64,000 nucleotides of DNA from contig LWRO01000002.1 in NCBI GenBank assembly GCA_001657325.1, positions 1 to 64,000 on the forward strand, written 5' to 3'. The translations under genes and the position numbers were made by a program. This stretch comes from Geitlerinema sp. BBD 1991-9 (GTDB lineage Bacteria; Cyanobacteriota; Cyanobacteriia; Cyanobacteriales; Geitlerinemataceae). The notes beneath the pieces were generated by a model. That model had not been told where the DNA came from and did no database searches. It saw only the letters and a list, made by a program, of their open reading frames with translations. Below are positions 1-64,000 of this stretch, piece after piece (position 1 is the first letter of the stretch; each line of letters begins with the position of its first letter).

Positions 1-115
1 GGTTCCCCACATCGTCGTATTCAGTTGAAACCGTGCGTCCGTCAAAGCGTTCCTCCGTCAAGCGACCCAAATCGTCGTACTCGTACTCGACGGTGCGACT
101 GTCGGCTTCTGTTTT
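1..115 (-). pseudogene. Rhs/YD-repeat protein fragment, cut by window edge
   Basis: Read on the minus strand, this stretch encodes two consecutive YD-type repeats with cores EYEYDDLGRLTEERFDG and TVSTEYDDVGN. That is the hallmark of Rhs/YD-repeat proteins, large secreted or surface shells that carry C-terminal toxins. An in-frame TAA at 116-118 closes the frame on its 5' side, immediately after the stop of the neighbouring formylglycine-generating-enzyme-like gene, so no start is present. The fragment runs off the left end and a longer Rhs gene may continue there. Seen: the repeats and the stop. Inferred: a truncated or rearranged Rhs gene rather than an intact one. Confidence 0.7.
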
Positions 116-120
116 TTACT

Positions 121-837
121 TCAAAGATTTAGAACAATTCTAAATCCTTTATACGCATGGTATTCTTCAGGTCTTGCAAAACCTCTATAAGTACATCGAG
201 GCCACCCAGAAGACAAAGGATTTCCTCCTCTATAAACTTTCTTGGTTCCACTGGTTGGCCCCTTTGGGTTAACCCATTTTATAGATGAATCGTGAAAATA
301 ATCACCACTATCGAACCAATCTAGACACCATTCTGATACATTTTGCCAAATATCTAGACATCCATAAGGAGTTTCATCCTTTAGGCTATGCCCGACAGGT
401 AAAGTACCTTTCATATAGGTTTCAAATTCTTCTCCCCAGTCATATTCTTTATCTAAGGGATACAATTGACCGTTGCAGCCTCGGCAAGCTTTTTTCCATT
501 GAGCTTCGGTTGCGAGAGAATAGTTTTTGCCAGAAATATCTTGAAGCCAAGTGGTAAAGTGATTGGCGTCTTGCCAAGATACATAAGTGATTGGATTATT
601 TTTTCGTGTGTTAAGATCAGCAACCTTATCTATCTGCTTCCAATTGTATCTAGTTCGATCTAAAAATGTCATCCACTGTTCAATTGTGACTGGAGTTTTT
701 TGTATATAGTAGGTGTCGAGCCAAACTCTTTTTTCTGGCCTTTCTTGGTATTTTTAATCTATTTCTTTATGCCCGTCTGCTCCCATTATAAAAGATCCTT
801 TTTGGATCTTAATCATGTCAAAAAGTGTTTCTTCCAT
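121..837 (-). pseudogene. Formylglycine-generating-enzyme (FGE-sulfatase/SUMF1) domain protein, split by a nonsense codon
   Basis: The family comprises FGE-type proteins with a C-type-lectin-like fold. Some oxidise sulfatase cysteines, and many bacterial relatives have other roles. Family hallmarks in order are KGSFIMGAD, YYIQKTPVTIEQW, ITYVSWQDA, YSLATEAQWKKACRG, NVSEWCLDW, YRGG and the terminal GFRIV. The natural start is the ATG at 835-837, preceded by an AAGGGA-like ribosome site, which would give a protein of about 238 residues. An in-frame TAA at 754-756, after residue 27, interrupts it. The remaining open part could restart at the internal ATG at 670-672 but would lack the first beta strand. 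The left end of the IS30 remnant lies about 35 bases upstream, so the promoter may also be separated. Function of the intact ancestor is unknown; pairing with the Rhs genes is only positional. Confidence 0.75.
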
Positions 838-871
838 TTTTATAATCCCTTTCAATTATTTGTTAGAGCTG

Positions 872-1975
872 CGCCAATTCAAAACTGAAACGCAACACTG
901 AGGCTGAGGGGTTTCACAAGAAAGGCTCATCAGGTAGAATTCGATCTCTAGTCAACTTACATTTTAATTAAAGATCGATCCAATGAGCCATCACCATCTT
1001 ACCTCATCAGAGCGTGTTGAGATCTATAAACTCTTCACTCAAGAAAAATGTTCGAAAGCGGAGATCGCTCGTCGTCTGGGTCGAGATCGTTCCTCGATCT
1101 CTCGAGAACTCCGACGCAATGTGACAGAAGAAGGTTGGTATTTGCCCGATACCGCTCAAAAGAAAGCGAAGGAAAGGCGTCAAAACGCCAAGGAGAAATT
1201 TCAAAAAGTTTCGGAAGAAACCCTCAAAGAAATCCGACGAGGACTTCAGTCATATCACAGTCCTAAACAAATCGTGGGTCGGCGGAAGCGAGAGGCGAAA
1301 GAAACGGTCAGTCATGAAACGATTTATCCAATGATTGACCAAGATTATGGCGGCTTAAGAAGTTGTTCTCAATAGTTGAGGCGACAACGCCCGAAACGCC
1401 GTCTTCGTCAAGCTTCTCCGTCAAAATGTGGTCGAATACCTAATCGAGTTGGGATTGAACATCGTCCCCCAATTGCTGACTTAAAAGTAGAGATTGGTCA
1501 TTGGGAAAGTGAGACGATGATTGGGAGACATCATGCGAGATTTTTAGTCACTCATGTGGATAAAGCCTCAAAATTCTTGAGGGCCAGGCTGGCGAAAAAC
1601 AAAACGTCTAAGGCTATCAATTAAGTCACCCTAGAAGAGTTTTTACGTCTTCCTCAATCTCATCAAAAAACTCTAACATTTGATAACGGCAAAGAATTTA
1701 GTGGTTATGAAGAACTCGTTCAAAAATTTAAAGTAGACTGCTACTTTGCCAATTCTTGTCATTCTTGGGAGCGCGGACTAAACGAACATACAAATGGAAT
1801 GCTTCGACAATTTTTTCCCTTGAAAAAAATTTCAAAACTCTGTCCCCAGAAGCGGTTCAAAAAGCCGTCGATCTGCTCAACAATCGCCCACAAAAATCTC
1901 TTGACTATCGAACCCTTTCTGAGGTATTTTATAGTCAGGGATCGGAGACCGTTGCATTTCAGACTTGGATTGGCG
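872..1975 (+). mobile_element. IS30-family insertion sequence, inactive
   Basis: Imperfect terminal inverted repeats of 25 bases lie at 872-896 and 1951-1975. The outer arms read CGCCAATTCAAAACTGAAA and, on the opposite strand, CGCCAATCCAAGTCTGAAA, with 21 of 25 positions matching. They enclose a single broken IS30-type transposase gene, giving an element of about 1.1 kb, the usual IS30 size. The transposase stop (1981-1983) falls just past the visible right repeat, so the true end may be a few bases further out. I could not identify a convincing short target duplication. The element lies between the FGE-like pseudogene and a putative immunity gene. Confidence 0.75.
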
Positions 1976-1983
1976 AACTTTAA
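983..1983 (+). pseudogene. IS30-family transposase, broken by two stops and a frameshift
   Basis: The N-terminal helix-turn-helix is intact (HLTSSERVEIYKLF followed by AEIARRLGRDRSSISREL). The DDE catalytic region is recognisable. The first acidic motif reads GHWESETMIG, where the expected Asp of WE-x-D is Glu. The second is TFDNGKEFSGY and the third is SWERGLNEHTNGMLRQFFP. The reading frame is interrupted by TAG at 1373-1375 and TAA at 1622-1624. It then shifts by one frame near 1,820-1,835, after which the C-terminal LLNNRPQKSLDYRTLSEVF motif continues to TAA at 1981-1983. The protein cannot be made as a functional enzyme from this copy. Confidence 0.85.
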
Positions 1984-2196
1984 TAGCATATTTAATACTT
2001 TAGTTAGTTAATATTCCCCGAGAGTTTGGAAAAAAGCTGTTAGATAAGTTGAGGTATTTACAAGCTTTCATGTGTGACAGAATTAGTTACGTTCATTGGC
2101 TCCGAGGTGCTGAATTTGGGATTTCACAGGATTCGTGTATCTATTTATAGGGGTTTAGAGTTTACTGTTCAACATTTCTGGGATTACTCTTAGAGA

Positions 2197-2865
2197 TTAT
2201 AAATTATTTTTGTTAAAGAAATTCATTGTTATAGCGACAATTATAGCAATATCAAATAAGCATACTTGAAATATTTTCGATTTAATTCTTTGATTAACTT
2301 TGAAATTTCTATGCTCAGCATTATAGTTATACATATAGTTGTATAAAACCAACAAAAAGGCTTCTCGAAATTGAATGAATTTAGAGTTAATACTTATGTT
2401 TTTGTATTTTAGAACGTATCTTTTAAAAAGACAGAGGTAAATCAATCGAAAAAAACTGGGCAGTATTAGCAAGATTCTAATCGCTAATGGTGATATGAAT
2501 AAAAAAGAATTAAAATCAAAGCCCCATAAGCCAGAAAGAAATAATAGTAAATATATAAAAATATTAAAAAAATAAAAATTAAATAACAACAACAAAACCT
2601 GATTTTTGTTGTTAACGTTGCAAGAACTAACAAGTCGTATATTAAATAAACTGAAAAAAGTGGTTATAATCAATATAGTTGTCAAGAAAAATGGTTCGGA
2701 GTTTTGGACTTCCTGGATGACTATTTCGCTGCTTAAAAGAAAATATATCAGAGCTGTCCGAACTGGATCTGATATATAGTAGTGTAATGGGTGATTAAAG
2801 TTTGAATTTCTCATATGAAATGACATCAAATTAAATAAATAGGGGAAGAGGTATAGAAACCCCAA
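2197..2865 (-). CDS. Polytopic membrane protein, putative immunity partner of Rhs tail B
   Basis: A 222-residue protein of unknown family. It is strongly hydrophobic, with about five predicted membrane segments separated by short basic loops, for example ALIYFLLSSEIVI, FFLTTILIITTFFSLF, LLLLFNFYFFNIFIYLL and FDIAIIVAITMNFF. It is notably AT-rich and rich in Phe, Ile, Leu and Asn compared with the rest of the window. Its start overlaps the last 35 bases of the Rhs C-terminal tail encoded just upstream (2831-3142). That arrangement is typical of toxin-tail/immunity pairs, and the second tail in this region has the same arrangement. Seen: hydrophobicity and overlap. Inferred: membrane immunity to the tail toxin. 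Codons and spacing give no independent proof of expression. Confidence 0.6.
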   Translation of the reverse strand: MGFLYLFPYLFNLMSFHMRNSNFNHPLHYYISDPVRTALIYFLLSSEIVIQEVQNSEPFFLTTILIITTFFSLFNIRLVSSCNVNNKNQVLLLLFNFYFFNIFIYLLLFLSGLWGFDFNSFLFISPLAIRILLILPSFFRLIYLCLFKRYVLKYKNISINSKFIQFREAFLLVLYNYMYNYNAEHRNFKVNQRIKSKIFQVCLFDIAIIVAITMNFFNKNNL

Positions 2866-3905
2866 TATCCAAATTTACACCAGCAGCTGCAACAATTCCT
2901 CCATTGAAACCATCAGCATTACCTTTAGCTTTACCAACTCTTAATTCCTGTAAACCGTACCCTATTCCTATTGTAGCTCCTATAGCTTGAGAGGCATAAA
3001 GTCCCGCAAATTGATGCAAATTTACGCCTTTGCTGTTTGGAGTAAAAAGTTCAAACCGCCCAAAGGTTGCTCCTCCAGTTAAACCAGAAATGCTAAGTGA
3101 AGGGCCTATCTGAGTACTAGAATGTATTGCTATGGCAGCAAATCATTTGAGATTTTCTTCATCAAATTCAATTGGATCAAACCCCAACCAGATAACTCCA
3201 ATTTCAGTACTAAATAAACTTAATCCAAGACTTATCAATAAGTTAAATTTAGCCGGAAAAATACCCAAATATGGAAGACGAGTAAAACGACCTTCTCCTG
3301 AAACAATCCATCCTTCCCACCGGAAATCATCTTCCTGACGATTACTAACCGAACTCTGGAGGATGGAAGCAGGGATAAAAGTAGGATTGTAACTACTTGC
3401 TAACGGTAGCGAACTAAGAGTACTAATAATTTGTGTTGCAGCTATGGCCTGACCAATAGAAAAAGCCCCACTCGGATCTTCAAAACTGATAGGATTAGCA
3501 TTGGCATAAAGATAGCGATGTCGAAAAACCGGACTTTCCACCATCCCCTCAAACGGATCGGTACTGAGAAAACGCCCCGTCTCCGGTTCGTAATACCGCA
3601 CCCGCAGATACTGCAATCCTAACTCGGAATCTAACGACTCACCACGATAGAGATAAGGATTCTCCGTCGCACCCATTGCCCTCAAAACCTCACCATACGC
3701 CCCATACTCATAAGTATCCGTCACCGCCCCTAACTCGTCTGTCAACAGGCGCACGCCACTGTGTCCGTGTGTCCGTCTTGCAGATAGAATCGAGACTCAT
3801 CCCCACGCTGCTGAGAAGTCAAATCCAAGCTGCGCACGTAAGCCGCCTGGGTTTCCCCGTTCGGTGCGTACTCCTCGATGACCCCCGCATTCGGAATTTT
3901 ATAAA
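2831..3905 (-). pseudogene. Rhs core C-terminus plus glycine-rich toxin tail B, disrupted
   Basis: The upstream part encodes the conserved Rhs core end: EYAPNGETQAAYVRSLDL, FYLQDGH, VRLLTDELGAV, NPYLYRGESLDSELGLQYL, RYYEPETGRFLSTDP and NPISFEDPSGAFS. The variable tail that follows is rich in glycine and hydrophobic residues (TGGATFGRFELF, AIGATIGIGYGLQELRVG, IVAAAGVNLDIGVSIPL). Two lesions break the frame. One is an 8-base tandem duplication at 3761-3776 just before VRLLTDELG. The other is an in-frame TGA at 3143-3145 inside the tail. Repairing both gives a continuous frame down to 2831. Homology to Rhs starts abruptly near 3,905, right after the neighbouring immunity-like gene. This resembles the displaced orphan modules known from rhs loci. 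The tail is not a toxin family I recognise. Confidence 0.75.
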
Positions 3906-3914
3906 CTCTGCTTA

Positions 3915-4316
3915 TTACCTCAATTTCAACAGACCCCTAAACCAACGTTTTGTACGCTGTAATGTACTCTCTTTTTTCTTATACGATCTAATCATTATTT
4001 TGGGTTCTCTGTATAAAACCCATAAAAAATCTACAACTAGCGATAGAAGCATAATCTTACGAATGATGTTCCAGTTTTCATATGATTGCATTTTTTCTGT
4101 GACTCCTAAAAATAAAAAAACAATTACTGGATGCAGGTATCCAAAGAACAATATTTCAATTTTTTTAAAACGATCGATATTTCGTTCTTCTTGGTAAATT
4201 CTAAGAATAGAAAAGATCGTGCAGACCATCATAAATACAGATAAATCTATCCAGTGGTTAAATCTGGTCGTCTCCAAGTAAATTAGAAAAGCAATCAGAG
4301 ATATGGGTTTAATCAT
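3915..4316 (-). CDS. Small polytopic membrane protein, putative immunity partner of Rhs tail A
   Basis: A 133-residue protein with about four hydrophobic segments (ISLIAFLIYLETTRF, WIDLSVFMMVCTIFSIL, ILFFGYLHPVIVFLFLG, IMLLSLVVDFLWVLY) and a very basic C-terminus. I do not recognise the family. Its ATG at 4314-4316 overlaps the stop of the Rhs tail A frame (which ends at 4309), implying translational coupling of tail and partner. The same layout is seen at 2197-2865. By analogy with Rhs and contact-dependent toxin loci, it is probably an immunity protein protecting the membrane. This is inference from position and hydrophobicity; no sequence motif supports it. Confidence 0.6.
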   Translation of the reverse strand: MIKPISLIAFLIYLETTRFNHWIDLSVFMMVCTIFSILRIYQEERNIDRFKKIEILFFGYLHPVIVFLFLGVTEKMQSYENWNIIRKIMLLSLVVDFLWVLYREPKIMIRSYKKKESTLQRTKRWFRGLLKLR

Positions 4317-4638
4317 TGCAAGGTCTTGGTTCGTTGTACGTTACAGCGATTGGCAAACCCCATAGAATATCAATTCCATTGTCAAAACATTTTGCTGTTG
4401 GTTGTGGAGGGCTTGAAGTAAAGAAATTAAAGCTAGAAGTAGCATGACCAATGATTGCAGTACCAACTCCAAACCCAAAGCCCAATATAACAGCTCCAGC
4501 CGAGAATACGAATGCTCCTCCTACTAGTTGTCTGGTGCGATCTTGAGGGACATCTCTGACCGACGGGAGACGAACGTGCCGAAACCGAATGCCACCGCCC
4601 CCCAATCCCTTAGACTCCAGAAGCTTTGAAACCTCCTT
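4309..4638 (-). pseudogene. Orphan Rhs-type C-terminal tail A
   Basis: The open frame runs from a TAG at 4639-4641 to a stop at 4309. It has no good start codon or ribosome site (TTG at 4603-4605 is the first possible one). The product contains a glycine-rich hydrophobic stretch (LVGGAFVFSAGAVILGFG, GVGTAIIG) and a short polar C-terminus with two cysteines ending NEPRPCND. It has the same character as tail B and the same 3' overlap with a membrane protein gene. The Rhs core that should precede it is missing; the tRNA-Asp promoter region lies there instead. I read it as the leftover toxin end of an Rhs gene, probably untranslated. It could also be a small membrane peptide gene. Confidence 0.45.
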
Positions 4639-4695
4639 CTAGAGAGGCTTTTCAGAAACTTCTCCAAAAAAAACAAAAAAAATTCCCCAAAATAC

Positions 4696-4724
4696 TTGAC
4701 AACCCCAGATAGCTTGGGCATAAT
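4696..4724 (+). promoter_or_regulatory. Sigma-70-type promoter of tRNA-Asp
   Basis: A perfect TTGACA (4696-4701) is followed after exactly 17 bases by CATAAT (4719-4724), one mismatch from TATAAT. It points toward the tRNA gene, whose mature 5' end is 34 bases downstream of the -10 box. This leaves a leader of about 25 bases to be removed by RNase P. Confidence 0.75.
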
Positions 4725-4757
4725 GGATATTGCGCCTCAAGAGAGGAGCAAACGCAA

Positions 4758-4831
4758 GGGACTGTAGTTCAATTGGTTAGAGCACCGCCCTGTCACGGCG
4801 GAAGTTGCGGGTTCGAGCCCCGTCAGTCCCG
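4758..4831 (+). tRNA. trnD: tRNA-Asp (GTC anticodon)
   Basis: A full cloverleaf is visible. The acceptor stem is GGGACTG (4758-4764) paired with CAGTCCC (4824-4830), with discriminator G at 4831, as expected for tRNA-Asp. The D arm contains GTTCAATTGGTTAGAGC. The anticodon stem is CCGCC/GGCGG around loop CTGTCAC with anticodon GTC, and the T arm contains GGTTCGAGCC. CCA is not encoded. It reads GAC and GAU codons. The gene has its own promoter and terminator and sits at the junction between the decayed Rhs region and the core chromosome. Confidence 0.97.
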
Positions 4832-4840
4832 TTCCCGAAG

Positions 4841-4869
4841 GAGGTAAGGTTAAAGCCTTACCTCTTTTT
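4841..4869 (+). terminator. Rho-independent terminator of tRNA-Asp
   Basis: A perfect 9-bp stem GAGGTAAGG (4841-4849)/CCTTACCTC (4856-4864) with loop TTAAAG is followed by TTTTT. It begins 10 bases after the tRNA 3' end. Confidence 0.85.
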
Positions 4870-5240
4870 CATTATAAATTGCCGGTCGGGGAGATTGATG
4901 CAGACTCCTGATGTTGAAGCAACCTTAGAGGTGAATCTTTGAACGCTGAGAGGGGAACGACTTACGAACGCCCGATTCTGCAACTGGATCGATCGCCCCT
5001 CTTTCTGAGAGGGGTTTCGATCGAGTATCGAGGTATACGAAATCTACTTCTCAAATCAGCGAATAAAATTGTCCCCGTAGAGTCCTTGCATACAAAGACT
5101 CTACGGGGTTTCAGGCGCACGGACAAAAACACCCTTTCGTATGGCGGACTCCGCATTACCCAAGCGATCGAGGCGTGACGGCGTTTCACCCCAACCCCAC
5201 GCACACGACCCAAGCGAGGCCGAAACCGGTGAATTTAACC
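4870..5240. other. Intergenic region with hairpins, no supported gene
   Basis: No convincing coding region is seen; small open frames here lack ribosome sites and family features. Two inverted repeats stand out. A short one lies at about 4997-5015 (CCCCTC/GAGGGG). A perfect 12-bp stem CCCCGTAGAGTC (5073-5084)/GACTCTACGGGG (5097-5108) with a 12-base loop also occurs. The latter lies 3' of the minus-strand GGDEF-EAL gene and could terminate it, although neither side has a long uridine run. Confidence 0.5.
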
Positions 5241-7868
5241 TCATTCCAATATTTGAGATTGCTTGAGCAGTGCAGTGGCCGCTTCAGCATTCAAGGGAAC
5301 CGAGAAGAAATAGCCTTGTACGTACTTGCACCCAAGGCGGCGGAGCTGTTCGAGCTGTTCGTGAGTTTCGACACCTTCAGCGATCGTTTCCATCCCCAGG
5401 TTGTGTGCCAATCCGATAATCGCTTCAACAATTGCAACATTTTCACCATTTCGACCCATGTGAGCGACAAACGATCGATCGATTTTCAAAGCGTTACAGG
5501 GAAAATGATGTAAATAACTCAAAGAAGAATATCCCGTCCCGAAATCGTCAATATTGACCTGAACGCCGAGCTTTCGCAACTCGTGCAAGGCATTTTGAGA
5601 CCCGTTCTCGCGACGCATCATAGTACTTTCCGTAATTTCTAATTTCAGGCTGTGCGGGTTGAGTCGAGTGTCTTGCAGGACGTCTTGAATGTCTTGGCAC
5701 AAATCCGGTCGATCGAACTGACAACTGGAAAGGTTGACACTAATAAAGATCGGTCGATCGAACTGTTGCTGCCATTGCTGTGTTTGGCGACAGGCTTCGT
5801 GGAGAACCCAACGTCCGAGGGCGACGATCGACCCCGTTTCTTCCGCCAGGGGAACGAACACTTCCGGTGAAATCCACTGCCGCTGGGGATGATACCACCG
5901 TGCCAAAGCTTCAAAGCCAACAACGGTATTACTCGCCAGCGCGATGATGGGTTGGTAGTAGACGAGAAACTCTTGACGTTCGAGGCCGCGTCGCAAGTCC
6001 GTTTCGAGTTGCAGTCGCTCCACCGTCGCACCGTGCATGACGGGATCGAACACGACGTAAGTGCCTTTACCTTTAGACTTCGCTTCGTAGAGGGCGATAT
6101 CCGCATCTCGGAGAATGCGTTCGGGTGAATCCTCTTCGGGATCGATCGAACAGGTTGGCGGCATACCCACCAGAACGATGCCGATGCTGGTGCTGGTAAA
6201 TACATCGCAATTATCGAGGTAAAACGGTCGCTTCAACGCTCGATCGATCCGTTCGGCAATCGAAACGGCCTGTCGCGCGTCCTCGATACAGTGCAATAAC
6301 ACCACGTATTCATCTCCGCCAAAGCGAGCGATGAGATCGGTCGGGCGCACACACTCGCCCAGGCGACGGGCGACTTCGGACAGCAAACGATCGCCGGTCA
6401 AATGCCCCATACTGTCGTTGACGAGCTTAAATCGATCGAGATCGAGGAAAAATACAGCGAACTTGTACTCGGGATTTTCTTGACGACGGGAGATCGAGAC
6501 CTGCAAGCAGTGAACGAACCAACTGCGGTTCGGTAAATTCGTCAGGGGATCGTGATGGGTGTTCCGTTCCAGCGTCTCAAAAGACGTTTGTAATTGTTGT
6601 GCCATGCGATTAAAGGCTCGCACGACCGTTCCCAATTCATCAGAGCGCGAACTGTCGGGGACGCGCTGATTCCAATCTTTACGAGAGAGGGCCTCTGCTG
6701 CGAAGCTGAGTCCCAGCAGTGGGCGGAGTACGGAGCGTGTGATGGCGATGCCGACAACGAGTGCCACGACGACGGCGACGCCGCCAACCAGCACCGTTGT
6801 CTGCAAGAAAACCCTGGCGGGAACGAATAACTGCTGTGCTGGAACGGCAACGACGAGCAGCCAATCGAGGCCCCACTCATCCCGCAAAGACGACACTTCG
6901 GCGAAATAATGCTGTCGATCGAGTTCGACGGTCAAGCGTTCGGAGCGATCGAGGTATCGTAAATCTGAAAAGCGCTCTTCTAAGGTCGTGGCAATGGCGT
7001 GAATTTCCGGAACGCGACTTTCCCGAGCGAATACCCGAGGGACGGGTTGACCGATCGAGACGGGTTCTGAGGCACGTTGTCGTCTCGCGTGGGAGAGTGG
7101 TTCGAGGCGAGACGAGGCAACGAGAGCGCCTTGTCGATCGACGATAAACGCAATTCCATTCGATGCCGTGAGTTCGCCGATCGGCGGTACGAGTTGACGT
7201 TCGAGAAAATGGGAAAGCTCCGAGAGCGCTAACCCTGTGGCGAGAACGCCTTGTAACTCGTTATCGTCTTTGTAAAGCGGGTAAGTCGCAACAATTCCGA
7301 GATCTCGGTTCTCGAAAAATACGAAAATGTCGCTCCAATGGGGCTGTCCGATCTCGATCGCCGCACGATACCAAGGTCGAGCGCGTGGATCGTAGTCGAA
7401 AGTCCCCGTCGGTTGGTTTGAAACACTGTTTCCTTCCCGTCCGACGATAACAAACTGCCCCGATCGACTCGCCGCATAAAATTCACTAATCCCATCGGAT
7501 AGGCGCTGCTGATCCCCAAACTGACGCTTGAAGGTGGTTGGATTTTGAAAGTTGAGCGTTTCTCGCTCGATCGCTTCAACGTTGATGAGATCGATCCGAG
7601 GGGGAATAGCGAGATAGCGAGCGACAGCTTCGTTGATACGTTCGCTGGTTTCGTGTAAATCTCGCACGGTGAGATCGTGCGTGGACTTCCCTATGTGGTA
7701 AAACAACAGCCATCCCGTTAACCCCACCGCCGCAACAACCTGAGCGACAGGAGGGGCAATCGCCAGCCAGCGTAAAGATACCGAAAATTTAGGGTCGTTC
7801 AATAAAACTTTTCGGAAAGTCGAAAACATTCGAGATCGTAGGAAGGGTTTGACGTTGCGCTCTTGCAT
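5241..7868 (-). CDS. Membrane-bound GGDEF-EAL cyclic-di-GMP enzyme with extracellular sensor and HAMP domain
   Basis: An 875-residue bifunctional candidate for cyclic-di-GMP synthesis and breakdown. Domains in order: N-terminal membrane segment (about 35-55), a dCache-like extracytoplasmic sensor (about 60-335, with RARPWYRAAIE typical of these domains), a second membrane segment (about 350-375) and HAMP (to about 425). GGDEF follows (about 440-605, motif RFGGDEYVVLL, phenylalanine replaced by tyrosine, which is tolerated in active enzymes). EAL comes last (about 625-870, motifs GFEALARW, NIDDFGTGYSSL, AEGVET). The catalytic acidic residues I can check are present in both domains, so both may be active, with the sensor setting the balance. 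It begins at an ATG and is followed on the same strand by no close gene. The DUF2993 gene lies 6 bases upstream, suggesting cotranscription. The signal it senses is unknown. Confidence 0.93.
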   Translation of the reverse strand: MQERNVKPFLRSRMFSTFRKVLLNDPKFSVSLRWLAIAPPVAQVVAAVGLTGWLLFYHIGKSTHDLTVRDLHETSERINEAVARYLAIPPRIDLINVEAIERETLNFQNPTTFKRQFGDQQRLSDGISEFYAASRSGQFVIVGREGNSVSNQPTGTFDYDPRARPWYRAAIEIGQPHWSDIFVFFENRDLGIVATYPLYKDDNELQGVLATGLALSELSHFLERQLVPPIGELTASNGIAFIVDRQGALVASSRLEPLSHARRQRASEPVSIGQPVPRVFARESRVPEIHAIATTLEERFSDLRYLDRSERLTVELDRQHYFAEVSSLRDEWGLDWLLVVAVPAQQLFVPARVFLQTTVLVGGVAVVVALVVGIAITRSVLRPLLGLSFAAEALSRKDWNQRVPDSSRSDELGTVVRAFNRMAQQLQTSFETLERNTHHDPLTNLPNRSWFVHCLQVSISRRQENPEYKFAVFFLDLDRFKLVNDSMGHLTGDRLLSEVARRLGECVRPTDLIARFGGDEYVVLLHCIEDARQAVSIAERIDRALKRPFYLDNCDVFTSTSIGIVLVGMPPTCSIDPEEDSPERILRDADIALYEAKSKGKGTYVVFDPVMHGATVERLQLETDLRRGLERQEFLVYYQPIIALASNTVVGFEALARWYHPQRQWISPEVFVPLAEETGSIVALGRWVLHEACRQTQQWQQQFDRPIFISVNLSSCQFDRPDLCQDIQDVLQDTRLNPHSLKLEITESTMMRRENGSQNALHELRKLGVQVNIDDFGTGYSSLSYLHHFPCNALKIDRSFVAHMGRNGENVAIVEAIIGLAHNLGMETIAEGVETHEQLEQLRRLGCKYVQGYFFSVPLNAEAATALLKQSQILE

Positions 7869-7874
7869 TGGGGG

Positions 7875-8627
7875 TCAGTCGTCTCCCCGAACGAGCAAGC
7901 GGCCGCAGCATGAAAACTGTCCGTCGTTTAGCGTGAGTTCGGTGAGTTCGATTTGGGAATCGAAGGGAACGAAAACCGTCGAAAATTCCAGGGTTTGACG
8001 ATCCTGAAGTTGTGGCGTGCGTTCGATTTCAAGGCGAAGATCGGCGAATTCAAGTCGATTTTCGTCAGCAACACTCACGCGAGTCGAGAGCCGCATAATT
8101 TCGCAGTGCTGCTGTTCTGTGCTGACCTGGCTCGGGCTGCAAGCTGCTTCACCCTCGAAGGCAATGACGAGAGCCTCCCCTCGGATATAGACACGGGCCA
8201 ATTCAAACTCGACCGTATCCGGCAGAACGTTGCGAAATAGGTCTCGTAAGGCGTTTTGCAATAAAGCAGATTTCGCCACCGAGGCACTCAGATCGGCTTC
8301 AGACAACTGCAATTCGATCGTGACGGGAATGGGATCGAGCAGTCGGAGAGGCTGCCCTTTGAGAATTTGCCACAGGTTAACGCGGACGTTTTCGCCAAAC
8401 AGCGCCATTTGACTGAGATGTAAGCCGCGATAGACAGCACGGTCTGCGAATACAGAGACGCTCGGAATGTAGCCGCTCAGAATGTCGCGGTTGCGCCCCG
8501 AGATTTCGATGTCGAGTCGATCGATCTGTTCGACTTGGGAACGCAACCACAGTTGCAAGGCTTTTGAGACGAGCGTTCCGATGGAGCCTTTCGGTCGAAG
8601 ACGAGATCGGAGGTTCGCTTGAGACAT
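7875..8627 (-). CDS. DUF2993 (LmeA-like) protein
   Basis: About 250 residues with the DUF2993 pattern: an amphipathic N-terminus (LVSKALQLWLRSQVEQIDRL), then the beta-rich tract RNRDILSGYIPSVSVFADRAV and regularly spaced hydrophobic strands. The family is common in cyanobacteria and actinobacteria. The mycobacterial member LmeA is a periplasmic mannosidase, but most members have no assigned activity and are thought to bind lipids or act near membranes. There is no clear signal peptide here. Start chosen as ATG at 8625-8627, with a GTG two codons earlier as alternative. It lies 6 bases before the GGDEF-EAL gene, so the two are probably one operon. Confidence 0.75.
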   Translation of the reverse strand: MSQANLRSRLRPKGSIGTLVSKALQLWLRSQVEQIDRLDIEISGRNRDILSGYIPSVSVFADRAVYRGLHLSQMALFGENVRVNLWQILKGQPLRLLDPIPVTIELQLSEADLSASVAKSALLQNALRDLFRNVLPDTVEFELARVYIRGEALVIAFEGEAACSPSQVSTEQQHCEIMRLSTRVSVADENRLEFADLRLEIERTPQLQDRQTLEFSTVFVPFDSQIELTELTLNDGQFSCCGRLLVRGDD

Positions 8628-8633
8628 GGACAC

Positions 8634-9152
8634 GGTTTTTCCCGGAGGTTAAAAAAATTGAAATTTGTGAGATCTGAGTGCGAGATTTTCCAGCCCGTTC
8701 GATCGACGAGAGATAGAACTTTGTTCCGCCTCGCAAACGAAGGAGTTGACCCAATCGCGCGTCTAAAAAGCTGTAGATGCCGAATCTGTAGGGGAGACCT
8801 CGAGTCACCAAATTCTCGAGGAAATTGTACGGCAATTGTCGGTGAATTGAATCGATTTTGTCAAACAAACTCAATCGAACTCAATCGCAGCGATAGTTTT
8901 TAAAAAAATGCTTACGGAGTCCAGGGTCGCTCTAGGATCGATACAACCTCTTTTTGTATGTATTTTTACTGAAGTTAGATTAGATAAAAAAACTGCAAAA
9001 CAATATTTTTACGAGTTTTTACGGATCGCTAGATAGGGTAAATCCTTTTAAAATACGTTATAATACTTAAAGCTCAATTCAGGGTCAAAATTTCATCGAT
9101 CTTTCAAAATCGATCGATCGGCATCTTTCGCTTCACATCTAAAAACACGAGA
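8634..9152. other. Intergenic region, no gene supported
   Basis: About 520 bases between the DUF2993 gene and era. The right half (about 8,900-9,120) is AT-rich. It has a TATAAT at 9059-9064 on the plus strand, but no matching -35 box at the right distance and no plus-strand gene downstream. Open frames on the minus strand at 8641-8874 look like chance. The region probably contains the promoter of the minus-strand DUF2993/GGDEF-EAL operon and the 3' flank of era. Confidence 0.4.
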
Positions 9153-10091
9153 TTAGTCTTCTACACGATAGCCCAATTCATCTAAGCGTAGACGAGACTG
9201 TCGCCATTTCGGTTGTACCTTGACAAAAAGTTCGAGGTAAATCTTTCCGCTAATCAATTTTTGAATTTGCATTCGCGCCGCCGAACCAATTTGTTTGAGC
9301 ATTTGTCCGCCTTTTCCAATGAGAATCCCCTTTTGTGAGGAACGTTCGATGTAAATTGTGGCGTAAACACGAGTTAACTTGGGATTTTCTTCAACTCGAT
9401 CGACTAAAACCGCAACCGAATGAGGAACTTCCTCGCGGGTCAGCAACAAGATTTGTTCGCGAATTAACTCGCCCATAATGAAGCGCTCGGGGCGATCGGT
9501 GACGAAATCGGGGGGATAGTAGTACGGGCCGAGTGGCAGGCGATCGACCAGTTTTTCATTTAAAATCTCGACACCATCACCCGTCAACGCCGAAAACTTC
9601 ACCATCTCCCAAGACCGATCGCCAACCAACTCGCGATACGATCGATCGATCTCTTCCGCACGATCGATCGGTTGGCGATCGGTTTTATTCAGTCCCAATA
9701 CGACGGGAGTCGAGACTTTCACCAATAAATCAGTAATGTAGCGATCTCCCCCCCCTGCATTCTCCGAAGCATCGACGACGAACAACAACACGTCCACTGA
9801 CTCGATCGCGATTTTGGCGTTTTGCACCAATACTTTTCCCAATTGATGATGGGGTTTGTGAATGCCCGGCGTGTCGATAAAAATGAATTGTGCTTCGGGC
9901 GTCGTCAGAATTCCCTGTAAGCGATGGCGTGTCGTTTGTGCGACGGGGGACGTAATCGCGATTTTCTGTCCCACCATCAAATTCATCAGCGTCGATTTTC
10001 CCACGTTGGGCCGGCCGACAATACCGATAAAACCGGATTTAAACCCTTCCGGTGCTGAAGGGACGAGCGAAAAGTTGTCAGAATTTTCCAT
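9153..10091 (-). CDS. era: GTPase Era, ribosome assembly
   Basis: 312 residues, the normal length for Era. Era binds the 3' end of 16S rRNA during maturation of the small ribosomal subunit. The GTPase domain has G1 GRPNVGKST, G3 DTPG with the following H-K-P typical of Era, and G4 NKTD. The C-terminal KH RNA-binding domain contains YIERSSQKGILIGKGGQML. The start is an ATG at 10089-10091 with a 20-residue extension before the G domain. A heptamer repeat cluster lies directly upstream. Confidence 0.97.
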   Translation of the reverse strand: MENSDNFSLVPSAPEGFKSGFIGIVGRPNVGKSTLMNLMVGQKIAITSPVAQTTRHRLQGILTTPEAQFIFIDTPGIHKPHHQLGKVLVQNAKIAIESVDVLLFVVDASENAGGGDRYITDLLVKVSTPVVLGLNKTDRQPIDRAEEIDRSYRELVGDRSWEMVKFSALTGDGVEILNEKLVDRLPLGPYYYPPDFVTDRPERFIMGELIREQILLLTREEVPHSVAVLVDRVEENPKLTRVYATIYIERSSQKGILIGKGGQMLKQIGSAARMQIQKLISGKIYLELFVKVQPKWRQSRLRLDELGYRVED

Positions 10092-10115
10092 TTACAGTTA
10101 CCAAGTATTCGTTAT

Positions 10116-10160
10116 CAGTCACCCGTTGCCAGTCGCCAGTCACCCGTCACCCGTCGCCAG
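10116..10160. repeat. Heptanucleotide tandem repeat cluster (STRR type)
   Basis: Six degenerate 7-base units in tandem (CAGTCAC, CCGTTGC, CAGTCGC, CAGTCAC, CCGTCAC, CCGTCGC), running into the stop codon of the cyclic-nucleotide-binding protein gene. They lie between that gene and era. Short tandemly repeated heptamers are a known feature of filamentous cyanobacterial genomes. Related clusters occur at 24792, 53585, 59308 and 59347. Confidence 0.8.
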
Positions 10161-11015
10161 TTAAAATGCAGGATCGTGGGTGAAATCGAAGCATTGACCG
10201 TCGTACCAGTAACGTCCGTCACCAGTGCATTGCGATTGTTCGGTGATTTCTGGGCGAACCGTGGGATGGGGCGAGTCAGAAATGGCGCGGCGCAGTCGAT
10301 CGAACGCTCCGCTAAAGTAGAGTGCGGTCGAGATCGCGGCAATTCCAACAACAACACCGAGCGTGATTTGCAAGCCTCGATTGAGCGTTCGAGTTTGTTC
10401 CCGTTGAGTTTGGAGTTGGAACAGTTGGTGTTTGAGTTGGTGTTGTTGCTGGCGCAGTCGATCGGATTGGACAGCTAAAGCTTCCCGTAACGCTAACGTG
10501 TCACTTTCCGGAGACATATTGCGAAGTCGATCGAGGGCTTCGAGAGCTTCCGCGTAATCCGCCACGAGCCGACTGGTTCCTTCAACCAAAGTTTGAAGGT
10601 GTCGGTGTGCGAGTTCCGACAATCGTAAGGAGAGTTTGATGCCTACGCGACTCGAATGAAACAATCGATCGAATTCTGTGCGATGTAAGACAAACACCTG
10701 AGACGGACGAGTCGTTCGCACGCTCCCCAAGCGAGGGTAGTCTAACACCAACCCGATCTCGCCGATGGTCTCGCCTTGAGAAACCGTTCCCAATACAACC
10801 TGTTGCCCGTCACTATCGTTTTTAAGCAGTTCGGCTTCTCCCTCCAACAGAACGAATAGGGAATCGCTCGGCGTTCCTTCTACACACAGCAAACTCCCTG
10901 TATCCGCTTCGCAGATCGTTCCCAATTCGAGAAGTTTTTGAATTTCGGCATCGGAAAAATTGCGACCTAATGTCGTGTATTTCAGAAGAGTAGAGACTCG
11001 ATTTTGGGTTTCCAT
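10161..11015 (-). CDS. Cyclic-nucleotide-binding-domain membrane protein
   Basis: About 284 residues. The N-terminal third is a cNMP-binding/Crp-like sensor fold (about 15-125) with LFVLLEGEAELL, GETIGEIGLVLDYPRLGSV and FVLHRTEFDRL. The phosphate-binding cassette is GEIGLVLDYPRLGSV, which has Pro-Arg where cAMP binders have Arg-Ala/Ser, so the ligand is uncertain. A glutamine-rich coiled coil follows (about 165-215). A single membrane helix (about 222-242, TLGVVVGIAAISTALYF) and a short C-terminal tail with two cysteines complete the protein. There is no DNA-binding helix-turn-helix, so it is not a Crp-type regulator. Start set at ATG 11013-11015, with TTG four codons earlier as alternative. 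The stop lies within the heptamer repeat cluster before era. Confidence 0.75.
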   Translation of the reverse strand: METQNRVSTLLKYTTLGRNFSDAEIQKLLELGTICEADTGSLLCVEGTPSDSLFVLLEGEAELLKNDSDGQQVVLGTVSQGETIGEIGLVLDYPRLGSVRTTRPSQVFVLHRTEFDRLFHSSRVGIKLSLRLSELAHRHLQTLVEGTSRLVADYAEALEALDRLRNMSPESDTLALREALAVQSDRLRQQQHQLKHQLFQLQTQREQTRTLNRGLQITLGVVVGIAAISTALYFSGAFDRLRRAISDSPHPTVRPEITEQSQCTGDGRYWYDGQCFDFTHDPAF

Positions 11016-11150
11016 CAGCGAGAACAATGAGGTGAAGCGTTAGTTGTTAAATAGCTTGAAATCCTTTAAAACTGGCAAGATGCCAGTTTGGATTTTACGA
11101 CTTCCATCGAATCCCTCGATCGCAGATATCGTATCTCGATCGAGTTTTTT

Positions 11151-12884
11151 CTAGGGTTTTAGCTCGAATAGGACTTCCGAACGATAGACCCCGTTTTGAC
11201 TGCCGTAGGTACTGGCTGTCATCGATTGAAAATGTTCCAAAATTGGTTTTCCAGCTAACTCAACCACTTTCACAAACGGGAGTTTTGCCTCGATCGACTT
11301 TTTCCCACTTTGCCAGTTCAAGTAGAAATAGCCGTCGTTCGGCGTGGGAAAAATTGCCAGTTTTTTCGAGAAGTCTTTTCGACTCAACAGCGAAGACCAG
11401 TGGGGGGCGCTAACGGCTCGATCGATCGCCTCAATGGAGCTAGCCAAAATCCGGTAGTTATCGATCTGTCCCCGCACGCCCAACACTTCGGCTTCCAATC
11501 GCAGGCGCAAGTTCCCTTCCGCCGTTTTGCCTTCCTTCGTCACCAACCGCGTCCACGCTAAAATCCGATGTTGGTCTTTCAGCGTAAACGGCCCGATGCT
11601 GTATCCCTTCGCACTAGCGGCTTCGTCGAGACGAGTCATCGCCGCTTCAGCCTCAGCGTTATCTTCCGCTACGAAAATCCAGTCCGTTTCGTTCGCATCG
11701 ACACCGGGAAGAAAGGCTAAAGCGTATTCTCCTTTCGCCCAACTAAAAATTTCTCCGGGGAGTGAAATGTCCCACCGGGATTCGAGTTCCGCGAGGGGTT
11801 GCGAAACAACGCGAGAGAAGAGATCGTCGCCTGAAAAGGCACTCGATAAGCCCGTCCAACGTCGATCGAGATCCTGCCCGGCGACGACGAGCGTACTGGT
11901 GTCAGGAATGTAATTTAATGCGGCGACGGCTCGATCGAGCACTGGCGGAACGGTCGAATCGTCAGACTCGTTCACCCATACTGTATCGGCGACGAGACCT
12001 TTGCGCGTTAAAGCCAAGCCCACAGCGAGGGTATCGGGAAGTGGCGAGTCGGGTTGGACGGATTCACCCCCCAACCAGGCTGCTAATTGGGGAACGTCGG
12101 CGAGAACGATACCGATGCGTTTGTCCGTCAATCGATCGACGGCTTTGCGATATGCAGGGGAACTGCTGAGGTTGAGATCGGCGACTTGTACGTCGTTAAT
12201 GGCTTTGCGAAGGATGTCGGGATAGTTTGCGAACAGGACGAATCGATCGCCGACGATAGCACTCGACCACTCACCCGCACTATTTTTAGCAAAGGGGTTG
12301 AAGTCAGTGAATTGCAAGCCGTCGCGGCTGGGGGGGCGAGTTTTACGACTGTAAATGAGTTTGACCCCTTTGTATTGCTCGACTTGCAAATCCCGTCCCG
12401 ATACAGCTTTGTTTTGCCAAAATAAATCGAGAAATTCGCGACTGCGCTCGCCATCTTTAACTTCCAAGGCGAAGAGATAACCGGGACGCCGGCCGTTTTG
12501 GGGATCTCGATCGACATCCGGCGTGGTGACGGCGAAGAGAATTTCGTTCCCCAACCAGGGTTTGAGATCCCGTTCGTACTCTAAGTCCGTGTCAACGAGA
12601 AGACTGCGTTTGAGTCGAGCGAATTCCGCGCGAGCTTCTCCGCGTTTGTTTAAGGGGGTTCGCAACTGCCGCAGGTTCTGGAGTTTCTGCGGGTTGACGA
12701 ACAGCGACATCACCAAGGGTGCATCGTTGGGGACGAACATCGCCGCAGCGGGTTCGGAAATCGGAGCGCCCCGCAACAAGGTTAGGGAACTTTTGAAACC
12801 GAACCAATAAACGCTCCAGAGGATGGTGACCAGCAGAACCGCCAAAATAGAAATGGAAAACGGAGAGAACGCGCGTGTCTTCAT
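11151..12884 (-). CDS. DUF3352 family membrane-anchored protein
   Basis: 577 residues with one N-terminal membrane anchor (about 10-32, ISILAVLLVTILWSVYWFGF) and a large extracytoplasmic part. The region after it has the DUF3352 signature AAMFVPNDAPLVMSL, followed by ELRD-like phrases such as DLKPWLGNEILFAV. It continues with alternating beta strands typical of this cyanobacterial family (YLFALEVKDGERSREFLDLFW, FVLFANYPDILRKAI, FFYLNWQSG-like end). The function of the family is unknown; it is found anchored in cyanobacterial membranes. It is a single gene with its own ATG start; the neighbours on both sides are more than 100 bases away. Confidence 0.75.
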   Translation of the reverse strand: MKTRAFSPFSISILAVLLVTILWSVYWFGFKSSLTLLRGAPISEPAAAMFVPNDAPLVMSLFVNPQKLQNLRQLRTPLNKRGEARAEFARLKRSLLVDTDLEYERDLKPWLGNEILFAVTTPDVDRDPQNGRRPGYLFALEVKDGERSREFLDLFWQNKAVSGRDLQVEQYKGVKLIYSRKTRPPSRDGLQFTDFNPFAKNSAGEWSSAIVGDRFVLFANYPDILRKAINDVQVADLNLSSSPAYRKAVDRLTDKRIGIVLADVPQLAAWLGGESVQPDSPLPDTLAVGLALTRKGLVADTVWVNESDDSTVPPVLDRAVAALNYIPDTSTLVVAGQDLDRRWTGLSSAFSGDDLFSRVVSQPLAELESRWDISLPGEIFSWAKGEYALAFLPGVDANETDWIFVAEDNAEAEAAMTRLDEAASAKGYSIGPFTLKDQHRILAWTRLVTKEGKTAEGNLRLRLEAEVLGVRGQIDNYRILASSIEAIDRAVSAPHWSSLLSRKDFSKKLAIFPTPNDGYFYLNWQSGKKSIEAKLPFVKVVELAGKPILEHFQSMTASTYGSQNGVYRSEVLFELKP

Positions 12885-14269
12885 GGTTTTTGTCTGACTT
12901 CGCCAAGGAGAAATTCCCCACTTGCCATTATTTCATCATGTCGGGAGGTCTGGAGCGTGGGTTTTTTAAAATCGGGGTGGTGTGTGGCGGTCGATCGATC
13001 GTTCCTGGACTCAACGCCATCGGAGACTCTCCTCAGACAGCTGGGTTAGATTTGCGATGTGGGTGGGAGGACGAGGTGATGTTTCAGGAACTCGACAAAA
13101 CTCGATCGGCGTGTGTTTCGTGCGTTCGGGATATTTCAGCTAGACGTTAGACATTGACGACTAACCGTTGGGTCCGGCAACGTTAAAACGAGCGAATTTG
13201 GGGTGAAGGGTGGAACGAACCCGATAACTCGTTCGACATTAGCTGAAAACAGACGTAGACGCGCTGTAACGTCCGACCTTTCCTCCCTTGGCGTGGGCGG
13301 AAACGATTCTTTAGGGTAATTTAAGTTATTTAACTGAGATTGAGATAAGTTTTAAGGCGCAGTCGATCGAGCAAGCTCAAACAGCATAAGGTTTTGCCGT
13401 TTGGTGTGTCAGTCAGTCGATCGGTTAATCGCACAACGGTTAATCGCACAACGGTTCGATATCGACGATCGAGAAATTGGTGTCTACAACGGTAACGTAC
13501 CTTAAATTTCGGAAGAAATCGACTGAAGAGGGCTGATAAGTCCCCGAATCCGAAGGTGTCACTCGATAGTTCAAGTGATTGAAGCAAGCTGGCATTTTCT
13601 CGCTTCCAGGTGGTTTTTTATGCTGGGATGGCAATTTATCTTCAATTCGATGGATAGAAGTCATGTTAATTGGGGATAGTTATCTGGCCTTATTATAGTT
13701 TAAGCTTCAAAGGCTTCTGTCAAAAGTAAGCCTCGAAGTCTAAAATATTTTTTGCCCTCCAAAATGCCAGATCGGTTATTCTTTGGCATCCAAAAACACA
13801 TTAAACTCTCTTCGTTTGTGATAAAATAAGCAGAATATCAAAATGAAATTCAAAGTCGTTGATGGCTGCCATCAAGGCTTTGAAACAGTTTGTTAGTTTT
13901 GCGTTCGTAGACTTCTGTGCGGTCTCGTTTCCAGTTCGAGCGCAAATTGACGAGATCGAGGTTGAGGACGGATGGAAACGGAAGATTGGAGGGAGCGCTT
14001 GTCCATCTCCAACTATCCGAGCGTCTTTTCTCCTCGGATTCCGACCTCTCAACTGACGGCGTACGGCTCCTCAGTTTTCTCTCCATCTCCAACGTTCGCT
14101 CATTCCACCCTCCCGTCAAAACGAGTGAATTCGATGCCCGAAAGGCTAGAACAGGCCTCACCGGATGAGGTTCTGTGCTATGACAACCCGTATCTCGGTC
14201 GCTGCTGAACCTCTAATCCAGTTTTTTCTGACGTTTGACTTTGAGAATCGATCGATCGACTCGATCGAT
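12885..14269. other. 1.4-kb intergenic region, no gene supported
   Basis: This is the largest gap in the core part of the window. Short open frames occur on both strands, for example minus 13440-13664 with 74 codons, but none has a ribosome site, family motif or convincing composition. Visible structure: a 15-base tandem repeat at 13422-13456, a hairpin at about 13704-13740 (arms near AGGCTT/AAGCCT with CTTC/GAAG outside) followed by an AT-rich run, and several CGATCGAT words. The region may hold a small RNA or an eroded gene, but I cannot show either. Confidence 0.5.
13422..13456. repeat. 15-base tandem repeat, 2.3 copies
   Basis: The unit CGGTTAATCGCACAA is present exactly twice (13422-13436 and 13437-13451), followed by CGGTT of a third copy. 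Confidence 0.85.
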
Positions 14270-14821
14270 TTAAGAACGTTCCGGCATTAAGGCGTTTTTC
14301 TCGATCGCCGGTAAAGATGGTGGGGTGTCAGTTCCACTAATACCGTTTTTGAGGTTGTGCATTAAGCTCGCCATCTCGATGGCACTCATGGCATAACTCC
14401 ACCCCAAATTACTCTTAATTCCAGACCGTTCGAGGGCTTGTTGCATCGTGTCCGTCGTCAAAACACCGAACACGATGGGGACGCCCGTTTGAAATCCCGC
14501 CGCCGCAACACCTTTCGACACTTCTGCCGCAACGTAGTCGAAATGAGGGGTTTGACCGCGAATCACTGCACCGAGACAAATAATGGCATCGTAACCGCCG
14601 TTGAGGGCCAGTTGACGAGCAACGAGGGGTAATTCAAAACAACCGGGAACCCAGACGTAATCGACTCGATCTCCATCGGGATTCACGTCAATACCGTGAC
14701 GCTTCAAGCCATCTTGACATCCAGCAAGTAATTTTTCGGTTACGAGATCGTTAAAACGGGCGATCGCGATCGCAAAGCGAAATTGCCGGTTACTGGTAAA
14801 AGTTCCTTCAAAAACTGCCAT
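14270..14821 (-). CDS. ribH: 6,7-dimethyl-8-ribityllumazine synthase (riboflavin biosynthesis)
   Basis: The enzyme condenses 5-amino-6-ribitylaminouracil with 3,4-dihydroxybutanone phosphate, the penultimate step to riboflavin. At 183 residues it is slightly longer than usual because of a C-terminal extension after MHNLKNGI. Conserved features: [13 protein letters not shown] near the N-terminus, [26 protein letters not shown] with the catalytic histidine, and [17 protein letters not shown]. No FMN riboswitch-like structure is evident upstream. psbZ lies upstream on the same strand but is separated by a terminator, so ribH probably has its own promoter in that gap. Confidence 0.96.
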
Positions 14822-14902
14822 GTTTGGGGGGACTAAATCGACGAGGAGCGCTCGATGAAACTCGATCGCTGTGTTGAATTGAACGGGTAACTGAGAAATT
14901 AA

Positions 14903-14926
14903 CCCGGCAACGATCCCGTTGCCGGG
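14903..14926 (-). terminator. Hairpin terminator between psbZ and ribH
   Basis: A perfect 10-bp stem CCCGGCAACG/CGTTGCCGGG with a 4-base loop lies 28 bases 3' of psbZ. On the minus strand it is followed by only a weak T-rich tail, so termination efficiency is uncertain. Confidence 0.7.
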
Positions 14927-14953
14927 TTTGTTGGGAAGACCGAGTGGGAATCG

Positions 14954-15145
14954 TTAGACAACGAGGTAGTTCAGTACGGCAACCGCCAGCACGAGGGCAA
15001 TCCAAATGCCCGATCCCAACCAGATTAAACCTTTGGATTGCTCCCAGTTTTGAGGGGAAGCATAAGCAACGGGAACGCCGACGACCATGATAAAAGACCA
15101 TAGCACCAGCGCGGCTAGGACGATCTGAAAAAGGATTGAAAACAT
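14954..15145 (-). CDS. psbZ: Photosystem II protein PsbZ (Ycf9)
   Basis: 63 residues with two transmembrane helices (about 3-26 and 39-60) and the short connecting segment [17 protein letters not shown], which is diagnostic of PsbZ. The protein sits in the photosystem II core near PsbC and stabilises the supercomplex and its interaction with antenna. Length and motif match the family throughout. It is a single gene followed by a hairpin terminator and starts at an ATG. Confidence 0.96.
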
Positions 15146-15241
15146 TGTTTTGTTTTGTGACGCGAATGTTGAACGTTCCTCATATACTTATCATATTTCG
15201 GGCAGTCTTTGCCCCGATCGATAAGCCAGACGAACGCGATC

Positions 15242-16126
15242 TCAGTGCGATCGATCGGGGGGCATGAACAGCACGGGATGCCAACTGCGACGTAACAGTT
15301 TGTTGGCAAAATTCGGACGAGACCATTCAAGCAATCGTGGGACGCTCGGCGAGGTCACCGCCACCGCACTCACGTCGTGTTCCATCGCCATGTTCATAAA
15401 TTCCGTGAGTCGCTCGCCCGTGCGAACTTCCGTGTTGACCGTTAAGCCGAGTGGTTCGAGTTCAGTTTTAACTCGCTCGAGTTCGGCTTGTGCGTTTTCG
15501 ACCGTTTGACATTGGGGAGCCGTGCGCCGCCCATGGGGTTCAATCGTCCAACCGAGTAAACAAGTGTTAAGAGAATCTTTGGGGCGCGATCGAGCAATGT
15601 TAGCGACTTGTTTGACGAGGTATCGAGCGCTATCGCTACCGTCGTAGCTGACGAGTAGATAACGCAGGAGATGACGACAGCGTAAATCGAGTTCTTCGTT
15701 GGTATAAGTCGAAATCAGGGCCGGACGCATGACAAGCATGGGAATCGTAATACGTTCGACGAGGGCGGCGGTGGTACTGCCAAAAACTTTTTCGTTGAGG
15801 AGGGTTTTATTCTGAGTCCCGAGGAGAACGAGGTCGCACTCGTGAGTGTCGATAACTTTGAGGATATTTTCGACCGTTCGATCGGATTCGATCTCCACCC
15901 GCACTTCAACCCCGTCGGGGACGTTTTCACACGCTACAGATAGGCGTTGTCGAGCGATTTCTATGGCGGGTTCGTCGATTTGCGGAATGCCCCGATCTTC
16001 TTGAAGGGGAACGGAGTGGAAGAAGACGATGCGGTGGAATCCTGCTGCGGCGAGGTTCGGAACGAAGTGAACCAGACGTTGTAAGCCGTCTTGTAAATCC
16101 GTGCAAATCAGAAGTTTTTGAAACAT
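15242..16126 (-). CDS. Tandem universal stress protein (two UspA domains)
   Basis: 294 residues with two Usp folds. The first (about 1-140) starts MFQKLLICTDLQDGLQRL and has DLVLLGTQNKTLLNEKVFG followed by IPMLVMRP. The second (about 155-290) has LLVSYDGSDSARYLV and VSAVAVTSPSVP. The ATP-binding G-x2-G-x9-G-S/T pattern is incomplete in both, with GTQNKTLLNEKVFGSTT nearest in the first. Nucleotide binding is therefore doubtful. Family members help survival under starvation or oxidative stress, with no uniform molecular activity. It is single on the minus strand between nblA and psbZ. Confidence 0.85.
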   Translation of the reverse strand: MFQKLLICTDLQDGLQRLVHFVPNLAAAGFHRIVFFHSVPLQEDRGIPQIDEPAIEIARQRLSVACENVPDGVEVRVEIESDRTVENILKVIDTHECDLVLLGTQNKTLLNEKVFGSTTAALVERITIPMLVMRPALISTYTNEELDLRCRHLLRYLLVSYDGSDSARYLVKQVANIARSRPKDSLNTCLLGWTIEPHGRRTAPQCQTVENAQAELERVKTELEPLGLTVNTEVRTGERLTEFMNMAMEHDVSAVAVTSPSVPRLLEWSRPNFANKLLRRSWHPVLFMPPDRSH

Positions 16127-16320
16127 GGGGTGTTGCTTAACGATCGAGAGACCTATCCCTAGATTAGTCGAATTCGCTCGGTCTCGGCGATTGTCGATCG
16201 CTTCAAACTGCCCGGATGGAAGGTGAATCAGTAGGTTTCGCGCTCGGTACGCCCCAGCATCCCCAGTTCCTTTCCCGCATTGAGGAATGGAGCTAGAGAC
16301 GGAGGTGTCCTAGCGCCCAA

Positions 16321-16530
16321 TTAGCTGGCTTGCGGCGGCGCAAATCCACCGGTTTCGATACCCCATTGATGTTTCAGCAGTTTTTTGTAAGTGTTCTCGC
16401 GCATCATCATCTGTTCGTACAGCGTCAAGAGAAACTCCTGGGCTTCTTGGTGGCTCATTTTCGCCACCTGGGTCTCAAAAGAACGCAAGTTGAATTGCTG
16501 TTCTAAGCTCAGTTCGATCGGTCGATCCAT
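16321..16530 (-). CDS. nblA: Phycobilisome degradation protein NblA
   Basis: 69 residues, the expected size. NblA binds phycobiliproteins and recruits Clp protease during nutrient starvation so that phycobilisomes are dismantled. The family pattern is clear: LSLEQQFNLRSFETQV, MSHQEAQEFLLTLYEQMM, then ENTYKKLLKHQWG. The start ATG has a strong AGGAGG ribosome site 9 bases upstream. A candidate promoter lies about 90 bases upstream. I did not find a clean GTA-N8-TAC NtcA site. Presence of the gene means the host has phycobilisomes. Confidence 0.96.
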   Translation of the reverse strand: MDRPIELSLEQQFNLRSFETQVAKMSHQEAQEFLLTLYEQMMMRENTYKKLLKHQWGIETGGFAPPQAS

Positions 16531-16620
16531 GGGTTTGTTCCTCCTAATCGATCGGATACAGTCTCGTCTAGTATTAGGATTCCCTCGACGGGAAGTCCTT
16601 CAGTCGAGAAGTTGTTAAAA

Positions 16621-16650
16621 AATATAACAAACGTTTGACAAAAGTGCCAA
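16621..16650 (-). promoter_or_regulatory. Candidate sigma-70 promoter of nblA
   Basis: On the minus strand TTGGCA (16645-16650) is followed after 18 bases by TATATT (16621-16626). Transcription would begin about 85 bases before the nblA ATG. It is plausible by position, but not proven. Confidence 0.4.
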
Positions 16651-16776
16651 TTTCTGTGTCCGAATTTCATGAAAAGACGGACAAACGGGGGCGTGGGTTC
16701 CGCCTTAATGGGAGTTGTATCAAGTTGTCAACGGTAAAAATGCTCGTCGCGAACCGACTAACCCCCTCCAACAGCA

Positions 16777-16809
16777 AACAACCCGGTTTCTCAATGAAAC
16801 CGGGTTGTT
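16777..16809 (-). terminator. Strong hairpin terminator after the PP2C gene
   Basis: A perfect 14-bp stem AACAACCCGGTTTC (16777-16790)/GAAACCGGGTTGTT (16796-16809) with a 5-base loop lies 22 bases 3' of the phosphatase gene. On the plus strand it runs into TTTTT. On the minus strand it is followed by TGCTGTTGG, so its U-tract in the gene's direction is poor. It may be bidirectional or mainly structural. Confidence 0.7.
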
Positions 16810-16831
16810 TTTCGTCAATTCGCGTGTTGTC

Positions 16832-17596
16832 TTACTCAGGGGTATCCGGCATCCGGTTCTGAATCTCGACCAAAATCACCGTGATATTATCTCGCCCGCC
16901 TTCTTCTTTCGCCGCTTCGACTAAGCTGGCCACCGCACCTTCGCACGTGGGATGTCGTTCCAATTCCATCGCGATGCGCTCGTCCGACAGCTCCTCTGTC
17001 AGCCCATCGCTACACAGCAAAAATCGATCGCCTAGCTGCACCTCTAAAGCGAAGATTTCCACATCGCCCATATCCTCTCGCCCCAAACATTGCGATAACA
17101 CGTGTCGCCAGGGATGGACGCGCGCTTCTTCAACTTGTAGAGCGCCCGCTTTGACAGCTTGGGCGACCCAAGTATCGTCTTCCGTCACCTGCTCCAACTG
17201 GCTGTCGCCGAAGTGGTAAATCCTCGAATCGCCCAAGTTTGCGCACCACAATTTCGCGTTCGGCTCGTCGTCGTTCGCCTCAAACAGGATCGCGACAGCC
17301 GTGGTTCCCATATCTGCATTTTCAGGATGAACCTGTTGGTCGCTAACGATCGCTTGATTTGCCGCCTGAAATGCCCCTTCGAGAAGTCGGTCGGGGGGAT
17401 CTCCCTTTTCCAAACGCTCTTCGATATATTGGCGAATTGTTTCTCGGGCAATACGACTTGCTTCCTGGCCAGCTGCGTGGCCGCCCATACCGTCAGCGAC
17501 GATAAAAAAGCGGCCCTTGGGGTCGAGGTAGTAAGCGTCTTGGTTAATAGCTCGGACGAGACCCTTATCAGTTCGAGCGGCAAAGACGGGTTTCAT
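16832..17596 (-). CDS. PP2C-type serine/threonine phosphatase
   Basis: 254 residues, metal-dependent PPM/PP2C family like bacterial Stp1/PrpC, which removes phosphate from Ser/Thr of kinase targets. Catalytic motifs in order: RAINQDAYYL with the metal-binding aspartate, VADGMGGHAAGQ, GTTAVAILFE, CANLGDSRIYHFG, LCSDGLTEEL and GGRDNITVILVEI. All metal ligands I can check are present. It starts 3 bases after the stop of the ABC1/UbiB kinase-like gene, so the two are almost certainly one operon. A Ser/Thr kinase gene lies two genes further upstream, a natural partner. A hairpin follows the gene. Confidence 0.95.
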   Translation of the reverse strand: MKPVFAARTDKGLVRAINQDAYYLDPKGRFFIVADGMGGHAAGQEASRIARETIRQYIEERLEKGDPPDRLLEGAFQAANQAIVSDQQVHPENADMGTTAVAILFEANDDEPNAKLWCANLGDSRIYHFGDSQLEQVTEDDTWVAQAVKAGALQVEEARVHPWRHVLSQCLGREDMGDVEIFALEVQLGDRFLLCSDGLTEELSDERIAMELERHPTCEGAVASLVEAAKEEGGRDNITVILVEIQNRMPDTPE

Positions 17597-17599
17597 AAG

Positions 17600-19384
17600 T
17601 TAAAAGCGATCGGATCGATTGATGCGCGTAATCATTCTCAACAGGAGGACGGCGACAGCCAAGGCTAATAATGCCACGAGACCTGCCAACCATCCTTCCC
17701 CGCTGACTAATAAAATCGTAGCGGACAATGTAAACGCACTCACTAACAACGTGTAGTTCGTCGTCAGCTGAGCACTACTAATGCGGCGTAGAATGCGGTC
17801 GGTATCGGTAGCCCGGACGCGCACTCGCAGATCGCCCCGTTCGAGTTTGTCGAGGGTGTCTTCGATGCGTCGAGGTAAACCCAGAGCAGTAGAACTGACT
17901 TCGCTGGCTTGGCGGCTCAGCTCGCTCAGTAGGCTGTTGCTGTACTGTTCTCTTCCTTCGTTCATAAGATTCAAGGCAAACGGTTTCGCCACCTCCATAA
18001 AATTAAAGTCTGGATCGAGACCTTTGCCCACCCCTTCTAACGTCGAGAACGCCCGCATGACGAATGTAAACGTTGCGGGAAAGCGAAACGGCTGGTCGTA
18101 GGCAATTTCGTAGAGATCGTCGGTAATCGCCTCGACGGACTGCTCCTCGAAAGGCTTGTCCATCAAGTTATCGAGGATGTACTGAATGGCTCGGCGCACG
18201 GGGCCGGGATCGTCCATCGGTGCGAGTGCGCCGACATCCACGAGTGCGACGACGACGCGATCGGCATCCCGTTGGGCGATCCCAAAGAACAGCTCCATCA
18301 TCTTCTCGCGCAGGTTCGAGGTAATCTGCCCCATCATGCCGAAATCGTAGAAGATCAACTGACCTTCCGGGCTAACCGCCAAGTTTCCGGGGTGGGGATC
18401 GGCGTGAAAGAAGCCGTGGTCGAGGAGTTGGTTGAGATACGCGATCGCGCCCAGGCTAGCCAGCTGTTTTCGATCGAGTCCAGCTGCTTCGAGCGCCTCG
18501 TAATGGCTGATTTTAATTCCCGGCACGTACTCGAGAGTCAGAACCCGCGAGGAGGTGTAGCGCCAGTAGACGCGAGGGACGCACACCCAAGAGACGTGGC
18601 GGAAATTCCGGCGGAAGGTATCGGCGTTGCGCCCTTCGTTGAGATAGTCGATTTCTAGGTAGAGGATGCGACAGCACTCGTCGTAAATCCCCATCCAGTC
18701 TCGCCCTTTGCCCCACGACGAGTGGTTTTGCAAGTATTGAGCGACCCCCCGTGCAATCGTCAGATCGATATCGAACAGTCGCTTTAAGCCAGGACGCTGA
18801 ACTTTGACGACGATTTCCTCTCCCGTGTGTAGCTTGGCGCGGTGAACTTGCCCCAAGCTCGCTGCGGCGAGGGGGACGGGGTCGAAGTAGCGGTAGAGTT
18901 CCTTGGGGGATTTGCCGAAGTCTTCTTGAACGATCGACTCGGCTTGCTCGTAATCGAAAGCGGGAACGCGGTCTTGAAGTTTCGACAGTTCCTCGACGTA
19001 TTCTGTGGGGAACAAATCCGAGCGCGTCGAAAACAGTTGCCCGAGTTTGATAAACGTCGGACCGAGATCGAGAAAGGTTTCTCGAATCCAGATCGCCTGA
19101 CGTCGGCGGCGCTGAGCGTGTTTGGCTTCTGTGTAACCGCCAACGTAGCTCCAACGGCGCTTATCGAGCCACAGATCGAACAGAAACTTGGCAACGAACG
19201 ACCAAATTTCGTAGCGGCGACGAGTTTTCGAGTAGCGTTTGCGGTTCCAACGGTAGGATTTGGCGTTATAGGGAACGCTTCGATCGATCCCGCTTGACGG
19301 CGATCGATCGACACTCACACGTCCGTTGACTGGACGGGTGTGGTTATCGGCCTGGGTAATAGAGTCCTCGGAGAGAGCAGACAC
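17600..19384 (-). CDS. ABC1/AarF/UbiB-family kinase-like protein
   Basis: 594 residues. The family (ABC1K) is linked to prenylquinone synthesis and stress tolerance in cyanobacteria and plastids. Hallmarks are present: LGPTFIKLGQLFSTRSDLFP (KxGQ motif), the alanine-rich loop PLAAASLGQVHRA, the lysine in IVVKVQRPG, the catalytic region LDHGFFHADPHPGN and the metal motif YDFGMMGQI. Two C-terminal membrane helices follow (about 530-590). A GTG start at 19382-19384 has AAGGAA about 7 bases upstream. It directly precedes the PP2C gene, and a small coiled-coil gene lies 37 bases upstream, so a three-gene operon is likely. Confidence 0.92.
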   Translation of the reverse strand: MSALSEDSITQADNHTRPVNGRVSVDRSPSSGIDRSVPYNAKSYRWNRKRYSKTRRRYEIWSFVAKFLFDLWLDKRRWSYVGGYTEAKHAQRRRRQAIWIRETFLDLGPTFIKLGQLFSTRSDLFPTEYVEELSKLQDRVPAFDYEQAESIVQEDFGKSPKELYRYFDPVPLAAASLGQVHRAKLHTGEEIVVKVQRPGLKRLFDIDLTIARGVAQYLQNHSSWGKGRDWMGIYDECCRILYLEIDYLNEGRNADTFRRNFRHVSWVCVPRVYWRYTSSRVLTLEYVPGIKISHYEALEAAGLDRKQLASLGAIAYLNQLLDHGFFHADPHPGNLAVSPEGQLIFYDFGMMGQITSNLREKMMELFFGIAQRDADRVVVALVDVGALAPMDDPGPVRRAIQYILDNLMDKPFEEQSVEAITDDLYEIAYDQPFRFPATFTFVMRAFSTLEGVGKGLDPDFNFMEVAKPFALNLMNEGREQYSNSLLSELSRQASEVSSTALGLPRRIEDTLDKLERGDLRVRVRATDTDRILRRISSAQLTTNYTLLVSAFTLSATILLVSGEGWLAGLVALLALAVAVLLLRMITRINRSDRF

Positions 19385-19421
19385 TCGGTTTCCTTCGTGG
19401 AGCTAACGTAAGCATGGGGAA

Positions 19422-19760
19422 TTACTCGCCCGAGCGAGTCGTTTCGTTGCGGTAGCGTTGCAGCTCTGACCGCAGTTGGGCGATTTCAGCTCTGAGGTTA
19501 TCTACCAGGGCTTGTAAGTCGCTATCGGTGGAAACCGCCGTACTGACGCTCACCGCTGACGTGGGCGTGCCCGTTTCAGCTTCGACACGCTCGACGCGCT
19601 CCATCACGCGCTCGGAAAGCTGGCGCAAGTTTTCCCGCTGTTCGGCATCGAATTTACCGACGGCACTGAGGGAATTGGTCAGCGTTTTTTCAACGGCCGC
19701 ACCGAGTTCTTCGGCGAGAATGCGACCCACTAAAAAGGCGTGGATGGGAGAGTTGCTCAT
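19422..19760 (-). CDS. Small conserved cyanobacterial coiled-coil protein (DUF6825-like)
   Basis: 112 residues. The N-terminal half has the pattern IHAFLVGRILAEELG, NSLSAVGKFDAEQRENLRQ and RVMERVERVEAET. From memory this matches a small protein family restricted to cyanobacteria and plastids (DUF6825); I could not verify the name. The C-terminal third is a short coiled coil (LVDNLRAEIAQLRSELQRY). No enzyme motif is seen. It lies immediately upstream of the ABC1/UbiB-like gene and probably shares its transcript. Confidence 0.7.
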   Translation of the reverse strand: MSNSPIHAFLVGRILAEELGAAVEKTLTNSLSAVGKFDAEQRENLRQLSERVMERVERVEAETGTPTSAVSVSTAVSTDSDLQALVDNLRAEIAQLRSELQRYRNETTRSGE

Positions 19761-19851
19761 AACGAGATCTGATTTTGGGATTATTAAGCTTCCTTAACAG
19801 GATTATATCGTTCGCTCTCGATCGTCGGACGCTCGACTAGCCGCCGTGCGT

Positions 19852-21351
19852 TTACGACGCAATCGCTGACGATAAGTCTTTAAAGGGGGCGAGCTGTTCT
19901 TTTTCGGCGGGAAGATCGGGCAGCGGTTCTGGTCTGGCAGGCACGACCGGCTTCAATTCTTCAGCATCGGCAGGCGGTTGGTATTCCATCGAATCCGGTT
20001 CGGGTTCCGACCAAACGGGTGGAGCGTCGGGGGTCGTTTCGGTGAACGAGTCGTCTGAGAGGACGGGTTCGGGTTCGCTTTTATCCGTTTGGACGGGAAC
20101 GGCCTCTGATTCGTGGGAGTAGTAGGGGGCCGGTTCCGAAGGCGTCCAACTTGGTGAGGGTTCGGAGGCCGGTTCCAGAACACTGTCAGGTTGCCAGTTA
20201 TGGTGAGAGTATTCCGTCTCGTGGTCTCGGTCTCGCTGCGTCCACGAGTCGGGGTCGTGGAAAGGTCGATCGAAGGTGTCGGGGTTTGAGGGTAAGAAGT
20301 CGTTCCGACGAGGGGTCGATTGTAGCAATTGCGACGGAGGAACCTCGGGGCGCTCGGATAGGGCCGAACGCAAGGTGACGACAAAACCTGCACCGCCAAC
20401 GGCTGCCACAATGGAGGTCGTCACGAATAACGCGGGAACCCAGGGACGAGCGAACACGGGGCGGGGATGGCTGGCGGTAGCAGCCGAGGGTCGAGTTTGA
20501 GTCTTTTTGGATTTTGCAGGCGTCGTCGTTGGGGGCGTGGTGGCATCGGGCAGCAGTGACAGCCATTCGCTAATGCTGTCAGCCCGCTGTTGGGGGTTGA
20601 GTTCTAAACCTTTCGCGATCGCCCGTTCGATGGCGGGGTCGAGATCGCTGTGAATTTGGCGTAGGTCAGTTAAGGGAATCCGTTCGCGCAACGGGGCGAT
20701 GACGGGCGGTTGGCCGCCAAGCAAGGCGTACAGGGTCGCCGCGAGGGCGTAGACATCCGTTGCCGGCGTTCGGGGTCGATCGAGGTCGTATTGTTCGGGG
20801 GCGGCGTATCCCGGCGAGAGCTGTTTGCTGTGGGTGAGATCGATTTCAGCGGTTAAATCTCGCGTGAGTCCCACTTCTACGAGAACCACGCGATCGCTGC
20901 CCACGTAGCGGATCGCGTTTTCGGGTTTGACATCTCGGTGCAGCAAGCCGTTTTGGTGGAGGGTTTCGAGCGCGCTGGCCAGTTGGCGGACGTAGTGGAG
21001 CGCTCGATCGACGGCTATCGGTTTGTTGTCACTCAGCAGTTGCGCCAAGGTCGAACCGGGGATGTAGTCCATGACCACGAAGGGCTGACCGTCTTCTTCA
21101 AACAAGTCGAGAACGCGCGGTAGATTGGGGTGGTGGCATCGCGCGAGGGTTCTCGCCTGTTCGACGAACCGACGGGCGAACTCGCTTCGGTCGGGGTGCG
21201 ACTGTAGCGTTTCACCGAGAGTTTTGATGACGACCGGTTGCCAGAGCTGTGCGTGAGTGGCGCGATAGGTCGTGCCGCAGTGTCCCTGACCGAGCGTCGT
21301 TTCGATGGCGTATTTGCCACTTTGTAGAAGAGTTCCTGCCCGCACCTTCAT
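19852..21351 (-). CDS. Membrane serine/threonine protein kinase with altered DFG motif
   Basis: About 499 residues. The N-terminal PknB-like kinase domain spans about 10-265. Its ATP loop is LGQGHCGTTYRA, the lysine lies in QPVVIKTLG, and the catalytic loop LLHRDVKPENAI has the aspartate in place. The metal-binding DFG is replaced by EVG in VVLVEVGLTRDL, and the activation segment ends in SPGYAAPEQYD. A membrane helix follows at about 305-330 (FVTTSIVAAVGGAGFVVTL). The remaining 170 residues are a Pro/Glu/Ser-rich, low-complexity extracytoplasmic tail. ATP lysine and catalytic aspartate argue for some activity; DFG to EVG argues for weak or pseudokinase function. Start at ATG 21349-21351. It lies on the same strand upstream of the PP2C block. 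Confidence 0.9.
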   Translation of the reverse strand: MKVRAGTLLQSGKYAIETTLGQGHCGTTYRATHAQLWQPVVIKTLGETLQSHPDRSEFARRFVEQARTLARCHHPNLPRVLDLFEEDGQPFVVMDYIPGSTLAQLLSDNKPIAVDRALHYVRQLASALETLHQNGLLHRDVKPENAIRYVGSDRVVLVEVGLTRDLTAEIDLTHSKQLSPGYAAPEQYDLDRPRTPATDVYALAATLYALLGGQPPVIAPLRERIPLTDLRQIHSDLDPAIERAIAKGLELNPQQRADSISEWLSLLPDATTPPTTTPAKSKKTQTRPSAATASHPRPVFARPWVPALFVTTSIVAAVGGAGFVVTLRSALSERPEVPPSQLLQSTPRRNDFLPSNPDTFDRPFHDPDSWTQRDRDHETEYSHHNWQPDSVLEPASEPSPSWTPSEPAPYYSHESEAVPVQTDKSEPEPVLSDDSFTETTPDAPPVWSEPEPDSMEYQPPADAEELKPVVPARPEPLPDLPAEKEQLAPFKDLSSAIAS

Positions 21352-21488
21352 AAATCTCAACGTGAGTTTGTACTTATGCTACGGCCTTTTGCTCTGAAGA
21401 GGAAAGGGTGAACGAGAAAGCGTTGCCGAGACGAAAATCGTCGTGCGGCTTGGAACGTCGTTTGGACGCTCTGCGACGATGACGATCG

Positions 21489-22034
21489 CTAAGGAACGCG
21501 GAAGGAGTTGGGGCGCACTTGAACTTGACCGCGTTCGTCTAGGCAAAATTCCGGTAAATTGACGGCATAGAGATGGTGGCAGCCCTGTTGTTTGAGTTGG
21601 ATTAACTGCTGTTTGACCGTGTCGATGGCGGCGTTCATCGCTTCGATACCCCGTCGGGCCTTGGCTTCGCGTTCAGCTCGCTCTCGAGCGGCGGCGATCT
21701 GCTTGTCGAGGGCGTTGAGTTGTTTTTGCTGTCGATCGATTCGATCGCGCACCCAATCGACCGTCACTTGCAAGCCTTCGGTTTTGGCTTTCCAGGTGTA
21801 GCGATCGAGGGCGGCTTGGGTTGCCGATTCGAGCAGGGTTTCCGGGGAATCTCCGAAGGGCGGTTCGGGCGGTTTGACGGCTTCGGCTCGCGCTTCTTCG
21901 AGTTGGGGAATCAATCGATCGAGTTGTTTTCGTAACGAATCTAACCCTTCTGTCAACTCGGCTTGACATGAGAGCAGCGTTTCAATTTCGGCGGCAGAAG
22001 GAGCGGTGTTCGGTGCAGAGGTATCTTTAGACAT
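21489..22034 (-). CDS. Coiled-coil protein of unknown function
   Basis: 181 residues, mostly helical, with long charged coiled-coil segments (LDSLRKQLDRLIPQLEEARA and RIDRQQKQLNALDKQIAAAR). A conserved-looking C-terminus follows: QQLIQLKQQGCHHLYAVNLP, then EFCLDERGQVQVRPNSFRVP. No signal peptide or membrane segment is visible. I do not recognise the family. It is on the same strand as the upstream end of the kinase gene, 138 bases before it, so linkage is uncertain. Confidence 0.75.
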   Translation of the reverse strand: MSKDTSAPNTAPSAAEIETLLSCQAELTEGLDSLRKQLDRLIPQLEEARAEAVKPPEPPFGDSPETLLESATQAALDRYTWKAKTEGLQVTVDWVRDRIDRQQKQLNALDKQIAAARERAEREAKARRGIEAMNAAIDTVKQQLIQLKQQGCHHLYAVNLPEFCLDERGQVQVRPNSFRVP

Positions 22035-22227
22035 AGCCAGGATTCAACCCTCAGACAGCGTATTCGGCGTGAAACCTTTGATTCTATTGAACTCTATTGA
22101 AGACAATTGCGATCGATTTCGGCAATAACCGAAAGCTTCAGGCTATGCTGGCAGATAATAAAGGCATCGACCGTTCGAGTCGAGTGGCCTGCGAAAACGC
22201 GAATCAGGGAAACCACCAGAGGGATTG

Positions 22228-23643
22228 ATGGAGTTAGAAGTCGCTTACCAACGCTGCTTAGACCGCCTGGTGCGATCGATTGAAGAACTGGCCGCACCTC
22301 CTCCGATCTCGCAGCTCGAACCGATCGCCTCGTTAATCGTTCAAACGATGACGGGTCAATGGCGTTATTTTCACACCCCCTCCCACATTTTTGAAGTGGG
22401 CGGCTCAGACGACCCCATTGAAGTTCTGGCTGCACTGTTTCACGATTTGGTTTACGTTCAAGTCGATTCGGGAATTAACCTCAACGTCAGTCGCTATATT
22501 TCTTCCTATATCAAAGAGGTTGACGGACAACTCGTTATTTTAGACGATGCAGACCTCCCCGACGATCGAGAGTTCGCGATCGTGAAGTGTGTTTTCGGGT
22601 TTCGCGGCGGTCAAGTCCTCGAGCCGTTTCGAGGCCAAAACGAATTTCTCAGTGCGGCGATCGCCACTCGTGCGTTGTCGCCGTTTTTACCGCACACCGT
22701 TCTCGTGCAAATCGCGGCTTGTATTGAAGCGACGATTCCGTTTCGCCCTGTATCTCCGGACGGACGAACGGCGAGCGAACAACTCGAACAGCAGATCGTG
22801 CAAGCGAACCGCCAGTTCGATCTCGGCTGGACGCCAGCGGAAATTTACCAGATCGTCAAGCGTGCGGTGCGCTTGGCTAACCGCGATGTTGAAAACTTCG
22901 CACTGCCCAGCTCGGCGGAATTTCTCGATAATACCTGGAACTTGCTGCCGGAAACCAACCACGATTTGATTAGTGCCAATTCGTATACCGTGCGCGGCTA
23001 TCGTCGATCGATCCAAAAAATGGAAGGGTTTATTAACTTCCTCAAGGCGGAATTGGTCTTCGCTCAGTATCGCGGCGAGCCAGACGACGAAACCTATTCC
23101 GAACTCATCAAGCACACTCGTAAAAACTTGGACACGGCCAAGTTGTATCTCGGGATTAAATTGATTACGATTGCCGTTCTCGAAGCGCTGTCTTATCGCT
23201 TGGGCCGCAACGTCCACATTTCGACGATGATGGGCGAGTTCCCGGAACCGGGGGTGATCACGCCAGCCCTCGAACAGTTCCTTCCGGCGATTTCGATCGA
23301 ACATCCGCCGCGCACGGTGTTGGAAGCGGAAGTTTTAGAGTTACTCAGCAAAGGCCGCACGCGCGAATCGGCTTACGATCTCAAAAATTCTCCTGTAGCA
23401 ACGTTTATTATTCAAGCAGTAGGCTTTGAATGCGTCACGGATTTACTGGCAGCCTCGAAAGCGTTTTTGGCGGGTGAGTTGCCGCCGGAAGAATTTCTCA
23501 AACACCGACTGCTCCGAGACGGCCACGTCGATATCGTCGAAACGATTACGCGAGGTGTCCTACAGTTGTTGAAAAGTCGGGCTAAAACCCTGGAGTTCGT
23601 GCCGGTTGACTACGGGGTTTCTGCATCTACCCTGTGGGCGTGA
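22228..23643 (+). CDS. HD-like metal-dependent phosphohydrolase domain protein
   Basis: 471 residues from ATG 22228, with AGAGGG a few bases upstream; a TTG one codon earlier is unlikely. The N-terminal part resembles the small HD hydrolases of COG4339: WRYFHTPSHIFEV, then EVLAALFHDLVYVQVDSG, giving H, H and the HD pair. A helix carries AACIEATIPFRP, as in the conserved I-x-A-T helix of HD folds. A later D lies in LANRDVENFA. The C-terminal 200 residues are helical and unlike anything I recognise. If active it would hydrolyse a phosphate ester or nucleotide, with unknown substrate. The gene is divergent from the coiled-coil gene and lies upstream of thrB. Confidence 0.65.
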   Translation: MELEVAYQRCLDRLVRSIEELAAPPPISQLEPIASLIVQTMTGQWRYFHTPSHIFEVGGSDDPIEVLAALFHDLVYVQVDSGINLNVSRYISSYIKEVDGQLVILDDADLPDDREFAIVKCVFGFRGGQVLEPFRGQNEFLSAAIATRALSPFLPHTVLVQIAACIEATIPFRPVSPDGRTASEQLEQQIVQANRQFDLGWTPAEIYQIVKRAVRLANRDVENFALPSSAEFLDNTWNLLPETNHDLISANSYTVRGYRRSIQKMEGFINFLKAELVFAQYRGEPDDETYSELIKHTRKNLDTAKLYLGIKLITIAVLEALSYRLGRNVHISTMMGEFPEPGVITPALEQFLPAISIEHPPRTVLEAEVLELLSKGRTRESAYDLKNSPVATFIIQAVGFECVTDLLAASKAFLAGELPPEEFLKHRLLRDGHVDIVETITRGVLQLLKSRAKTLEFVPVDYGVSASTLWA

Positions 23644-23850
23644 GCGATGGGGAACACCGGCTTACGACGTTCCCGAGGAATGTCAAAACCGATGTCTAAA
23701 CTCGATCGAGAAGTGCTTCGCGTTGATGAGATGATGGGATCGCGCACGTCTGGGTCTTCCCAAACGCACACCCTCTCTCTTGAGTGTGCCCCGGCCGGGA
23801 TAAAATTTGCCAATGTGCTAGACCCGCATCGCTGACACCGACAATCTCGA

Positions 23851-24804
23851 ATGACTAATACTGTTACCGTCACCGTTCCTGCTACGACTGCGAATTTGGG
23901 ACCCGGATTCGACTGTTTGGGGGCGGCCTTGACGCTCTACAACCAGTTTAGATTTGCGCTCCTGACGGAAGACGCGAACCCCTCGCGCCAGTTGGAAATC
24001 GTCGTGCGGGGTGCGGAAGCCGATCGAGTGGCGACGGACGAGACGAATTTGGTCTATCAGGTGTTTGCGAAGTTATTCGAGACCCTCGACCGGCCGGTTC
24101 CCCCCGTGAAAATCGAAATTGAGTTAGGGGTTCCCCTGGCTCGCGGGTTGGGGAGTTCGGCAACGGCTATCGTGGGCGGCTCGATTGGGGCGAACCAATT
24201 GGCGGGAATGCCATTCGATCGAGACGAGTTGATGCAATTGGCGATCGCCATCGAAGGCCATCCGGATAATGTGGTTCCCGCTCTACTCGGCGGCTGTCAG
24301 TTGGCCGCGACGAACGACGGCTCGATCGAGATGGGGTTTTCTCCAAACTGGGCCGTTTGCGAAGTTCCCTGGCATCCCGAAGTCGTTCCGGTAGTTGCCA
24401 TTCCGGATTTCGAGCTTTCGACGGCTGAGGCGCGGCGCGTCCTTCCCGATCGATATTCTCGAAGTGACACGGTTTTTAACGCTTCACATTTAGGGATTCT
24501 CGTCAAGGGCTTGGAGACGGGAAATCGGGGTTGGTTGACGGCGGGGATGCTCGATCGGGTTCATCAACCCTATCGTCAGAAATTGGTGGCCGGTTATGCT
24601 GAAGTTCGATCGGCGGCGTTGGATGCCGGGGCTTACGGTATGGCGATTAGTGGGGCAGGGCCGACGTTGTTAGCACTGGCTGCTCCCCAACAAGCTGAAG
24701 GGGTCGTCCGGGCGATGCGAGCCGCCTGGAAAGCGCTAGGAACGGATGCTATCGTTCGATCGCTCCAAATCGATACGAAAGGAGCGCTTTACAGTGAAGA
24801 GTGA
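23851..24804 (+). CDS. thrB: Homoserine kinase (threonine biosynthesis)
   Basis: 317 residues, GHMP kinase family. It phosphorylates homoserine to O-phosphohomoserine, the substrate of threonine synthase. Motifs: substrate-binding VPATTANLGPGFDCLGAAL near the N-terminus, ATP-binding GVPLARGLGSSATAIVGG, EGHPDNVVPALLGG, and the C-terminal GAYGMAISGAGPTLLAL. The length is normal. Its stop codon lies inside a heptamer tandem repeat. A cysteine desulfurase gene follows 79 bases later on the same strand. Confidence 0.97.
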   Translation: MTNTVTVTVPATTANLGPGFDCLGAALTLYNQFRFALLTEDANPSRQLEIVVRGAEADRVATDETNLVYQVFAKLFETLDRPVPPVKIEIELGVPLARGLGSSATAIVGGSIGANQLAGMPFDRDELMQLAIAIEGHPDNVVPALLGGCQLAATNDGSIEMGFSPNWAVCEVPWHPEVVPVVAIPDFELSTAEARRVLPDRYSRSDTVFNASHLGILVKGLETGNRGWLTAGMLDRVHQPYRQKLVAGYAEVRSAALDAGAYGMAISGAGPTLLALAAPQQAEGVVRAMRAAWKALGTDAIVRSLQIDTKGALYSEE

Positions 24805-24833
24805 AGAGTGAAAAGTGAAGGTTGAACGGTGAA
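24792..24833. repeat. Heptanucleotide tandem repeat cluster (STRR type)
   Basis: Six consecutive 7-base units ending in GTGAA or TTGAA (CAGTGAA, GAGTGAA, GAGTGAA, AAGTGAA, GGTTGAA, CGGTGAA). The array starts inside the last codons of thrB and supplies its stop. It resembles the array at 59308. Confidence 0.85.
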
Positions 24834-24883
24834 GACGATTTTCAGCGAATGGTTTGCGATTCGCTTCTCAGGGTAAATAGGTT

Positions 24884-26041
24884 ATGCAAATTTATCTAGA
24901 TCATAGTGCGACGACACCGACGCGCCCTGAAGCGATTGCGGCGATGACGGACGCTCTCACGCGGGTTTGGGGGAATCCCTCTAGTTTGCACGCATGGGGA
25001 CAAGCGGCGGCAACGGCGATCGAACGCGCGCGAATGCAAGTGGCACAGTTGCTGAGCGCAGAACCCGAATCGATCGTGTTTACGAGTGGGGGAACGGAAT
25101 CGAATAATTGGGTTCTCAGCTCGATCGCACGTCAGTACGACATCCCTCAACATCTCATTGTGTCCAGTGTCGAACATTCAGCGGTGTTAGCACCCGCTCG
25201 CATGTTGGAGGCGTTGGGATGGGATGTAACCTATCTCCCAGTCGATCGCTCGGGGCGCGTGCATCCGAGCGATTTACAACGTGCGTTACGGCCGGATACG
25301 GTGCTGGTGTCGGTCATTTACGGACAAAGCGAAGTGGGAACGGTGCAGCCGATTCGCGTGCTGGCAGATATCGCTCGATCTCGGGGTGTTCCGTTCCACA
25401 CTGATGCCGTGCAGGTCGCCGGACGGCTTCCCCTCGACGTGCAACAGCTCTGTGTCGATTTCCTCTCGCTGTCGAGTCATAAATTGTACGGGCCGAAAGG
25501 CATCGGAGCGCTTTACGTGCGTCCGGGGCTGACGTTACCCCCTCTCCTCAGCGGTGGCGGCCAGGAGGGCGGATTGCGTTCGGGGACTCAAGCGGTTCCC
25601 AACATTGCTGGGTTTGGCGTGGCGGCGGAACTGGCGGTGCAGGAGTTGGAAGCTGAAGCACAACGGTTGGCGAGTTTGCGCGATCGACTGTTCGATCGAC
25701 TTTCTGACGTGCCGATGTTAATTCCTACGGGCCATCGCACCCACCGACTTCCCCATCACGTCAGTTTTTGTTTAGATCGTCGGGACGATCTCGTGACGGG
25801 ACGCTCGATTGTGCGTCAACTCAACCTCGCGGGAATCGCCATCAGTTCGGGATCTGCCTGTCACAGCGGTCAATTGACCCCCAGTCCGGTTTTATCGGCG
25901 ATGGGATACAACGATCGAATGGCAACAACGGGTTTGCGTCTCACGTTAGGCCACAGTACCACTGAAGCCGATATCGATTGGACGGCAATGGTGTTGAAAC
26001 AGGTTTTAGCGCGATCTCGCCCTATGGTTGAGATGAAGTGA
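24884..26041 (+). CDS. Cysteine desulfurase (NifS/IscS type)
   Basis: 385 residues, class V PLP enzyme that takes sulfur from cysteine for Fe-S clusters and thio-cofactors. It starts MQIYLDHSATTPTRPEA, typical of NifS/IscS. The PLP lysine is in LSSHKLYGPKGIGALYV, the cofactor-binding motif is VEHSAVL, and the active cysteine is in SSGSACHSGQ on the long mobile loop of group I enzymes. All key residues are present. It lies 79 bases after thrB with the heptamer repeat between, so cotranscription is possible. It is not near other nif or suf genes, so a housekeeping role is more likely than a nitrogenase role. Confidence 0.95.
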   Translation: MQIYLDHSATTPTRPEAIAAMTDALTRVWGNPSSLHAWGQAAATAIERARMQVAQLLSAEPESIVFTSGGTESNNWVLSSIARQYDIPQHLIVSSVEHSAVLAPARMLEALGWDVTYLPVDRSGRVHPSDLQRALRPDTVLVSVIYGQSEVGTVQPIRVLADIARSRGVPFHTDAVQVAGRLPLDVQQLCVDFLSLSSHKLYGPKGIGALYVRPGLTLPPLLSGGGQEGGLRSGTQAVPNIAGFGVAAELAVQELEAEAQRLASLRDRLFDRLSDVPMLIPTGHRTHRLPHHVSFCLDRRDDLVTGRSIVRQLNLAGIAISSGSACHSGQLTPSPVLSAMGYNDRMATTGLRLTLGHSTTEADIDWTAMVLKQVLARSRPMVEMK

Positions 26042-26064
26042 TGAGGTGATGGGACAACGGAAAG

Positions 26065-26958
26065 TTATTCTGTTCCCGCATCGCGACACTGGAAGTTCGG
26101 ACAATCCAATCCGTCAGGTGGGGCAATTAAATCACCTTCCAAACTCCAACTGCGCTCGATCGATAAGGTTTCGAGCGCGTCAATACGCTTTTGCGTGAGT
26201 GGGTGCGTCAGGAAATACTCTGAAACCTTCAACAATCGATCGGGATATTGACGTTCCTCCTCCGCTAAGCGCTTGAAAAAGTCGAGACTGTGTCCCCCAT
26301 GGCCGTAAACGCGCACGACAGACGACAACCCGTAGACGTCAGCGGCATATTCTTGCTGGCGACTGTAACTCAGCGTGTTGAGATTAATCGTGTAGGCGAC
26401 AATATCTGGCGCTCCCGTGGTACCCGACGTTCCGATTTCTAACAGGATCGATCCCAGTAACAGAAACAACGATCGACCCATTCCCTTTAAGGCATCGCGC
26501 GACGATAAGTGACCGATTTCGTGGGCTAACACGAAGGCCAGTTCGTTTTCCGATTGCACTTGTTCTAGAAATGCTGTCGTGACAAAAATGTGTCCCCCAG
26601 CAAGGGCGGCGGCGTTAACAATGTCGGTTTTGATAATATGCACTTCAAAGGGAATTCCTGGCATATCGCCAGGTTCTTTGAGGGTATCGAGTAAGTCGGC
26701 AATGTAGGCAACGCGGGTATCGTTTTCGAGTTCTGTTCCGGCGAATTGAGCGGGAACAGTCGGCGCGAGGGCATCGCCAATTTCTTTTTCTCGTTCGGCA
26801 CTCATGTGGGGAACAAAGAAGTCAACTGCTACGCCCAATCCAAAATACACGAGCAGTGTTATCCCGATGACACCTCCGAGAAGATAGGCGAAGTTGACTA
26901 GGGGATGAACTTGGGAAATGTTGACTTCTTCAGTGATTTCTTTGGGGGTATATTTCAT
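26065..26958 (-). CDS. M48-family membrane metalloprotease
   Basis: 297 residues. One N-terminal membrane helix (about 22-45, FAYLLGGVIGITLLVYFGLG) is followed by a peptidase domain with zinc motif LAHEIGHLSSRDALKG. The third ligand region is EYAADVYGLSSV, the usual HExxH plus downstream Glu. A second hydrophobic stretch, SLFLLLGSILLEIG, lies near the zinc site. HtpX/Oma1-like relatives degrade misfolded membrane or periplasmic proteins. The C-terminus has three cysteines in DGLDCPNFQCRDAG-like order. It converges with the cysteine desulfurase gene, whose stop is 23 bases away. Confidence 0.9.
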   Translation of the reverse strand: MKYTPKEITEEVNISQVHPLVNFAYLLGGVIGITLLVYFGLGVAVDFFVPHMSAEREKEIGDALAPTVPAQFAGTELENDTRVAYIADLLDTLKEPGDMPGIPFEVHIIKTDIVNAAALAGGHIFVTTAFLEQVQSENELAFVLAHEIGHLSSRDALKGMGRSLFLLLGSILLEIGTSGTTGAPDIVAYTINLNTLSYSRQQEYAADVYGLSSVVRVYGHGGHSLDFFKRLAEEERQYPDRLLKVSEYFLTHPLTQKRIDALETLSIERSWSLEGDLIAPPDGLDCPNFQCRDAGTE

Positions 26959-27295
26959 GAGTAAAAAGAGAGCTTACTTGAAAGTCAAACGTAAGAAAAC
27001 ATAAAATTATTGGAAGAATTTTTATTTTGTTAATACTTGAATATTTGAATTCGACTGTTATTGCCCTGTTTCTAGGGTTATTTTCCTGTACTATATAAGC
27101 CTTGAAACTACTGAAGCATTAGATATATTTTTGGTGAATTTCATAGATTCGATCGTGTGATATCTTCAAGCAATACATAAAAAAACAAGCTAAATCGAGC
27201 GACTAGAAATTAAAGGATTGACGACAAGAATCTTTCGATTTAAATCTACTCGCTCGATTTTGAAATGACAACGGGACGATCTCCTGGCAACTGAA
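26959..27295. other. AT-rich intergenic region
   Basis: Between two minus-strand genes, low in GC relative to its surroundings. No gene is seen. It presumably contains the promoter of the M48 gene. It contains an imperfect inverted repeat (27192-27206 with 27246-27260). Confidence 0.5.
27192..27260. repeat. Inverted repeat, 15-base arms
   Basis: AAATCGAGCGACTAG (27192-27206) is inverted at 27246-27260 with 14 of 15 matches; 39 bases lie between. It could form a stem at the 3' end of the YbjQ-like gene at 27296-27733, which ends 36 bases before it on the minus strand. No clear uridine run. Confidence 0.6.
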
Positions 27296-27733
27296 TTAGC
27301 GAATACCCGTTCCATAGGCAATCACTTCGACCGAAACCGGACCGGCTCGTCCGTTATCAATCGACGCAGTCTCGTAACGCACGTTGAGAATTTGCGTGGC
27401 TCCCCAAGAAATTGCCTTTTCTTTAACCCGTAATAAAGCCTCACGACGACCGCGATCGAGCAAACTTTCATAGGCAACCACTCGACCACCGATGAAATTT
27501 CTCAGCGCCATAACAAAGGTTTTGAAATAATCGGAAGAAATCACGACTGTTTCTACAAAAAGCATGGCATCTCGAGCATCGGGGAGCGGTTCTTTTGCCC
27601 CGAAACTCACGGCAGGAACGTAAAGCGTTGCTCGCTCGCGTTTGCGAATATCCTCATAATGGCGTTTTTCTGCGAAGACCCCTGCAAAATAGCCAATACC
27701 CAACAAAATCAGGAAAATAATGAGTTCGTCCAT
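27296..27733 (-). CDS. Membrane-anchored YbjQ-like (UPF0145) protein
   Basis: 145 residues. An N-terminal membrane helix (about 4-22, LIIFLILLGIGYFAGVFAE) is followed by a YbjQ/DUF74 domain: VSSDY-like VISSDYFKTF, NFIGGRVVAYESLLDRGRREAL, AISWGATQILNVRYET, SVEVIAYGTGI. The YbjQ fold is a small pentamer-forming domain annotated as putative metal-binding, with no established activity. The membrane anchor makes this copy different from the adjacent soluble paralogue at 27799-28119. The two are 65 bases apart on the same strand and probably form an operon. Confidence 0.8.
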   Translation of the reverse strand: MDELIIFLILLGIGYFAGVFAEKRHYEDIRKRERATLYVPAVSFGAKEPLPDARDAMLFVETVVISSDYFKTFVMALRNFIGGRVVAYESLLDRGRREALLRVKEKAISWGATQILNVRYETASIDNGRAGPVSVEVIAYGTGIR

Positions 27734-27798
27734 ATCGATCGAAACCTTTTCTGGTTCGTGACAGTAAGTGAGGTGTAGTTCAGCTGCACTCGTTCAGT

Positions 27799-28119
27799 TT
27801 AGCGAACGCGAACGGCTGTTCCGTAAACAAATAATTCAGCCGCCCCCTGCGCCACTGACGAGGTTGCAAAACGAACGTTAATGATGGCATTAGCGTTCAA
27901 TTGTTTGGCCTGTAATACCATTCGATCGATCGATTCTTGGCGCGCTTCGTTCAACAGTTCTGTATAGCCTTTGAGTTCGCCGCCAATGATATTTTTTAGA
28001 CCTGCAGCGATGTCGCGACCGACATTTTTTGCGCGCACAGTACTGCCTTGAACGATACCGTAGTGTTCGATGATTTCTTTACCCGGTACGCCTTCTAAGG
28101 TCGTTAAAACGATTGCCAT
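27799..28119 (-). CDS. YbjQ/UPF0145 family protein
   Basis: 106 residues, normal length for YbjQ. Motifs: VLTTLEGVPGKEIIEHYGIVQG at the N-terminus, KNIIGGELKGYTELLNEARQ, AKQLNANAIINVRFAT and ELFVYGTAVRV. This is the soluble, unanchored form of the domain also found in the next gene downstream. The function is unknown; the metal-binding label in databases rests on structure-based conjecture. It begins with an ATG and precedes the membrane-anchored paralogue by 65 bases. Confidence 0.88.
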   Translation of the reverse strand: MAIVLTTLEGVPGKEIIEHYGIVQGSTVRAKNVGRDIAAGLKNIIGGELKGYTELLNEARQESIDRMVLQAKQLNANAIINVRFATSSVAQGAAELFVYGTAVRVR

Positions 28120-28355
28120 TCTATTTTAGATTCCTTTTTGAGAATTGACGTGGAGAATTTAGACGGTTTCGTGTCATCCGAAATTTGGTTTTCGCTGGGA
28201 AAATTTTTACGGTAATATTTTTGAGAAAAAGACCGTATTATTCCCAATTTTTTTTGGATCTCGAACGCTCGAAATCTTCATTTTCTGAAGGATGCTGTTA
28301 AACAGGTTTCCAAAACAATGAAATCTCCAATTGTTCGAGATTGCGCTACGATCGA

Positions 28356-29243
28356 TCAAAGTTCAGCGAAAGCTCGTTCGACCAGTCTGCGAGCGAGGGT
28401 TTGTACGCCAGTATGGCGGTAGTAGTCGGTACTCATGTCGAGAAACGCCGCCAAATAATCGAGTCGATCGTCGCTGAATTCGATGAAACCTTGTAAACTC
28501 TTGCTGACTTTTTGCGGGGTTAAATCGCGGGAACTGACAAAATCTCCCATCCAGCCTTGGACGGAATTGAAACTTTCCCCGAGAAAGTCGAGTTTGTTCT
28601 GGGTGTTGTTTCCAGGAATCTCGCGTTTGATTTTTTGAAACTGGTTGTTTTCTTCGAGTTCCTTGGGTGTTAGCATTCCCAGTCGTTCCCCAACCGCACG
28701 AACGAAGTCGGGGCCTAAGGGAAGTAAGCCGTCGAAACAGACTAACGCCGCCATCCGCATGAGAGATTCGCTACCGTAATCGGCGAGCGATCGAACGAAA
28801 TCCCCGATACTATCGCCGGGAATCCCATTGATTTTGCAGAACGCCACGATTTCCACCACTAATTTTAAGGATAAATCGAGGGTTTGTGCTTGGTTTGCTT
28901 TGGGGGTGAGTTTGTTGAGAAATCCCAGTAAAGGAACTTTTTCGCCAATTTTGTTGGCTAACGCCGCCGTTCCGAGGGCGCTACCGGCCGCGTCGATGGT
29001 ATCGTACAGCCAGAGCGCCGTTTGATAGCCTTGAGATTTGTCGTCGTATAGGACGATCGCGCGATCGGAGATCGCTTGAATTAAGCTGTCGTCGGTTTCA
29101 CCGGTGATGGTGCGAATGGTGTTGTCCCAACCGACGAGGTTGTTCCATTCGCCGGGAATGACGAAGTCTAACGCACGTAGAGAAAAGACCGTTAAGTTTT
29201 GGGTGGCGAGTTCGTTAACCCGTTGGTCGATCGATTGACTCAT
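28356..29243 (-). CDS. Hypothetical protein, possibly helical
   Basis: 295 residues, not recognised. It looks soluble and mainly helical, with no signal peptide. Distinct phrases: ALDFVIPGEWNNLVGWD, IQAISDRAIVLYDDKSQGYQ, LSLKLVVEIVAFCKINGIPG, YGSESLMRMAALVCFDGLLP, FIEFSDDRLDYLAAFLDMS. A central hydrophobic helix pair (about 85-110, ALGTAALANKIG) is too weak to call a membrane segment. Composition matches the core genome. The lipoprotein gene upstream ends 12 bases before its start, so they are probably cotranscribed and may act together. Confidence 0.75.
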   Translation of the reverse strand: MSQSIDQRVNELATQNLTVFSLRALDFVIPGEWNNLVGWDNTIRTITGETDDSLIQAISDRAIVLYDDKSQGYQTALWLYDTIDAAGSALGTAALANKIGEKVPLLGFLNKLTPKANQAQTLDLSLKLVVEIVAFCKINGIPGDSIGDFVRSLADYGSESLMRMAALVCFDGLLPLGPDFVRAVGERLGMLTPKELEENNQFQKIKREIPGNNTQNKLDFLGESFNSVQGWMGDFVSSRDLTPQKVSKSLQGFIEFSDDRLDYLAAFLDMSTDYYRHTGVQTLARRLVERAFAEL

Positions 29244-29255
29244 AATAAGTAGCGG

Positions 29256-29765
29256 TTATTTTAATTGAGCGAGACCTTGAAGATCGAATTTTTGAATCCA
29301 GGTTTCGCGATCGACTTCGGTAAAGTCGGGACTGCGCGAGATGACTTTGACTTGGAATCGATCGGCGACGAGAACGGCGGTTTGTGTGGTTCCTTGGGTA
29401 ATAGCAGGATATCCAGCGATGTTTCGATCGCTGTTTACAAATTTCTGAGCTGCGGCGGGAACGCTGATGGTGTCGGAAATTGCCAACATCGCGATATCTT
29501 GTCCGTCTTTTTTCAATTTGGCTTCGGCGAATCCATCTTTCTCTTGAGTGTAGATGCGTTCGTAGCCGTCACCGTCTGGGGGAAAGAATTTGTTAAACTC
29601 GCTTCCGGAAACGGCAGCTTGGGAAACCGCACCCCCTTCAGCGGGTTGGACTTGTTGTTGGGTTTCAGGAGGAGGACTCGTTTGGGGATTACGACACCCG
29701 CCAACGAGGAGCAGGGTTGCCAACAGACCGGCAACGATCGGTTTGCGTAAGGCGGTAAAATTCAT
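29256..29765 (-). CDS. Lipoprotein of unknown function
   Basis: About 169 residues from the ATG at 29763-29765; a TTG two codons earlier is less likely. A signal peptide with lipobox LLVGGC gives an acylated cysteine at about residue 24, followed by a Pro/Gln-rich linker (PQTSPPPETQQQVQPAEGG). The mature domain contains FNKFFPPDGDGYERIYTQEK, GFAEAKLKKDGQDIAMLAIS and RFQVKVISRSPDFTEVD. It looks like a conserved cyanobacterial lipoprotein of unknown role. It is upstream of, and 12 bases from, the hypothetical gene at 28356-29243. Confidence 0.8.
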   Translation of the reverse strand: MNFTALRKPIVAGLLATLLLVGGCRNPQTSPPPETQQQVQPAEGGAVSQAAVSGSEFNKFFPPDGDGYERIYTQEKDGFAEAKLKKDGQDIAMLAISDTISVPAAAQKFVNSDRNIAGYPAITQGTTQTAVLVADRFQVKVISRSPDFTEVDRETWIQKFDLQGLAQLK

Positions 29766-30016
29766 TATCAATGCGGGGAGATTGGGCGGATCGATCGAGC
29801 CTCGATCGTATCATTTCTGTTCGGTTTGTTTGAGATTCCTAACATCCTCTTAATCTCGGGGGGAGATGAGTCGATCTCGAATCGATCGCCACTCTTGAAT
29901 TTAAATATTTCTTAACCACATAGCCATTACATAGCCACGATCGTTGGTCGGTTGCAATGCCAGTTCTGACGATACGGTTATCTGAAATGAAACCCGAGAC
30001 GATCGAGTGAAGTTCG

Positions 30017-30670
30017 TTACTCGACGCTCAAAAAAGCACAACGTTTGCACAGCGGACAAGCGTCGCATTTCGGATTTCGCGCCGTACACACCAACGCACC
30101 GAAATCTAATAAGGTCAAATTCCACCGACTGGCATTCTGTTTGGGAACGATGCGATCGGCAAGTCCCCAAAGCTTTTTACATCGCGATTTAACGCGCTCT
30201 CCTTCAATTCCGAAAAAACGCTCGAAAATGCGAGCAACATTGGTATCGAGAACGGCAGCGGATTTTGAAAAGGCATGGGCGAGAATCGATCGAGCGCTAT
30301 ATTGACCGATACCGGGAAGTTTCAAGAGGTCTTTTTCAGTATCTGGAACGCACCCGCAATAGTCTTTCAAAATAACCTGTATGGCTTCTAAAATTCGTTT
30401 AGCACGAAAAAGCAACCCTAAAGACTTTAATAGGGTTTCTAGATCGCTTAAAGATGCGCTGGAGAGCGTTTTTGGGTTGGGATACCGATCTAAAAAAATA
30501 CTGTAAATTGGAAGGACTGCCTCAGCTGTCGTTTTTTGTAGTAAGGATTCAGCAATCAAAATTTTGTAGGGGTCGTGGGTATTGCGCCAGGGAAAATCAC
30601 GCAAGTTTGCGGTCGACCATTGACTGAGGCGACGGCGAAACCATTGTATGTTCTCGGGAGAAGGCGACAT
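30017..30670 (-). CDS. Endonuclease III-superfamily DNA glycosylase, Mig (T/G mismatch) like
   Basis: 217 residues from ATG 30668-30670. A TTG start 99 bases upstream is less likely because homology begins at ENIQWFRRRLSQWS. The helix-hairpin-helix is LLKLPGIGQYSARSIL, followed by the catalytic aspartate in AVLDTNVARIFERF. The iron-sulfur cysteines are C-x6-C-x2-C-x5-C in CTARNPKCDACPLCKRC. The phrase DFPWRNTHDPYKILIAES resembles archaeal Mig and MutY. The residue equivalent to Lys of Nth or Ser of MutY is Tyr (GQYSAR), as in the T/G mismatch glycosylase Mig. There is no C-terminal NUDIX-like domain, unlike MutY. It therefore probably removes T from G/T mismatches arising at methylated cytosines. 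Adenine glycosylase is the alternative. Confidence 0.82.
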   Translation of the reverse strand: MSPSPENIQWFRRRLSQWSTANLRDFPWRNTHDPYKILIAESLLQKTTAEAVLPIYSIFLDRYPNPKTLSSASLSDLETLLKSLGLLFRAKRILEAIQVILKDYCGCVPDTEKDLLKLPGIGQYSARSILAHAFSKSAAVLDTNVARIFERFFGIEGERVKSRCKKLWGLADRIVPKQNASRWNLTLLDFGALVCTARNPKCDACPLCKRCAFLSVE

Positions 30671-30963
30671 CAAACGAGATTGTATAAAACAGAGTCGAGG
30701 GTTCGCGAGGTCAGTCCGATCGAAATCACGGAGCGTTCGGCATTCGATCTCGAGTGACTTTGCTGGCAATTGCGGAGGTCAGAGATCTCGATCGTATCGA
30801 ACCCTGCAGGGAATCACGTAAATTGCGTGTAACGATCCGCGATAAATTCCGGATGGTCGATTAAGATGCTCGTAGAAACACGCAGAAAGCTTTATCTCAC
30901 CTCGGCTCTGGCCGGATTCGAGCGTTCTCGCTGTTCGATTCAGTCGATTTTACCAGCAATATT

Positions 30964-31155
30964 ATGGCTGCTCAACTTCAATCCGACCGATTTAACCCGG
31001 AAAAACCAAGCGTTCCCGATCGATCGATCGATCGAAATTTGCATCCCGTTTGGGAAGAGGACTCCCTCGATGACGATCGCTGTCGAGATTGTACTGATTT
31101 AGAACTATCGGACGATGAAAGTTTCGCCGTTTGGCGGCGTTGGCGCTTTGCTTAA
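30964..31155 (+). CDS. Possible small acidic protein with CxxC motif
   Basis: 63 residues starting at an ATG in the 480-base gap between the glycosylase and NUDIX genes. It is acidic in the middle ([20 protein letters not shown]) with one CRDC motif and a basic aromatic C-terminus ([10 protein letters not shown]). No ribosome site is obvious. Its stop overlaps the last bases of the NUDIX gene on the other strand. The rest of the gap (30671-30963) shows nothing. It may be a real small gene or chance. Confidence 0.35.
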
Positions 31156-31586
31156 ACGTCGAGACGAGGACGCTGTCGATAAAACCGATAGCTTCGATAC
31201 TCTCGCAAAATTCGATCGTGATCGAAACAGAGATTTTCAGGAAACGACCCCACATCAAACACGTCTAGATGTTTTGCGTCGTCTCCAGCTTGGGGTGTTC
31301 CCGTAGCAGTTGCGATAAATACGATGCTAATCGTGTGCTTGCGAAGATCGCGATCGGGATTTGAATACACGTGAAACTGTTCGATCAGTTCTACGGATAA
31401 CCCGGTTTCTTCCTTCGCCTCTCGCATCGCGGCGGTTTCGACAGACTCACCATAATCGACAAAACCGCCGGGAATCGCCCAACCGTGAGGGGGATTTTGA
31501 CGTTCGACGAGGACGATCGGACGATGGGGTCGATCGATCAGTTCGATGATGATATCAACAGTCGGGGCGGGGTTGCGATACGTCAT
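31152..31586 (-). CDS. NUDIX hydrolase
   Basis: 144 residues from the ATG at 31584-31586. A longer open frame extends upstream across the malQ start but has no family similarity. The Nudix box is complete: [20 protein letters not shown] followed by ETGL. The substrate-side phrase is [16 protein letters not shown] enzymes hydrolyse nucleoside diphosphates linked to another group; the N-terminus [22 protein letters not shown] is common among ADP-ribose or dihydroneopterin-type members. The substrate is not predictable. It is divergent from malQ, with about 100 bases between starts. Confidence 0.92.
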
Positions 31587-31683
31587 AAGGATAGTTCGAT
31601 CGAGATATTGAAATTCGAGCAAAGCTTCCCAAAAGCTCAGAAATCTCGTGCTACAGTCTATATCGTAGTCACGATCGAGAGCT

Positions 31684-33198
31684 ATGCCGTTTCCGAGAGC
31701 CAGTGGAATTTTACTGCATCCGACCTCCCTACCCGGTCGATTCGGCATCGGTGATTTAGGCCCGGAAGCCTATCGCTTTGTCGATTTTCTCGAAGGAAGC
31801 GAACAGCAGCTCTGGCAAATTTTACCGCTCGGTCCGACGGGATACGGAAATTCTCCTTATTTATGCTATTCAGCGATGGCGGGAAATCCGTTACTGATTA
31901 GCTTAGAACAACTCTGTGAAGACGAGTTACTGTCCGAAGACGATCTCACCGACGTTCCCGAATTTCCGATCGATCGCGTCGATTACGAACTCGTCGAACA
32001 ATATAAGATTCCATTGCTGAGAAAGTCGTATCAAAACTTTCGCAGCAATGCAACGGTCAAGCTAAAGAAAGAATTTTCTCAATTTTGCAAAGATAAAGCG
32101 TTCTGGCTAGATGACTACGCACTCTTTATCGCTCTCAAGTCCCAAGTTTACGACGATGCGAGTTGGAACGAATGGGATGAGGACATCGCCAAGCGCACCC
32201 CTCAAGCCTTAGCGAAGTATCGTAATGAATTAAGTGCAGAAATTGAATTTCGGAAATACCTCCAATTTGAGTTTTCCCGTCAGTGGCTAGCGTTGAAAGA
32301 ATACGCCAACGATCGAAACATTCAACTGTTCGGAGATATTCCGTTTTACGTCGCTCACGATAGTGCCGATGTTTGGGCCCATCGCGATATTTTTTGCATT
32401 GATGAAGAAACTGGAAAGCCTTCGTTGATGGCAGGCGTTCCCCCAGATTATTTCAGTGCGACAGGTCAACTTTGGGGAAATCCCATTTACGATTGGGAAG
32501 AATTAGAAAAAACGAATTTCCACTGGTGGATGCAGCGGTTTCACGCCGTTCTCGATTTGCTGGACTTAATTCGGATCGATCATTTTCGAGGTTTTCAAGC
32601 GTATTGGGCCGTTCCCGGCGATGAAGAAACGGCCATGAACGGCGAATGGGTGGAAGCACCTGGAGACGAGTTTTTCGAGCAGTTAAAACAGGAACTCGGC
32701 GAGTTACCGATCGTTGCTGAAGATTTGGGAATTATCACGCCGGAAGTCGAAGCACTTCGCGACAAATTCGATTTTCCAGGGATGAAGATCCTACACTTTG
32801 CATTCGATTCCGGTTGGGACAATCCCTATTTACCGTATAATTACCACGCGAAAAACTTCGTCGTGTATACCGGAACCCACGATAACAATACGACGATGGG
32901 ATGGTACGACGCTCGATCGAACGAGGAAAACCAGCGGGTTTGGGATTACCTCGGGTGCAGTCGCGGGGAAGGGTTGAATTGGGATTTAATTCGTTTGGCT
33001 CTGAGTACGAACGCCAACCAAGCGGTGTTTCCGCTACAAGATTTGTTGGGATTGGGAGAAGACGCTCGGATGAACGAACCCAGTAAGCCGGAAGGGAATT
33101 GGGAATGGCGTTATTCGGCTGAAGTTCTGACTGATGAATTGCGCGATCGACTGTTGTTTTATACCCGCATTTACGGTCGTGGCGTGAGACGGTGGTGA
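31684..33198 (+). CDS. malQ: 4-alpha-glucanotransferase (amylomaltase, GH77)
   Basis: 504 residues, normal length. It transfers alpha-1,4-glucan segments between maltodextrins and works in glycogen metabolism. Motifs: [19 protein letters not shown] near the N-terminus, [17 protein letters not shown], nucleophile region [17 protein letters not shown], general acid region [17 protein letters not shown], and [15 protein letters not shown]. All catalytic residues are present. ATG start. It converges with the GH38 gene; a small MITE-like repeat lies between their 3' ends. Confidence 0.97.
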
Positions 33199-33210
33199 GG
33201 AGATCGAGTG

Positions 33211-33315
33211 GGGTGCATCTCAATTTCGTAGAATGACCGACCCCTCCGCCTTCGGCACCTCCCCTTAGCTAGGGGAGGATGGGTGGGGCTTCGATCGCAA
33301 AAGTGAGATGCACCC
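33211..33315. mobile_element. MITE-like element A, copy 1
   Basis: 105 bases bounded by perfect 12-base inverted repeats GGGTGCATCTCA (33211-33222) and TGAGATGCACCC (33304-33315). It is flanked on both sides by GATCGAGTG (33202-33210 and 33316-33324), which looks like a 9-base target duplication. An internal stem CCTCCCC/GGGGAGG is present. There is no coding capacity. Related copies lie near 41190 and 51318. Confidence 0.8.
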
Positions 33316-33342
33316 GATCGAGTGAATGGGAAAAAAGCTCTC

Positions 33343-36300
33343 TTATTTATATCGGAAACTGGCAACTTGCCAAGGGTGAATTTCTGCGTTTCCCCCCATA
33401 TCTCGCTCTAAAATATCGACTCGAACACCATCTTTGAATCCCAGCGATCCGCCGATTTGAAATTGGCTCGATCGACCGTGACATTCGTACCCTCTTAAAA
33501 TCCATCCCCGACTCGAATCTTCGGCTTGTTTCAATGTCGTGACGATGAAGTTTTTGGGAATTCCCGTCACCCAGGACGTTTGAGGAGAAAGTTCTCCGCG
33601 AGATTCACGGTGAGTTCCCAACTTCACCGATAACGGTTGGTTGAATTCATAACCCTGTCGAACAGTTTCCCCCTCTCGCCAGTCACCGGAGTGGGGATAA
33701 ATACCATATGTAAATTCATGTTCGCCGAGATCGGCATCGGGATCGGGCCACACAGAACCCCGCAATAAAGTCAAACGCAGTTGGTTCGGCTTAGCATCGT
33801 AGCCGTGTTTGCAGTCGTTCAGCAGACTCACGCCAAATTCGGAAGTCGATAAATCTGCCCACTGTAAAGCGGGAACTTCCCATTTCGCTTTTTCGGCATC
33901 TGTTTGGGGACGGGTGGGACGATCGATCGATCCAAATGGCATTTCGTAAGTCGCCGTGTCTGTCTCGAGGTTGAACCCAAAAGCAGCTTTTACGAGAACG
34001 TGGCGTTCTTGCCAATCGACGTGTGTGGCGATCTTCAAAACGGGAGTATCGATGTCGAGAACGTAATCTTGAACGAAACGAGACTGTCTGAACCGACGGA
34101 CAACTCGCAAATGTTGGCGAAGCTCTCCATATTCAATCCATTCAATTTTCTCTAGCGTTGCAGATTCGAGGCGTTTTTCAGAATAGTTGGGATCGATATT
34201 CCACGCATCCCAATACTGTCCTTTGTCTTCATAGAATTCTAAACGATTTCCTCCAGTTTTATCGAGAAGTTCTCGTTGTGTGGGAACGTGAAAGATTGAA
34301 GTTAAATTTCCCGTCGTTTTATCGATTTCTACCCGGAGTTGACAATTATAAATAAATGTTCTACAATCTGGGTATTCATAATTCCGCACCGGAAGTAAGC
34401 TTGAATAAACCCAGAATGTCGAAAGACCAATTTCTGGAATTTTTTTAGCGTAAACGAGTAAGGTTTCCCGATTTTGCCGTGTTTTCACGGGATTACCTTC
34501 CATATCGCAGACTTGCCAAGTTTTAGACGGATCGGGAACTTCGATCGAAACCACTTCAGATCGATCGAGGTTCGTCGCGTTAACACAAAATAGGGGAATA
34601 GCTTCAGGATGTGGCGGTTGGGGTAAGGCGACACGTTCTGTCAGCGTGGCGAGGGAGGCTTCGAGAATACCCGTTGCGAGTCGATCGATCTCCTGGGACG
34701 ATCGATCGGCATCGACAAACACTTCGGGAATCGCAGAACCGGGGAGAATGTCGTGGAACTGATCGAACAAGAGTAACTTCCAGGCCGTTTCGAGATCGGT
34801 TTTCGGGTAGGGAACACCCGCAACGATCGAGGCGATCGAGGCGAACAACTCCGCTCGATACAATAGCCGTTCGCCGTGACGGTTAGCGAGTTTTCGATCG
34901 GCGTGGGTGGTATAACATCCACGATGGTATTCGAGATAGAGTTCGTCTCGCCAAACCGGAAGTTTGCGAGATCGAGAAGCCATTCGATCGAGATAATCGA
35001 TAGCAGTCGAGAACTGCAATGGCGGTAGAATCGGCGATTTTTGCCAACGTCTCGCCACTTGTAACATATCTCGTGTCGGGCCGCCGCCATGGTCGCCGAC
35101 TCCTGGCAACCATAAAAGTTCGGAAATTGCTGTTTTTTCGAGCCAATTCGCCGCGTACTCGGCAATTTGCTTCGGCTCGATCGACTGTCCGATCGGCGAA
35201 CACATCCAACTGTGAATTTGTGTTCCATCGGGAGATTCCCAAAGAAACCAATCTTCGGGAAACTTTGTCGTATCGTTCCACTGCAACTTTTGCGTGACGA
35301 AATAATCGATTCCCCCCAATTTTAACAGTTGGGGAAGTTGCCAACAAAACCCGAAACTGTCGGGAAGCCAAGCCACTCGAGAAATCGTTCCAAATTTTGC
35401 TTCGGTATAGCGCTGTCCGTAGAGAATTTGACGAGCGATCGATTCTCCCGAAACTAAGTTAAATTCTGGTTCGACCCACAATCCTGCTGCAACTTCCCAA
35501 ACGCCCGATCGGACGCGATCTTGAATTTTTGAAAATAAATTGGGACGGTTGATTTCGATCCAATCGTACAACGCGGGGGAAGAATGACTGAAAATTAATT
35601 CAGGAAACTCGTTTTGCAGGTTTAACACCGATTCAAACGTGCGCTGTGCGGCGTCCCAAGTTTCCGAAACCGGCCACAACCACGCCATATCTAAATGGGC
35701 GTGTCCGAGTAGAGAAACAGAAATCGGCGGTTTGGGACATTCAGTTTTGAGAATTTGGCGCAATCGTCCTAAAGATCGATCGAAATCTTCCTGACGTTCT
35801 GGTAAAGCGTCCCAATCGATCGATTTGAGGCAATCGGCTAAAGTTTGTAAGTTTTTCGGATTAGAAAAAATTCCACAAACGCCAATTTCATCGGCGATAA
35901 AACCCGGATCGATCGCATCTGATTCGTACACACATTCAGAAGTCACCAACGCACCGTCGTCATGACCGGGACTCACCAATCGCAAGGCGAAGTGAAAAAC
36001 ATCACCAGGACGAACAGAAGAACTCAACAACACTCGTCCGAAGCAATCGAACAAATCCCCTTCACGGACGAGTATTCCGTTGACGTAAAGCTGTGCGTCT
36101 TCTGCCCACCATCGCAATGACAATCGCAGCGCAAAACCGGTAATATTGTAACGATTTAATCTTGGAGGAACGACGAGGGTTTGACTCAACCACAACACCT
36201 GTTTTCCACGAGTCCAAGGAATATGTTTTCTCGAATTTAAGGTGACGGATTGCCAATTTTGCCAAGTTTCGGGACGAACAGCGCGATCGATCGATAAATC

Positions 36301-36384
36301 GGCTTCAGAAAAGCGCCAATTCGTCAAGATATTGGTGCGACAGAGATGCTGGAGTCGCTCGATCGTCTGAGTAATCCGTTCCAC
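33343..36384 (-). CDS. Alpha-mannosidase, GH38 family
   Basis: About 1,013 residues. The GTG start at 36382-36384 is chosen because AGGGGG stands 8 bases before it; a TTG 69 bases upstream would add residues without similarity. An N-terminal beta domain (about 30-200) precedes the GH38 catalytic domain with zinc-binding HAHLDMAWLWPVSETWD, nucleophile WLPDSFGFCWQLPQLLK, and GVGDHGGGPTRD. The middle and C-terminal beta domains have HVDWQERHVLVKAAFG and DCKHGYDA. The enzyme removes alpha-mannose from glycans. A cytosolic form is likely since no signal peptide is seen. It converges with malQ and diverges from the hypothetical gene at 36500. Confidence 0.95.
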   Translation of the reverse strand: MERITQTIERLQHLCRTNILTNWRFSEADLSIDRAVRPETWQNWQSVTLNSRKHIPWTRGKQVLWLSQTLVVPPRLNRYNITGFALRLSLRWWAEDAQLYVNGILVREGDLFDCFGRVLLSSSVRPGDVFHFALRLVSPGHDDGALVTSECVYESDAIDPGFIADEIGVCGIFSNPKNLQTLADCLKSIDWDALPERQEDFDRSLGRLRQILKTECPKPPISVSLLGHAHLDMAWLWPVSETWDAAQRTFESVLNLQNEFPELIFSHSSPALYDWIEINRPNLFSKIQDRVRSGVWEVAAGLWVEPEFNLVSGESIARQILYGQRYTEAKFGTISRVAWLPDSFGFCWQLPQLLKLGGIDYFVTQKLQWNDTTKFPEDWFLWESPDGTQIHSWMCSPIGQSIEPKQIAEYAANWLEKTAISELLWLPGVGDHGGGPTRDMLQVARRWQKSPILPPLQFSTAIDYLDRMASRSRKLPVWRDELYLEYHRGCYTTHADRKLANRHGERLLYRAELFASIASIVAGVPYPKTDLETAWKLLLFDQFHDILPGSAIPEVFVDADRSSQEIDRLATGILEASLATLTERVALPQPPHPEAIPLFCVNATNLDRSEVVSIEVPDPSKTWQVCDMEGNPVKTRQNRETLLVYAKKIPEIGLSTFWVYSSLLPVRNYEYPDCRTFIYNCQLRVEIDKTTGNLTSIFHVPTQRELLDKTGGNRLEFYEDKGQYWDAWNIDPNYSEKRLESATLEKIEWIEYGELRQHLRVVRRFRQSRFVQDYVLDIDTPVLKIATHVDWQERHVLVKAAFGFNLETDTATYEMPFGSIDRPTRPQTDAEKAKWEVPALQWADLSTSEFGVSLLNDCKHGYDAKPNQLRLTLLRGSVWPDPDADLGEHEFTYGIYPHSGDWREGETVRQGYEFNQPLSVKLGTHRESRGELSPQTSWVTGIPKNFIVTTLKQAEDSSRGWILRGYECHGRSSQFQIGGSLGFKDGVRVDILERDMGGNAEIHPWQVASFRYK

Positions 36385-36499
36385 TGCATTGTCCCCCTGG
36401 ATGTTAGGCCCCCGATCGTATTTCTCACCAATGCCCGTGTTGAGCCGTTGCAAATTCCCCTAAAATAGAGGGATAACCGAACGCTGGGGAGTTGGAATC

Positions 36500-38155
36500 G
36501 TGGCTGCTTATACAACAGGTCGCTATCAAAGCCGATTGTTCAACTTTATCGCCGATCGATCGATTCAGTTCGGCGATGCAGCGGCGAAAGCCTTTCGTCA
36601 CGCTAAGTTCGCCGCCCAGACAGCAGCCCAAGCCATACTCTATCCGATTTACGCCATTTTTCAAACGGCTCGACGGGTCGATCGACAAGTTCGTTCGGCA
36701 GCAGCGAAGGCGAAAGGTTCTCTCCCTGAATCCGATGCGTCGATTCGGACAGTTTTGGAAGAGATCGATCGACTCGACGTTACCGAAAACTCTGTTTGTG
36801 GGATCGCGTGTTCTTGCGAGTCTCAAAACCTGGTTCTCGTCGGAACCCAAAATCAAATCTTCGACGTACTCCCTCCCGCGAAACAAACCCACCTCAACCG
36901 AACGATTCTCGCCGAAGTTGAAGACCACTTCTCCCCAGTGTATCGAAATGGGTTCGATCGATTGATGGGATGGGTTCAAAACAGTGGTATCGCCAAAAAA
37001 CTCAACTTCTTTAACGAAGCGTCTCTACCTCCCGTTTCCTCGCCTTCGCCATCTCAAAATTCCTCGATCGTCTCTTCCGAACAACTGCACGAGATCGATC
37101 GTCGCGTCGCCACCCTAGAAACTGAATACTTTATCCCCATCGCCGAATCCCCCGAAACGGTTTTTGAAAAACTGCACCACATTATTAAAGCGGCGATCGA
37201 TTATTTCTTTGGATTGGACGAGGATTACACCGTTCCCCAATCTTACCGGTTTACATCAACTGAAGCGAATGCGTGGGTTTCCGGTTCTCCCGAAGCCGCA
37301 TCTCTTCCCGAGACGGGATCGATCGAACCGTGCAACGCGCAAATCAAACCGCCAAAATCTACCGTTTACGAACGAGTCAAAGCGTTAATCGAAGCCGCCA
37401 TCGTCTACTTTTTCGGATTCGACGATCCCTTCAACGTTCCGCCTCAGTCGTCATCGCCACAATTCGACACCACGACCGTCGATCGAGTTTCCAATCCTCA
37501 AATTTTCGACCCGAAAACGTTACCCGTTGCAGAATTAAAAGAAGCTGATGGAGACAGTTCTCAAAATACGACATCAGCCTTACCCCAGGGTGAAACGGTT
37601 TCCAATCCGTTTCTCAAATTGACTCGTCCTTTAAAAAGATGGGTTGCGAGTGGTTCGATCGTCCGTTCGTCGCCAGCCCCATCGGAATTAAAAGAAGCTG
37701 ATGGAGACAGTTCTCAAAATACGACATCAGCCTTATCCCAAGCTGAAACAGTTACCCCACCGATTGAAAACGTCATTCAAAATTTGACAGCCGGGGTTGC
37801 AGGAAGCTCGATCGTTTGTCCGTCGCAACCCAAATCCGAAAAACCCGCCGTTGGAGAAACTGAAGTTTCTGCAAAACCGACGGTAAGATCGAATGTAAAA
37901 ACCCAAGACGTCACCTCGATCGATCCCCTGGAAACGGCGACTGTCGCCGTGACAAATCAGCAAACTCAACAACAGAGTTCAGCCCCCGAATTCAATCCCG
38001 ATTGGTTCGATGCACGGGTGATGGATTCCGGTTACGTGAAACATCCGTTAGAAGTTGTTTTAGAATGGCTCGATCGCGTGATGTTAAAAGTTGAATTGTG
38101 GATCGGTCAATTCTGGAATTGGCTGTCCGAACGTTGGTTTAAGCCATCGAAATAA
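36500..38155 (+). CDS. Hypothetical protein with internal repeats
   Basis: 551 residues from a GTG start, preceded by GGGGAG at a suitable distance. I do not recognise the family. The N-terminal 170 residues look helical and basic (FRHAKFAAQTAAQAILYPIY). A roughly 25-residue motif occurs twice (VFEKLHHIIKAAIDYFFGLD at about 222 and VYERVKALIEAAIVYFFGFD at about 292), and a related one ends the protein (HPLEVVLEWLDRVMLKVELW). The linker between 345 and 480 is low-complexity and carries a 56-base DNA duplication encoding ELKEADGDSSQNTTSAL twice. It is probably a membrane-associated scaffold with amphipathic segments. The decarboxylase gene follows after 25 bases, suggesting an operon. Confidence 0.8.
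   Translation: MAAYTTGRYQSRLFNFIADRSIQFGDAAAKAFRHAKFAAQTAAQAILYPIYAIFQTARRVDRQVRSAAAKAKGSLPESDASIRTVLEEIDRLDVTENSVCGIACSCESQNLVLVGTQNQIFDVLPPAKQTHLNRTILAEVEDHFSPVYRNGFDRLMGWVQNSGIAKKLNFFNEASLPPVSSPSPSQNSSIVSSEQLHEIDRRVATLETEYFIPIAESPETVFEKLHHIIKAAIDYFFGLDEDYTVPQSYRFTSTEANAWVSGSPEAASLPETGSIEPCNAQIKPPKSTVYERVKALIEAAIVYFFGFDDPFNVPPQSSSPQFDTTTVDRVSNPQIFDPKTLPVAELKEADGDSSQNTTSALPQGETVSNPFLKLTRPLKRWVASGSIVRSSPAPSELKEADGDSSQNTTSALSQAETVTPPIENVIQNLTAGVAGSSIVCPSQPKSEKPAVGETEVSAKPTVRSNVKTQDVTSIDPLETATVAVTNQQTQQQSSAPEFNPDWFDARVMDSGYVKHPLEVVLEWLDRVMLKVELWIGQFWNWLSERWFKPSK
37532..37740 (+). repeat. 56-base direct repeat inside the hypothetical gene
   Basis: Copies at 37532-37587 and 37685-37740, offset 153 bases (51 codons, in frame), differing at a single base. 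Near identity at DNA level implies a recent duplication and a possible length-variable linker. Confidence 0.9.
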
Positions 38156-38180
38156 GAAAGCAACTGAGAATCCAGAAAGC

Positions 38181-39623
38181 GTGCAAGATCGAACCCCTTT
38201 TCTCGAGGCTTTAAAACAGCAATCCAAACATTGTCATGCCCCCTTTTACCTCCCAGGACACAAGCAAGGAAAGGGGGTTTCTCAACCCTTTAAAACCTGG
38301 TTGGGAAATGCAGTGTTTGAAGCTGATTTACCCGAACTTCCCGAACTCGATAATCTCTTCAACCCTGAAGGTGTTATTCGAGACGCACAACGCCTCGCCG
38401 CTGAGGCTTTCGGTGCTTCACAAACCTGGTTTCTCGCCAACGGTTCTACCGCTGGAGTTGTCGCCGCGATTCTCGCCACCTGTCTCATAGGTGACAAAAT
38501 TCTCCTTCCTCGCAACGTTCACAAATCGGCGATTTCTGGCTTAATTCTTTCGGGTGCGAAGCCCGTTTTCATTAATCCCGAATACCATACCCACTGGAAT
38601 ATTGCGCTTAGCGTTGACTTAGAAGCTTTAGAAGCTGCATTAAGCCAACATCCTGACATCAAAGTCATTTTCCTCGTTTCGCCGACCTATCACGGCGTTT
38701 GCAGCGATCTCGAGACAATTGCCGATCGATGTCACGATCGAAACGTCATTCTCATCGTAGACGAAGCCCACGGCGCACATTTCAAATTTCACCCCGACTT
38801 CCCAAAATCTGCACTCGAATGTGGGGCAGATCTCGTCGTTCAATCCACCCATAAAACCCTCAGTGCGCTCTCCCAAGCCTCGATGTTGCACGTTAAGGGA
38901 GATCGAATCGATCGAACGCAGATCGATCGAGCGTTATCTCTCGTTCAATCCACCAGTCCCAATGCACTGCTCCTCGCCAGTCTCGATGCAGCTCGCTATC
39001 AAATGGCAACAGAAGGATTCGAGCGACTCCAACAAACATTAGACAATGCAGAAAGCGCACGATCGAAACTGTCTCAACTTCCCAATTTAAAGCTATTCGA
39101 GCAGTTTGAAAACTTCGACAGAACGCGCATTACTATCGATGCAACAAAATGGGGATTGACGGGATATGAAGCCGACGAAATTTTACACGAACAATTCGGC
39201 GTAACCTGCGAACTTCCCGAACTTCAACATTTAACCTTTGCCGTAACGTTGGGAAATACCGTAGCCGATATCGATCGACTGGTTGAAGGCTTTGAACAGC
39301 TCCAAAATCTCCAACAAATCACTCGATCGATTCCAAACGTCTCGTTACCACCGATTCCCTCAGCCCCAATGACCCCTCGAGACGCTTATTTTACAGCGAG
39401 CGAAGCGGTGGCGATCGAGGGCAGTCTCGATCGAATTTGCACGGAACTTCTGTGTCCCTATCCCCCAGGAATTCCAATATTAATCCCCGGAGAACGCATC
39501 ACCTCTGCGGCGTTAGCGTACCTCCAAAACATTCTCAATGCAGGCGGTTTAGTGACGGGATTCGCCGAGACAACGGGGAAAACCGTAAGAGTTGCTAAAG
39601 CCAAAAGTCGATCGATCGTTTAA
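38181..39623 (+). CDS. Orn/Lys/Arg decarboxylase family (PLP)
   Basis: About 480 residues from a GTG at 38181. The frame is open further upstream but overlaps the previous gene. The family phrase HAPFYLPGHKQGKG is at the N-terminus. Others are FLANGSTAGVVAAILA, RNVHKSAISGLILSGAKPVF, VSPTYHGVCSDL, VDEAHGAHFKFHPDFP and the PLP lysine in VVQSTHKTLSALSQASMLH. It resembles the short group related to Bacillus SpeA/YaaO rather than the large inducible decarboxylases. It produces a polyamine precursor; arginine is the likeliest substrate, but this cannot be read from the sequence. It starts 25 bases after the hypothetical gene and converges with the YbjN-like gene. Confidence 0.9.
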   Translation: MQDRTPFLEALKQQSKHCHAPFYLPGHKQGKGVSQPFKTWLGNAVFEADLPELPELDNLFNPEGVIRDAQRLAAEAFGASQTWFLANGSTAGVVAAILATCLIGDKILLPRNVHKSAISGLILSGAKPVFINPEYHTHWNIALSVDLEALEAALSQHPDIKVIFLVSPTYHGVCSDLETIADRCHDRNVILIVDEAHGAHFKFHPDFPKSALECGADLVVQSTHKTLSALSQASMLHVKGDRIDRTQIDRALSLVQSTSPNALLLASLDAARYQMATEGFERLQQTLDNAESARSKLSQLPNLKLFEQFENFDRTRITIDATKWGLTGYEADEILHEQFGVTCELPELQHLTFAVTLGNTVADIDRLVEGFEQLQNLQQITRSIPNVSLPPIPSAPMTPRDAYFTASEAVAIEGSLDRICTELLCPYPPGIPILIPGERITSAALAYLQNILNAGGLVTGFAETTGKTVRVAKAKSRSIV

Positions 39624-39629
39624 CCGCAC

Positions 39630-40106
39630 TTACGATACAGGTGCTTCAGAATTTGGCGAGTAAACTTGCAGTCGATCGAGCGCTCGCTGTCCGCCCCACT
39701 TATTGCAAATCAAATCGTCGTACTCGTCTGAAACTTCTAAAACTGCATTCACCGAAGCTTCGAGTTCTTTTCGATCGCAGGTCGAGCCGACGATAGTATG
39801 CTCGAATACAATATTGCCGTTGGAATCGATACCAAACGCACCAAACAGCATTTTGGCATTTTCTTCGAGGAGAAAACGCATTAACTCCGAAGTCAGCTCT
39901 ACATCTTGCACGACACGGGAACGAGTATGAATGACGGCTTCGTCATCTCCCCACGGAAAAACGAGAACTTCGACCAAAGCCGAACCTTTGAAGATTCCCA
40001 AACCCGGAACGTCGGGACGCGCACAGGGAAATTTACCAAATAACTCGTGCATCCATTGCGCGATACGGTCGTAACACGCTTCTTGTATTGATGATTGAAA
40101 CTGCAT
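39630..40106 (-). CDS. YbjN / type III chaperone-like domain protein
   Basis: 158 residues. Pattern of the YbjN fold: SALVEVLVFPWGDDEAVIHTRS, VVQDVELTSELMRFLLEENAKML, FGIDSNGNIVFEHTIVGSTC, KELEASVNAVLEVSDEYDDLI. The fold is related to type III secretion chaperones but is widespread in bacteria without such systems, where it is thought to bind other proteins. No membrane segment is seen. ATG start; it ends 7 bases from the decarboxylase stop on the other strand. Confidence 0.8.
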   Translation of the reverse strand: MQFQSSIQEACYDRIAQWMHELFGKFPCARPDVPGLGIFKGSALVEVLVFPWGDDEAVIHTRSRVVQDVELTSELMRFLLEENAKMLFGAFGIDSNGNIVFEHTIVGSTCDRKELEASVNAVLEVSDEYDDLICNKWGGQRALDRLQVYSPNSEAPVS

Positions 40107-40241
40107 TTCGATCTTCCTTGAGTAATAATACTTGAGTAATAATGCCGATCGAGCGTCAATTCAATCCGAATTTCTGCCCGTTCTTCCATTGTCGCGTGTT
40201 TCGTAAATCTCGCGAACGAATTTTTACAAGAAAGATCGATT

Positions 40242-40326
40242 AGTCGGTTAGATTGAGCTTGCAAAACCCAACCGCAGCAAGCTTTAAAGTGGTATTTTGA
40301 GTTTTCTTACGTCAATCTAACCGACT
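40242..40326. repeat. Palindromic repeat family B, copy 1
   Basis: 85 bases with perfect 15-base terminal inverted repeats AGTCGGTTAGATTGA (40242-40256)/TCAATCTAACCGACT (40312-40326). The interior contains GCTTGCAAAACCCAACCGCA and AGCAAGCTTTAAAGTGG. A second copy is at 41377-41453 with shared interior words. It occupies the otherwise empty 468-base gap before the 109-residue gene, where I see nothing else except an AT-rich leader. Confidence 0.85.
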
Positions 40327-40574
40327 TTTCTTTTGACTGCCAGTCTTTGTTCCAGGTGTTTGACCCGTTTTTTCTTACTCACTGGGGTCTTCTCCCAGTC
40401 GTCGCTGGAAATCCCGACTCTGGCTATCGTGATTTTCTCTTCTATGCCCTCTAGCTTATACGCTAACTCTCTGAATAGTTACGAAAAATTAAAGTTTGAC
40501 AGGGGTAAAAAAAAGCATGATATAACAGTCTTGCAAGTGACAATCTGTAACATTAAATTTACAGGGATTGCAAA

Positions 40575-40904
40575 ATGAATAAAGAAGTCTTAATGCAAGA
40601 CCTCAATGCTCTAATTGCCCAAGATCGTCCGCCAGAAGCTCAAATATTTCTCCGCCTTCTCCAACAAGTGTGGGGAATTGACTGGACGGTTGCTCCTTAC
40701 GATGTCTTTATTCACTATATCGAGTGGGACGTTCCTTACTTCTATCGCTTCATGCACATGGATTTTGGAGATGAGGCAGAAGAAGATCGACTGCTCCACG
40801 ACTGGTTTTCTTCGCAGATGTCGATATCAAACTCAGATAAAACTGCTCTGTTTCACGCGATCGACGAGGCTAATGAAGTGCGATATAAAGCAAGCCAGAG
40901 CTAA
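40575..40904 (+). CDS. Hypothetical protein, 109 residues
   Basis: Small acidic protein rich in aromatic residues, not recognised. Phrases: LIAQDRPPEAQIFLRLLQQV, WGIDWTVAPYDVFIHYIEWD, VPYFYRFMHMDFGDEAEED. Predicted helical, without signal or membrane segment. It has an ATG start with only a weak AGGGAT upstream. A clear hairpin terminator follows at 40930-40964, which supports a real transcript. It stands alone between repeats and may be accessory. Confidence 0.7.
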   Translation: MNKEVLMQDLNALIAQDRPPEAQIFLRLLQQVWGIDWTVAPYDVFIHYIEWDVPYFYRFMHMDFGDEAEEDRLLHDWFSSQMSISNSDKTALFHAIDEANEVRYKASQS

Positions 40905-40929
40905 AAAAAGTAACGAACGCTAAGATACT

Positions 40930-40964
40930 ATCGCCCTAAAGTATTTGCTAAAGGGCGATTTTTT
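40930..40964 (+). terminator. Rho-independent terminator after the 109-residue gene
   Basis: 8-bp stem ATCGCCCT (40930-40937)/AGGGCGAT (40952-40959) with a 14-base loop and a TTTTTATT tail. Confidence 0.8.
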
Positions 40965-41189
40965 ATTGGCTAAACGGGGAGCAGCAAAATAGCCAGCTTT
41001 GACAAACACTGGGTATCGATCGAATTCGATCTGTCGCAGGAATGGTTACGCCGTTAACCTGTAGTAAAGGCGTTTTCCGAATTTTTCGACTCGATAGGAA
41101 AGTGATGCGATCTCAAAACTGACAGTATCTTTCCAACTTTGTTTTTGACGGTGCTTCCGAGTCGAACGTTCATCGACACCTTCGACGTA

Positions 41190-41270
41190 AAATGACCCCT
41201 CTGCCTTCGGCACCTCCCCTTAGCACGGGAAGGATGGGTGGGGTTTCGATCGCAAAAGTGAGATGCACCC
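41190..41270. mobile_element. MITE-like element A, copy 2 (left end lost)
   Basis: About 80 bases closely similar to the right part of copy 1 at 33211, ending in the same AAAGTGAGATGCACCC. Its left inverted repeat is not recognisable. The right flank GATCGAGT is shared with copy 1. It lies in a 714-base region (40905-41618) that contains only repeats and the terminator. Confidence 0.7.
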
Positions 41271-41376
41271 GATCGAGTTGAAGGCAGAACTGACCAAAAA
41301 GCTCTCCTCAACTTCGCGATCGCTGACGAGATTACGATAGGTGGGAAACTCATCGCGATCGAACGCCAGATCGATT

Positions 41377-41453
41377 GATTGGGTTGAGCTTGCGAAACCC
41401 AACAGCAGCAAGCTTCAAAGTGGAATTCTGGGTTTCCTTGTGTCAACCCAACC
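41377..41453. repeat. Palindromic repeat family B, copy 2
   Basis: Ends GATTGGGTTGA (41377-41387) and TCAACCCAACC (41443-41453) pair at 10 of 11 positions. The interior shares GAGCTTGC-AAACCCAAC, CAGCAAGCTT and AAAGTGG with copy 1. Similar GGGTTGAGC/AACCCAACC palindromes are, to my knowledge, frequent in cyanobacterial genomes. Confidence 0.75.
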
Positions 41454-41530
41454 GACCTTTCAGAGATCGAAAAATTACGGTTCTCTTGGAATTGCGGTGG
41501 TATTGGGTTGCTTACGATATCCATATCGTT

Positions 41531-41558
41531 GTAGGGGCAAACGGCCGTTCGCCCCTAC
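41531..41558. repeat. REP-like palindrome GTAGGGGC...GCCCCTAC
   Basis: A 28-base near-perfect palindrome with arms beginning GTAGGGGC and ending GCCCCTAC, centred on CGGCCG, with a single mismatched pair. This type of sequence recurs in many bacterial genomes, including cyanobacteria. It lies between the family B repeat and the gltX 3' end. Confidence 0.8.
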
Positions 41559-41618
41559 GCCAAGCGTTTTGGAGTCCCATAAACTCTGCTTGTCACCCTC
41601 TCAGCCCAAAATTACAAG

Positions 41619-43055
41619 CTAAGAAACGGCTCGATCCAAGCGCTCCTTATCCAAACCCCGTGCGTTCAACACCAGCCAAGACTGAATCAAATCCGGCCCT
41701 TGTACCGCACCCGTCAGCGCCGCCCGCAGTGATTTCATCACCAGACCTTTCTTCACTTTCAGGTCTTTCGTCACCTGCTTGATGATGTCTTTCGCCTCGT
41801 CTTCCGTCAACACCGAAACCGCCGCCAACTTCTCACCGATCGCTTTCAGCACTTCCGGAACACCTTCCATTCCCAACTGCTGCTGTGCTTTCTCGTCGTA
41901 TTCAACCGACGCGACGAACAACGCACGACTCATTGAAACCGCATCCGGTAATACGGTCAAACTCGGGCCGATAACATTGACAATTTGCAACAACCACGAT
42001 CGATCTTTGTCCGCGTCGAACTCGAATCCCGCATCCTTCCAATAGGGAACGAGCTTTTCCAACAGCGTTTCCGCCGGAAGATCGTGTAAAACCTGACCGT
42101 TCAGCCAGTTCAACTTATCCCAGTCGAATCGCGCACCGGCTTTGTTCACGCGATCGAATCCGAATTTTTCCGCCGCATCCTGCAACGTAAACCGTTCCTC
42201 CCCATCCGGCGGCGACCATCCCAACAATGCCATATAATTCGCCAACGCCTCGGAGGTATACCCCATTTCGCGGAACTCAGACACCGAAGTCGCCCCGTCC
42301 CGTTTCGAGAGTTTCTGACCTTTTTGATTCAAAATCAGCGGCGTGTGCGCGAATTCCGGCGCAGCTTTCCCCAACGCTTCGTACAGCAAAATCTGTTTCG
42401 CCGTGTTCGCGATATGGTCTTCACCGCGAACGACGTGGGTGATACTCATATCGAGATCGTCCACCACCACGGCGAGGTTGTACAGCGGTTGACCGATTTC
42501 GCCCGGTTTCGCCGCCCGTGCGACGGCCAGGTCTCCCCCGAGATCGCTTCCTTTCCAAGTCAATCTCCCCCGTACCCGATCGTCCCAGACGATGGTTCGA
42601 TCGTCGTCGATTTTAAAGCGAATCACCGCTGTGCGTCCTTCATCTTCAAAGGCTTGACGCTGTTCTGGGGTCAGGTTGCGGTGGCGGTTGTCGTAACGAG
42701 GCGCTTGTTTCGCGGCTTTCTGGGCTTCCCGCATGGCCGTGAGTTCTTCTTGGGTGCAGTAGCAGCGGTAGGCGAGTCCTTTGTCTAACAACGTTTGCAC
42801 CGCTCGCTCGTACAACTCAATGCGTTGGGATTGGTAAATCGGGCCTTCGTCCCAATCGAGTCCCAGCCAACGCAAACCCTCGAGGATGTTGTCCGTAAAT
42901 TCCGGCTTCGATCGTTCTAAATCCGTGTCTTCGATTCGCAGAACGAACTGACCCCCGTGATGTCGAGCAAAGAGCCAGTTAAAAACCGCCGTTCTTGCGG
43001 TTCCAATGTGTAGGTTCCCCGTAGGTGATGGGGCGAGACGAACTCGAACAGACAC
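41619..43055 (-). CDS. gltX: Glutamyl-tRNA synthetase
   Basis: 478 residues, normal length. It charges tRNA-Glu, and in cyanobacteria also tRNA-Gln for amidation, and supplies Glu-tRNA for tetrapyrrole synthesis. Class I motifs: HIGH as [19 protein letters not shown] and KMSKS as [15 protein letters not shown]. The active-site region [10 protein letters not shown] is present. The start is GTG at 43053-43055. The 3' side faces a repeat-rich non-coding stretch. No CAAD extension is fused, although a separate CAAD gene is at 50091. Confidence 0.97.
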
Positions 43056-43187
43056 AGTTTGCTATCTCCGAACTTTTCTATAACCTCTCGATCTTACGGG
43101 AATCTTTGAAATTGTTAAATCTCGATCGATCTGAAACTTTCGATCGAACCGTCCGTCGAGAATTCTAGATGAGTTCGATCGAGCATC

Positions 43188-43583
43188 GTGAAAAGCAAAT
43201 TAGTCAGTTGTCTATTGACCACCAGTAAACTGACAAGTTGTCTGCTGGTCTCGATCGTTCTCTTCACCTCTCCCACAGAGGCGGCGAACCGCGAAGACGT
43301 GGTGCGACGCTGTCTCAACGGACTGTTATACACCGACATCGACTACAACGGCGATCCGGGTTTTAACGCCGAGTACACCGTCGTCAGTCAGTCCTCGGCA
43401 GCTTTAGCCTGTGAAGGCGTTCGCACTCGATCGCAAGCCTCGGAAATCCGGCGATGCGTACTGGGCGTACTGTACACCGATATCAACTACGACGGCTCGC
43501 CGGGTTTCAACGCTCAACGCACAGAAATCGCACCCGAAGCCGCCGCAAGAGCCTGTCGGATTTGTCCGACGAACCGTTATTGA
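43188..43583 (+). CDS. Small secreted protein with two 40-residue repeats
   Basis: 131 residues from a GTG. A signal peptide with likely cleavage after SPTEA near residue 32 is followed by two copies of a unit. The first is RRCLNGLLYTDIDYNGDPGF with NAEYTVVSQSSAALACEG. The second is RRCVLGVLYTDINYDGSPGF with NAQRTEIAPEAAARACRI. Each unit has two conserved cysteines and a YTDI-x-Y-[ND]-G-x-PGFNA core, suggesting a disulfide-stabilised fold. I do not recognise the family. It lies between gltX (divergent) and alr, about 80 bases before alr. Confidence 0.7.
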   Translation: MKSKLVSCLLTTSKLTSCLLVSIVLFTSPTEAANREDVVRRCLNGLLYTDIDYNGDPGFNAEYTVVSQSSAALACEGVRTRSQASEIRRCVLGVLYTDINYDGSPGFNAQRTEIAPEAAARACRICPTNRY

Positions 43584-43662
43584 TAACCTGTTGTAAATCC
43601 TACCTCCTATCGCTGATGCTCCCTCACACGGCGCGTACCGTAAACTAGGCAAGCAAGAGTGA

Positions 43663-44868
43663 GTGAGGAGTGTCATCGATATGCTCAGTTGGGAGCGCAT
43701 CGTTAAAATTAGTGACGATCGAGGTCTCGAAGAAACCATTCGCGAAAGAGCCTGGGTCGAGATCGACCTATCTGCTTTAGCACAAAACGTGCAAAATATC
43801 AAGAGCCTGTTGTCGCAAAACACAGCTTTAATGGCAGTTGTCAAAGCGGATGCTTACGGACACGGTGCAATTCCCGTGGCGCAATGCGTTCTCAAAGCGG
43901 GCGCGAGTTGGTTGGGCGTCGCCACCATTCCTGAAGGAATCGAACTGCGCCAAGCGGGAATTTCCGCCCCTATTCTCATTCTCGGTGCCACGACAACAAC
44001 CGAACAACTGCGGGCGTTAGTACGTTGGAACCTGCAACCGACTCTGTGCAGCCACCAACAAGCCCTCGTTTTTTCCGAAGCCTTAACTCCAGACGATCCA
44101 CCGTTACCCGTTCACCTGAAACTCGACACGGGAATGTCGCGGTTGGGGGTTCTCTGGGAAGACGCGGTAGACTTCGCGCAATGGGTGCAACGTCTCCCAA
44201 ATTTAGAAATTGCCAGCGTCTATTCTCACTTTGCCACGGCGGACGATCCCGATGCGACCGTCATGGAACAGCAACACCGACGGTTTCAAACGGCGATCGA
44301 TCGAATTCGCCAAGCGGGTATAGCACTTCCTTGTTTGCACGTTAGTAATTCAGCAGCCACCCTGTCTTCAACGACGCTTCATTACGATATGGTACGGGTT
44401 GGGTTGGCACTTTACGGGCTTTATCCCGCCCCTCACCTTCGATCGACTGTCGATTTACGTCCGGTGATGCAAGTTAAAGCTCGAATCGCTCAACTCAAAA
44501 CGGTTCCAGTCGGAACGGGAATCAGTTACGGACACCATTTCGTCACGCAACGGGATACGCGCCTCGCAGTGGTCGGGATCGGTTACGCCGATGGTGTCCC
44601 GCGCAATCTCTCGAATCAGATGGACGTTTTGGTGTCTCGGAGTGGGCGAGTGTGGCGCGTTCCCCAAGCCGGTGCGATTACGATGGATCAAATCATGCTC
44701 GACGTGACGGACGTTCCCCATTTAAGCGTGGGTGATGTGGTGACTGTTTTAGGACAGCAGGGACGCGAGCGAATTTCAGCGGACAACTGGGCGCAAACCC
44801 TCAATACCATTTCTTGGGAAATTCTCTGTGGGTTCAAGCACCGACTTCCTCGGGTTCGGGTTGGATAG
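43663..44868 (+). CDS. alr: Alanine racemase
   Basis: About 395-401 residues. It makes D-alanine for peptidoglycan. The PLP lysine is in MAVVKADAYGHGAIPVA, substrate-side HLKLDTGMSRLG, SNSAATLSSTTLHYDMVRVG, and the catalytic tyrosine region GTGISYGHHFVT. The start is either GTG 43663 or ATG 43681; the upstream GTG is close to AGTGAGGAG, so it is acceptable. All key residues are present. It converges with the PfkB kinase gene, with a perfect 32-base palindrome in between. Confidence 0.95.
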   Translation: MRSVIDMLSWERIVKISDDRGLEETIRERAWVEIDLSALAQNVQNIKSLLSQNTALMAVVKADAYGHGAIPVAQCVLKAGASWLGVATIPEGIELRQAGISAPILILGATTTTEQLRALVRWNLQPTLCSHQQALVFSEALTPDDPPLPVHLKLDTGMSRLGVLWEDAVDFAQWVQRLPNLEIASVYSHFATADDPDATVMEQQHRRFQTAIDRIRQAGIALPCLHVSNSAATLSSTTLHYDMVRVGLALYGLYPAPHLRSTVDLRPVMQVKARIAQLKTVPVGTGISYGHHFVTQRDTRLAVVGIGYADGVPRNLSNQMDVLVSRSGRVWRVPQAGAITMDQIMLDVTDVPHLSVGDVVTVLGQQGRERISADNWAQTLNTISWEILCGFKHRLPRVRVG

Positions 44869-44904
44869 CCGATTCCCAGCCGGAAAGGGGCATTTTTTTC
44901 GCGC

Positions 44905-44936
44905 TTCAAGCGATGTTCGATCGAACATCGCTTGAA
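44905..44936. repeat. Perfect 32-base palindrome
   Basis: Arm TTCAAGCGATGTTCGA followed directly by its exact reverse complement, with no loop, centred on CGATCG, between the converging alr and PfkB genes. Neither side has the T-run expected for a rho-independent terminator in the direction of a neighbouring gene; a T-run lies upstream on the plus strand. Confidence 0.9.
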
Positions 44937-44940
44937 CGGG

Positions 44941-45927
44941 TTAAGCCGCTAACAGCGATTGCGTTTCATCCGGTTCCAACCGAGGACCGAAACTCGAAAC
45001 GACGCGAGCCGCAGCACGAGAGGCGAGATTTCCCGCTGCTTTAAAACTCATACCGTGCGTCATCCCGTACAACAGAGCGCCGGCATACATATCCCCCGCA
45101 CCCACAGTATCGATTGCCGTCACTGAAACCCCCGGAATTTCTACGATCGAGCGACCGTCAAAAATCACAGAACCCTGCGCGCCGCGCGTGATGGCAAACT
45201 GTCCGGCGAGGGTTTTCAAATACTCGATCGCGCCATCGATATCCTCAGTCCCCGCCAGTTTTAACGCCTCACTTTCGTTGGCAAAAATAAAATCCAACCC
45301 CGAACCAATCATCTCTAACAAACCCGGTTTGAAAAACTCGACCATGTTCGGGTCAGACAAAGACAGTGAGGTTTGAACACCGGCCTGGCGAGCGATTTCA
45401 CGCGCTTCGATCGCCGCCGCTTTCCCCGGCGACGAAGCCACCAAATAGCCTTCAATATAAAGATAGTCCGACGCTGCGATCGATTCGGGAACGAGATCGC
45501 TCGTCGAGAAATCCGCCGAAATTCCCAAATGCGTGTTCATGGTTCGATCGGCATCGGGCGTGACGAAAACCAGACATTTCCCGGTTACCCCATCGAGACG
45601 GTTTTCAGCTCGGACGTTCGTATCGACGCCGCAACGCTGCAAATCGTCCAGATAAAACAAGCCCGTCTCGTCATCTGCCACGCGACAGGAATAAAAGCTT
45701 TTTCCACCAAACTGACTGACTGCGATCGCGGTATTCGCCGACGATCCCCCCGATGCTTTTTTGACCTCGTATTTCACAAAAGCGTCAACGAGTTCGTGGT
45801 GGCGATCTTCGTCGATTAAAGTCATCACGCCTTTGTCGATTTTAAAATTCGATAAGAGATCTGCCGACACCTCGAATTCCATATCGACGAGCGCGTTACC
45901 AATAGCGTAAACGTGATATCGATTCAT
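44941..45927 (-). CDS. PfkB-family sugar/adenosine kinase
   Basis: 328 residues of the ribokinase/PfkB superfamily. The N-terminus is YAIGNALVDMEFEVSADLLS. The substrate-lid region GGSSANTAIAVSQFGGKSFY and the ATP/anion-hole motif DTVGAGDMYAGALLYG include the catalytic aspartate. The pattern is close to the adenosine kinase-like branch common in cyanobacteria, but the substrate (adenosine, inosine or a sugar) cannot be fixed from sequence alone. ATG start at 45925-45927. It is downstream of rplY on the same strand, separated by a terminator. Confidence 0.9.
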   Translation of the reverse strand: MNRYHVYAIGNALVDMEFEVSADLLSNFKIDKGVMTLIDEDRHHELVDAFVKYEVKKASGGSSANTAIAVSQFGGKSFYSCRVADDETGLFYLDDLQRCGVDTNVRAENRLDGVTGKCLVFVTPDADRTMNTHLGISADFSTSDLVPESIAASDYLYIEGYLVASSPGKAAAIEAREIARQAGVQTSLSLSDPNMVEFFKPGLLEMIGSGLDFIFANESEALKLAGTEDIDGAIEYLKTLAGQFAITRGAQGSVIFDGRSIVEIPGVSVTAIDTVGAGDMYAGALLYGMTHGMSFKAAGNLASRAAARVVSSFGPRLEPDETQSLLAA

Positions 45928-45966
45928 ATTTCAATACTGCGGTCGAAGTCGCCTCGATTGTATCAT

Positions 45967-45996
45967 CACAAAAAAACCAGGGTAACACCCTGGTTT
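45967..45996 (-). terminator. Rho-independent terminator after rplY
   Basis: 10-bp stem AAACCAGGGT (45974-45983)/ACCCTGGTTT (45987-45996) with a 3-base loop. On the minus strand it runs into TTTTTTT, an excellent terminator 25 bases after the bL25 stop. Confidence 0.9.
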
Positions 45997-46020
45997 GGGA
46001 AGAAAGCGTGTCTCAATCTC

Positions 46021-46623
46021 TTACGCTTCCGCTTCACCCACTGCGGCTTCCAAATCTTCAGCCTTCATCCCACGAGGTGCAGAGACAGAGGCAATTAACA
46101 CATCAGCTTCCATCACCGCTTCAACTTCTTCGGGTAATTGAATGTCGCTGAGGTGCAAACTTTGACCCATTCTCAGTTGAGACACGTCGATATCTAAACT
46201 GTCGGGAATTTTATTGGGAGGACATTTCAGGGTCAGTTGCGTCACCTGAGTATCGAAAAGTCCGCCTTGCTTGACCCCGATCGGCTCGCCGACGAAGTGC
46301 AACGGAAGATCGACTTGCACGCTGTCCTGAGACGCGATCGAGAAAAAGCTCAAATGAAAGGGAAAGCCTTTCCAAGGATGCATTTGAATTTCCCGAAGAA
46401 GCGTTTTCCCGCTCCAGGATATCTCAGGAATATTCAATTCAATTAAACTGCTGCTGGCTGACGGATCTTTGAGCAGCTTTTGAACGGATTTTTCATCGAC
46501 CACGATCGAAACAGAATTCGTACCGTCATGGCCGTACAGCACTGCCGGAATCCACCCGTTGCGGCGTAGGGCGTTGGGCTTGCTGCCTTCAGGTCTCGAT
46601 TTACACTCTAAGGTCAGTTCCAC
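46021..46623 (-). CDS. rplY: Ribosomal protein bL25 (Ctc/TL5 form)
   Basis: 200 residues, the long form with an N-terminal 5S rRNA-binding domain and a C-terminal TL5 domain. N-terminal LRRNGWIPAVLYGHDGTNS; middle KTLLREIQMHPWKGFPFHLSF; C-terminal DIDVSQLRMGQSLHLSDIQLP. The protein binds 5S rRNA in the large subunit. The start is GTG at 46621-46623. It lies 115 bases downstream of purA, which ends upstream on the same strand, and is followed by a strong terminator. Confidence 0.95.
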   Translation of the reverse strand: MELTLECKSRPEGSKPNALRRNGWIPAVLYGHDGTNSVSIVVDEKSVQKLLKDPSASSSLIELNIPEISWSGKTLLREIQMHPWKGFPFHLSFFSIASQDSVQVDLPLHFVGEPIGVKQGGLFDTQVTQLTLKCPPNKIPDSLDIDVSQLRMGQSLHLSDIQLPEEVEAVMEADVLIASVSAPRGMKAEDLEAAVGEAEA

Positions 46624-46738
46624 GATCTTTTTGGGGTTTCGTTATCAAAGTCCAAGCATTCCATCTTATCACAGTCATCAATGCTCCGACCCGACGACGG
46701 GAGAGAGGATCGATCTCTCAGCTGTGAAGACGAAGTCG

Positions 46739-48088
<1,350 letters not shown>

Positions 48089-48184
48089 TTATAAAATTCG
48101 AGTTTACACAATCGAGTATTATGTATAGTTTTTGCAACGTCTGTCAATACACAGCTCGTCAAACTTCGCAATCCTTATCATTGT

Positions 48185-49885
48185 CTAGATGCCGTGACTT
48201 TTGCCGATAACCCAGTGACGGCGGAAATAGCGGGCGAGCGAAGATTCGTCGAGAGCGAGATAAATCGGGCGCCCGTGAGGGCAGGTGCGAGGATTGCGAG
48301 TTTGTTGCCATCGATCGAGCAACGTTTGCATCTCGCGCAGGGTCAGAATCGTACCGTTCCGGATAGCGCTGCGGCAGGCAGTGGCCACCTGAGCCGCTTC
48401 GAGATCGGCTCCACCACTGAGTTCGAGGAGCGCGTCAGCACAATCGTCCCGACGCGCGAGGGGAGTCGGAGCTTGACGAATTGCCCACAACCCCTCTCCA
48501 AAGGGATCGACTTCGATGCCGAGCCGTTGTAGTTGTTCGATTTGCAGTGGTGTTAAGTGTTCGAGGACGATGGGCGGTTCGAGTTCTAGGAGTTCCCATT
48601 GTGCCTGCAACTGTTCGTAAATTACCCGCTCGTGGGCGATGTGCTGTTCGACCAACCAAAGCCCCCCAGGATGTTCGGCCACGATGTACGTGTTGTTCAC
48701 CTGCCCGATCGCTCTGAGGGGAACGAGGGGAGCGCTCGATCGATCTTCCGATGGCAATTCCGCCCGATCGAGACGGTATTGACCTTTGGTTTCTGCAACG
48801 TTCAACAGTTGTCGGACTTGAGGAGAATCCGTCGGGGCGAGTTCGTTACGATCGAGACGCAACGCTCGATCGATGGCTGCGGCGAGGCGTTGTTGCCAGA
48901 CCTCGACGTGACGCAAATAAACATCCGTTTTGGCTGGATGGCGGTTCCAGTCGATCTCGTCCGGGGCAACGTGCAGGTGAACGAAACACAGGGGATAGCG
49001 GTGACGGGGAAGCGTCCGCGACGTCGCAGACAGAACGGTTTGTTCTAAGTCTGGTAAGTTCACCACACGGCCGTTAATCGCAAATTTCAGCCAATCGAGC
49101 CGGTGGCGGTGACATCGATGGGGCGCTCCGAGGACTAATTCTAAATCGGCGGTTTCGCCTTCTTCCGACGGAACTTCCGCGCCACTGCGCGACCGCACGT
49201 ATCGCAAATCTGACAGTAACACCCCTCGAAGCAATTGTACGAGAATCTGTCGCGGCGTTTGACCGGGACTGATGGCAAACCACCGTTTGCCCGGCTTCCA
49301 AACTTGCCAAGTGACGTGAGGATGGCACAGAGCGAGGTGCTGAACGGTCCACTGAACAGCTCGCCATTGCTGTGCGGGACTGGGGAGTGCCTCGCGACGA
49401 CCCGGCCAGTCGCAAAACAGATCGCGAACGGAGACGATCGTGCCTGGGGCCATGGCAACCGGGGCGATCGACGTCAGTTTTCCCGTTCGATCGTAGCGAA
49501 CGCACCAACCGTCGCCGTCGACGGTGCGACTGTGGATTTCCAAGCGAGCCAGGTTTGCCAAGCTGTGCAGCGCTTCGCCGCGAAAGCCCAAACTGGTAAT
49601 GCGGTGAAGATCGTCGAAGCGGTGAATTTTGCTAGTGCTGTGGGCGATAGCGGCTTGGCGCAAGTTGTCGGGGGTCATCCCACAACCGTTATCGGCAACG
49701 CGAACGAGCCATCGATCGAGATCGATCGAAACCACGAGGCGCGTCGCTCCCGCATCGATCGCATTTTCAGCCAACTCTCGCACCACCGCCGCCAGAGAGT
49801 CGATGACTTCCCCCGCCGCAATCGCTCGCACCACGTCAGAGGGCAACGGTTGAATCGTGCGATCGGAGTCAAAAACAGACGACAT
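48185..49885 (-). CDS. mutL: DNA mismatch repair protein MutL
   Basis: 566 residues from ATG 49883-49885, where SSVFDSDRTIQPLPSDVV begins. A longer frame upstream has no similarity. The GHKL ATPase domain has ELAENAIDAGA, VRVADNGCGM and SLGFRGEALHSL. The linker is followed by a C-terminal dimerisation/endonuclease domain. The endonuclease metal motif, normally DQHA-x2-E-x4-E, reads EQHIAHERVIYE, and the later motifs ACRSAIRNG and CPHGRPIYL are present. The acidic residues are chemically retained, so nicking activity is possible. It acts with MutS to direct repair; MutS is not in this window. Confidence 0.95.
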   Translation of the reverse strand: MSSVFDSDRTIQPLPSDVVRAIAAGEVIDSLAAVVRELAENAIDAGATRLVVSIDLDRWLVRVADNGCGMTPDNLRQAAIAHSTSKIHRFDDLHRITSLGFRGEALHSLANLARLEIHSRTVDGDGWCVRYDRTGKLTSIAPVAMAPGTIVSVRDLFCDWPGRREALPSPAQQWRAVQWTVQHLALCHPHVTWQVWKPGKRWFAISPGQTPRQILVQLLRGVLLSDLRYVRSRSGAEVPSEEGETADLELVLGAPHRCHRHRLDWLKFAINGRVVNLPDLEQTVLSATSRTLPRHRYPLCFVHLHVAPDEIDWNRHPAKTDVYLRHVEVWQQRLAAAIDRALRLDRNELAPTDSPQVRQLLNVAETKGQYRLDRAELPSEDRSSAPLVPLRAIGQVNNTYIVAEHPGGLWLVEQHIAHERVIYEQLQAQWELLELEPPIVLEHLTPLQIEQLQRLGIEVDPFGEGLWAIRQAPTPLARRDDCADALLELSGGADLEAAQVATACRSAIRNGTILTLREMQTLLDRWQQTRNPRTCPHGRPIYLALDESSLARYFRRHWVIGKSHGI

Positions 49886-50090
49886 GAGGAATGGGGACAT
49901 TAGCCCAGAAAAGTGATTTGGTTGCGAGAAGTGGCGAGTCGTTCTCTTGCAATTTTTCAATCTCTGCCTTAGTCTCAGAAAAGTTTAAACTCCCACACAC
50001 GTCAGACCGATCGTAGAAGTATTCCGAGATGTTTTCGACGGCTCGGAAAGCTCTAATATAATCGACGTTGTCATTTACACGGTTCTCGCC

Positions 50091-50531
50091 ATGAGTCCAG
50101 AAACGAATCCTAACGGAGAACAAACCATGACTCCAGAAACTAGCGCTCCAGTTACTGTACCGTCGGAAGGGGGTCAGATCGTCCAAGCATCTGCTTCCGA
50201 CTCAACCGGCGATCAGTTCCAGGAGGTCAAAACCCAAGTTCTCTCGATCCTTTCCGATCTGTTCAGCTACGTCGGTCAGTTCTTCTCAGAATATCAAAAA
50301 CCGCTCGTCAACGTCGGATTGGTCGTGGGCGCGCTCATCGCCATTTATCTGACCGCCTCGATCGTCGATGCCATCAACGACATCCCCCTTCTGTCGCCGC
50401 TCTTCGAGTTGGTGGGAATTGGCTACTCGGGTTGGTTTATTTTCCGCTACTTGCTCACCGCTGATGCCCGTAAGGAATTGCAAAACAAGGTTTCCGACTT
50501 TTCGGATAAAGTGACAGGTGCAAAGTCGTAA
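50091..50531 (+). CDS. CAAD-domain thylakoid protein (CURT1/CurT-like)
   Basis: 146 residues; the first 45 are polar and rich in Thr/Ser/Pro/Gly. The CAAD domain follows: an amphipathic helix, two membrane helices (about 72-93, VNVGLVVGALIAIYLTASIV, and about 100-123, SPLFELVGIGYSGWFIFRYL) and a C-terminal amphipathic helix (ARKELQNKVSDFSDKVTG). Free CAAD proteins in cyanobacteria shape and curve thylakoid membranes, and the same module is appended to some aminoacyl-tRNA synthetases. ATG start at 50091; another ATG 36 bases later is possible. A strong terminator follows. Confidence 0.9.
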   Translation: MSPETNPNGEQTMTPETSAPVTVPSEGGQIVQASASDSTGDQFQEVKTQVLSILSDLFSYVGQFFSEYQKPLVNVGLVVGALIAIYLTASIVDAINDIPLLSPLFELVGIGYSGWFIFRYLLTADARKELQNKVSDFSDKVTGAKS

Positions 50532-50571
50532 ATCACGACTCTATGGTAATCGCTCCTCAGTTAGGTAATCG

Positions 50572-50599
50572 GGATGTAGCTTCGACTACATCCTTTTTT
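50572..50599 (+). terminator. Rho-independent terminator after the CAAD gene
   Basis: 8-bp stem GGATGTAG (50572-50579)/CTACATCC (50586-50593), loop of six bases with TTCG, then TTTTTT. Confidence 0.88.
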
Positions 50600-50725
50600 G
50601 TACGATCTGTCAGCCCAATTGTAGACCGACAACTTTGTAAAACTTTGGGTTGACAGACTCAGAGCATAAGGGATTCCATCACGACTTCGAGAAAAAATAG
50701 TTTTGATGACGGTTGAACCTTCAAA

Positions 50726-51301
50726 ATGCTGTTCGAGATTGTATCAATATCATGGCTTTTAGCGAGCGAGATTTCGATCGATCCGATCCTCGTCGAGAGA
50801 TCGATCTCAACATTCGATAACTGCTCGAACGATCTTTTCAAGCTCAGTCAATCGATCGACTCTTTTGAAAATATCGTTTACGACACCTATTACAACAGGC
50901 GATTTAACTTTTCTGTAGACTATCCTAGCGGATTGCTTTTAGCTCAAGGAGAATCGATTAACGGTGACGGACAATCTTTTTTAGCACCTGACAGAAGCAT
51001 TGCGATGGTTGTTTTTGGGCAGCACAATCGTGACAATCTTAATATTGAAGCTTTATATCAAAACGCGCTAATAAATTTTAACAATCCAGAACACTCCAAA
51101 ATTATAACTTACCAAATACAACACGATAATTGGTTTGTTATCTCTGGATATTCAAACGATCTCGTATTTTACCAACGTACGATTTTAGAGGGCAATATCA
51201 TTCAAACCCTAACGATCGAATACAATGCCGCACTACAGCCAGAATTCGACGATATTGTTACTGAAATTTCTCGATCGTTTCGCAGCACCAATCCGAGATA
51301 A
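50726..51301 (+). CDS. Hypothetical protein, possibly exported
   Basis: 191 residues, not recognised by family. The mature part looks like a compact beta-rich domain with the phrase FSVDYPSGLLLAQGESINGDG and then SIAMVVFGQHNRDN. It ends in a charged amphipathic helix. The N-terminus (MLFEIVSISWLLASEISIDP) is hydrophobic but lacks a good signal-peptide shape, so export is doubtful. The pattern YPSGLL...GDGQ occurs in some secreted cyanobacterial proteins. It follows the CAAD terminator by 127 bases and is followed by MITE copy 3. Confidence 0.6.
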   Translation: MLFEIVSISWLLASEISIDPILVERSISTFDNCSNDLFKLSQSIDSFENIVYDTYYNRRFNFSVDYPSGLLLAQGESINGDGQSFLAPDRSIAMVVFGQHNRDNLNIEALYQNALINFNNPEHSKIITYQIQHDNWFVISGYSNDLVFYQRTILEGNIIQTLTIEYNAALQPEFDDIVTEISRSFRSTNPR

Positions 51302-51317
51302 AGATCGCCCATAAAAT

Positions 51318-51393
51318 GGGTACATCTCAAGTTCTTAGAATGACCCCTCCGCCTTCGGCGGAGGGGTTCCGATTGCCAAAGTGAGATGCACCC
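51318..51393. mobile_element. MITE-like element A, copy 3
   Basis: 76 bases with ends GGGTACATCTCA and TGAGATGCACCC (one mismatch). It is flanked by CATAAAAT on both sides (51310-51317 and 51394-51401), an 8-base direct repeat typical of insertion. The interior contains CCCCTCCGCC/GGCGGAGGGG, a perfect stem with a TTC loop. Confidence 0.85.
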
Positions 51394-51473
51394 CATAAAA
51401 TATCGAACTTTCTAGAATTGGCGATTTAGCGTGTAGCGTTCGATCGTCCCGAGCGGTCATACCATCACGGACG

Positions 51474-52289
51474 CTACAAATTGAGGCTCGTACTCGATCG
51501 TTGTAACACGATCGCTCGATCGCCGACAATGGGATTTCGCGCGAGTAAAGTTCCGCCCTCGTCAGTAATTTCAACATGAGTAAAATCGAGAGACTTCGCT
51601 TTTCCCCATAACTCGTTTGCCAATCGATCTTGTTGAATCGGATCGAGATCGTACCACTGCGATTTCAGACTGACACGCAATCGATCGGCTTCAAAATCCG
51701 CACTGACCGATCGGACGAACTCGTTATCTTCGTAAGGTTGTGCGACTTGCACGATCTGCGCTTGCACCGCTGCGACGAGACGCTGTTCAGGAGTCAGAGA
51801 CGGCGGTGCGAGTTCGACCGGTCGAGCAAAATCGGGTGAAGAGAGTTCCGAGGGAAGTTCTGATTCCGCTGAGGGTTTTAGAGTTTCCGGTTCCCGCACG
51901 TCCAGTTCGGGTTCTGATTCGGTCTCCGAAGGGGGTAGCGGAGGCAATTCTATCGGGGTTGGTGTCGGCGACTCTCGGACAGGGGGTTGCGGTTCGACGG
52001 GAAGCGGTTTCAAGACCACTTCCGGCGGCGTGGGTTCGGTAGACGGGAGCAGTAACGGAACCGCCACCACTCCAACCCCGATGGCGACAACGAGCGCGCC
52101 CACCCACAGCAGTGGAGAAGAGAGGGGAGATCGAGTCGTTGCAGCCGATTCTGTCGCTTCCAATCGATCGATCCATCCTTCCAGAACCGAAATCGTCGCC
52201 CGCAAAACCCGAATGAGTATCGATCGAACGACTCCAGGAGCCTGAGATACGTCAGACCGCTCGTCCGATGGAGGTGGAGTTTGAGACAT
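51474..52289 (-). CDS. Single-pass membrane protein with proline-rich linker
   Basis: 271 residues, not recognised. A polar N-terminus with an amphipathic helix (IRVLRATISVLEGWIDRLEA) is followed by a membrane helix (about 61-80, LLWVGALVVAIGVGVVAVPL). A long Pro/Glu/Ser-rich linker comes next (about 85-165, for example PTPTPIELPPLPPSETESE). A small C-terminal domain has SLTPEQRLVAAVQAQIVQVA and WYDLDPIQQDRLANELWGKA. The layout suggests a periplasmic domain tethered at distance, perhaps crossing the peptidoglycan. It is upstream of nothing on its strand within 1 kb except argF, which ends about 105 bases before it. Confidence 0.75.
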   Translation of the reverse strand: MSQTPPPSDERSDVSQAPGVVRSILIRVLRATISVLEGWIDRLEATESAATTRSPLSSPLLWVGALVVAIGVGVVAVPLLLPSTEPTPPEVVLKPLPVEPQPPVRESPTPTPIELPPLPPSETESEPELDVREPETLKPSAESELPSELSSPDFARPVELAPPSLTPEQRLVAAVQAQIVQVAQPYEDNEFVRSVSADFEADRLRVSLKSQWYDLDPIQQDRLANELWGKAKSLDFTHVEITDEGGTLLARNPIVGDRAIVLQRSSTSLNL

Positions 52290-52393
52290 AGCACCGTTCC
52301 CTCATGCCAACCGATTCGGAACCCATCGTATCAGGAGATGGCGAGATGGAGAGATTTCAGCTCGTCCCCTCATCCGATCGTCTTCCGATCCCA

Positions 52394-53314
52394 TCAGACA
52401 GCACCTAACAAACTTGCCAATAACGCCTTCTGAACGTGCATCCGATTTTCCGCTTGATCCCAAACGCGAGAATGCGATCCTTCAATGACCGACGCTGTAA
52501 TTTCCTCGCCGCGATGTGCGGGGAGACAGTGGAGAACGATCGCCTTATCTGACGCTCGATCGAGTAAGGCCTCGTTCACCTGATAGGGCTGAAACAGCGG
52601 CATTCGATCGTCAGCTTCCGCTTCCTGACCCATACTCGCCCAAACATCCGTATAGATCGCGTCTACCTCTCGAACCGCCTCGATCGGATCGTGTGTGACC
52701 GTCACGTCACAACGTTCTCCCGCGAGCGCTTTGGCTTGCGCGACAATGTCCGGGTTCGGCTCGAATCCTTTCGGAGTCGCCACGCGCACGTTCGCACCGA
52801 GCATCGCACAACCGAGTAAAAGCGAATGAGCCACGTTATTACCATCGCCGACGTAAGCCAGCGTCGTCCCGTCGACGCGGCCGAAACACTCCTGTACCGT
52901 CAGCAAATCCGCCAAAGCCTGACAGGGATGAGCCAAATCTGTCAGTGCGTTAATAACGGGAATTTCAGCGTAGCGAGCAAACGTTTGCAAATCTTTTGGG
53001 TCGAACGTGCGAATCGCAACCACATCGAGATATCGATCGAGTACTCGCGCCGTATCCTCTAACGGCTCGCCACGACTGACCTGCGTCACGTTCGGATTGA
53101 GGTCGATGACTTGACCGCCGAGTTGGTACATCGCCACTGAAAAACTGACGCGAGTGCGAGTCGAAGCCTTGTAAAACAACAATCCCAACACCTTACGACA
53201 TTGAGGCGCAACGGTTCCCGCTTTCATCTGAGCGGCCAAGTTCAACACCTCTGACACCTCGTTAGGGCTGAGGTCTGCTAGACTCAACAAATCACGTCCT
53301 TTCAATGCAGTCAT
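52394..53314 (-). CDS. argF: Ornithine carbamoyltransferase (arginine biosynthesis)
   Basis: 306 residues from ATG 53312-53314, where TALKGRDLLSLADLSP begins. It condenses ornithine with carbamoyl phosphate to citrulline. The carbamoyl-phosphate motif KASTRTRVSFSVAM, the phrase DLAHPCQALADLLTVQ, ornithine site residues in VHSLL-like NVAHSLLLGCAMLG and the loop VLHCLPAHRGEEI are present. All are intact. The gap of about 320 bases to the giant kinase contains a heptamer repeat. Confidence 0.97.
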   Translation of the reverse strand: MTALKGRDLLSLADLSPNEVSEVLNLAAQMKAGTVAPQCRKVLGLLFYKASTRTRVSFSVAMYQLGGQVIDLNPNVTQVSRGEPLEDTARVLDRYLDVVAIRTFDPKDLQTFARYAEIPVINALTDLAHPCQALADLLTVQECFGRVDGTTLAYVGDGNNVAHSLLLGCAMLGANVRVATPKGFEPNPDIVAQAKALAGERCDVTVTHDPIEAVREVDAIYTDVWASMGQEAEADDRMPLFQPYQVNEALLDRASDKAIVLHCLPAHRGEEITASVIEGSHSRVWDQAENRMHVQKALLASLLGAV

Positions 53315-53634
53315 AACCCGTGTGTTGCTCCTCACTGTCCATTGCGGTTGACGATCCGCTATCGGTGGGGGTACGCAATCACCAGCGAGATAGCGAGATG
53401 AGGCTAGGATCGTCTCACGGCCGCCTCTCCCTCACCGAGATTGATAGAATATACCACAACCCCTTAAGACATGGGGTTCTCAAGGAGCGTACCACTTGCA
53501 GTTGCCCAAAGCGACCACAAGAGTACAGGCGGTCGTAAGGGTACGCCCTAACTTGCGACGGTCGTTCAAGTGAGTGGATTTACGGTTGACCTGTTGCCCG
53601 TTACCTGTTGCCTCTTCCCCGGATCGATGAAGCG
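53315..53634. other. Divergent intergenic region between argF and the hybrid kinase
   Basis: 320 bases without a gene. It must contain the promoters of both divergent genes; I see no clear -35/-10 pair. A heptamer repeat (53585-53612) lies at its right edge. Confidence 0.4.
53585..53612. repeat. Heptanucleotide repeat, four units
   Basis: Units GTTGACC, TGTTGCC, CGTTACC and TGTTGCC in tandem, 23 bases upstream of the kinase start. Confidence 0.7.
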
Positions 53635-56600
53635 ATGATTTTCCTGTCTGGCTACCAGGTCGTTGAAGAACTCGATCGCAGTGACAAAACCGTCGTTTAT
53701 CGTGGCTATCAGCAGCACGACCGACGGCCGGCAATCGTGAAAACGACAAGGCTCGACTACCCCGATCTCGCAGATATTGCCCGTATTCGCCACGAGTACG
53801 AAATCGCTGCGTCTCTTGACAGTCCCTATCTCATCCGCGCCTACAGCCTAGAAACGTACCCCAACCACCGCGTAGCGGCTGTATACGAAGATATTGGCGG
53901 AACGTCGCTCGACGCCGTGATGCGAGTTCGCCGTTTTTCCATTGAGGAAAGCCTCGACATTGCCCTTAAATTGGCCGAAGCACTACGGGATCTCCACCAA
54001 GCCAAAATCGTCCACAAAGACCTCAAGCCCCACAACGTCATTTACAACGCCGACACCGGCCGCGTACAACTGATCGATTTCGGAATTGCGTCTCGGTTGT
54101 CCCAAGAACAACCGACCCTCGATCCCCTCAATACCCTGGAGGGAACGCTCGCTTACCTTTCCCCGGAACAAACCGGGCGCACGAACCGCCCCCTAGACTA
54201 CCGAACCGATTTCTATTCCTTCGGGGTCACCCTCTACGAAATCCTAACGGGTCAGTTGCCCTTCAACAGCAACGATGCTCTCGAACTCGTTCACTATCAC
54301 ATTGCGAAAGTGCCAACGCCCCCCGAGTTGGTCGTTGCTGAAATTCCCCGTCCCCTGTCCGACTTGGTGATGAAGCTGCTGGCCAAAACAGCAGAAGACC
54401 GCTATCAAAGCGCCTTTGGTTTGATCGCCGATTTACAGGAGTGTCTCCGCCAGTGGCGCGAACGCGGCTCGATCGAACCGTTTGCGATCGGACGACACGA
54501 CGTTTCGGTACAGCTGCAAATTCCTTACAAACTCTACGGGCGGGAAGCCGAATTGTTAGAGTTAATGCAAGCGTTCGATCGAGCCAACAGTACCCCGTCC
54601 GGCTCGATCGAGCTCGTCCTCGTCGCGGGTTATTCGGGGGTCGGTAAATCAGCCCTCGTGCGAGAAATGCACAAGCCCGTCGCACGTCGATCGGGGTATT
54701 TCGCCGGCGGGAAATTCGAGCGCCTCAAACGAAACGTTCCCTACTTCGCCTTCGTACAAGCCCTATCGGAATTGAGCGAACAGTTGCTCGCCGAAAGTAG
54801 CACGCGCTTAGCCAGGTGGAAGCAACAGCTCGTCCGGGCTCTCGGAGCGAACCAAAACCTCGCCCGAGAAATCGTTCCCGCCTTAAAACCGATTTTGGAC
54901 GTTCGGGCGTTCGGCGAGTCGCGACCCCTCACGCGCAACAACGACGGCGATTCTCCTTCGCCGCAGCGTCGAGATCGATCGATCGCTCCCGAACTCGGAG
55001 ATACGCACAACCGATTCAACGACGTATTTCAACAACTCCTCAGCGTCTTCGCCAATCCCGAACACCCCCTCGTTTTGTTTTTCGACGACTTGCAATGGGC
55101 GGATTCAGCCTCTTTACAACTCCTGCAAACGCTACTCGACAAGCGCTCCCTCAGCTCGTTGCTCCTCATCGGTGCCTACCGAGAAAACGAAGTAACCCCC
55201 ACACACCCTCTATCACTTGCCCTGAACGAATGGCATCATCGCGGGATTTCGTCGACCCACACGATTGCACTCGACAACCTCAACCATAGCTGTGTCGAAC
55301 AACTCGTCGCAGATACCTTGCACCTGTCTTGCATCGAAGTCCGGCCTCTCGCCACTCTGCTGTACCGCAAAACTGAAGGCAATCCCTTTTTCTTAACCCA
55401 ACTGCTACTATCCTTAGCTCGCGAAGACCTCTTAGTTCTCGATACAGAAACCGGACGTTGGACGTGGGACAACGATCGACTCGAGCAAATCGACATTTCT
55501 GAAAACGTCATCGACCTCACCGTTCGCAAGCTGCGAACGCTACCTCTGGAAACACAAAATTTGCTGATGCTGGCCTCTTGTATCGGCAACCGCTTTGACT
55601 TGAGGGTACTGTCTGTCGTCAACGAACGCTCCCAGCGTCGCACGGCGGCCGACCTATGGGCGGCCGTACGCGAAGGGACGATCGTCCCCCTCGGTGACGC
55701 TTACAAAATTCCCCTCGCCCTCGACCCCGACGACAATCTTGCGTCCACTGAAACATCGACCGCGAGTTCGATCGAAGCGCCCTCAGCGAGTGTCGATGCG
55801 GCCCTCGATCGAACCTCCATCGTTTTTAAGTTCCTCCACGATCGCGTTCAACAAGCGGCCTATTCCCTGATTTCTCCCGACATCCGACAAGACGTTCGCG
55901 TTCAAATCGGCAAATTACTCCTCAAAAGCACCCCCCCCGATCGACTCGAAGATCGGATTTTCGAGATCGTCAACCAGTTCGATGCGGGGGCGGATTTAAT
56001 GGTGCGTCCCGACGAGAAACAGCAGCTCGCGCAGTTGAATCTGATCGCTGCGCGTAAGGCTAAAGCGGCAGCGGCGATCCAAACCGCTCTCGAATATCTG
56101 AACGTGGGGCTGAACGCACTGGGGGATGAGGGGTGGGAGCGAGAATACGAACTCACGGTGACCTTACATCTCGAAGCGATCGAACTCGAAGCGGTCAACA
56201 CCCACTTCGATCGAGCCTTAACCCTCGCCCAAACGGTTCAGCAGCGTGCGAACAACCGTCTCCATAAAGCGAAAGCTTACCAACTTCGAGCCACCGTGTA
56301 CGGCATCCAAAACCAGATCGATCTCGCCCTCGAAAGCGGCGTTCAAGCGATCCAAATGCTCGGTATTCCTTGGGACGATCCGCCTCTACCAACCCAGAAC
56401 CCGAGATCGCTCTTGCCAAAACGCGACGAAATCGCTCGACTTCCCGACCTCGAAAACACCTACAGCCGTTTAGCCGTGGAGTTGTTGAGTGCCCTGGCCA
56501 CAACGGCTGCGTTTACCGATGTCGCCGTCGTGAGGCGAGCCGTGTTGACCCAACTCAAACTGAGCTGGCAGCAGGGACACTGCAGCCATGCCGCTGTTGC

Positions 56601-59313
56601 CTATGCTTGGTACGGTGCCTTACTCTGTGGGGCTGGCGATGCTGAATCCGGCCGCGAAGCTGCCCTCGTCGCCCGCCAGTTGCTCGATCTCCATCACTCG
56701 ACGGCGTTCTCTCGAGAGCGCGGCAAGCCCTTGAAAGGCATTATTTCGATCGTCACGGCTTCTCGTATCGATCCTTGGTTTCGTCCCCTGAACGAAACTC
56801 TTGCCGACCTGCGGAACGGATGGCAGCAAGCTTGGGAAGCGGGAGACCTGACCGGAAGCTGTCACGGAGCCATGGCAGATAGCTCGATGACGTTTTGGGC
56901 TGAAGCCGCACTTCCCCTCGTCGTTGCTCGACAAGATACGGCGATCGCCCTGTTGAAGAAAATCGATCGAAACGCGGCGACGAAATGCGCGAGTCTGTGG
57001 CGAGAAGTGTCGGCAGCACTGCAAGAGAAAGTTCCTCACCCCCTAGAACGGGTCGGCGTGCAAAACAGCGCTGAACCGTCACCTCCCGACGATCCTCAGC
57101 CCTCCCCCGTCTCGGGAGGCGGCGCGCCGTCGAAAGCAGTCCTGTACGCGACCTATCTCGCCCGGACCGTGGTTGCCGTTCTGTTCGGTGCGTTCGATCG
57201 GGCCCTCCTCGCCGCCGAACGAGCTGAAGAATATGCCGATATTGCCCTCGGTACCGTCGATCGAGCGTATCAGGTGGCCTACGGACTCTTGGCACGATTG
57301 GGGACGAATCAGTCCCTCGACGGCCCGGCCAAAACAGCTCGCGCCCATCTGTTCCGCTGGGCTAGACGGGCGCCGGAAAACTTCCAACACCTGCTCGACC
57401 TCGTCGATGCCGAAACCTATCGCATTGCTGGTGATTTTCTCAACGCAATGGAGGCTTACGATTGTGCCGTGGCGACGGCTCATCAATACGGACACGCACG
57501 AGAAGCCGCCCTGGCGAACGAACGCGCCGCTTGCTTTTACTTCGAGTGGGGACGGGAGCCCATTGCTGCTTTGTACCTGTACGAAGCTTATCGAACCTAC
57601 CGAGCCTACGGCGCGATCTCGAAAGTCCGCGATTTAACCGACCGCTATCCCCAACTCCTCCAAGGAACGGCGTTCCGAGATCGCGTCGCCGGGCCACCCC
57701 AAGGGTACGCGCCGACATCTAACGCGATCGATCTCGAACGCACTCAAGATCTTCGAGATTACGACTTCTCTCGCCCCTCGAGCGGTCAATCCCAGAATTA
57801 CGCGCCGACTGAAACAGCCATCGCCCAACCCGCCGATCGACTCGATCGGGCCACCGCCATCAAAGCCACACACGCTCTCTCTAGCGAAATTGTTTTAGAG
57901 TCGTTGTTGAAACGACTGATGAGTATCGTGTTGGAAAACGCGGGGGCGCAAACGGGTTTTCTCATCCTCGCCAGTCACGATGGCATGGCCGCTGCGGAGG
58001 ACGCCACTCTCGTTCGAGATACGGAAATTCCACGTTTGTTTGTCGAAGCGGCCGGTACGGTGACGACTCAACAGATCGCCGTGCGTCAGTCGATTCCCCT
58101 CGAAGCCTGCGAGTTACTCCCGAAATCGATCGTTTACTACGTTGCTCGACGACATGAAAGTCTCGTCCTCAACGATGCCGCGACCACGTCCACACCCTTC
58201 ACCTACGATCCCTACATCCAACAATATCGCCCTCGCTCTTTACTCTGCCTGCCCATCGAACGCCAACAAAAACTCATCGGCCTGCTATATCTCGAAAACA
58301 ACCTCACCCCTGGGGCGTTTACTCACAACCGACTCGAATTACTCGGTTTGTTGTGCGCTCAGGCTGCAATTTCGATTGAAAACGCCACGCTCTACCAACA
58401 ACTCCGAGACTCCGAACGGCGAGAACGAGAACGCTCTCGACAACTCGAGCAGTCCCTGCACGACATGGAAAGCTTGCACCTGCAACTGATTCAGAGTGAA
58501 AAAATGTCGGCGCTCGGACAGCTAGTTGCGGGGATCGCTCACGAGATTAACAATCCTGTCGGCTTCATTTTGGGTAACTTGACCCTCGCTGAAAACTATA
58601 TCGAAGACTTGATCGAACATTTGCAACTGTACCGCGAGCGCTTTCCCGAACCAGGAGAAGAATTTTGCCTTCACGCTGAAGAAATCGATCTAGACTACCT
58701 GTTTGAAGACGCGCCCAAGTTACTTTCGTCGATGAAAGTCGGGGTCGATCGAATTCGCGACATTAGCAAAGCCTTACGAACGTTCTCGCGCACGGACACC
58801 GACGTCCCCGTTTCGACCGATCTCCACGACAACATCGACAGTACGTTACTCATCCTCAAACACCGCCTGAAAGCGAACGACATACGCCCGGAAATCGAGG
58901 TGGTTAAACGCTACGGAGAACTCCCTTCGATCGAATGTTATGCCGGACAGCTCAACCAGGTCTTTACCAATCTCATCGCCAACGCCATCGATGCCATCGA
59001 AGAAGCCGGTCGAGATCGCAGTTATCGCGATTGGAGCGATCGTCCCCCTCGCATCACCATCTCGACGGACTCGTCCACCGAGGGCGAAGCTGTCATCGTC
59101 CGCATCACCGACAACGGCACGGGAATGCCCGAATCCGTTCGCACGCGAATGTTCGACCGCCAGTTTACGACGAAACCAGTGGGTAAGGGAACGGGCTTGG
59201 GACTCTCGATTTCTCACGCGATCGTCGTTGAAAAACACGGTGGCTCGATCGAATGCACCACTGCAGCGGGAGTCGGAACAGAATTCACCATCGTCTTACC
59301 CCTTTTGCAGTGA
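53635..59313 (+). CDS. Giant hybrid serine/threonine kinase, AAA ATPase, GAF and histidine kinase sensor
   Basis: About 1,892 residues from the ATG at 53635. Domains in order: protein kinase (about 5-270; VHKDLKPHNVIYN, LIDFGIASR, GTLAYLSPEQTGRTN) and AAA ATPase (about 300-540; Walker A GYSGVGKSALV, Walker B LVLFFDDLQWADSA). A long helical repeat region (to about 1,420) and a GAF domain (about 1,430-1,600) follow. A coiled coil leads to the histidine kinase with H-box GIAHEINNPVGFILG, N-box NAIDAIEEAGRD and G-box FTTKPVGKGTGLGLS. This architecture is characteristic of filamentous cyanobacteria. The kinase loop is HKD rather than HRD. The signal and response regulator are unknown. A similar gene follows after 225 bases. 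Confidence 0.95.
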   Translation: MIFLSGYQVVEELDRSDKTVVYRGYQQHDRRPAIVKTTRLDYPDLADIARIRHEYEIAASLDSPYLIRAYSLETYPNHRVAAVYEDIGGTSLDAVMRVRRFSIEESLDIALKLAEALRDLHQAKIVHKDLKPHNVIYNADTGRVQLIDFGIASRLSQEQPTLDPLNTLEGTLAYLSPEQTGRTNRPLDYRTDFYSFGVTLYEILTGQLPFNSNDALELVHYHIAKVPTPPELVVAEIPRPLSDLVMKLLAKTAEDRYQSAFGLIADLQECLRQWRERGSIEPFAIGRHDVSVQLQIPYKLYGREAELLELMQAFDRANSTPSGSIELVLVAGYSGVGKSALVREMHKPVARRSGYFAGGKFERLKRNVPYFAFVQALSELSEQLLAESSTRLARWKQQLVRALGANQNLAREIVPALKPILDVRAFGESRPLTRNNDGDSPSPQRRDRSIAPELGDTHNRFNDVFQQLLSVFANPEHPLVLFFDDLQWADSASLQLLQTLLDKRSLSSLLLIGAYRENEVTPTHPLSLALNEWHHRGISSTHTIALDNLNHSCVEQLVADTLHLSCIEVRPLATLLYRKTEGNPFFLTQLLLSLAREDLLVLDTETGRWTWDNDRLEQIDISENVIDLTVRKLRTLPLETQNLLMLASCIGNRFDLRVLSVVNERSQRRTAADLWAAVREGTIVPLGDAYKIPLALDPDDNLASTETSTASSIEAPSASVDAALDRTSIVFKFLHDRVQQAAYSLISPDIRQDVRVQIGKLLLKSTPPDRLEDRIFEIVNQFDAGADLMVRPDEKQQLAQLNLIAARKAKAAAAIQTALEYLNVGLNALGDEGWEREYELTVTLHLEAIELEAVNTHFDRALTLAQTVQQRANNRLHKAKAYQLRATVYGIQNQIDLALESGVQAIQMLGIPWDDPPLPTQNPRSLLPKRDEIARLPDLENTYSRLAVELLSALATTAAFTDVAVVRRAVLTQLKLSWQQGHCSHAAVAYAWYGALLCGAGDAESGREAALVARQLLDLHHSTAFSRERGKPLKGIISIVTASRIDPWFRPLNETLADLRNGWQQAWEAGDLTGSCHGAMADSSMTFWAEAALPLVVARQDTAIALLKKIDRNAATKCASLWREVSAALQEKVPHPLERVGVQNSAEPSPPDDPQPSPVSGGGAPSKAVLYATYLARTVVAVLFGAFDRALLAAERAEEYADIALGTVDRAYQVAYGLLARLGTNQSLDGPAKTARAHLFRWARRAPENFQHLLDLVDAETYRIAGDFLNAMEAYDCAVATAHQYGHAREAALANERAACFYFEWGREPIAALYLYEAYRTYRAYGAISKVRDLTDRYPQLLQGTAFRDRVAGPPQGYAPTSNAIDLERTQDLRDYDFSRPSSGQSQNYAPTETAIAQPADRLDRATAIKATHALSSEIVLESLLKRLMSIVLENAGAQTGFLILASHDGMAAAEDATLVRDTEIPRLFVEAAGTVTTQQIAVRQSIPLEACELLPKSIVYYVARRHESLVLNDAATTSTPFTYDPYIQQYRPRSLLCLPIERQQKLIGLLYLENNLTPGAFTHNRLELLGLLCAQAAISIENATLYQQLRDSERRERERSRQLEQSLHDMESLHLQLIQSEKMSALGQLVAGIAHEINNPVGFILGNLTLAENYIEDLIEHLQLYRERFPEPGEEFCLHAEEIDLDYLFEDAPKLLSSMKVGVDRIRDISKALRTFSRTDTDVPVSTDLHDNIDSTLLILKHRLKANDIRPEIEVVKRYGELPSIECYAGQLNQVFTNLIANAIDAIEEAGRDRSYRDWSDRPPRITISTDSSTEGEAVIVRITDNGTGMPESVRTRMFDRQFTTKPVGKGTGLGLSISHAIVVEKHGGSIECTTAAGVGTEFTIVLPLLQ

Positions 59314-59340
59314 ACAGTGAACAGTGAACAGTGAACAGTG
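59308..59340. repeat. Heptanucleotide repeat CAGTGAA, 4.7 units
   Basis: Four perfect CAGTGAA units plus CAGTG. The array begins inside the kinase gene and provides its TGA stop. Confidence 0.92.
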
Positions 59341-59346
59341 GGGACA

Positions 59347-59372
59347 AGTTGCCAGTTGCCCGTTGCCAGTGG
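59347..59372. repeat. Heptanucleotide repeat AGTTGCC
   Basis: Units AGTTGCC, AGTTGCC, CGTTGCC, then AGTGG. A second heptamer type directly after the first array, between the two hybrid kinase genes. Confidence 0.8.
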
Positions 59373-59538
59373 AGACCGGTTTTCGCGAACCGTTTCACCT
59401 CGTCTCCCTTCCTACTCACCTGCTGTTCGCTGAAAAAAAACCTCCGCTACAATAAATGCCGGGGAGCCAGTTTATGATGTTCGTACAGGTGTTTGGGGTT
59501 TCTAACTCCCAATTGCAAGCTCCTAACACCTTCTCAAG

Positions 59539-62500
59539 ATGGGTGCGCTCTCCCAAGCATTCGCCCCCAAGCGGCAATCCCAAACCCACTATCCCCCTGA
59601 CATCGTGCTGCCCGGATATCAAGTCAGTACGCTTCTCTACGAAAGCGTTAACTCCCTCGTCTATCGGGGAACTCGCGAACGGGACGGACTGCCCGTCATC
59701 CTGAAAGTTCTCAAAAGCGATCGCGTCACGCCCACCGAACTGGCGCGTTACCAGCAGGAATATTACATTAACCAACAGCTCGACCTCGACGGTGTCGTAA
59801 GGGCTTATGCGCTGGAGCGCTATCAAAATACGGTTGCGATCGTTCTCGAAGACTTTGGCGGACGATCGTTAAAAGACTATCTCGAGGAAATCGGCAAATT
59901 TCCCCTTCCCGAATTTCTCTCCATCGTCGTCCAAATTGCCGAAATTCTCGATCGAATTCACGCGGCGAACATCGTTCACAAAGACATTAACCCGGCCAAC
60001 ATTCTCTACAACCGCGAACTCGATCGAGTCAAACTCATCGACTTTGGAATTTCCGCCCAAGTTATTCCAGACAGCGTTTCATCCGATCGACTGCCGAACG
60101 TCCCATCGCTTCGCAACTCCTCAGTTCTCGAGGGAACGCTACCTTATATGTCTCCCGAACAAACCGGGCGCATGAACTGTTCTCTCGACTATCGCACGGA
60201 TTTTTACTCCCTCGGCGTGACCTTCTATGAAATGCTGCTAGGGTGCCTACCGTTCGATGCTGCCGATACGATGGCTTGGGTTCACTGCCATATCGCTCAA
60301 ACCCCAACGTCTCCCCATCGCGTCGATCCCGACATTCCCCCAGCCATTTCCGACATTGTGATGAAGCTGCTGGCCAAAACTGCTGAAGAACGCTATCAAA
60401 GTGCTTGGGGTCTACAAGCCGATTTAGTCTTGTGTTTGATGCAGCTCGAGGCCACGGGGACGATCGAAGACGTCATCCCCGGTGAGAACGATGTCGTCCA
60501 TCAGTTTCGTATTCCTCAGCGCATCTACGGTCGTGAAGCCGAACTCGCCCAAATTCACGAGGCGTTCGAGCGTGTCGGTACGTTCGCATCAGTGGAGCAG
60601 AGTTCGATCGTCAAATCTTCAACGCTGTCCTCCGAGAGTAGCCCACCCGAAATCCTGTTCCTCGCTGGCGATTCCGGAATTGGAAAAACGGCACTCGTCG
60701 CGGAAAGTTACAAGTCGATTTCGCGCCCGGCGGGATATTTGATTTCCGGACAGTTCGAGACCGACCGCACCTTGACTGAGCGCCCGACGAACGCTCGCGA
60801 GATTCCCTGTAGCGCCGTTATTGAAGCGTTGCGAGAACTGTTCCGGCTCCTGTTGGCAGAAACCGAAACCCAACTCGCCCAGTGGCGCGAGAAATTGCTC
60901 GATGCTCTCGATCTCGACGATCTCGTTTTAGTCGATGCGATCCCCGAACTGAGGCTCGTTCTCGGGACAGTCCCGTCGAATCCGTCTGTTGAAAACCTTC
61001 GCGATTTAGGGAAAGACGCCTTGGCGCAAAAGCGCTTCAAATCGTCGATCGAGCGCCTCTTGCGCGTGTTTTGTTACGAGCGCTGTCCTCTGGTTCTCTT
61101 TCTGGATAACTTGCAGTGGGCCGATCGAGACAGCTTGCAGGTCGTCGAAACCATCCTCAGCGCTCCCCACTCTCGATCTCTGCTGGTGGTAGGTGCGTAC
61201 CGTAACGATGAAGAGATCGAGGTCATACAACAGTTTAAGCGTCGGTGTGCTGAGCGTGGCATTCGGATGCAGCATCAAGTGTTGAGTCCTCTTCCCCTCA
61301 ACGCGATCGCTCAACTGGTGGCCGACACCCTGCAAAGTGAAATTAAAGCCGTGATGTCCCTGGCCGCGCTCATCGCTCAGAAAACCAACGGCAATCCCTT
61401 TTTCGTGCGGGAATTTCTCAAGACGCTTCATCGAGAACGCTTGCTGGTTTTCGACGACGAATCGATGAGTTGGCAGTGGGATATCGATCTCGTCAGCGCG
61501 CAGGAAATTACGGATAACGTTCTGGAAGTCCTGCTGACTCAACTGCGCCAACTGCCCGAAAATGTCCGCGACATCCTCTCGATCGGGGCTTGCGTGGGTC
61601 AAGAGTTCGACCTCGACACCATCGCCGAACTCACCGGTCGCACCACGCGCGACTTGTTTCAAGACCTCGTTCCCGCTTTGGTGGAAGGCCTCGTGCAGCC
61701 CCTGCATCGGTGGGAGCGATGGGGAGACGAGGAGATCGCCCCGATTTCTCATGTCGCTTCACCCTTGCCGAATCAGCGCTCGGGCGAACGAGGGGTACTG
61801 TTGCTGGGGTATCAGTTCTTACACGAGCAAGTTCGCCAAACCGCCTACGATCGAGTTCCGTCTCAGCGCAAAGCTGAAATTCATTTAAAAATCGGTCAGT
61901 CTCTGTCGCAACGCCAGAGGATCGCGCAACGACCCGATGGGATTGTCGAACTCGCCCGCCATTGGAATTTGGGTAAAACGGCCGTCAAAACGGATGCCGA
62001 GCGCTTAGAACGGGGGCGAATCAACCTCGAGGCGGGACGACTCAGCCGAGATCGGGAAGACTATACGAGTGCCCTCGTTTACGATCTCGAGGGAATTGAG
62101 GCACTACCGACGCCGATGTGGGACGTTTGTCCGGACTTGGCCTTCGATCTGTACCTCGAGCGAACCCGATCGAATCTCTTACAGGGGAATTTCGATCGTA
62201 TGGAAGACCTGGTCGAAATTCTCGATCGACACGCCCCTGACGATTTGGCTCGTGCTGAGGTCGATCGTCTGGTGGTTATGGCTTTTGAGCTTCGCGGTTG
62301 CTACGACGAAGCCCTCGATCGCGTGGGAGGTTCGCCAAGCGACGCTCGGTTAAGCCGTGAAGTGCCAACCCATCGGTCGGACGTGCTGACACTCTCCAAT
62401 CTCGACTGCGACGGCGCTATCGCCCTTCGCAATCGCCTCAGCGATCTCGATGACATCGAGGTCGATCCGAACTCGGCGCGGGATGTCGGGGACGTTCGGC

Positions 62501-64000
62501 AGCTCGGACAAGCTGTAGAATTGCGCTCTCTCTACCTCGGACTGCTCGTTCCCCTGTATACCTTCTGCGATCGCACGCAGTTCGATCGAGTCGCGATCGA
62601 TTTACTCGAACGGGGGATACAAACCCAACCGACGCCAGCAACGGCCTTGGCTTGTGCTGCCTACAGCGTGCGGTGGTTGTGTCGGGGCGGTGACCTCACC
62701 ACCGCCTTAGCTTGGGCTTCTCTGGCGGAGCGATTCGTGGAAAGATCGATCGAGACGTCACGGGGACGAAGTTTTGCCTTGCTGCCGTCCGTTCGCTGTT
62801 GGGTCTACGAGTTTCTCGGCCGTTTCGTTTACCCCTGGTCGAAACCCATTCCTACGGCCCTATCGCTCCTCGAAGAAGCCTATCGCCTCGGCGTCGAAGC
62901 GGGGGAAGTCTTCGGTGCCGGACTCGCCCTCGCCGATCGATTGTTGCTGTCGTTCTATGGTGGCGAACCCCTCAATACCTTAGTTGAGGACGCGGAACGA
63001 TGGACTCGTTGGTGTTGCAAGTACCAACACCAAAGGGCACTCGATACGATTGCCAGCGTCATGCTCCCGGTTTCACATTTGCGCGAGCGCAGTCTGTCAA
63101 CGCGCCCTTCCCAAAACGAGGAGGAGATGACCTTTAGCTGGAAGCGGTTGACGGAAACTGAGTTTCTCGATCGACTGACATCGTTGGCTCGAGCTGACTG
63201 TCGCGCACTCTTCTACGTCCACAAGGCTTGGGCGCTCTATCTCGACGAGCGCTATGGCCAAGCACTGGAATTCGCCCGGTTGGCCGATACACAAATGCTC
63301 CGATGGGGGGATGGGGAAATTCAAGCGCCCTCCGCTTCCCAGGGATTTATGGCGGTCGCCCTCAACCGTTTTATCCTCGCGCTGTGTTTGGCGGCATCGT
63401 ATTCTCCGGTCGATCGAGACCGAAGTGCGCTCGTCCTTCAGGAATTGGAATCGATTCAATATCAGTTTGACCGTTGGGAAGCAACGGGGCCGGTTTTGTT
63501 CCAAATTCTTGCGGCACTCGTGCGCGGGGAGTGTTATCGACTTCAGGAAAAACGATCTCAGGCCGTCGATCAGTTCGATCGCGCGATCGAGCTGGCAGCG
63601 GAGGCCGATGTCGTGCAGTACGCTGCGATGGGAAACGAACTGGCCGCTAAGTTCTGGCTCGATCGAGGCAAGCTGAAAATTGCGAAGGTGTATTTCGGAG
63701 AAGCTTACGTGGCCTACCAACGATGGGGGGCGGCGAGTAAAGTCCAACAACTCGACGATCGATATGGTTCGCTGTTAGCGGTAGCCGCGTTCGTGTCGAG
63801 TGACGATATGGCTTTAGGAAGAGGGAACGATCCTCGCACGAACACCAGTATTAACTATACGCGCTCTCGTGCCGCTGTTTTGGACGTAACGACGGTGATG
63901 CAAGCGGCTCAAGCGCTGTCCGGGGAAATCGTTCTCGATCGACTGTTGGACAAACTCATGCAACTCGCGCTCGCCAATGCGGGGGCGACACGGGGAGTGA
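59539..64000 (+). CDS. Second giant hybrid kinase, cut by the window end
   Basis: At least 1,487 residues from ATG 59539, with no stop before 64000. Another start, GTG at about 59609 just before LPGYQVSTLLYES, would fit paralogues equally well. Domains: protein kinase (VILKVLKSD, VHKDINPANILYN, LIDFGISAQ, GTLPYMSPEQTGRMN), AAA ATPase (LAGDSGIGKTALV, LVLFLDNLQWADRD), a helical region rich in repeats, and the beginning of a GAF domain (SGEIVLDRLLDKLMQLALAN). The histidine kinase half, seen in the upstream paralogue, is expected beyond the window. The tandem arrangement suggests a gene duplication; amino-acid identity is moderate, so it is not recent. Confidence 0.93.
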   Translation, partial: MGALSQAFAPKRQSQTHYPPDIVLPGYQVSTLLYESVNSLVYRGTRERDGLPVILKVLKSDRVTPTELARYQQEYYINQQLDLDGVVRAYALERYQNTVAIVLEDFGGRSLKDYLEEIGKFPLPEFLSIVVQIAEILDRIHAANIVHKDINPANILYNRELDRVKLIDFGISAQVIPDSVSSDRLPNVPSLRNSSVLEGTLPYMSPEQTGRMNCSLDYRTDFYSLGVTFYEMLLGCLPFDAADTMAWVHCHIAQTPTSPHRVDPDIPPAISDIVMKLLAKTAEERYQSAWGLQADLVLCLMQLEATGTIEDVIPGENDVVHQFRIPQRIYGREAELAQIHEAFERVGTFASVEQSSIVKSSTLSSESSPPEILFLAGDSGIGKTALVAESYKSISRPAGYLISGQFETDRTLTERPTNAREIPCSAVIEALRELFRLLLAETETQLAQWREKLLDALDLDDLVLVDAIPELRLVLGTVPSNPSVENLRDLGKDALAQKRFKSSIERLLRVFCYERCPLVLFLDNLQWADRDSLQVVETILSAPHSRSLLVVGAYRNDEEIEVIQQFKRRCAERGIRMQHQVLSPLPLNAIAQLVADTLQSEIKAVMSLAALIAQKTNGNPFFVREFLKTLHRERLLVFDDESMSWQWDIDLVSAQEITDNVLEVLLTQLRQLPENVRDILSIGACVGQEFDLDTIAELTGRTTRDLFQDLVPALVEGLVQPLHRWERWGDEEIAPISHVASPLPNQRSGERGVLLLGYQFLHEQVRQTAYDRVPSQRKAEIHLKIGQSLSQRQRIAQRPDGIVELARHWNLGKTAVKTDAERLERGRINLEAGRLSRDREDYTSALVYDLEGIEALPTPMWDVCPDLAFDLYLERTRSNLLQGNFDRMEDLVEILDRHAPDDLARAEVDRLVVMAFELRGCYDEALDRVGGSPSDARLSREVPTHRSDVLTLSNLDCDGAIALRNRLSDLDDIEVDPNSARDVGDVRQLGQAVELRSLYLGLLVPLYTFCDRTQFDRVAIDLLERGIQTQPTPATALACAAYSVRWLCRGGDLTTALAWASLAERFVERSIETSRGRSFALLPSVRCWVYEFLGRFVYPWSKPIPTALSLLEEAYRLGVEAGEVFGAGLALADRLLLSFYGGEPLNTLVEDAERWTRWCCKYQHQRALDTIASVMLPVSHLRERSLSTRPSQNEEEMTFSWKRLTETEFLDRLTSLARADCRALFYVHKAWALYLDERYGQALEFARLADTQMLRWGDGEIQAPSASQGFMAVALNRFILALCLAASYSPVDRDRSALVLQELESIQYQFDRWEATGPVLFQILAALVRGECYRLQEKRSQAVDQFDRAIELAAEADVVQYAAMGNELAAKFWLDRGKLKIAKVYFGEAYVAYQRWGAASKVQQLDDRYGSLLAVAAFVSSDDMALGRGNDPRTNTSINYTRSRAAVLDVTTVMQAAQALSGEIVLDRLLDKLMQLALANAGATRGV

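Follow-up and report, generated by a model that had tools for sequence, protein, structure and literature searches.

An abundant MITE family in a cyanobacterial genome, with a 76-bp member very probably moved by an ISKra4-type transposase

The 64-kb window analyzed here, a 64,000-nucleotide stretch of Geitlerinema sp. BBD 1991-9, contains at 51318–51393 a 76-bp sequence between two identical octamers. The locus raises the question of whether this sequence arrived by transposition or is a conserved structural RNA, and, if it was transposed, which type of transposase moved it. The initial annotation had described it as the third copy of an element in the window, 76 bases long with the same ends and 8-base flanking repeats. 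Indeed, CATAAAAT is present at 51310–51317 and again at 51394–51401 with exactly 76 bases between them; this octamer occurs six times in the window when both strands are counted. The 12-bp TIRs, GGGTACATCTCA on the left (A-end, plus strand, 51318–51329) and TGAGATGCACCC on the right (B-end, 51382–51393, reading GGGTGCATCTCA on the minus strand), are complementary at 11 of 12 positions, with a single mismatch. Position 5 of the left end is A in this copy (hereafter copy 3) and G in copy 1. In order, copy 3 consists of GGGTACATCTCA, a 14-base spacer, a 10-bp hairpin whose loop has 3 bases, a 15-base spacer and TGAGATGCACCC. The perfect interior hairpin noted initially was confirmed, as its arms CCCCTCCGCC (51344–51353) and GGCGGAGGGG (51357–51366) pair over 10 bp without mismatch around a 3-nt loop. 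As judged by eye, the core of copy 3 lies in the orientation usual for the family (plus strand).

The RNA of copy 3 has a predicted fold of −40.0 kcal/mol (z −6.2, 200 shuffles) and that of the other strand one of −43.4 kcal/mol (z −7.8); on each strand, none of the 200 shuffles folded as well. The fold is strong on both strands because the hairpin is combined with paired ends. The element starts 16 bases past the end of an ORF at 50726–51301 (plus strand) and ends 80 bases short of the stop of an ORF at 51474–52289 (minus strand). A Pfam search at E 0.001 gave no match for either of them. Scanning the window with Rfam 15 at the gathering score returned a tRNA at 4758–4831 as the sole match, and none on the MITE. 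A terminator scan did not list the inner hairpin; its 3 sites, with 1.9 expected, included on the element no more than a stem of 5 bp that lies at the left junction. A candidate promoter pointing outward from the right junction (TTGCCA, a 17-base spacer, TAAAAT; 51373–51401) was rejected, as promoter-like sites numbered 5 in 2 kb compared with 2.3 in shuffles.

Within the window, the 12-base end was found five times with up to two mismatches, against 4.00 expected, and 41 of 100 shuffles reached as many; this count is not significant, although the five matches carry 0 or 1 mismatch, so significance was drawn from the genome-wide count and from the duplications. In the organism's own assembly (G000; 5.98 Mb in 113 contigs), the end was matched 167 + 180 times with at most one mismatch, compared with 13 + 17 for a reversed control. 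The corresponding numbers in G002, the nearest relative, were 250 + 258 and 3 + 6. Across 59 genomes, the own one included, counts varied widely (for example 108 + 106 in G053 and 60 + 58 in G014), and many other genomes were near the control level. An 18-base B-end pattern was present in at least 103 stretches of genome contigs, and 78 of the 80 among the matches listed have cyanobacterial titles. The two non-cyanobacterial records among the matches listed (L142 and L191) are titled as a Bacillota MAG and as Paenibacillus taichungensis.

The genome of this cyanobacterium contains well above 100 members of the family. Paired copies are 76–281 bp long, mostly below 160 bp, and copy 3 has the general features of a MITE: it is 76 bp long, has no transposase gene, belongs to a set of many copies, and has inverted ends and flanking duplications. 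We did not find this MITE described in the open-licence literature, where the end 12-mer and its complement appeared only in papers judged unrelated from their titles and the starts of their abstracts. The family, or subfamily, is very probably of ISKra4 type, and elements of this kind are already known.

To look for target-site duplications, ends were paired when each had at most two mismatches, their sum was at most three and they were 50–320 bp apart. From G000 the sample took in about 0.39 Mb together with the window and some individual loci, and from G002 it took in 20 stretches; it is not random, because stretches were picked for holding end matches. Exact duplications of 8–9 bp flanked 18 of 38 paired copies in G000 (15 of 8 bp, 3 of 9 bp) and 23 of 47 in G002 (15 of 8 bp, 8 of 9 bp, a nested pair counting as two copies). 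Thus, like copy 3 with its CATAAAAT, 41 of the 85 paired copies in the two genomes have an exact duplication of the length found in the ISKra4 group, and 20 of 38 and 24 of 47, respectively, lack one. Allowing one mismatch raised the numbers to 27 of 38 and 25 of 47. When the left flank of one copy was combined with the right flank of another 1000 times, exact duplications averaged 0.000 (G000) and 0.037 (G002), and those with one mismatch 0.057 and 0.100. The duplications are almost all distinct (18 of 18 in G000, 22 of 23 in G002).

The same holds among copies of the shortest length. The five 76-bp copies that could be compared (copy 3 on C58, and those on C65, C24:22874, C34 and C10) each have a duplication of their own, exact in three cases and containing one mismatch in the other two; at C24:22874 the left end is decayed and the duplication was read by eye. 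They are therefore members of one short subfamily that inserted at five places, and not one conserved site. The many different 8–9-bp duplications and the five differing 76-bp copies support the initial proposal of real transposition, and the segment at 51318–51393 is a real insertion of an ordinary mobile-element kind.

A natural empty site is present in G002, where an 87-bp MITE is split by a 153-bp element that shares its ends, and TTTACATT flanks the insert on both sides (L064 15739–15986). Removing the insert and one TTTACATT leaves 87 of 87 bases identical to an unbroken copy 2.5 kb away (L064 18519–18605), which contains TTTACATT once, as do nine other 87-bp copies. The insert itself is complete, as 11 other full-length copies align with it end to end at 93–97% identity. 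The right flanks of the split and unbroken copies are identical over 257 bases and their left flanks are unrelated (27/100); for this reason the two look like copies of a duplicated stretch whose start lies inside the MITE or at its edge, the insert being present in one of them and absent from the other. The comparison demonstrates the duplication mechanism for ends of this type, though in a sister element and not in copy 3.

The loci of the window were also compared directly. Among the 59 genomes, own included, the DNA at 50726–52289 has a counterpart in G002 and in none of the others apart from the own genome, with the match lying within the right-hand ORF. In G002, the left-hand ORF is unmatched and the gap is unalignable, with no readable single-CATAAAAT junction, and the 15-kb G002 stretch contains neither an end 12-mer (up to two mismatches) nor CATAAAAT. 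For the left-hand ORF (50726–51301), 41 stretches in genome contigs fit the peptide pattern and none was confirmed as a relative. The genes flanking copy 1 do align in G002, where they are spaced by about 2.4 kb versus about 0.3 kb here. Since L242, which covers 1.5 kb into this gap in G002, has no end 12-mer within two mismatches, G002 has no copy 1 near that gene end, but the target is not comparable.

Autonomous elements of about 1.18 kb with these ends occur in G002 and encode an ISKra4 transposase. ISKra4-family enzymes are Mutator-like DDE transposases. One 1186-bp element carries a 277-aa ORF (L052 9677–10510) that scores 267.6 bits against the NCBIfam model NF033572 (transpos_ISKra4; cut-off 205) and far lower against other models (ISH6, 53.5 bits; ISLre2, 51.5 bits). 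Sixteen ISKra4 loci were examined of the 25 transposase matches in G002, three of the 16 stretches holding 100 N. Nine of the 16 have the end pair (at most two mismatches in each end, 700–1800 bp apart), and eight also have an exact 8–9-bp duplication; L226 and L228 share one duplication and so are not independent among the eight. In the other seven loci, one end (three loci) or no end (four loci) was found around the gene. The perfect 12-mer stands at both ends in just two of the nine paired loci (L229 and L238); the ends mostly carry one mismatch, the commonest reading being GGGTGCATCCCA.

Elements with the same features occur in named cyanobacteria. Four of five plasmid ISKra4 loci have the end pair at IS distance and three of them (L086, L087 and L088) have an 8–9-bp duplication; L089, annotated as ISOni1 family, has the ends and no duplication. 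L088, which is annotated as ISKra4 family and is 96% identical to L089, is referred to here as ISOni1-type. Its ends are GGGTGCATCTCACTTT(T/G)GC and its duplication is 9 bp. Copy 3 starts with GGG and ends with CCC; over the outer 24 bases, its B-end matches either L088 end at 20 positions and its A-end at 14–15. Against eight IS ends, the A-end matches at 12–17 and the B-end at 16–20 of 24 positions, which is short of the 18–39 bp of the superfamily. Random 24-mers of the window, some of which may overlap MITE copies, reach a maximum of 18 and a mean of 7.7. L088 is 1180 bp long with a transposase, whereas copy 3 has 76 bp, no gene and an unrelated core, and the inner core of the MITE has no match beyond 9–10 bases in four ISs.

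In the own assembly, a search at E 1e-10 gave three ISKra4 matches, all under the cut-off. The match at C1:3024–3887 is a full-length pseudogene with five stops, that on C70 is a fragment with three stops, and that on C80 is a fragment that begins 73 bases from the contig end and reads on toward it. No intact partner transposase was seen in this assembly, a 113-contig draft of a kind that can hide repeated ISs. Four loci with single ends (L001, L009, L018 and L027) were viewed by eye and showed no transposase ORF beside them; L001 holds a decayed ISKra4 element. On C80 (L120 1–1270), a CRISPR-like array with the repeat GTCTAAATCCGATAAAATCCCTTTTAGGGATTGAAAC, read by eye, adjoins the ISKra4 fragment, which has another end type, GGGAGCATCTAG, and the contig stops inside the fragment. 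G053 has 108 + 106 end matches, yet no ISKra4 match at E 1e-10, so that many MITE ends are present there with no visible partner transposase.

Taken with these elements, copy 3 is very probably a non-autonomous MITE of ISKra4 type that was moved in trans by an ISKra4-type transposase. The enzyme, encoded elsewhere, would bind the GGGTGCATCTCA ends and would move the 76-bp DNA. Movement would be in trans because 76 bp leaves no room for a transposase gene. A staggered target cut of 8, sometimes 9, bases followed by repair would then yield the direct repeat CATAAAAT. Circular intermediates have been reported for related families (PMC3942029).

Two other explanations deserve weighing, and we consider each of them highly improbable. 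Copy 3 could be a structural RNA or terminator-like hairpin kept by selection, its flanking octamers being coincidental. The strong fold on both strands would suit such a function, and so would the position of copies 1 (33202–33324) and 3 (51310–51401), each between convergent ORF ends. Intergenic copies of both genomes are indeed in excess there: 21 of 52 lie between convergent ORFs, whereas gaps of this kind number 53 out of 268 and 56 out of 265 (20.5%; 22% by length). Tested against a fraction of 0.215, this gives p 0.0016, the ORFs having been called by a crude longest-ORF method. Not counted were 19 copies located in ORFs, 6 located at edges and 8 that lie on short loci of G000. The excess, however, may simply reflect selective loss of insertions that hit promoters or genes. 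A conserved RNA would also have to account for many differing flanks, each with its own duplication, for an empty site in a sister element, and for the recurrence of the same ends on ISKra4 elements. Moreover, the crude caller places 9 of 30 copies and 10 of 47 within ORFs, some of which are short and doubtful, Rfam found nothing except the tRNA, and the terminator scan was silent on the inner hairpin. The hairpin may still do something as RNA after insertion, which is compatible with transposition.

Alternatively, the MITE could have been moved by another family that makes 8–9-bp duplications, such as IS256, ISLre2, ISH6 or ISL3, a reading to which we give equally little credence. Duplication length alone does not separate these candidates, the partner ORF itself weakly matches the ISH6 and ISLre2 models, and the own assembly has no intact ISKra4 gene. 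Against this, the full-length elements found with these ends, in a search directed at ISKra4 only, sit at ISKra4-transposase loci. Together with the empty site of the sister element, the ISKra4-family elements with such ends and duplications lend the annotated transposition further support, and we favor movement by an ISKra4-type enzyme.

What began as a guess from reading the sequence is now a supported assignment: a MITE family that is very abundant in both of these related cyanobacterial genomes and is linked to ISKra4 ISs by its ends and duplications. Its copies provide a natural insertion set for studying target choice in this transposase family; the general picture is unaltered. A MITE family named Nezha has reportedly been described in cyanobacteria. 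The 147 MITEs of Anabaena sp. 90 resemble the copy 3 family in being short, multi-copy, foldable and mostly intergenic with inverted ends, and differ in that they showed no evident similarity to IS ends of their own genome (PMC3542288), whereas matching ISs are present here in the relative G002. According to PMC3942029, IRs in the p-MULT 4/ISKra4 superfamily are 18–39 bp long and end in a conserved C (G on the other strand), and its DRs measure 8 or 9 bp; the copy 3 family shares the duplication length, and the outermost bases of copy 3 would fit the terminal C. Some elements of this group insert upstream of sigma-A promoters, as stated in the same source, in contrast to the position of copy 3 between convergent ORF ends.

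The two other copies in the window differ in preservation. Copy 1 (33211–33315, plus strand, 105 bp) has a long core and perfect 12-bp ends, and its duplication is better taken as 9 bases, GATCGAGTG, at 33202–33210 and 33316–33324. Copy 2 (about 41192–41270, plus strand) retains an intact right end at 41259–41270, and its left end is missing or decayed, none being found within two mismatches. The right flank of copy 2 opens with GATCGAGT, the first 8 bases of the copy 1 duplication. This may be chance, because the octamer is so frequent in the window (32 occurrences on both strands), or it may be a partial copy of the copy 1 region. An ORF at 41054–41524 (minus strand) passes through copy 2 (region 41192–41300). 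It has matches in two of 14 genomes, the own one and G002, nearly all over the MITE part (residues about 80–114) and belonging to further copies of the MITE; none of the 14 genomes showed an orthologue. Knowledge of the family is useful for annotation because copies run through predicted ORFs in this way.

A more speculative proposal, which we regard as unlikely though worth stating, is that the family diversifies by inverting its hairpin core between fixed ends, and that the 76-bp form arose when template switching "perfected" the hairpin and thereafter spread by transposition as a subfamily of its own. Were this the case, one could read from these MITEs a history of hairpin-driven inversion within transposing DNA, and inserted copies could serve as two-way hairpins at convergent gene ends. 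Among 26 G000 copies with an A-end, crudely labeled, the core was normal in 14, flipped in six and unclear in six; 12 further G000 copies, copy 3 included, had no A-end by the pattern used. In G002, the A-end was present in six of 47 copies, with one normal core, five unclear and none flipped. The flipped copies, whose cores are inverted relative to distinguishable ends, are all in G000 (C6:54875, C10:6858, C13:41783, C24:2975, C24:20558 and C24:35817). They comprise 96-bp, 76-bp and 122–139-bp structures and so would represent, by inspection, at least three inversion events.
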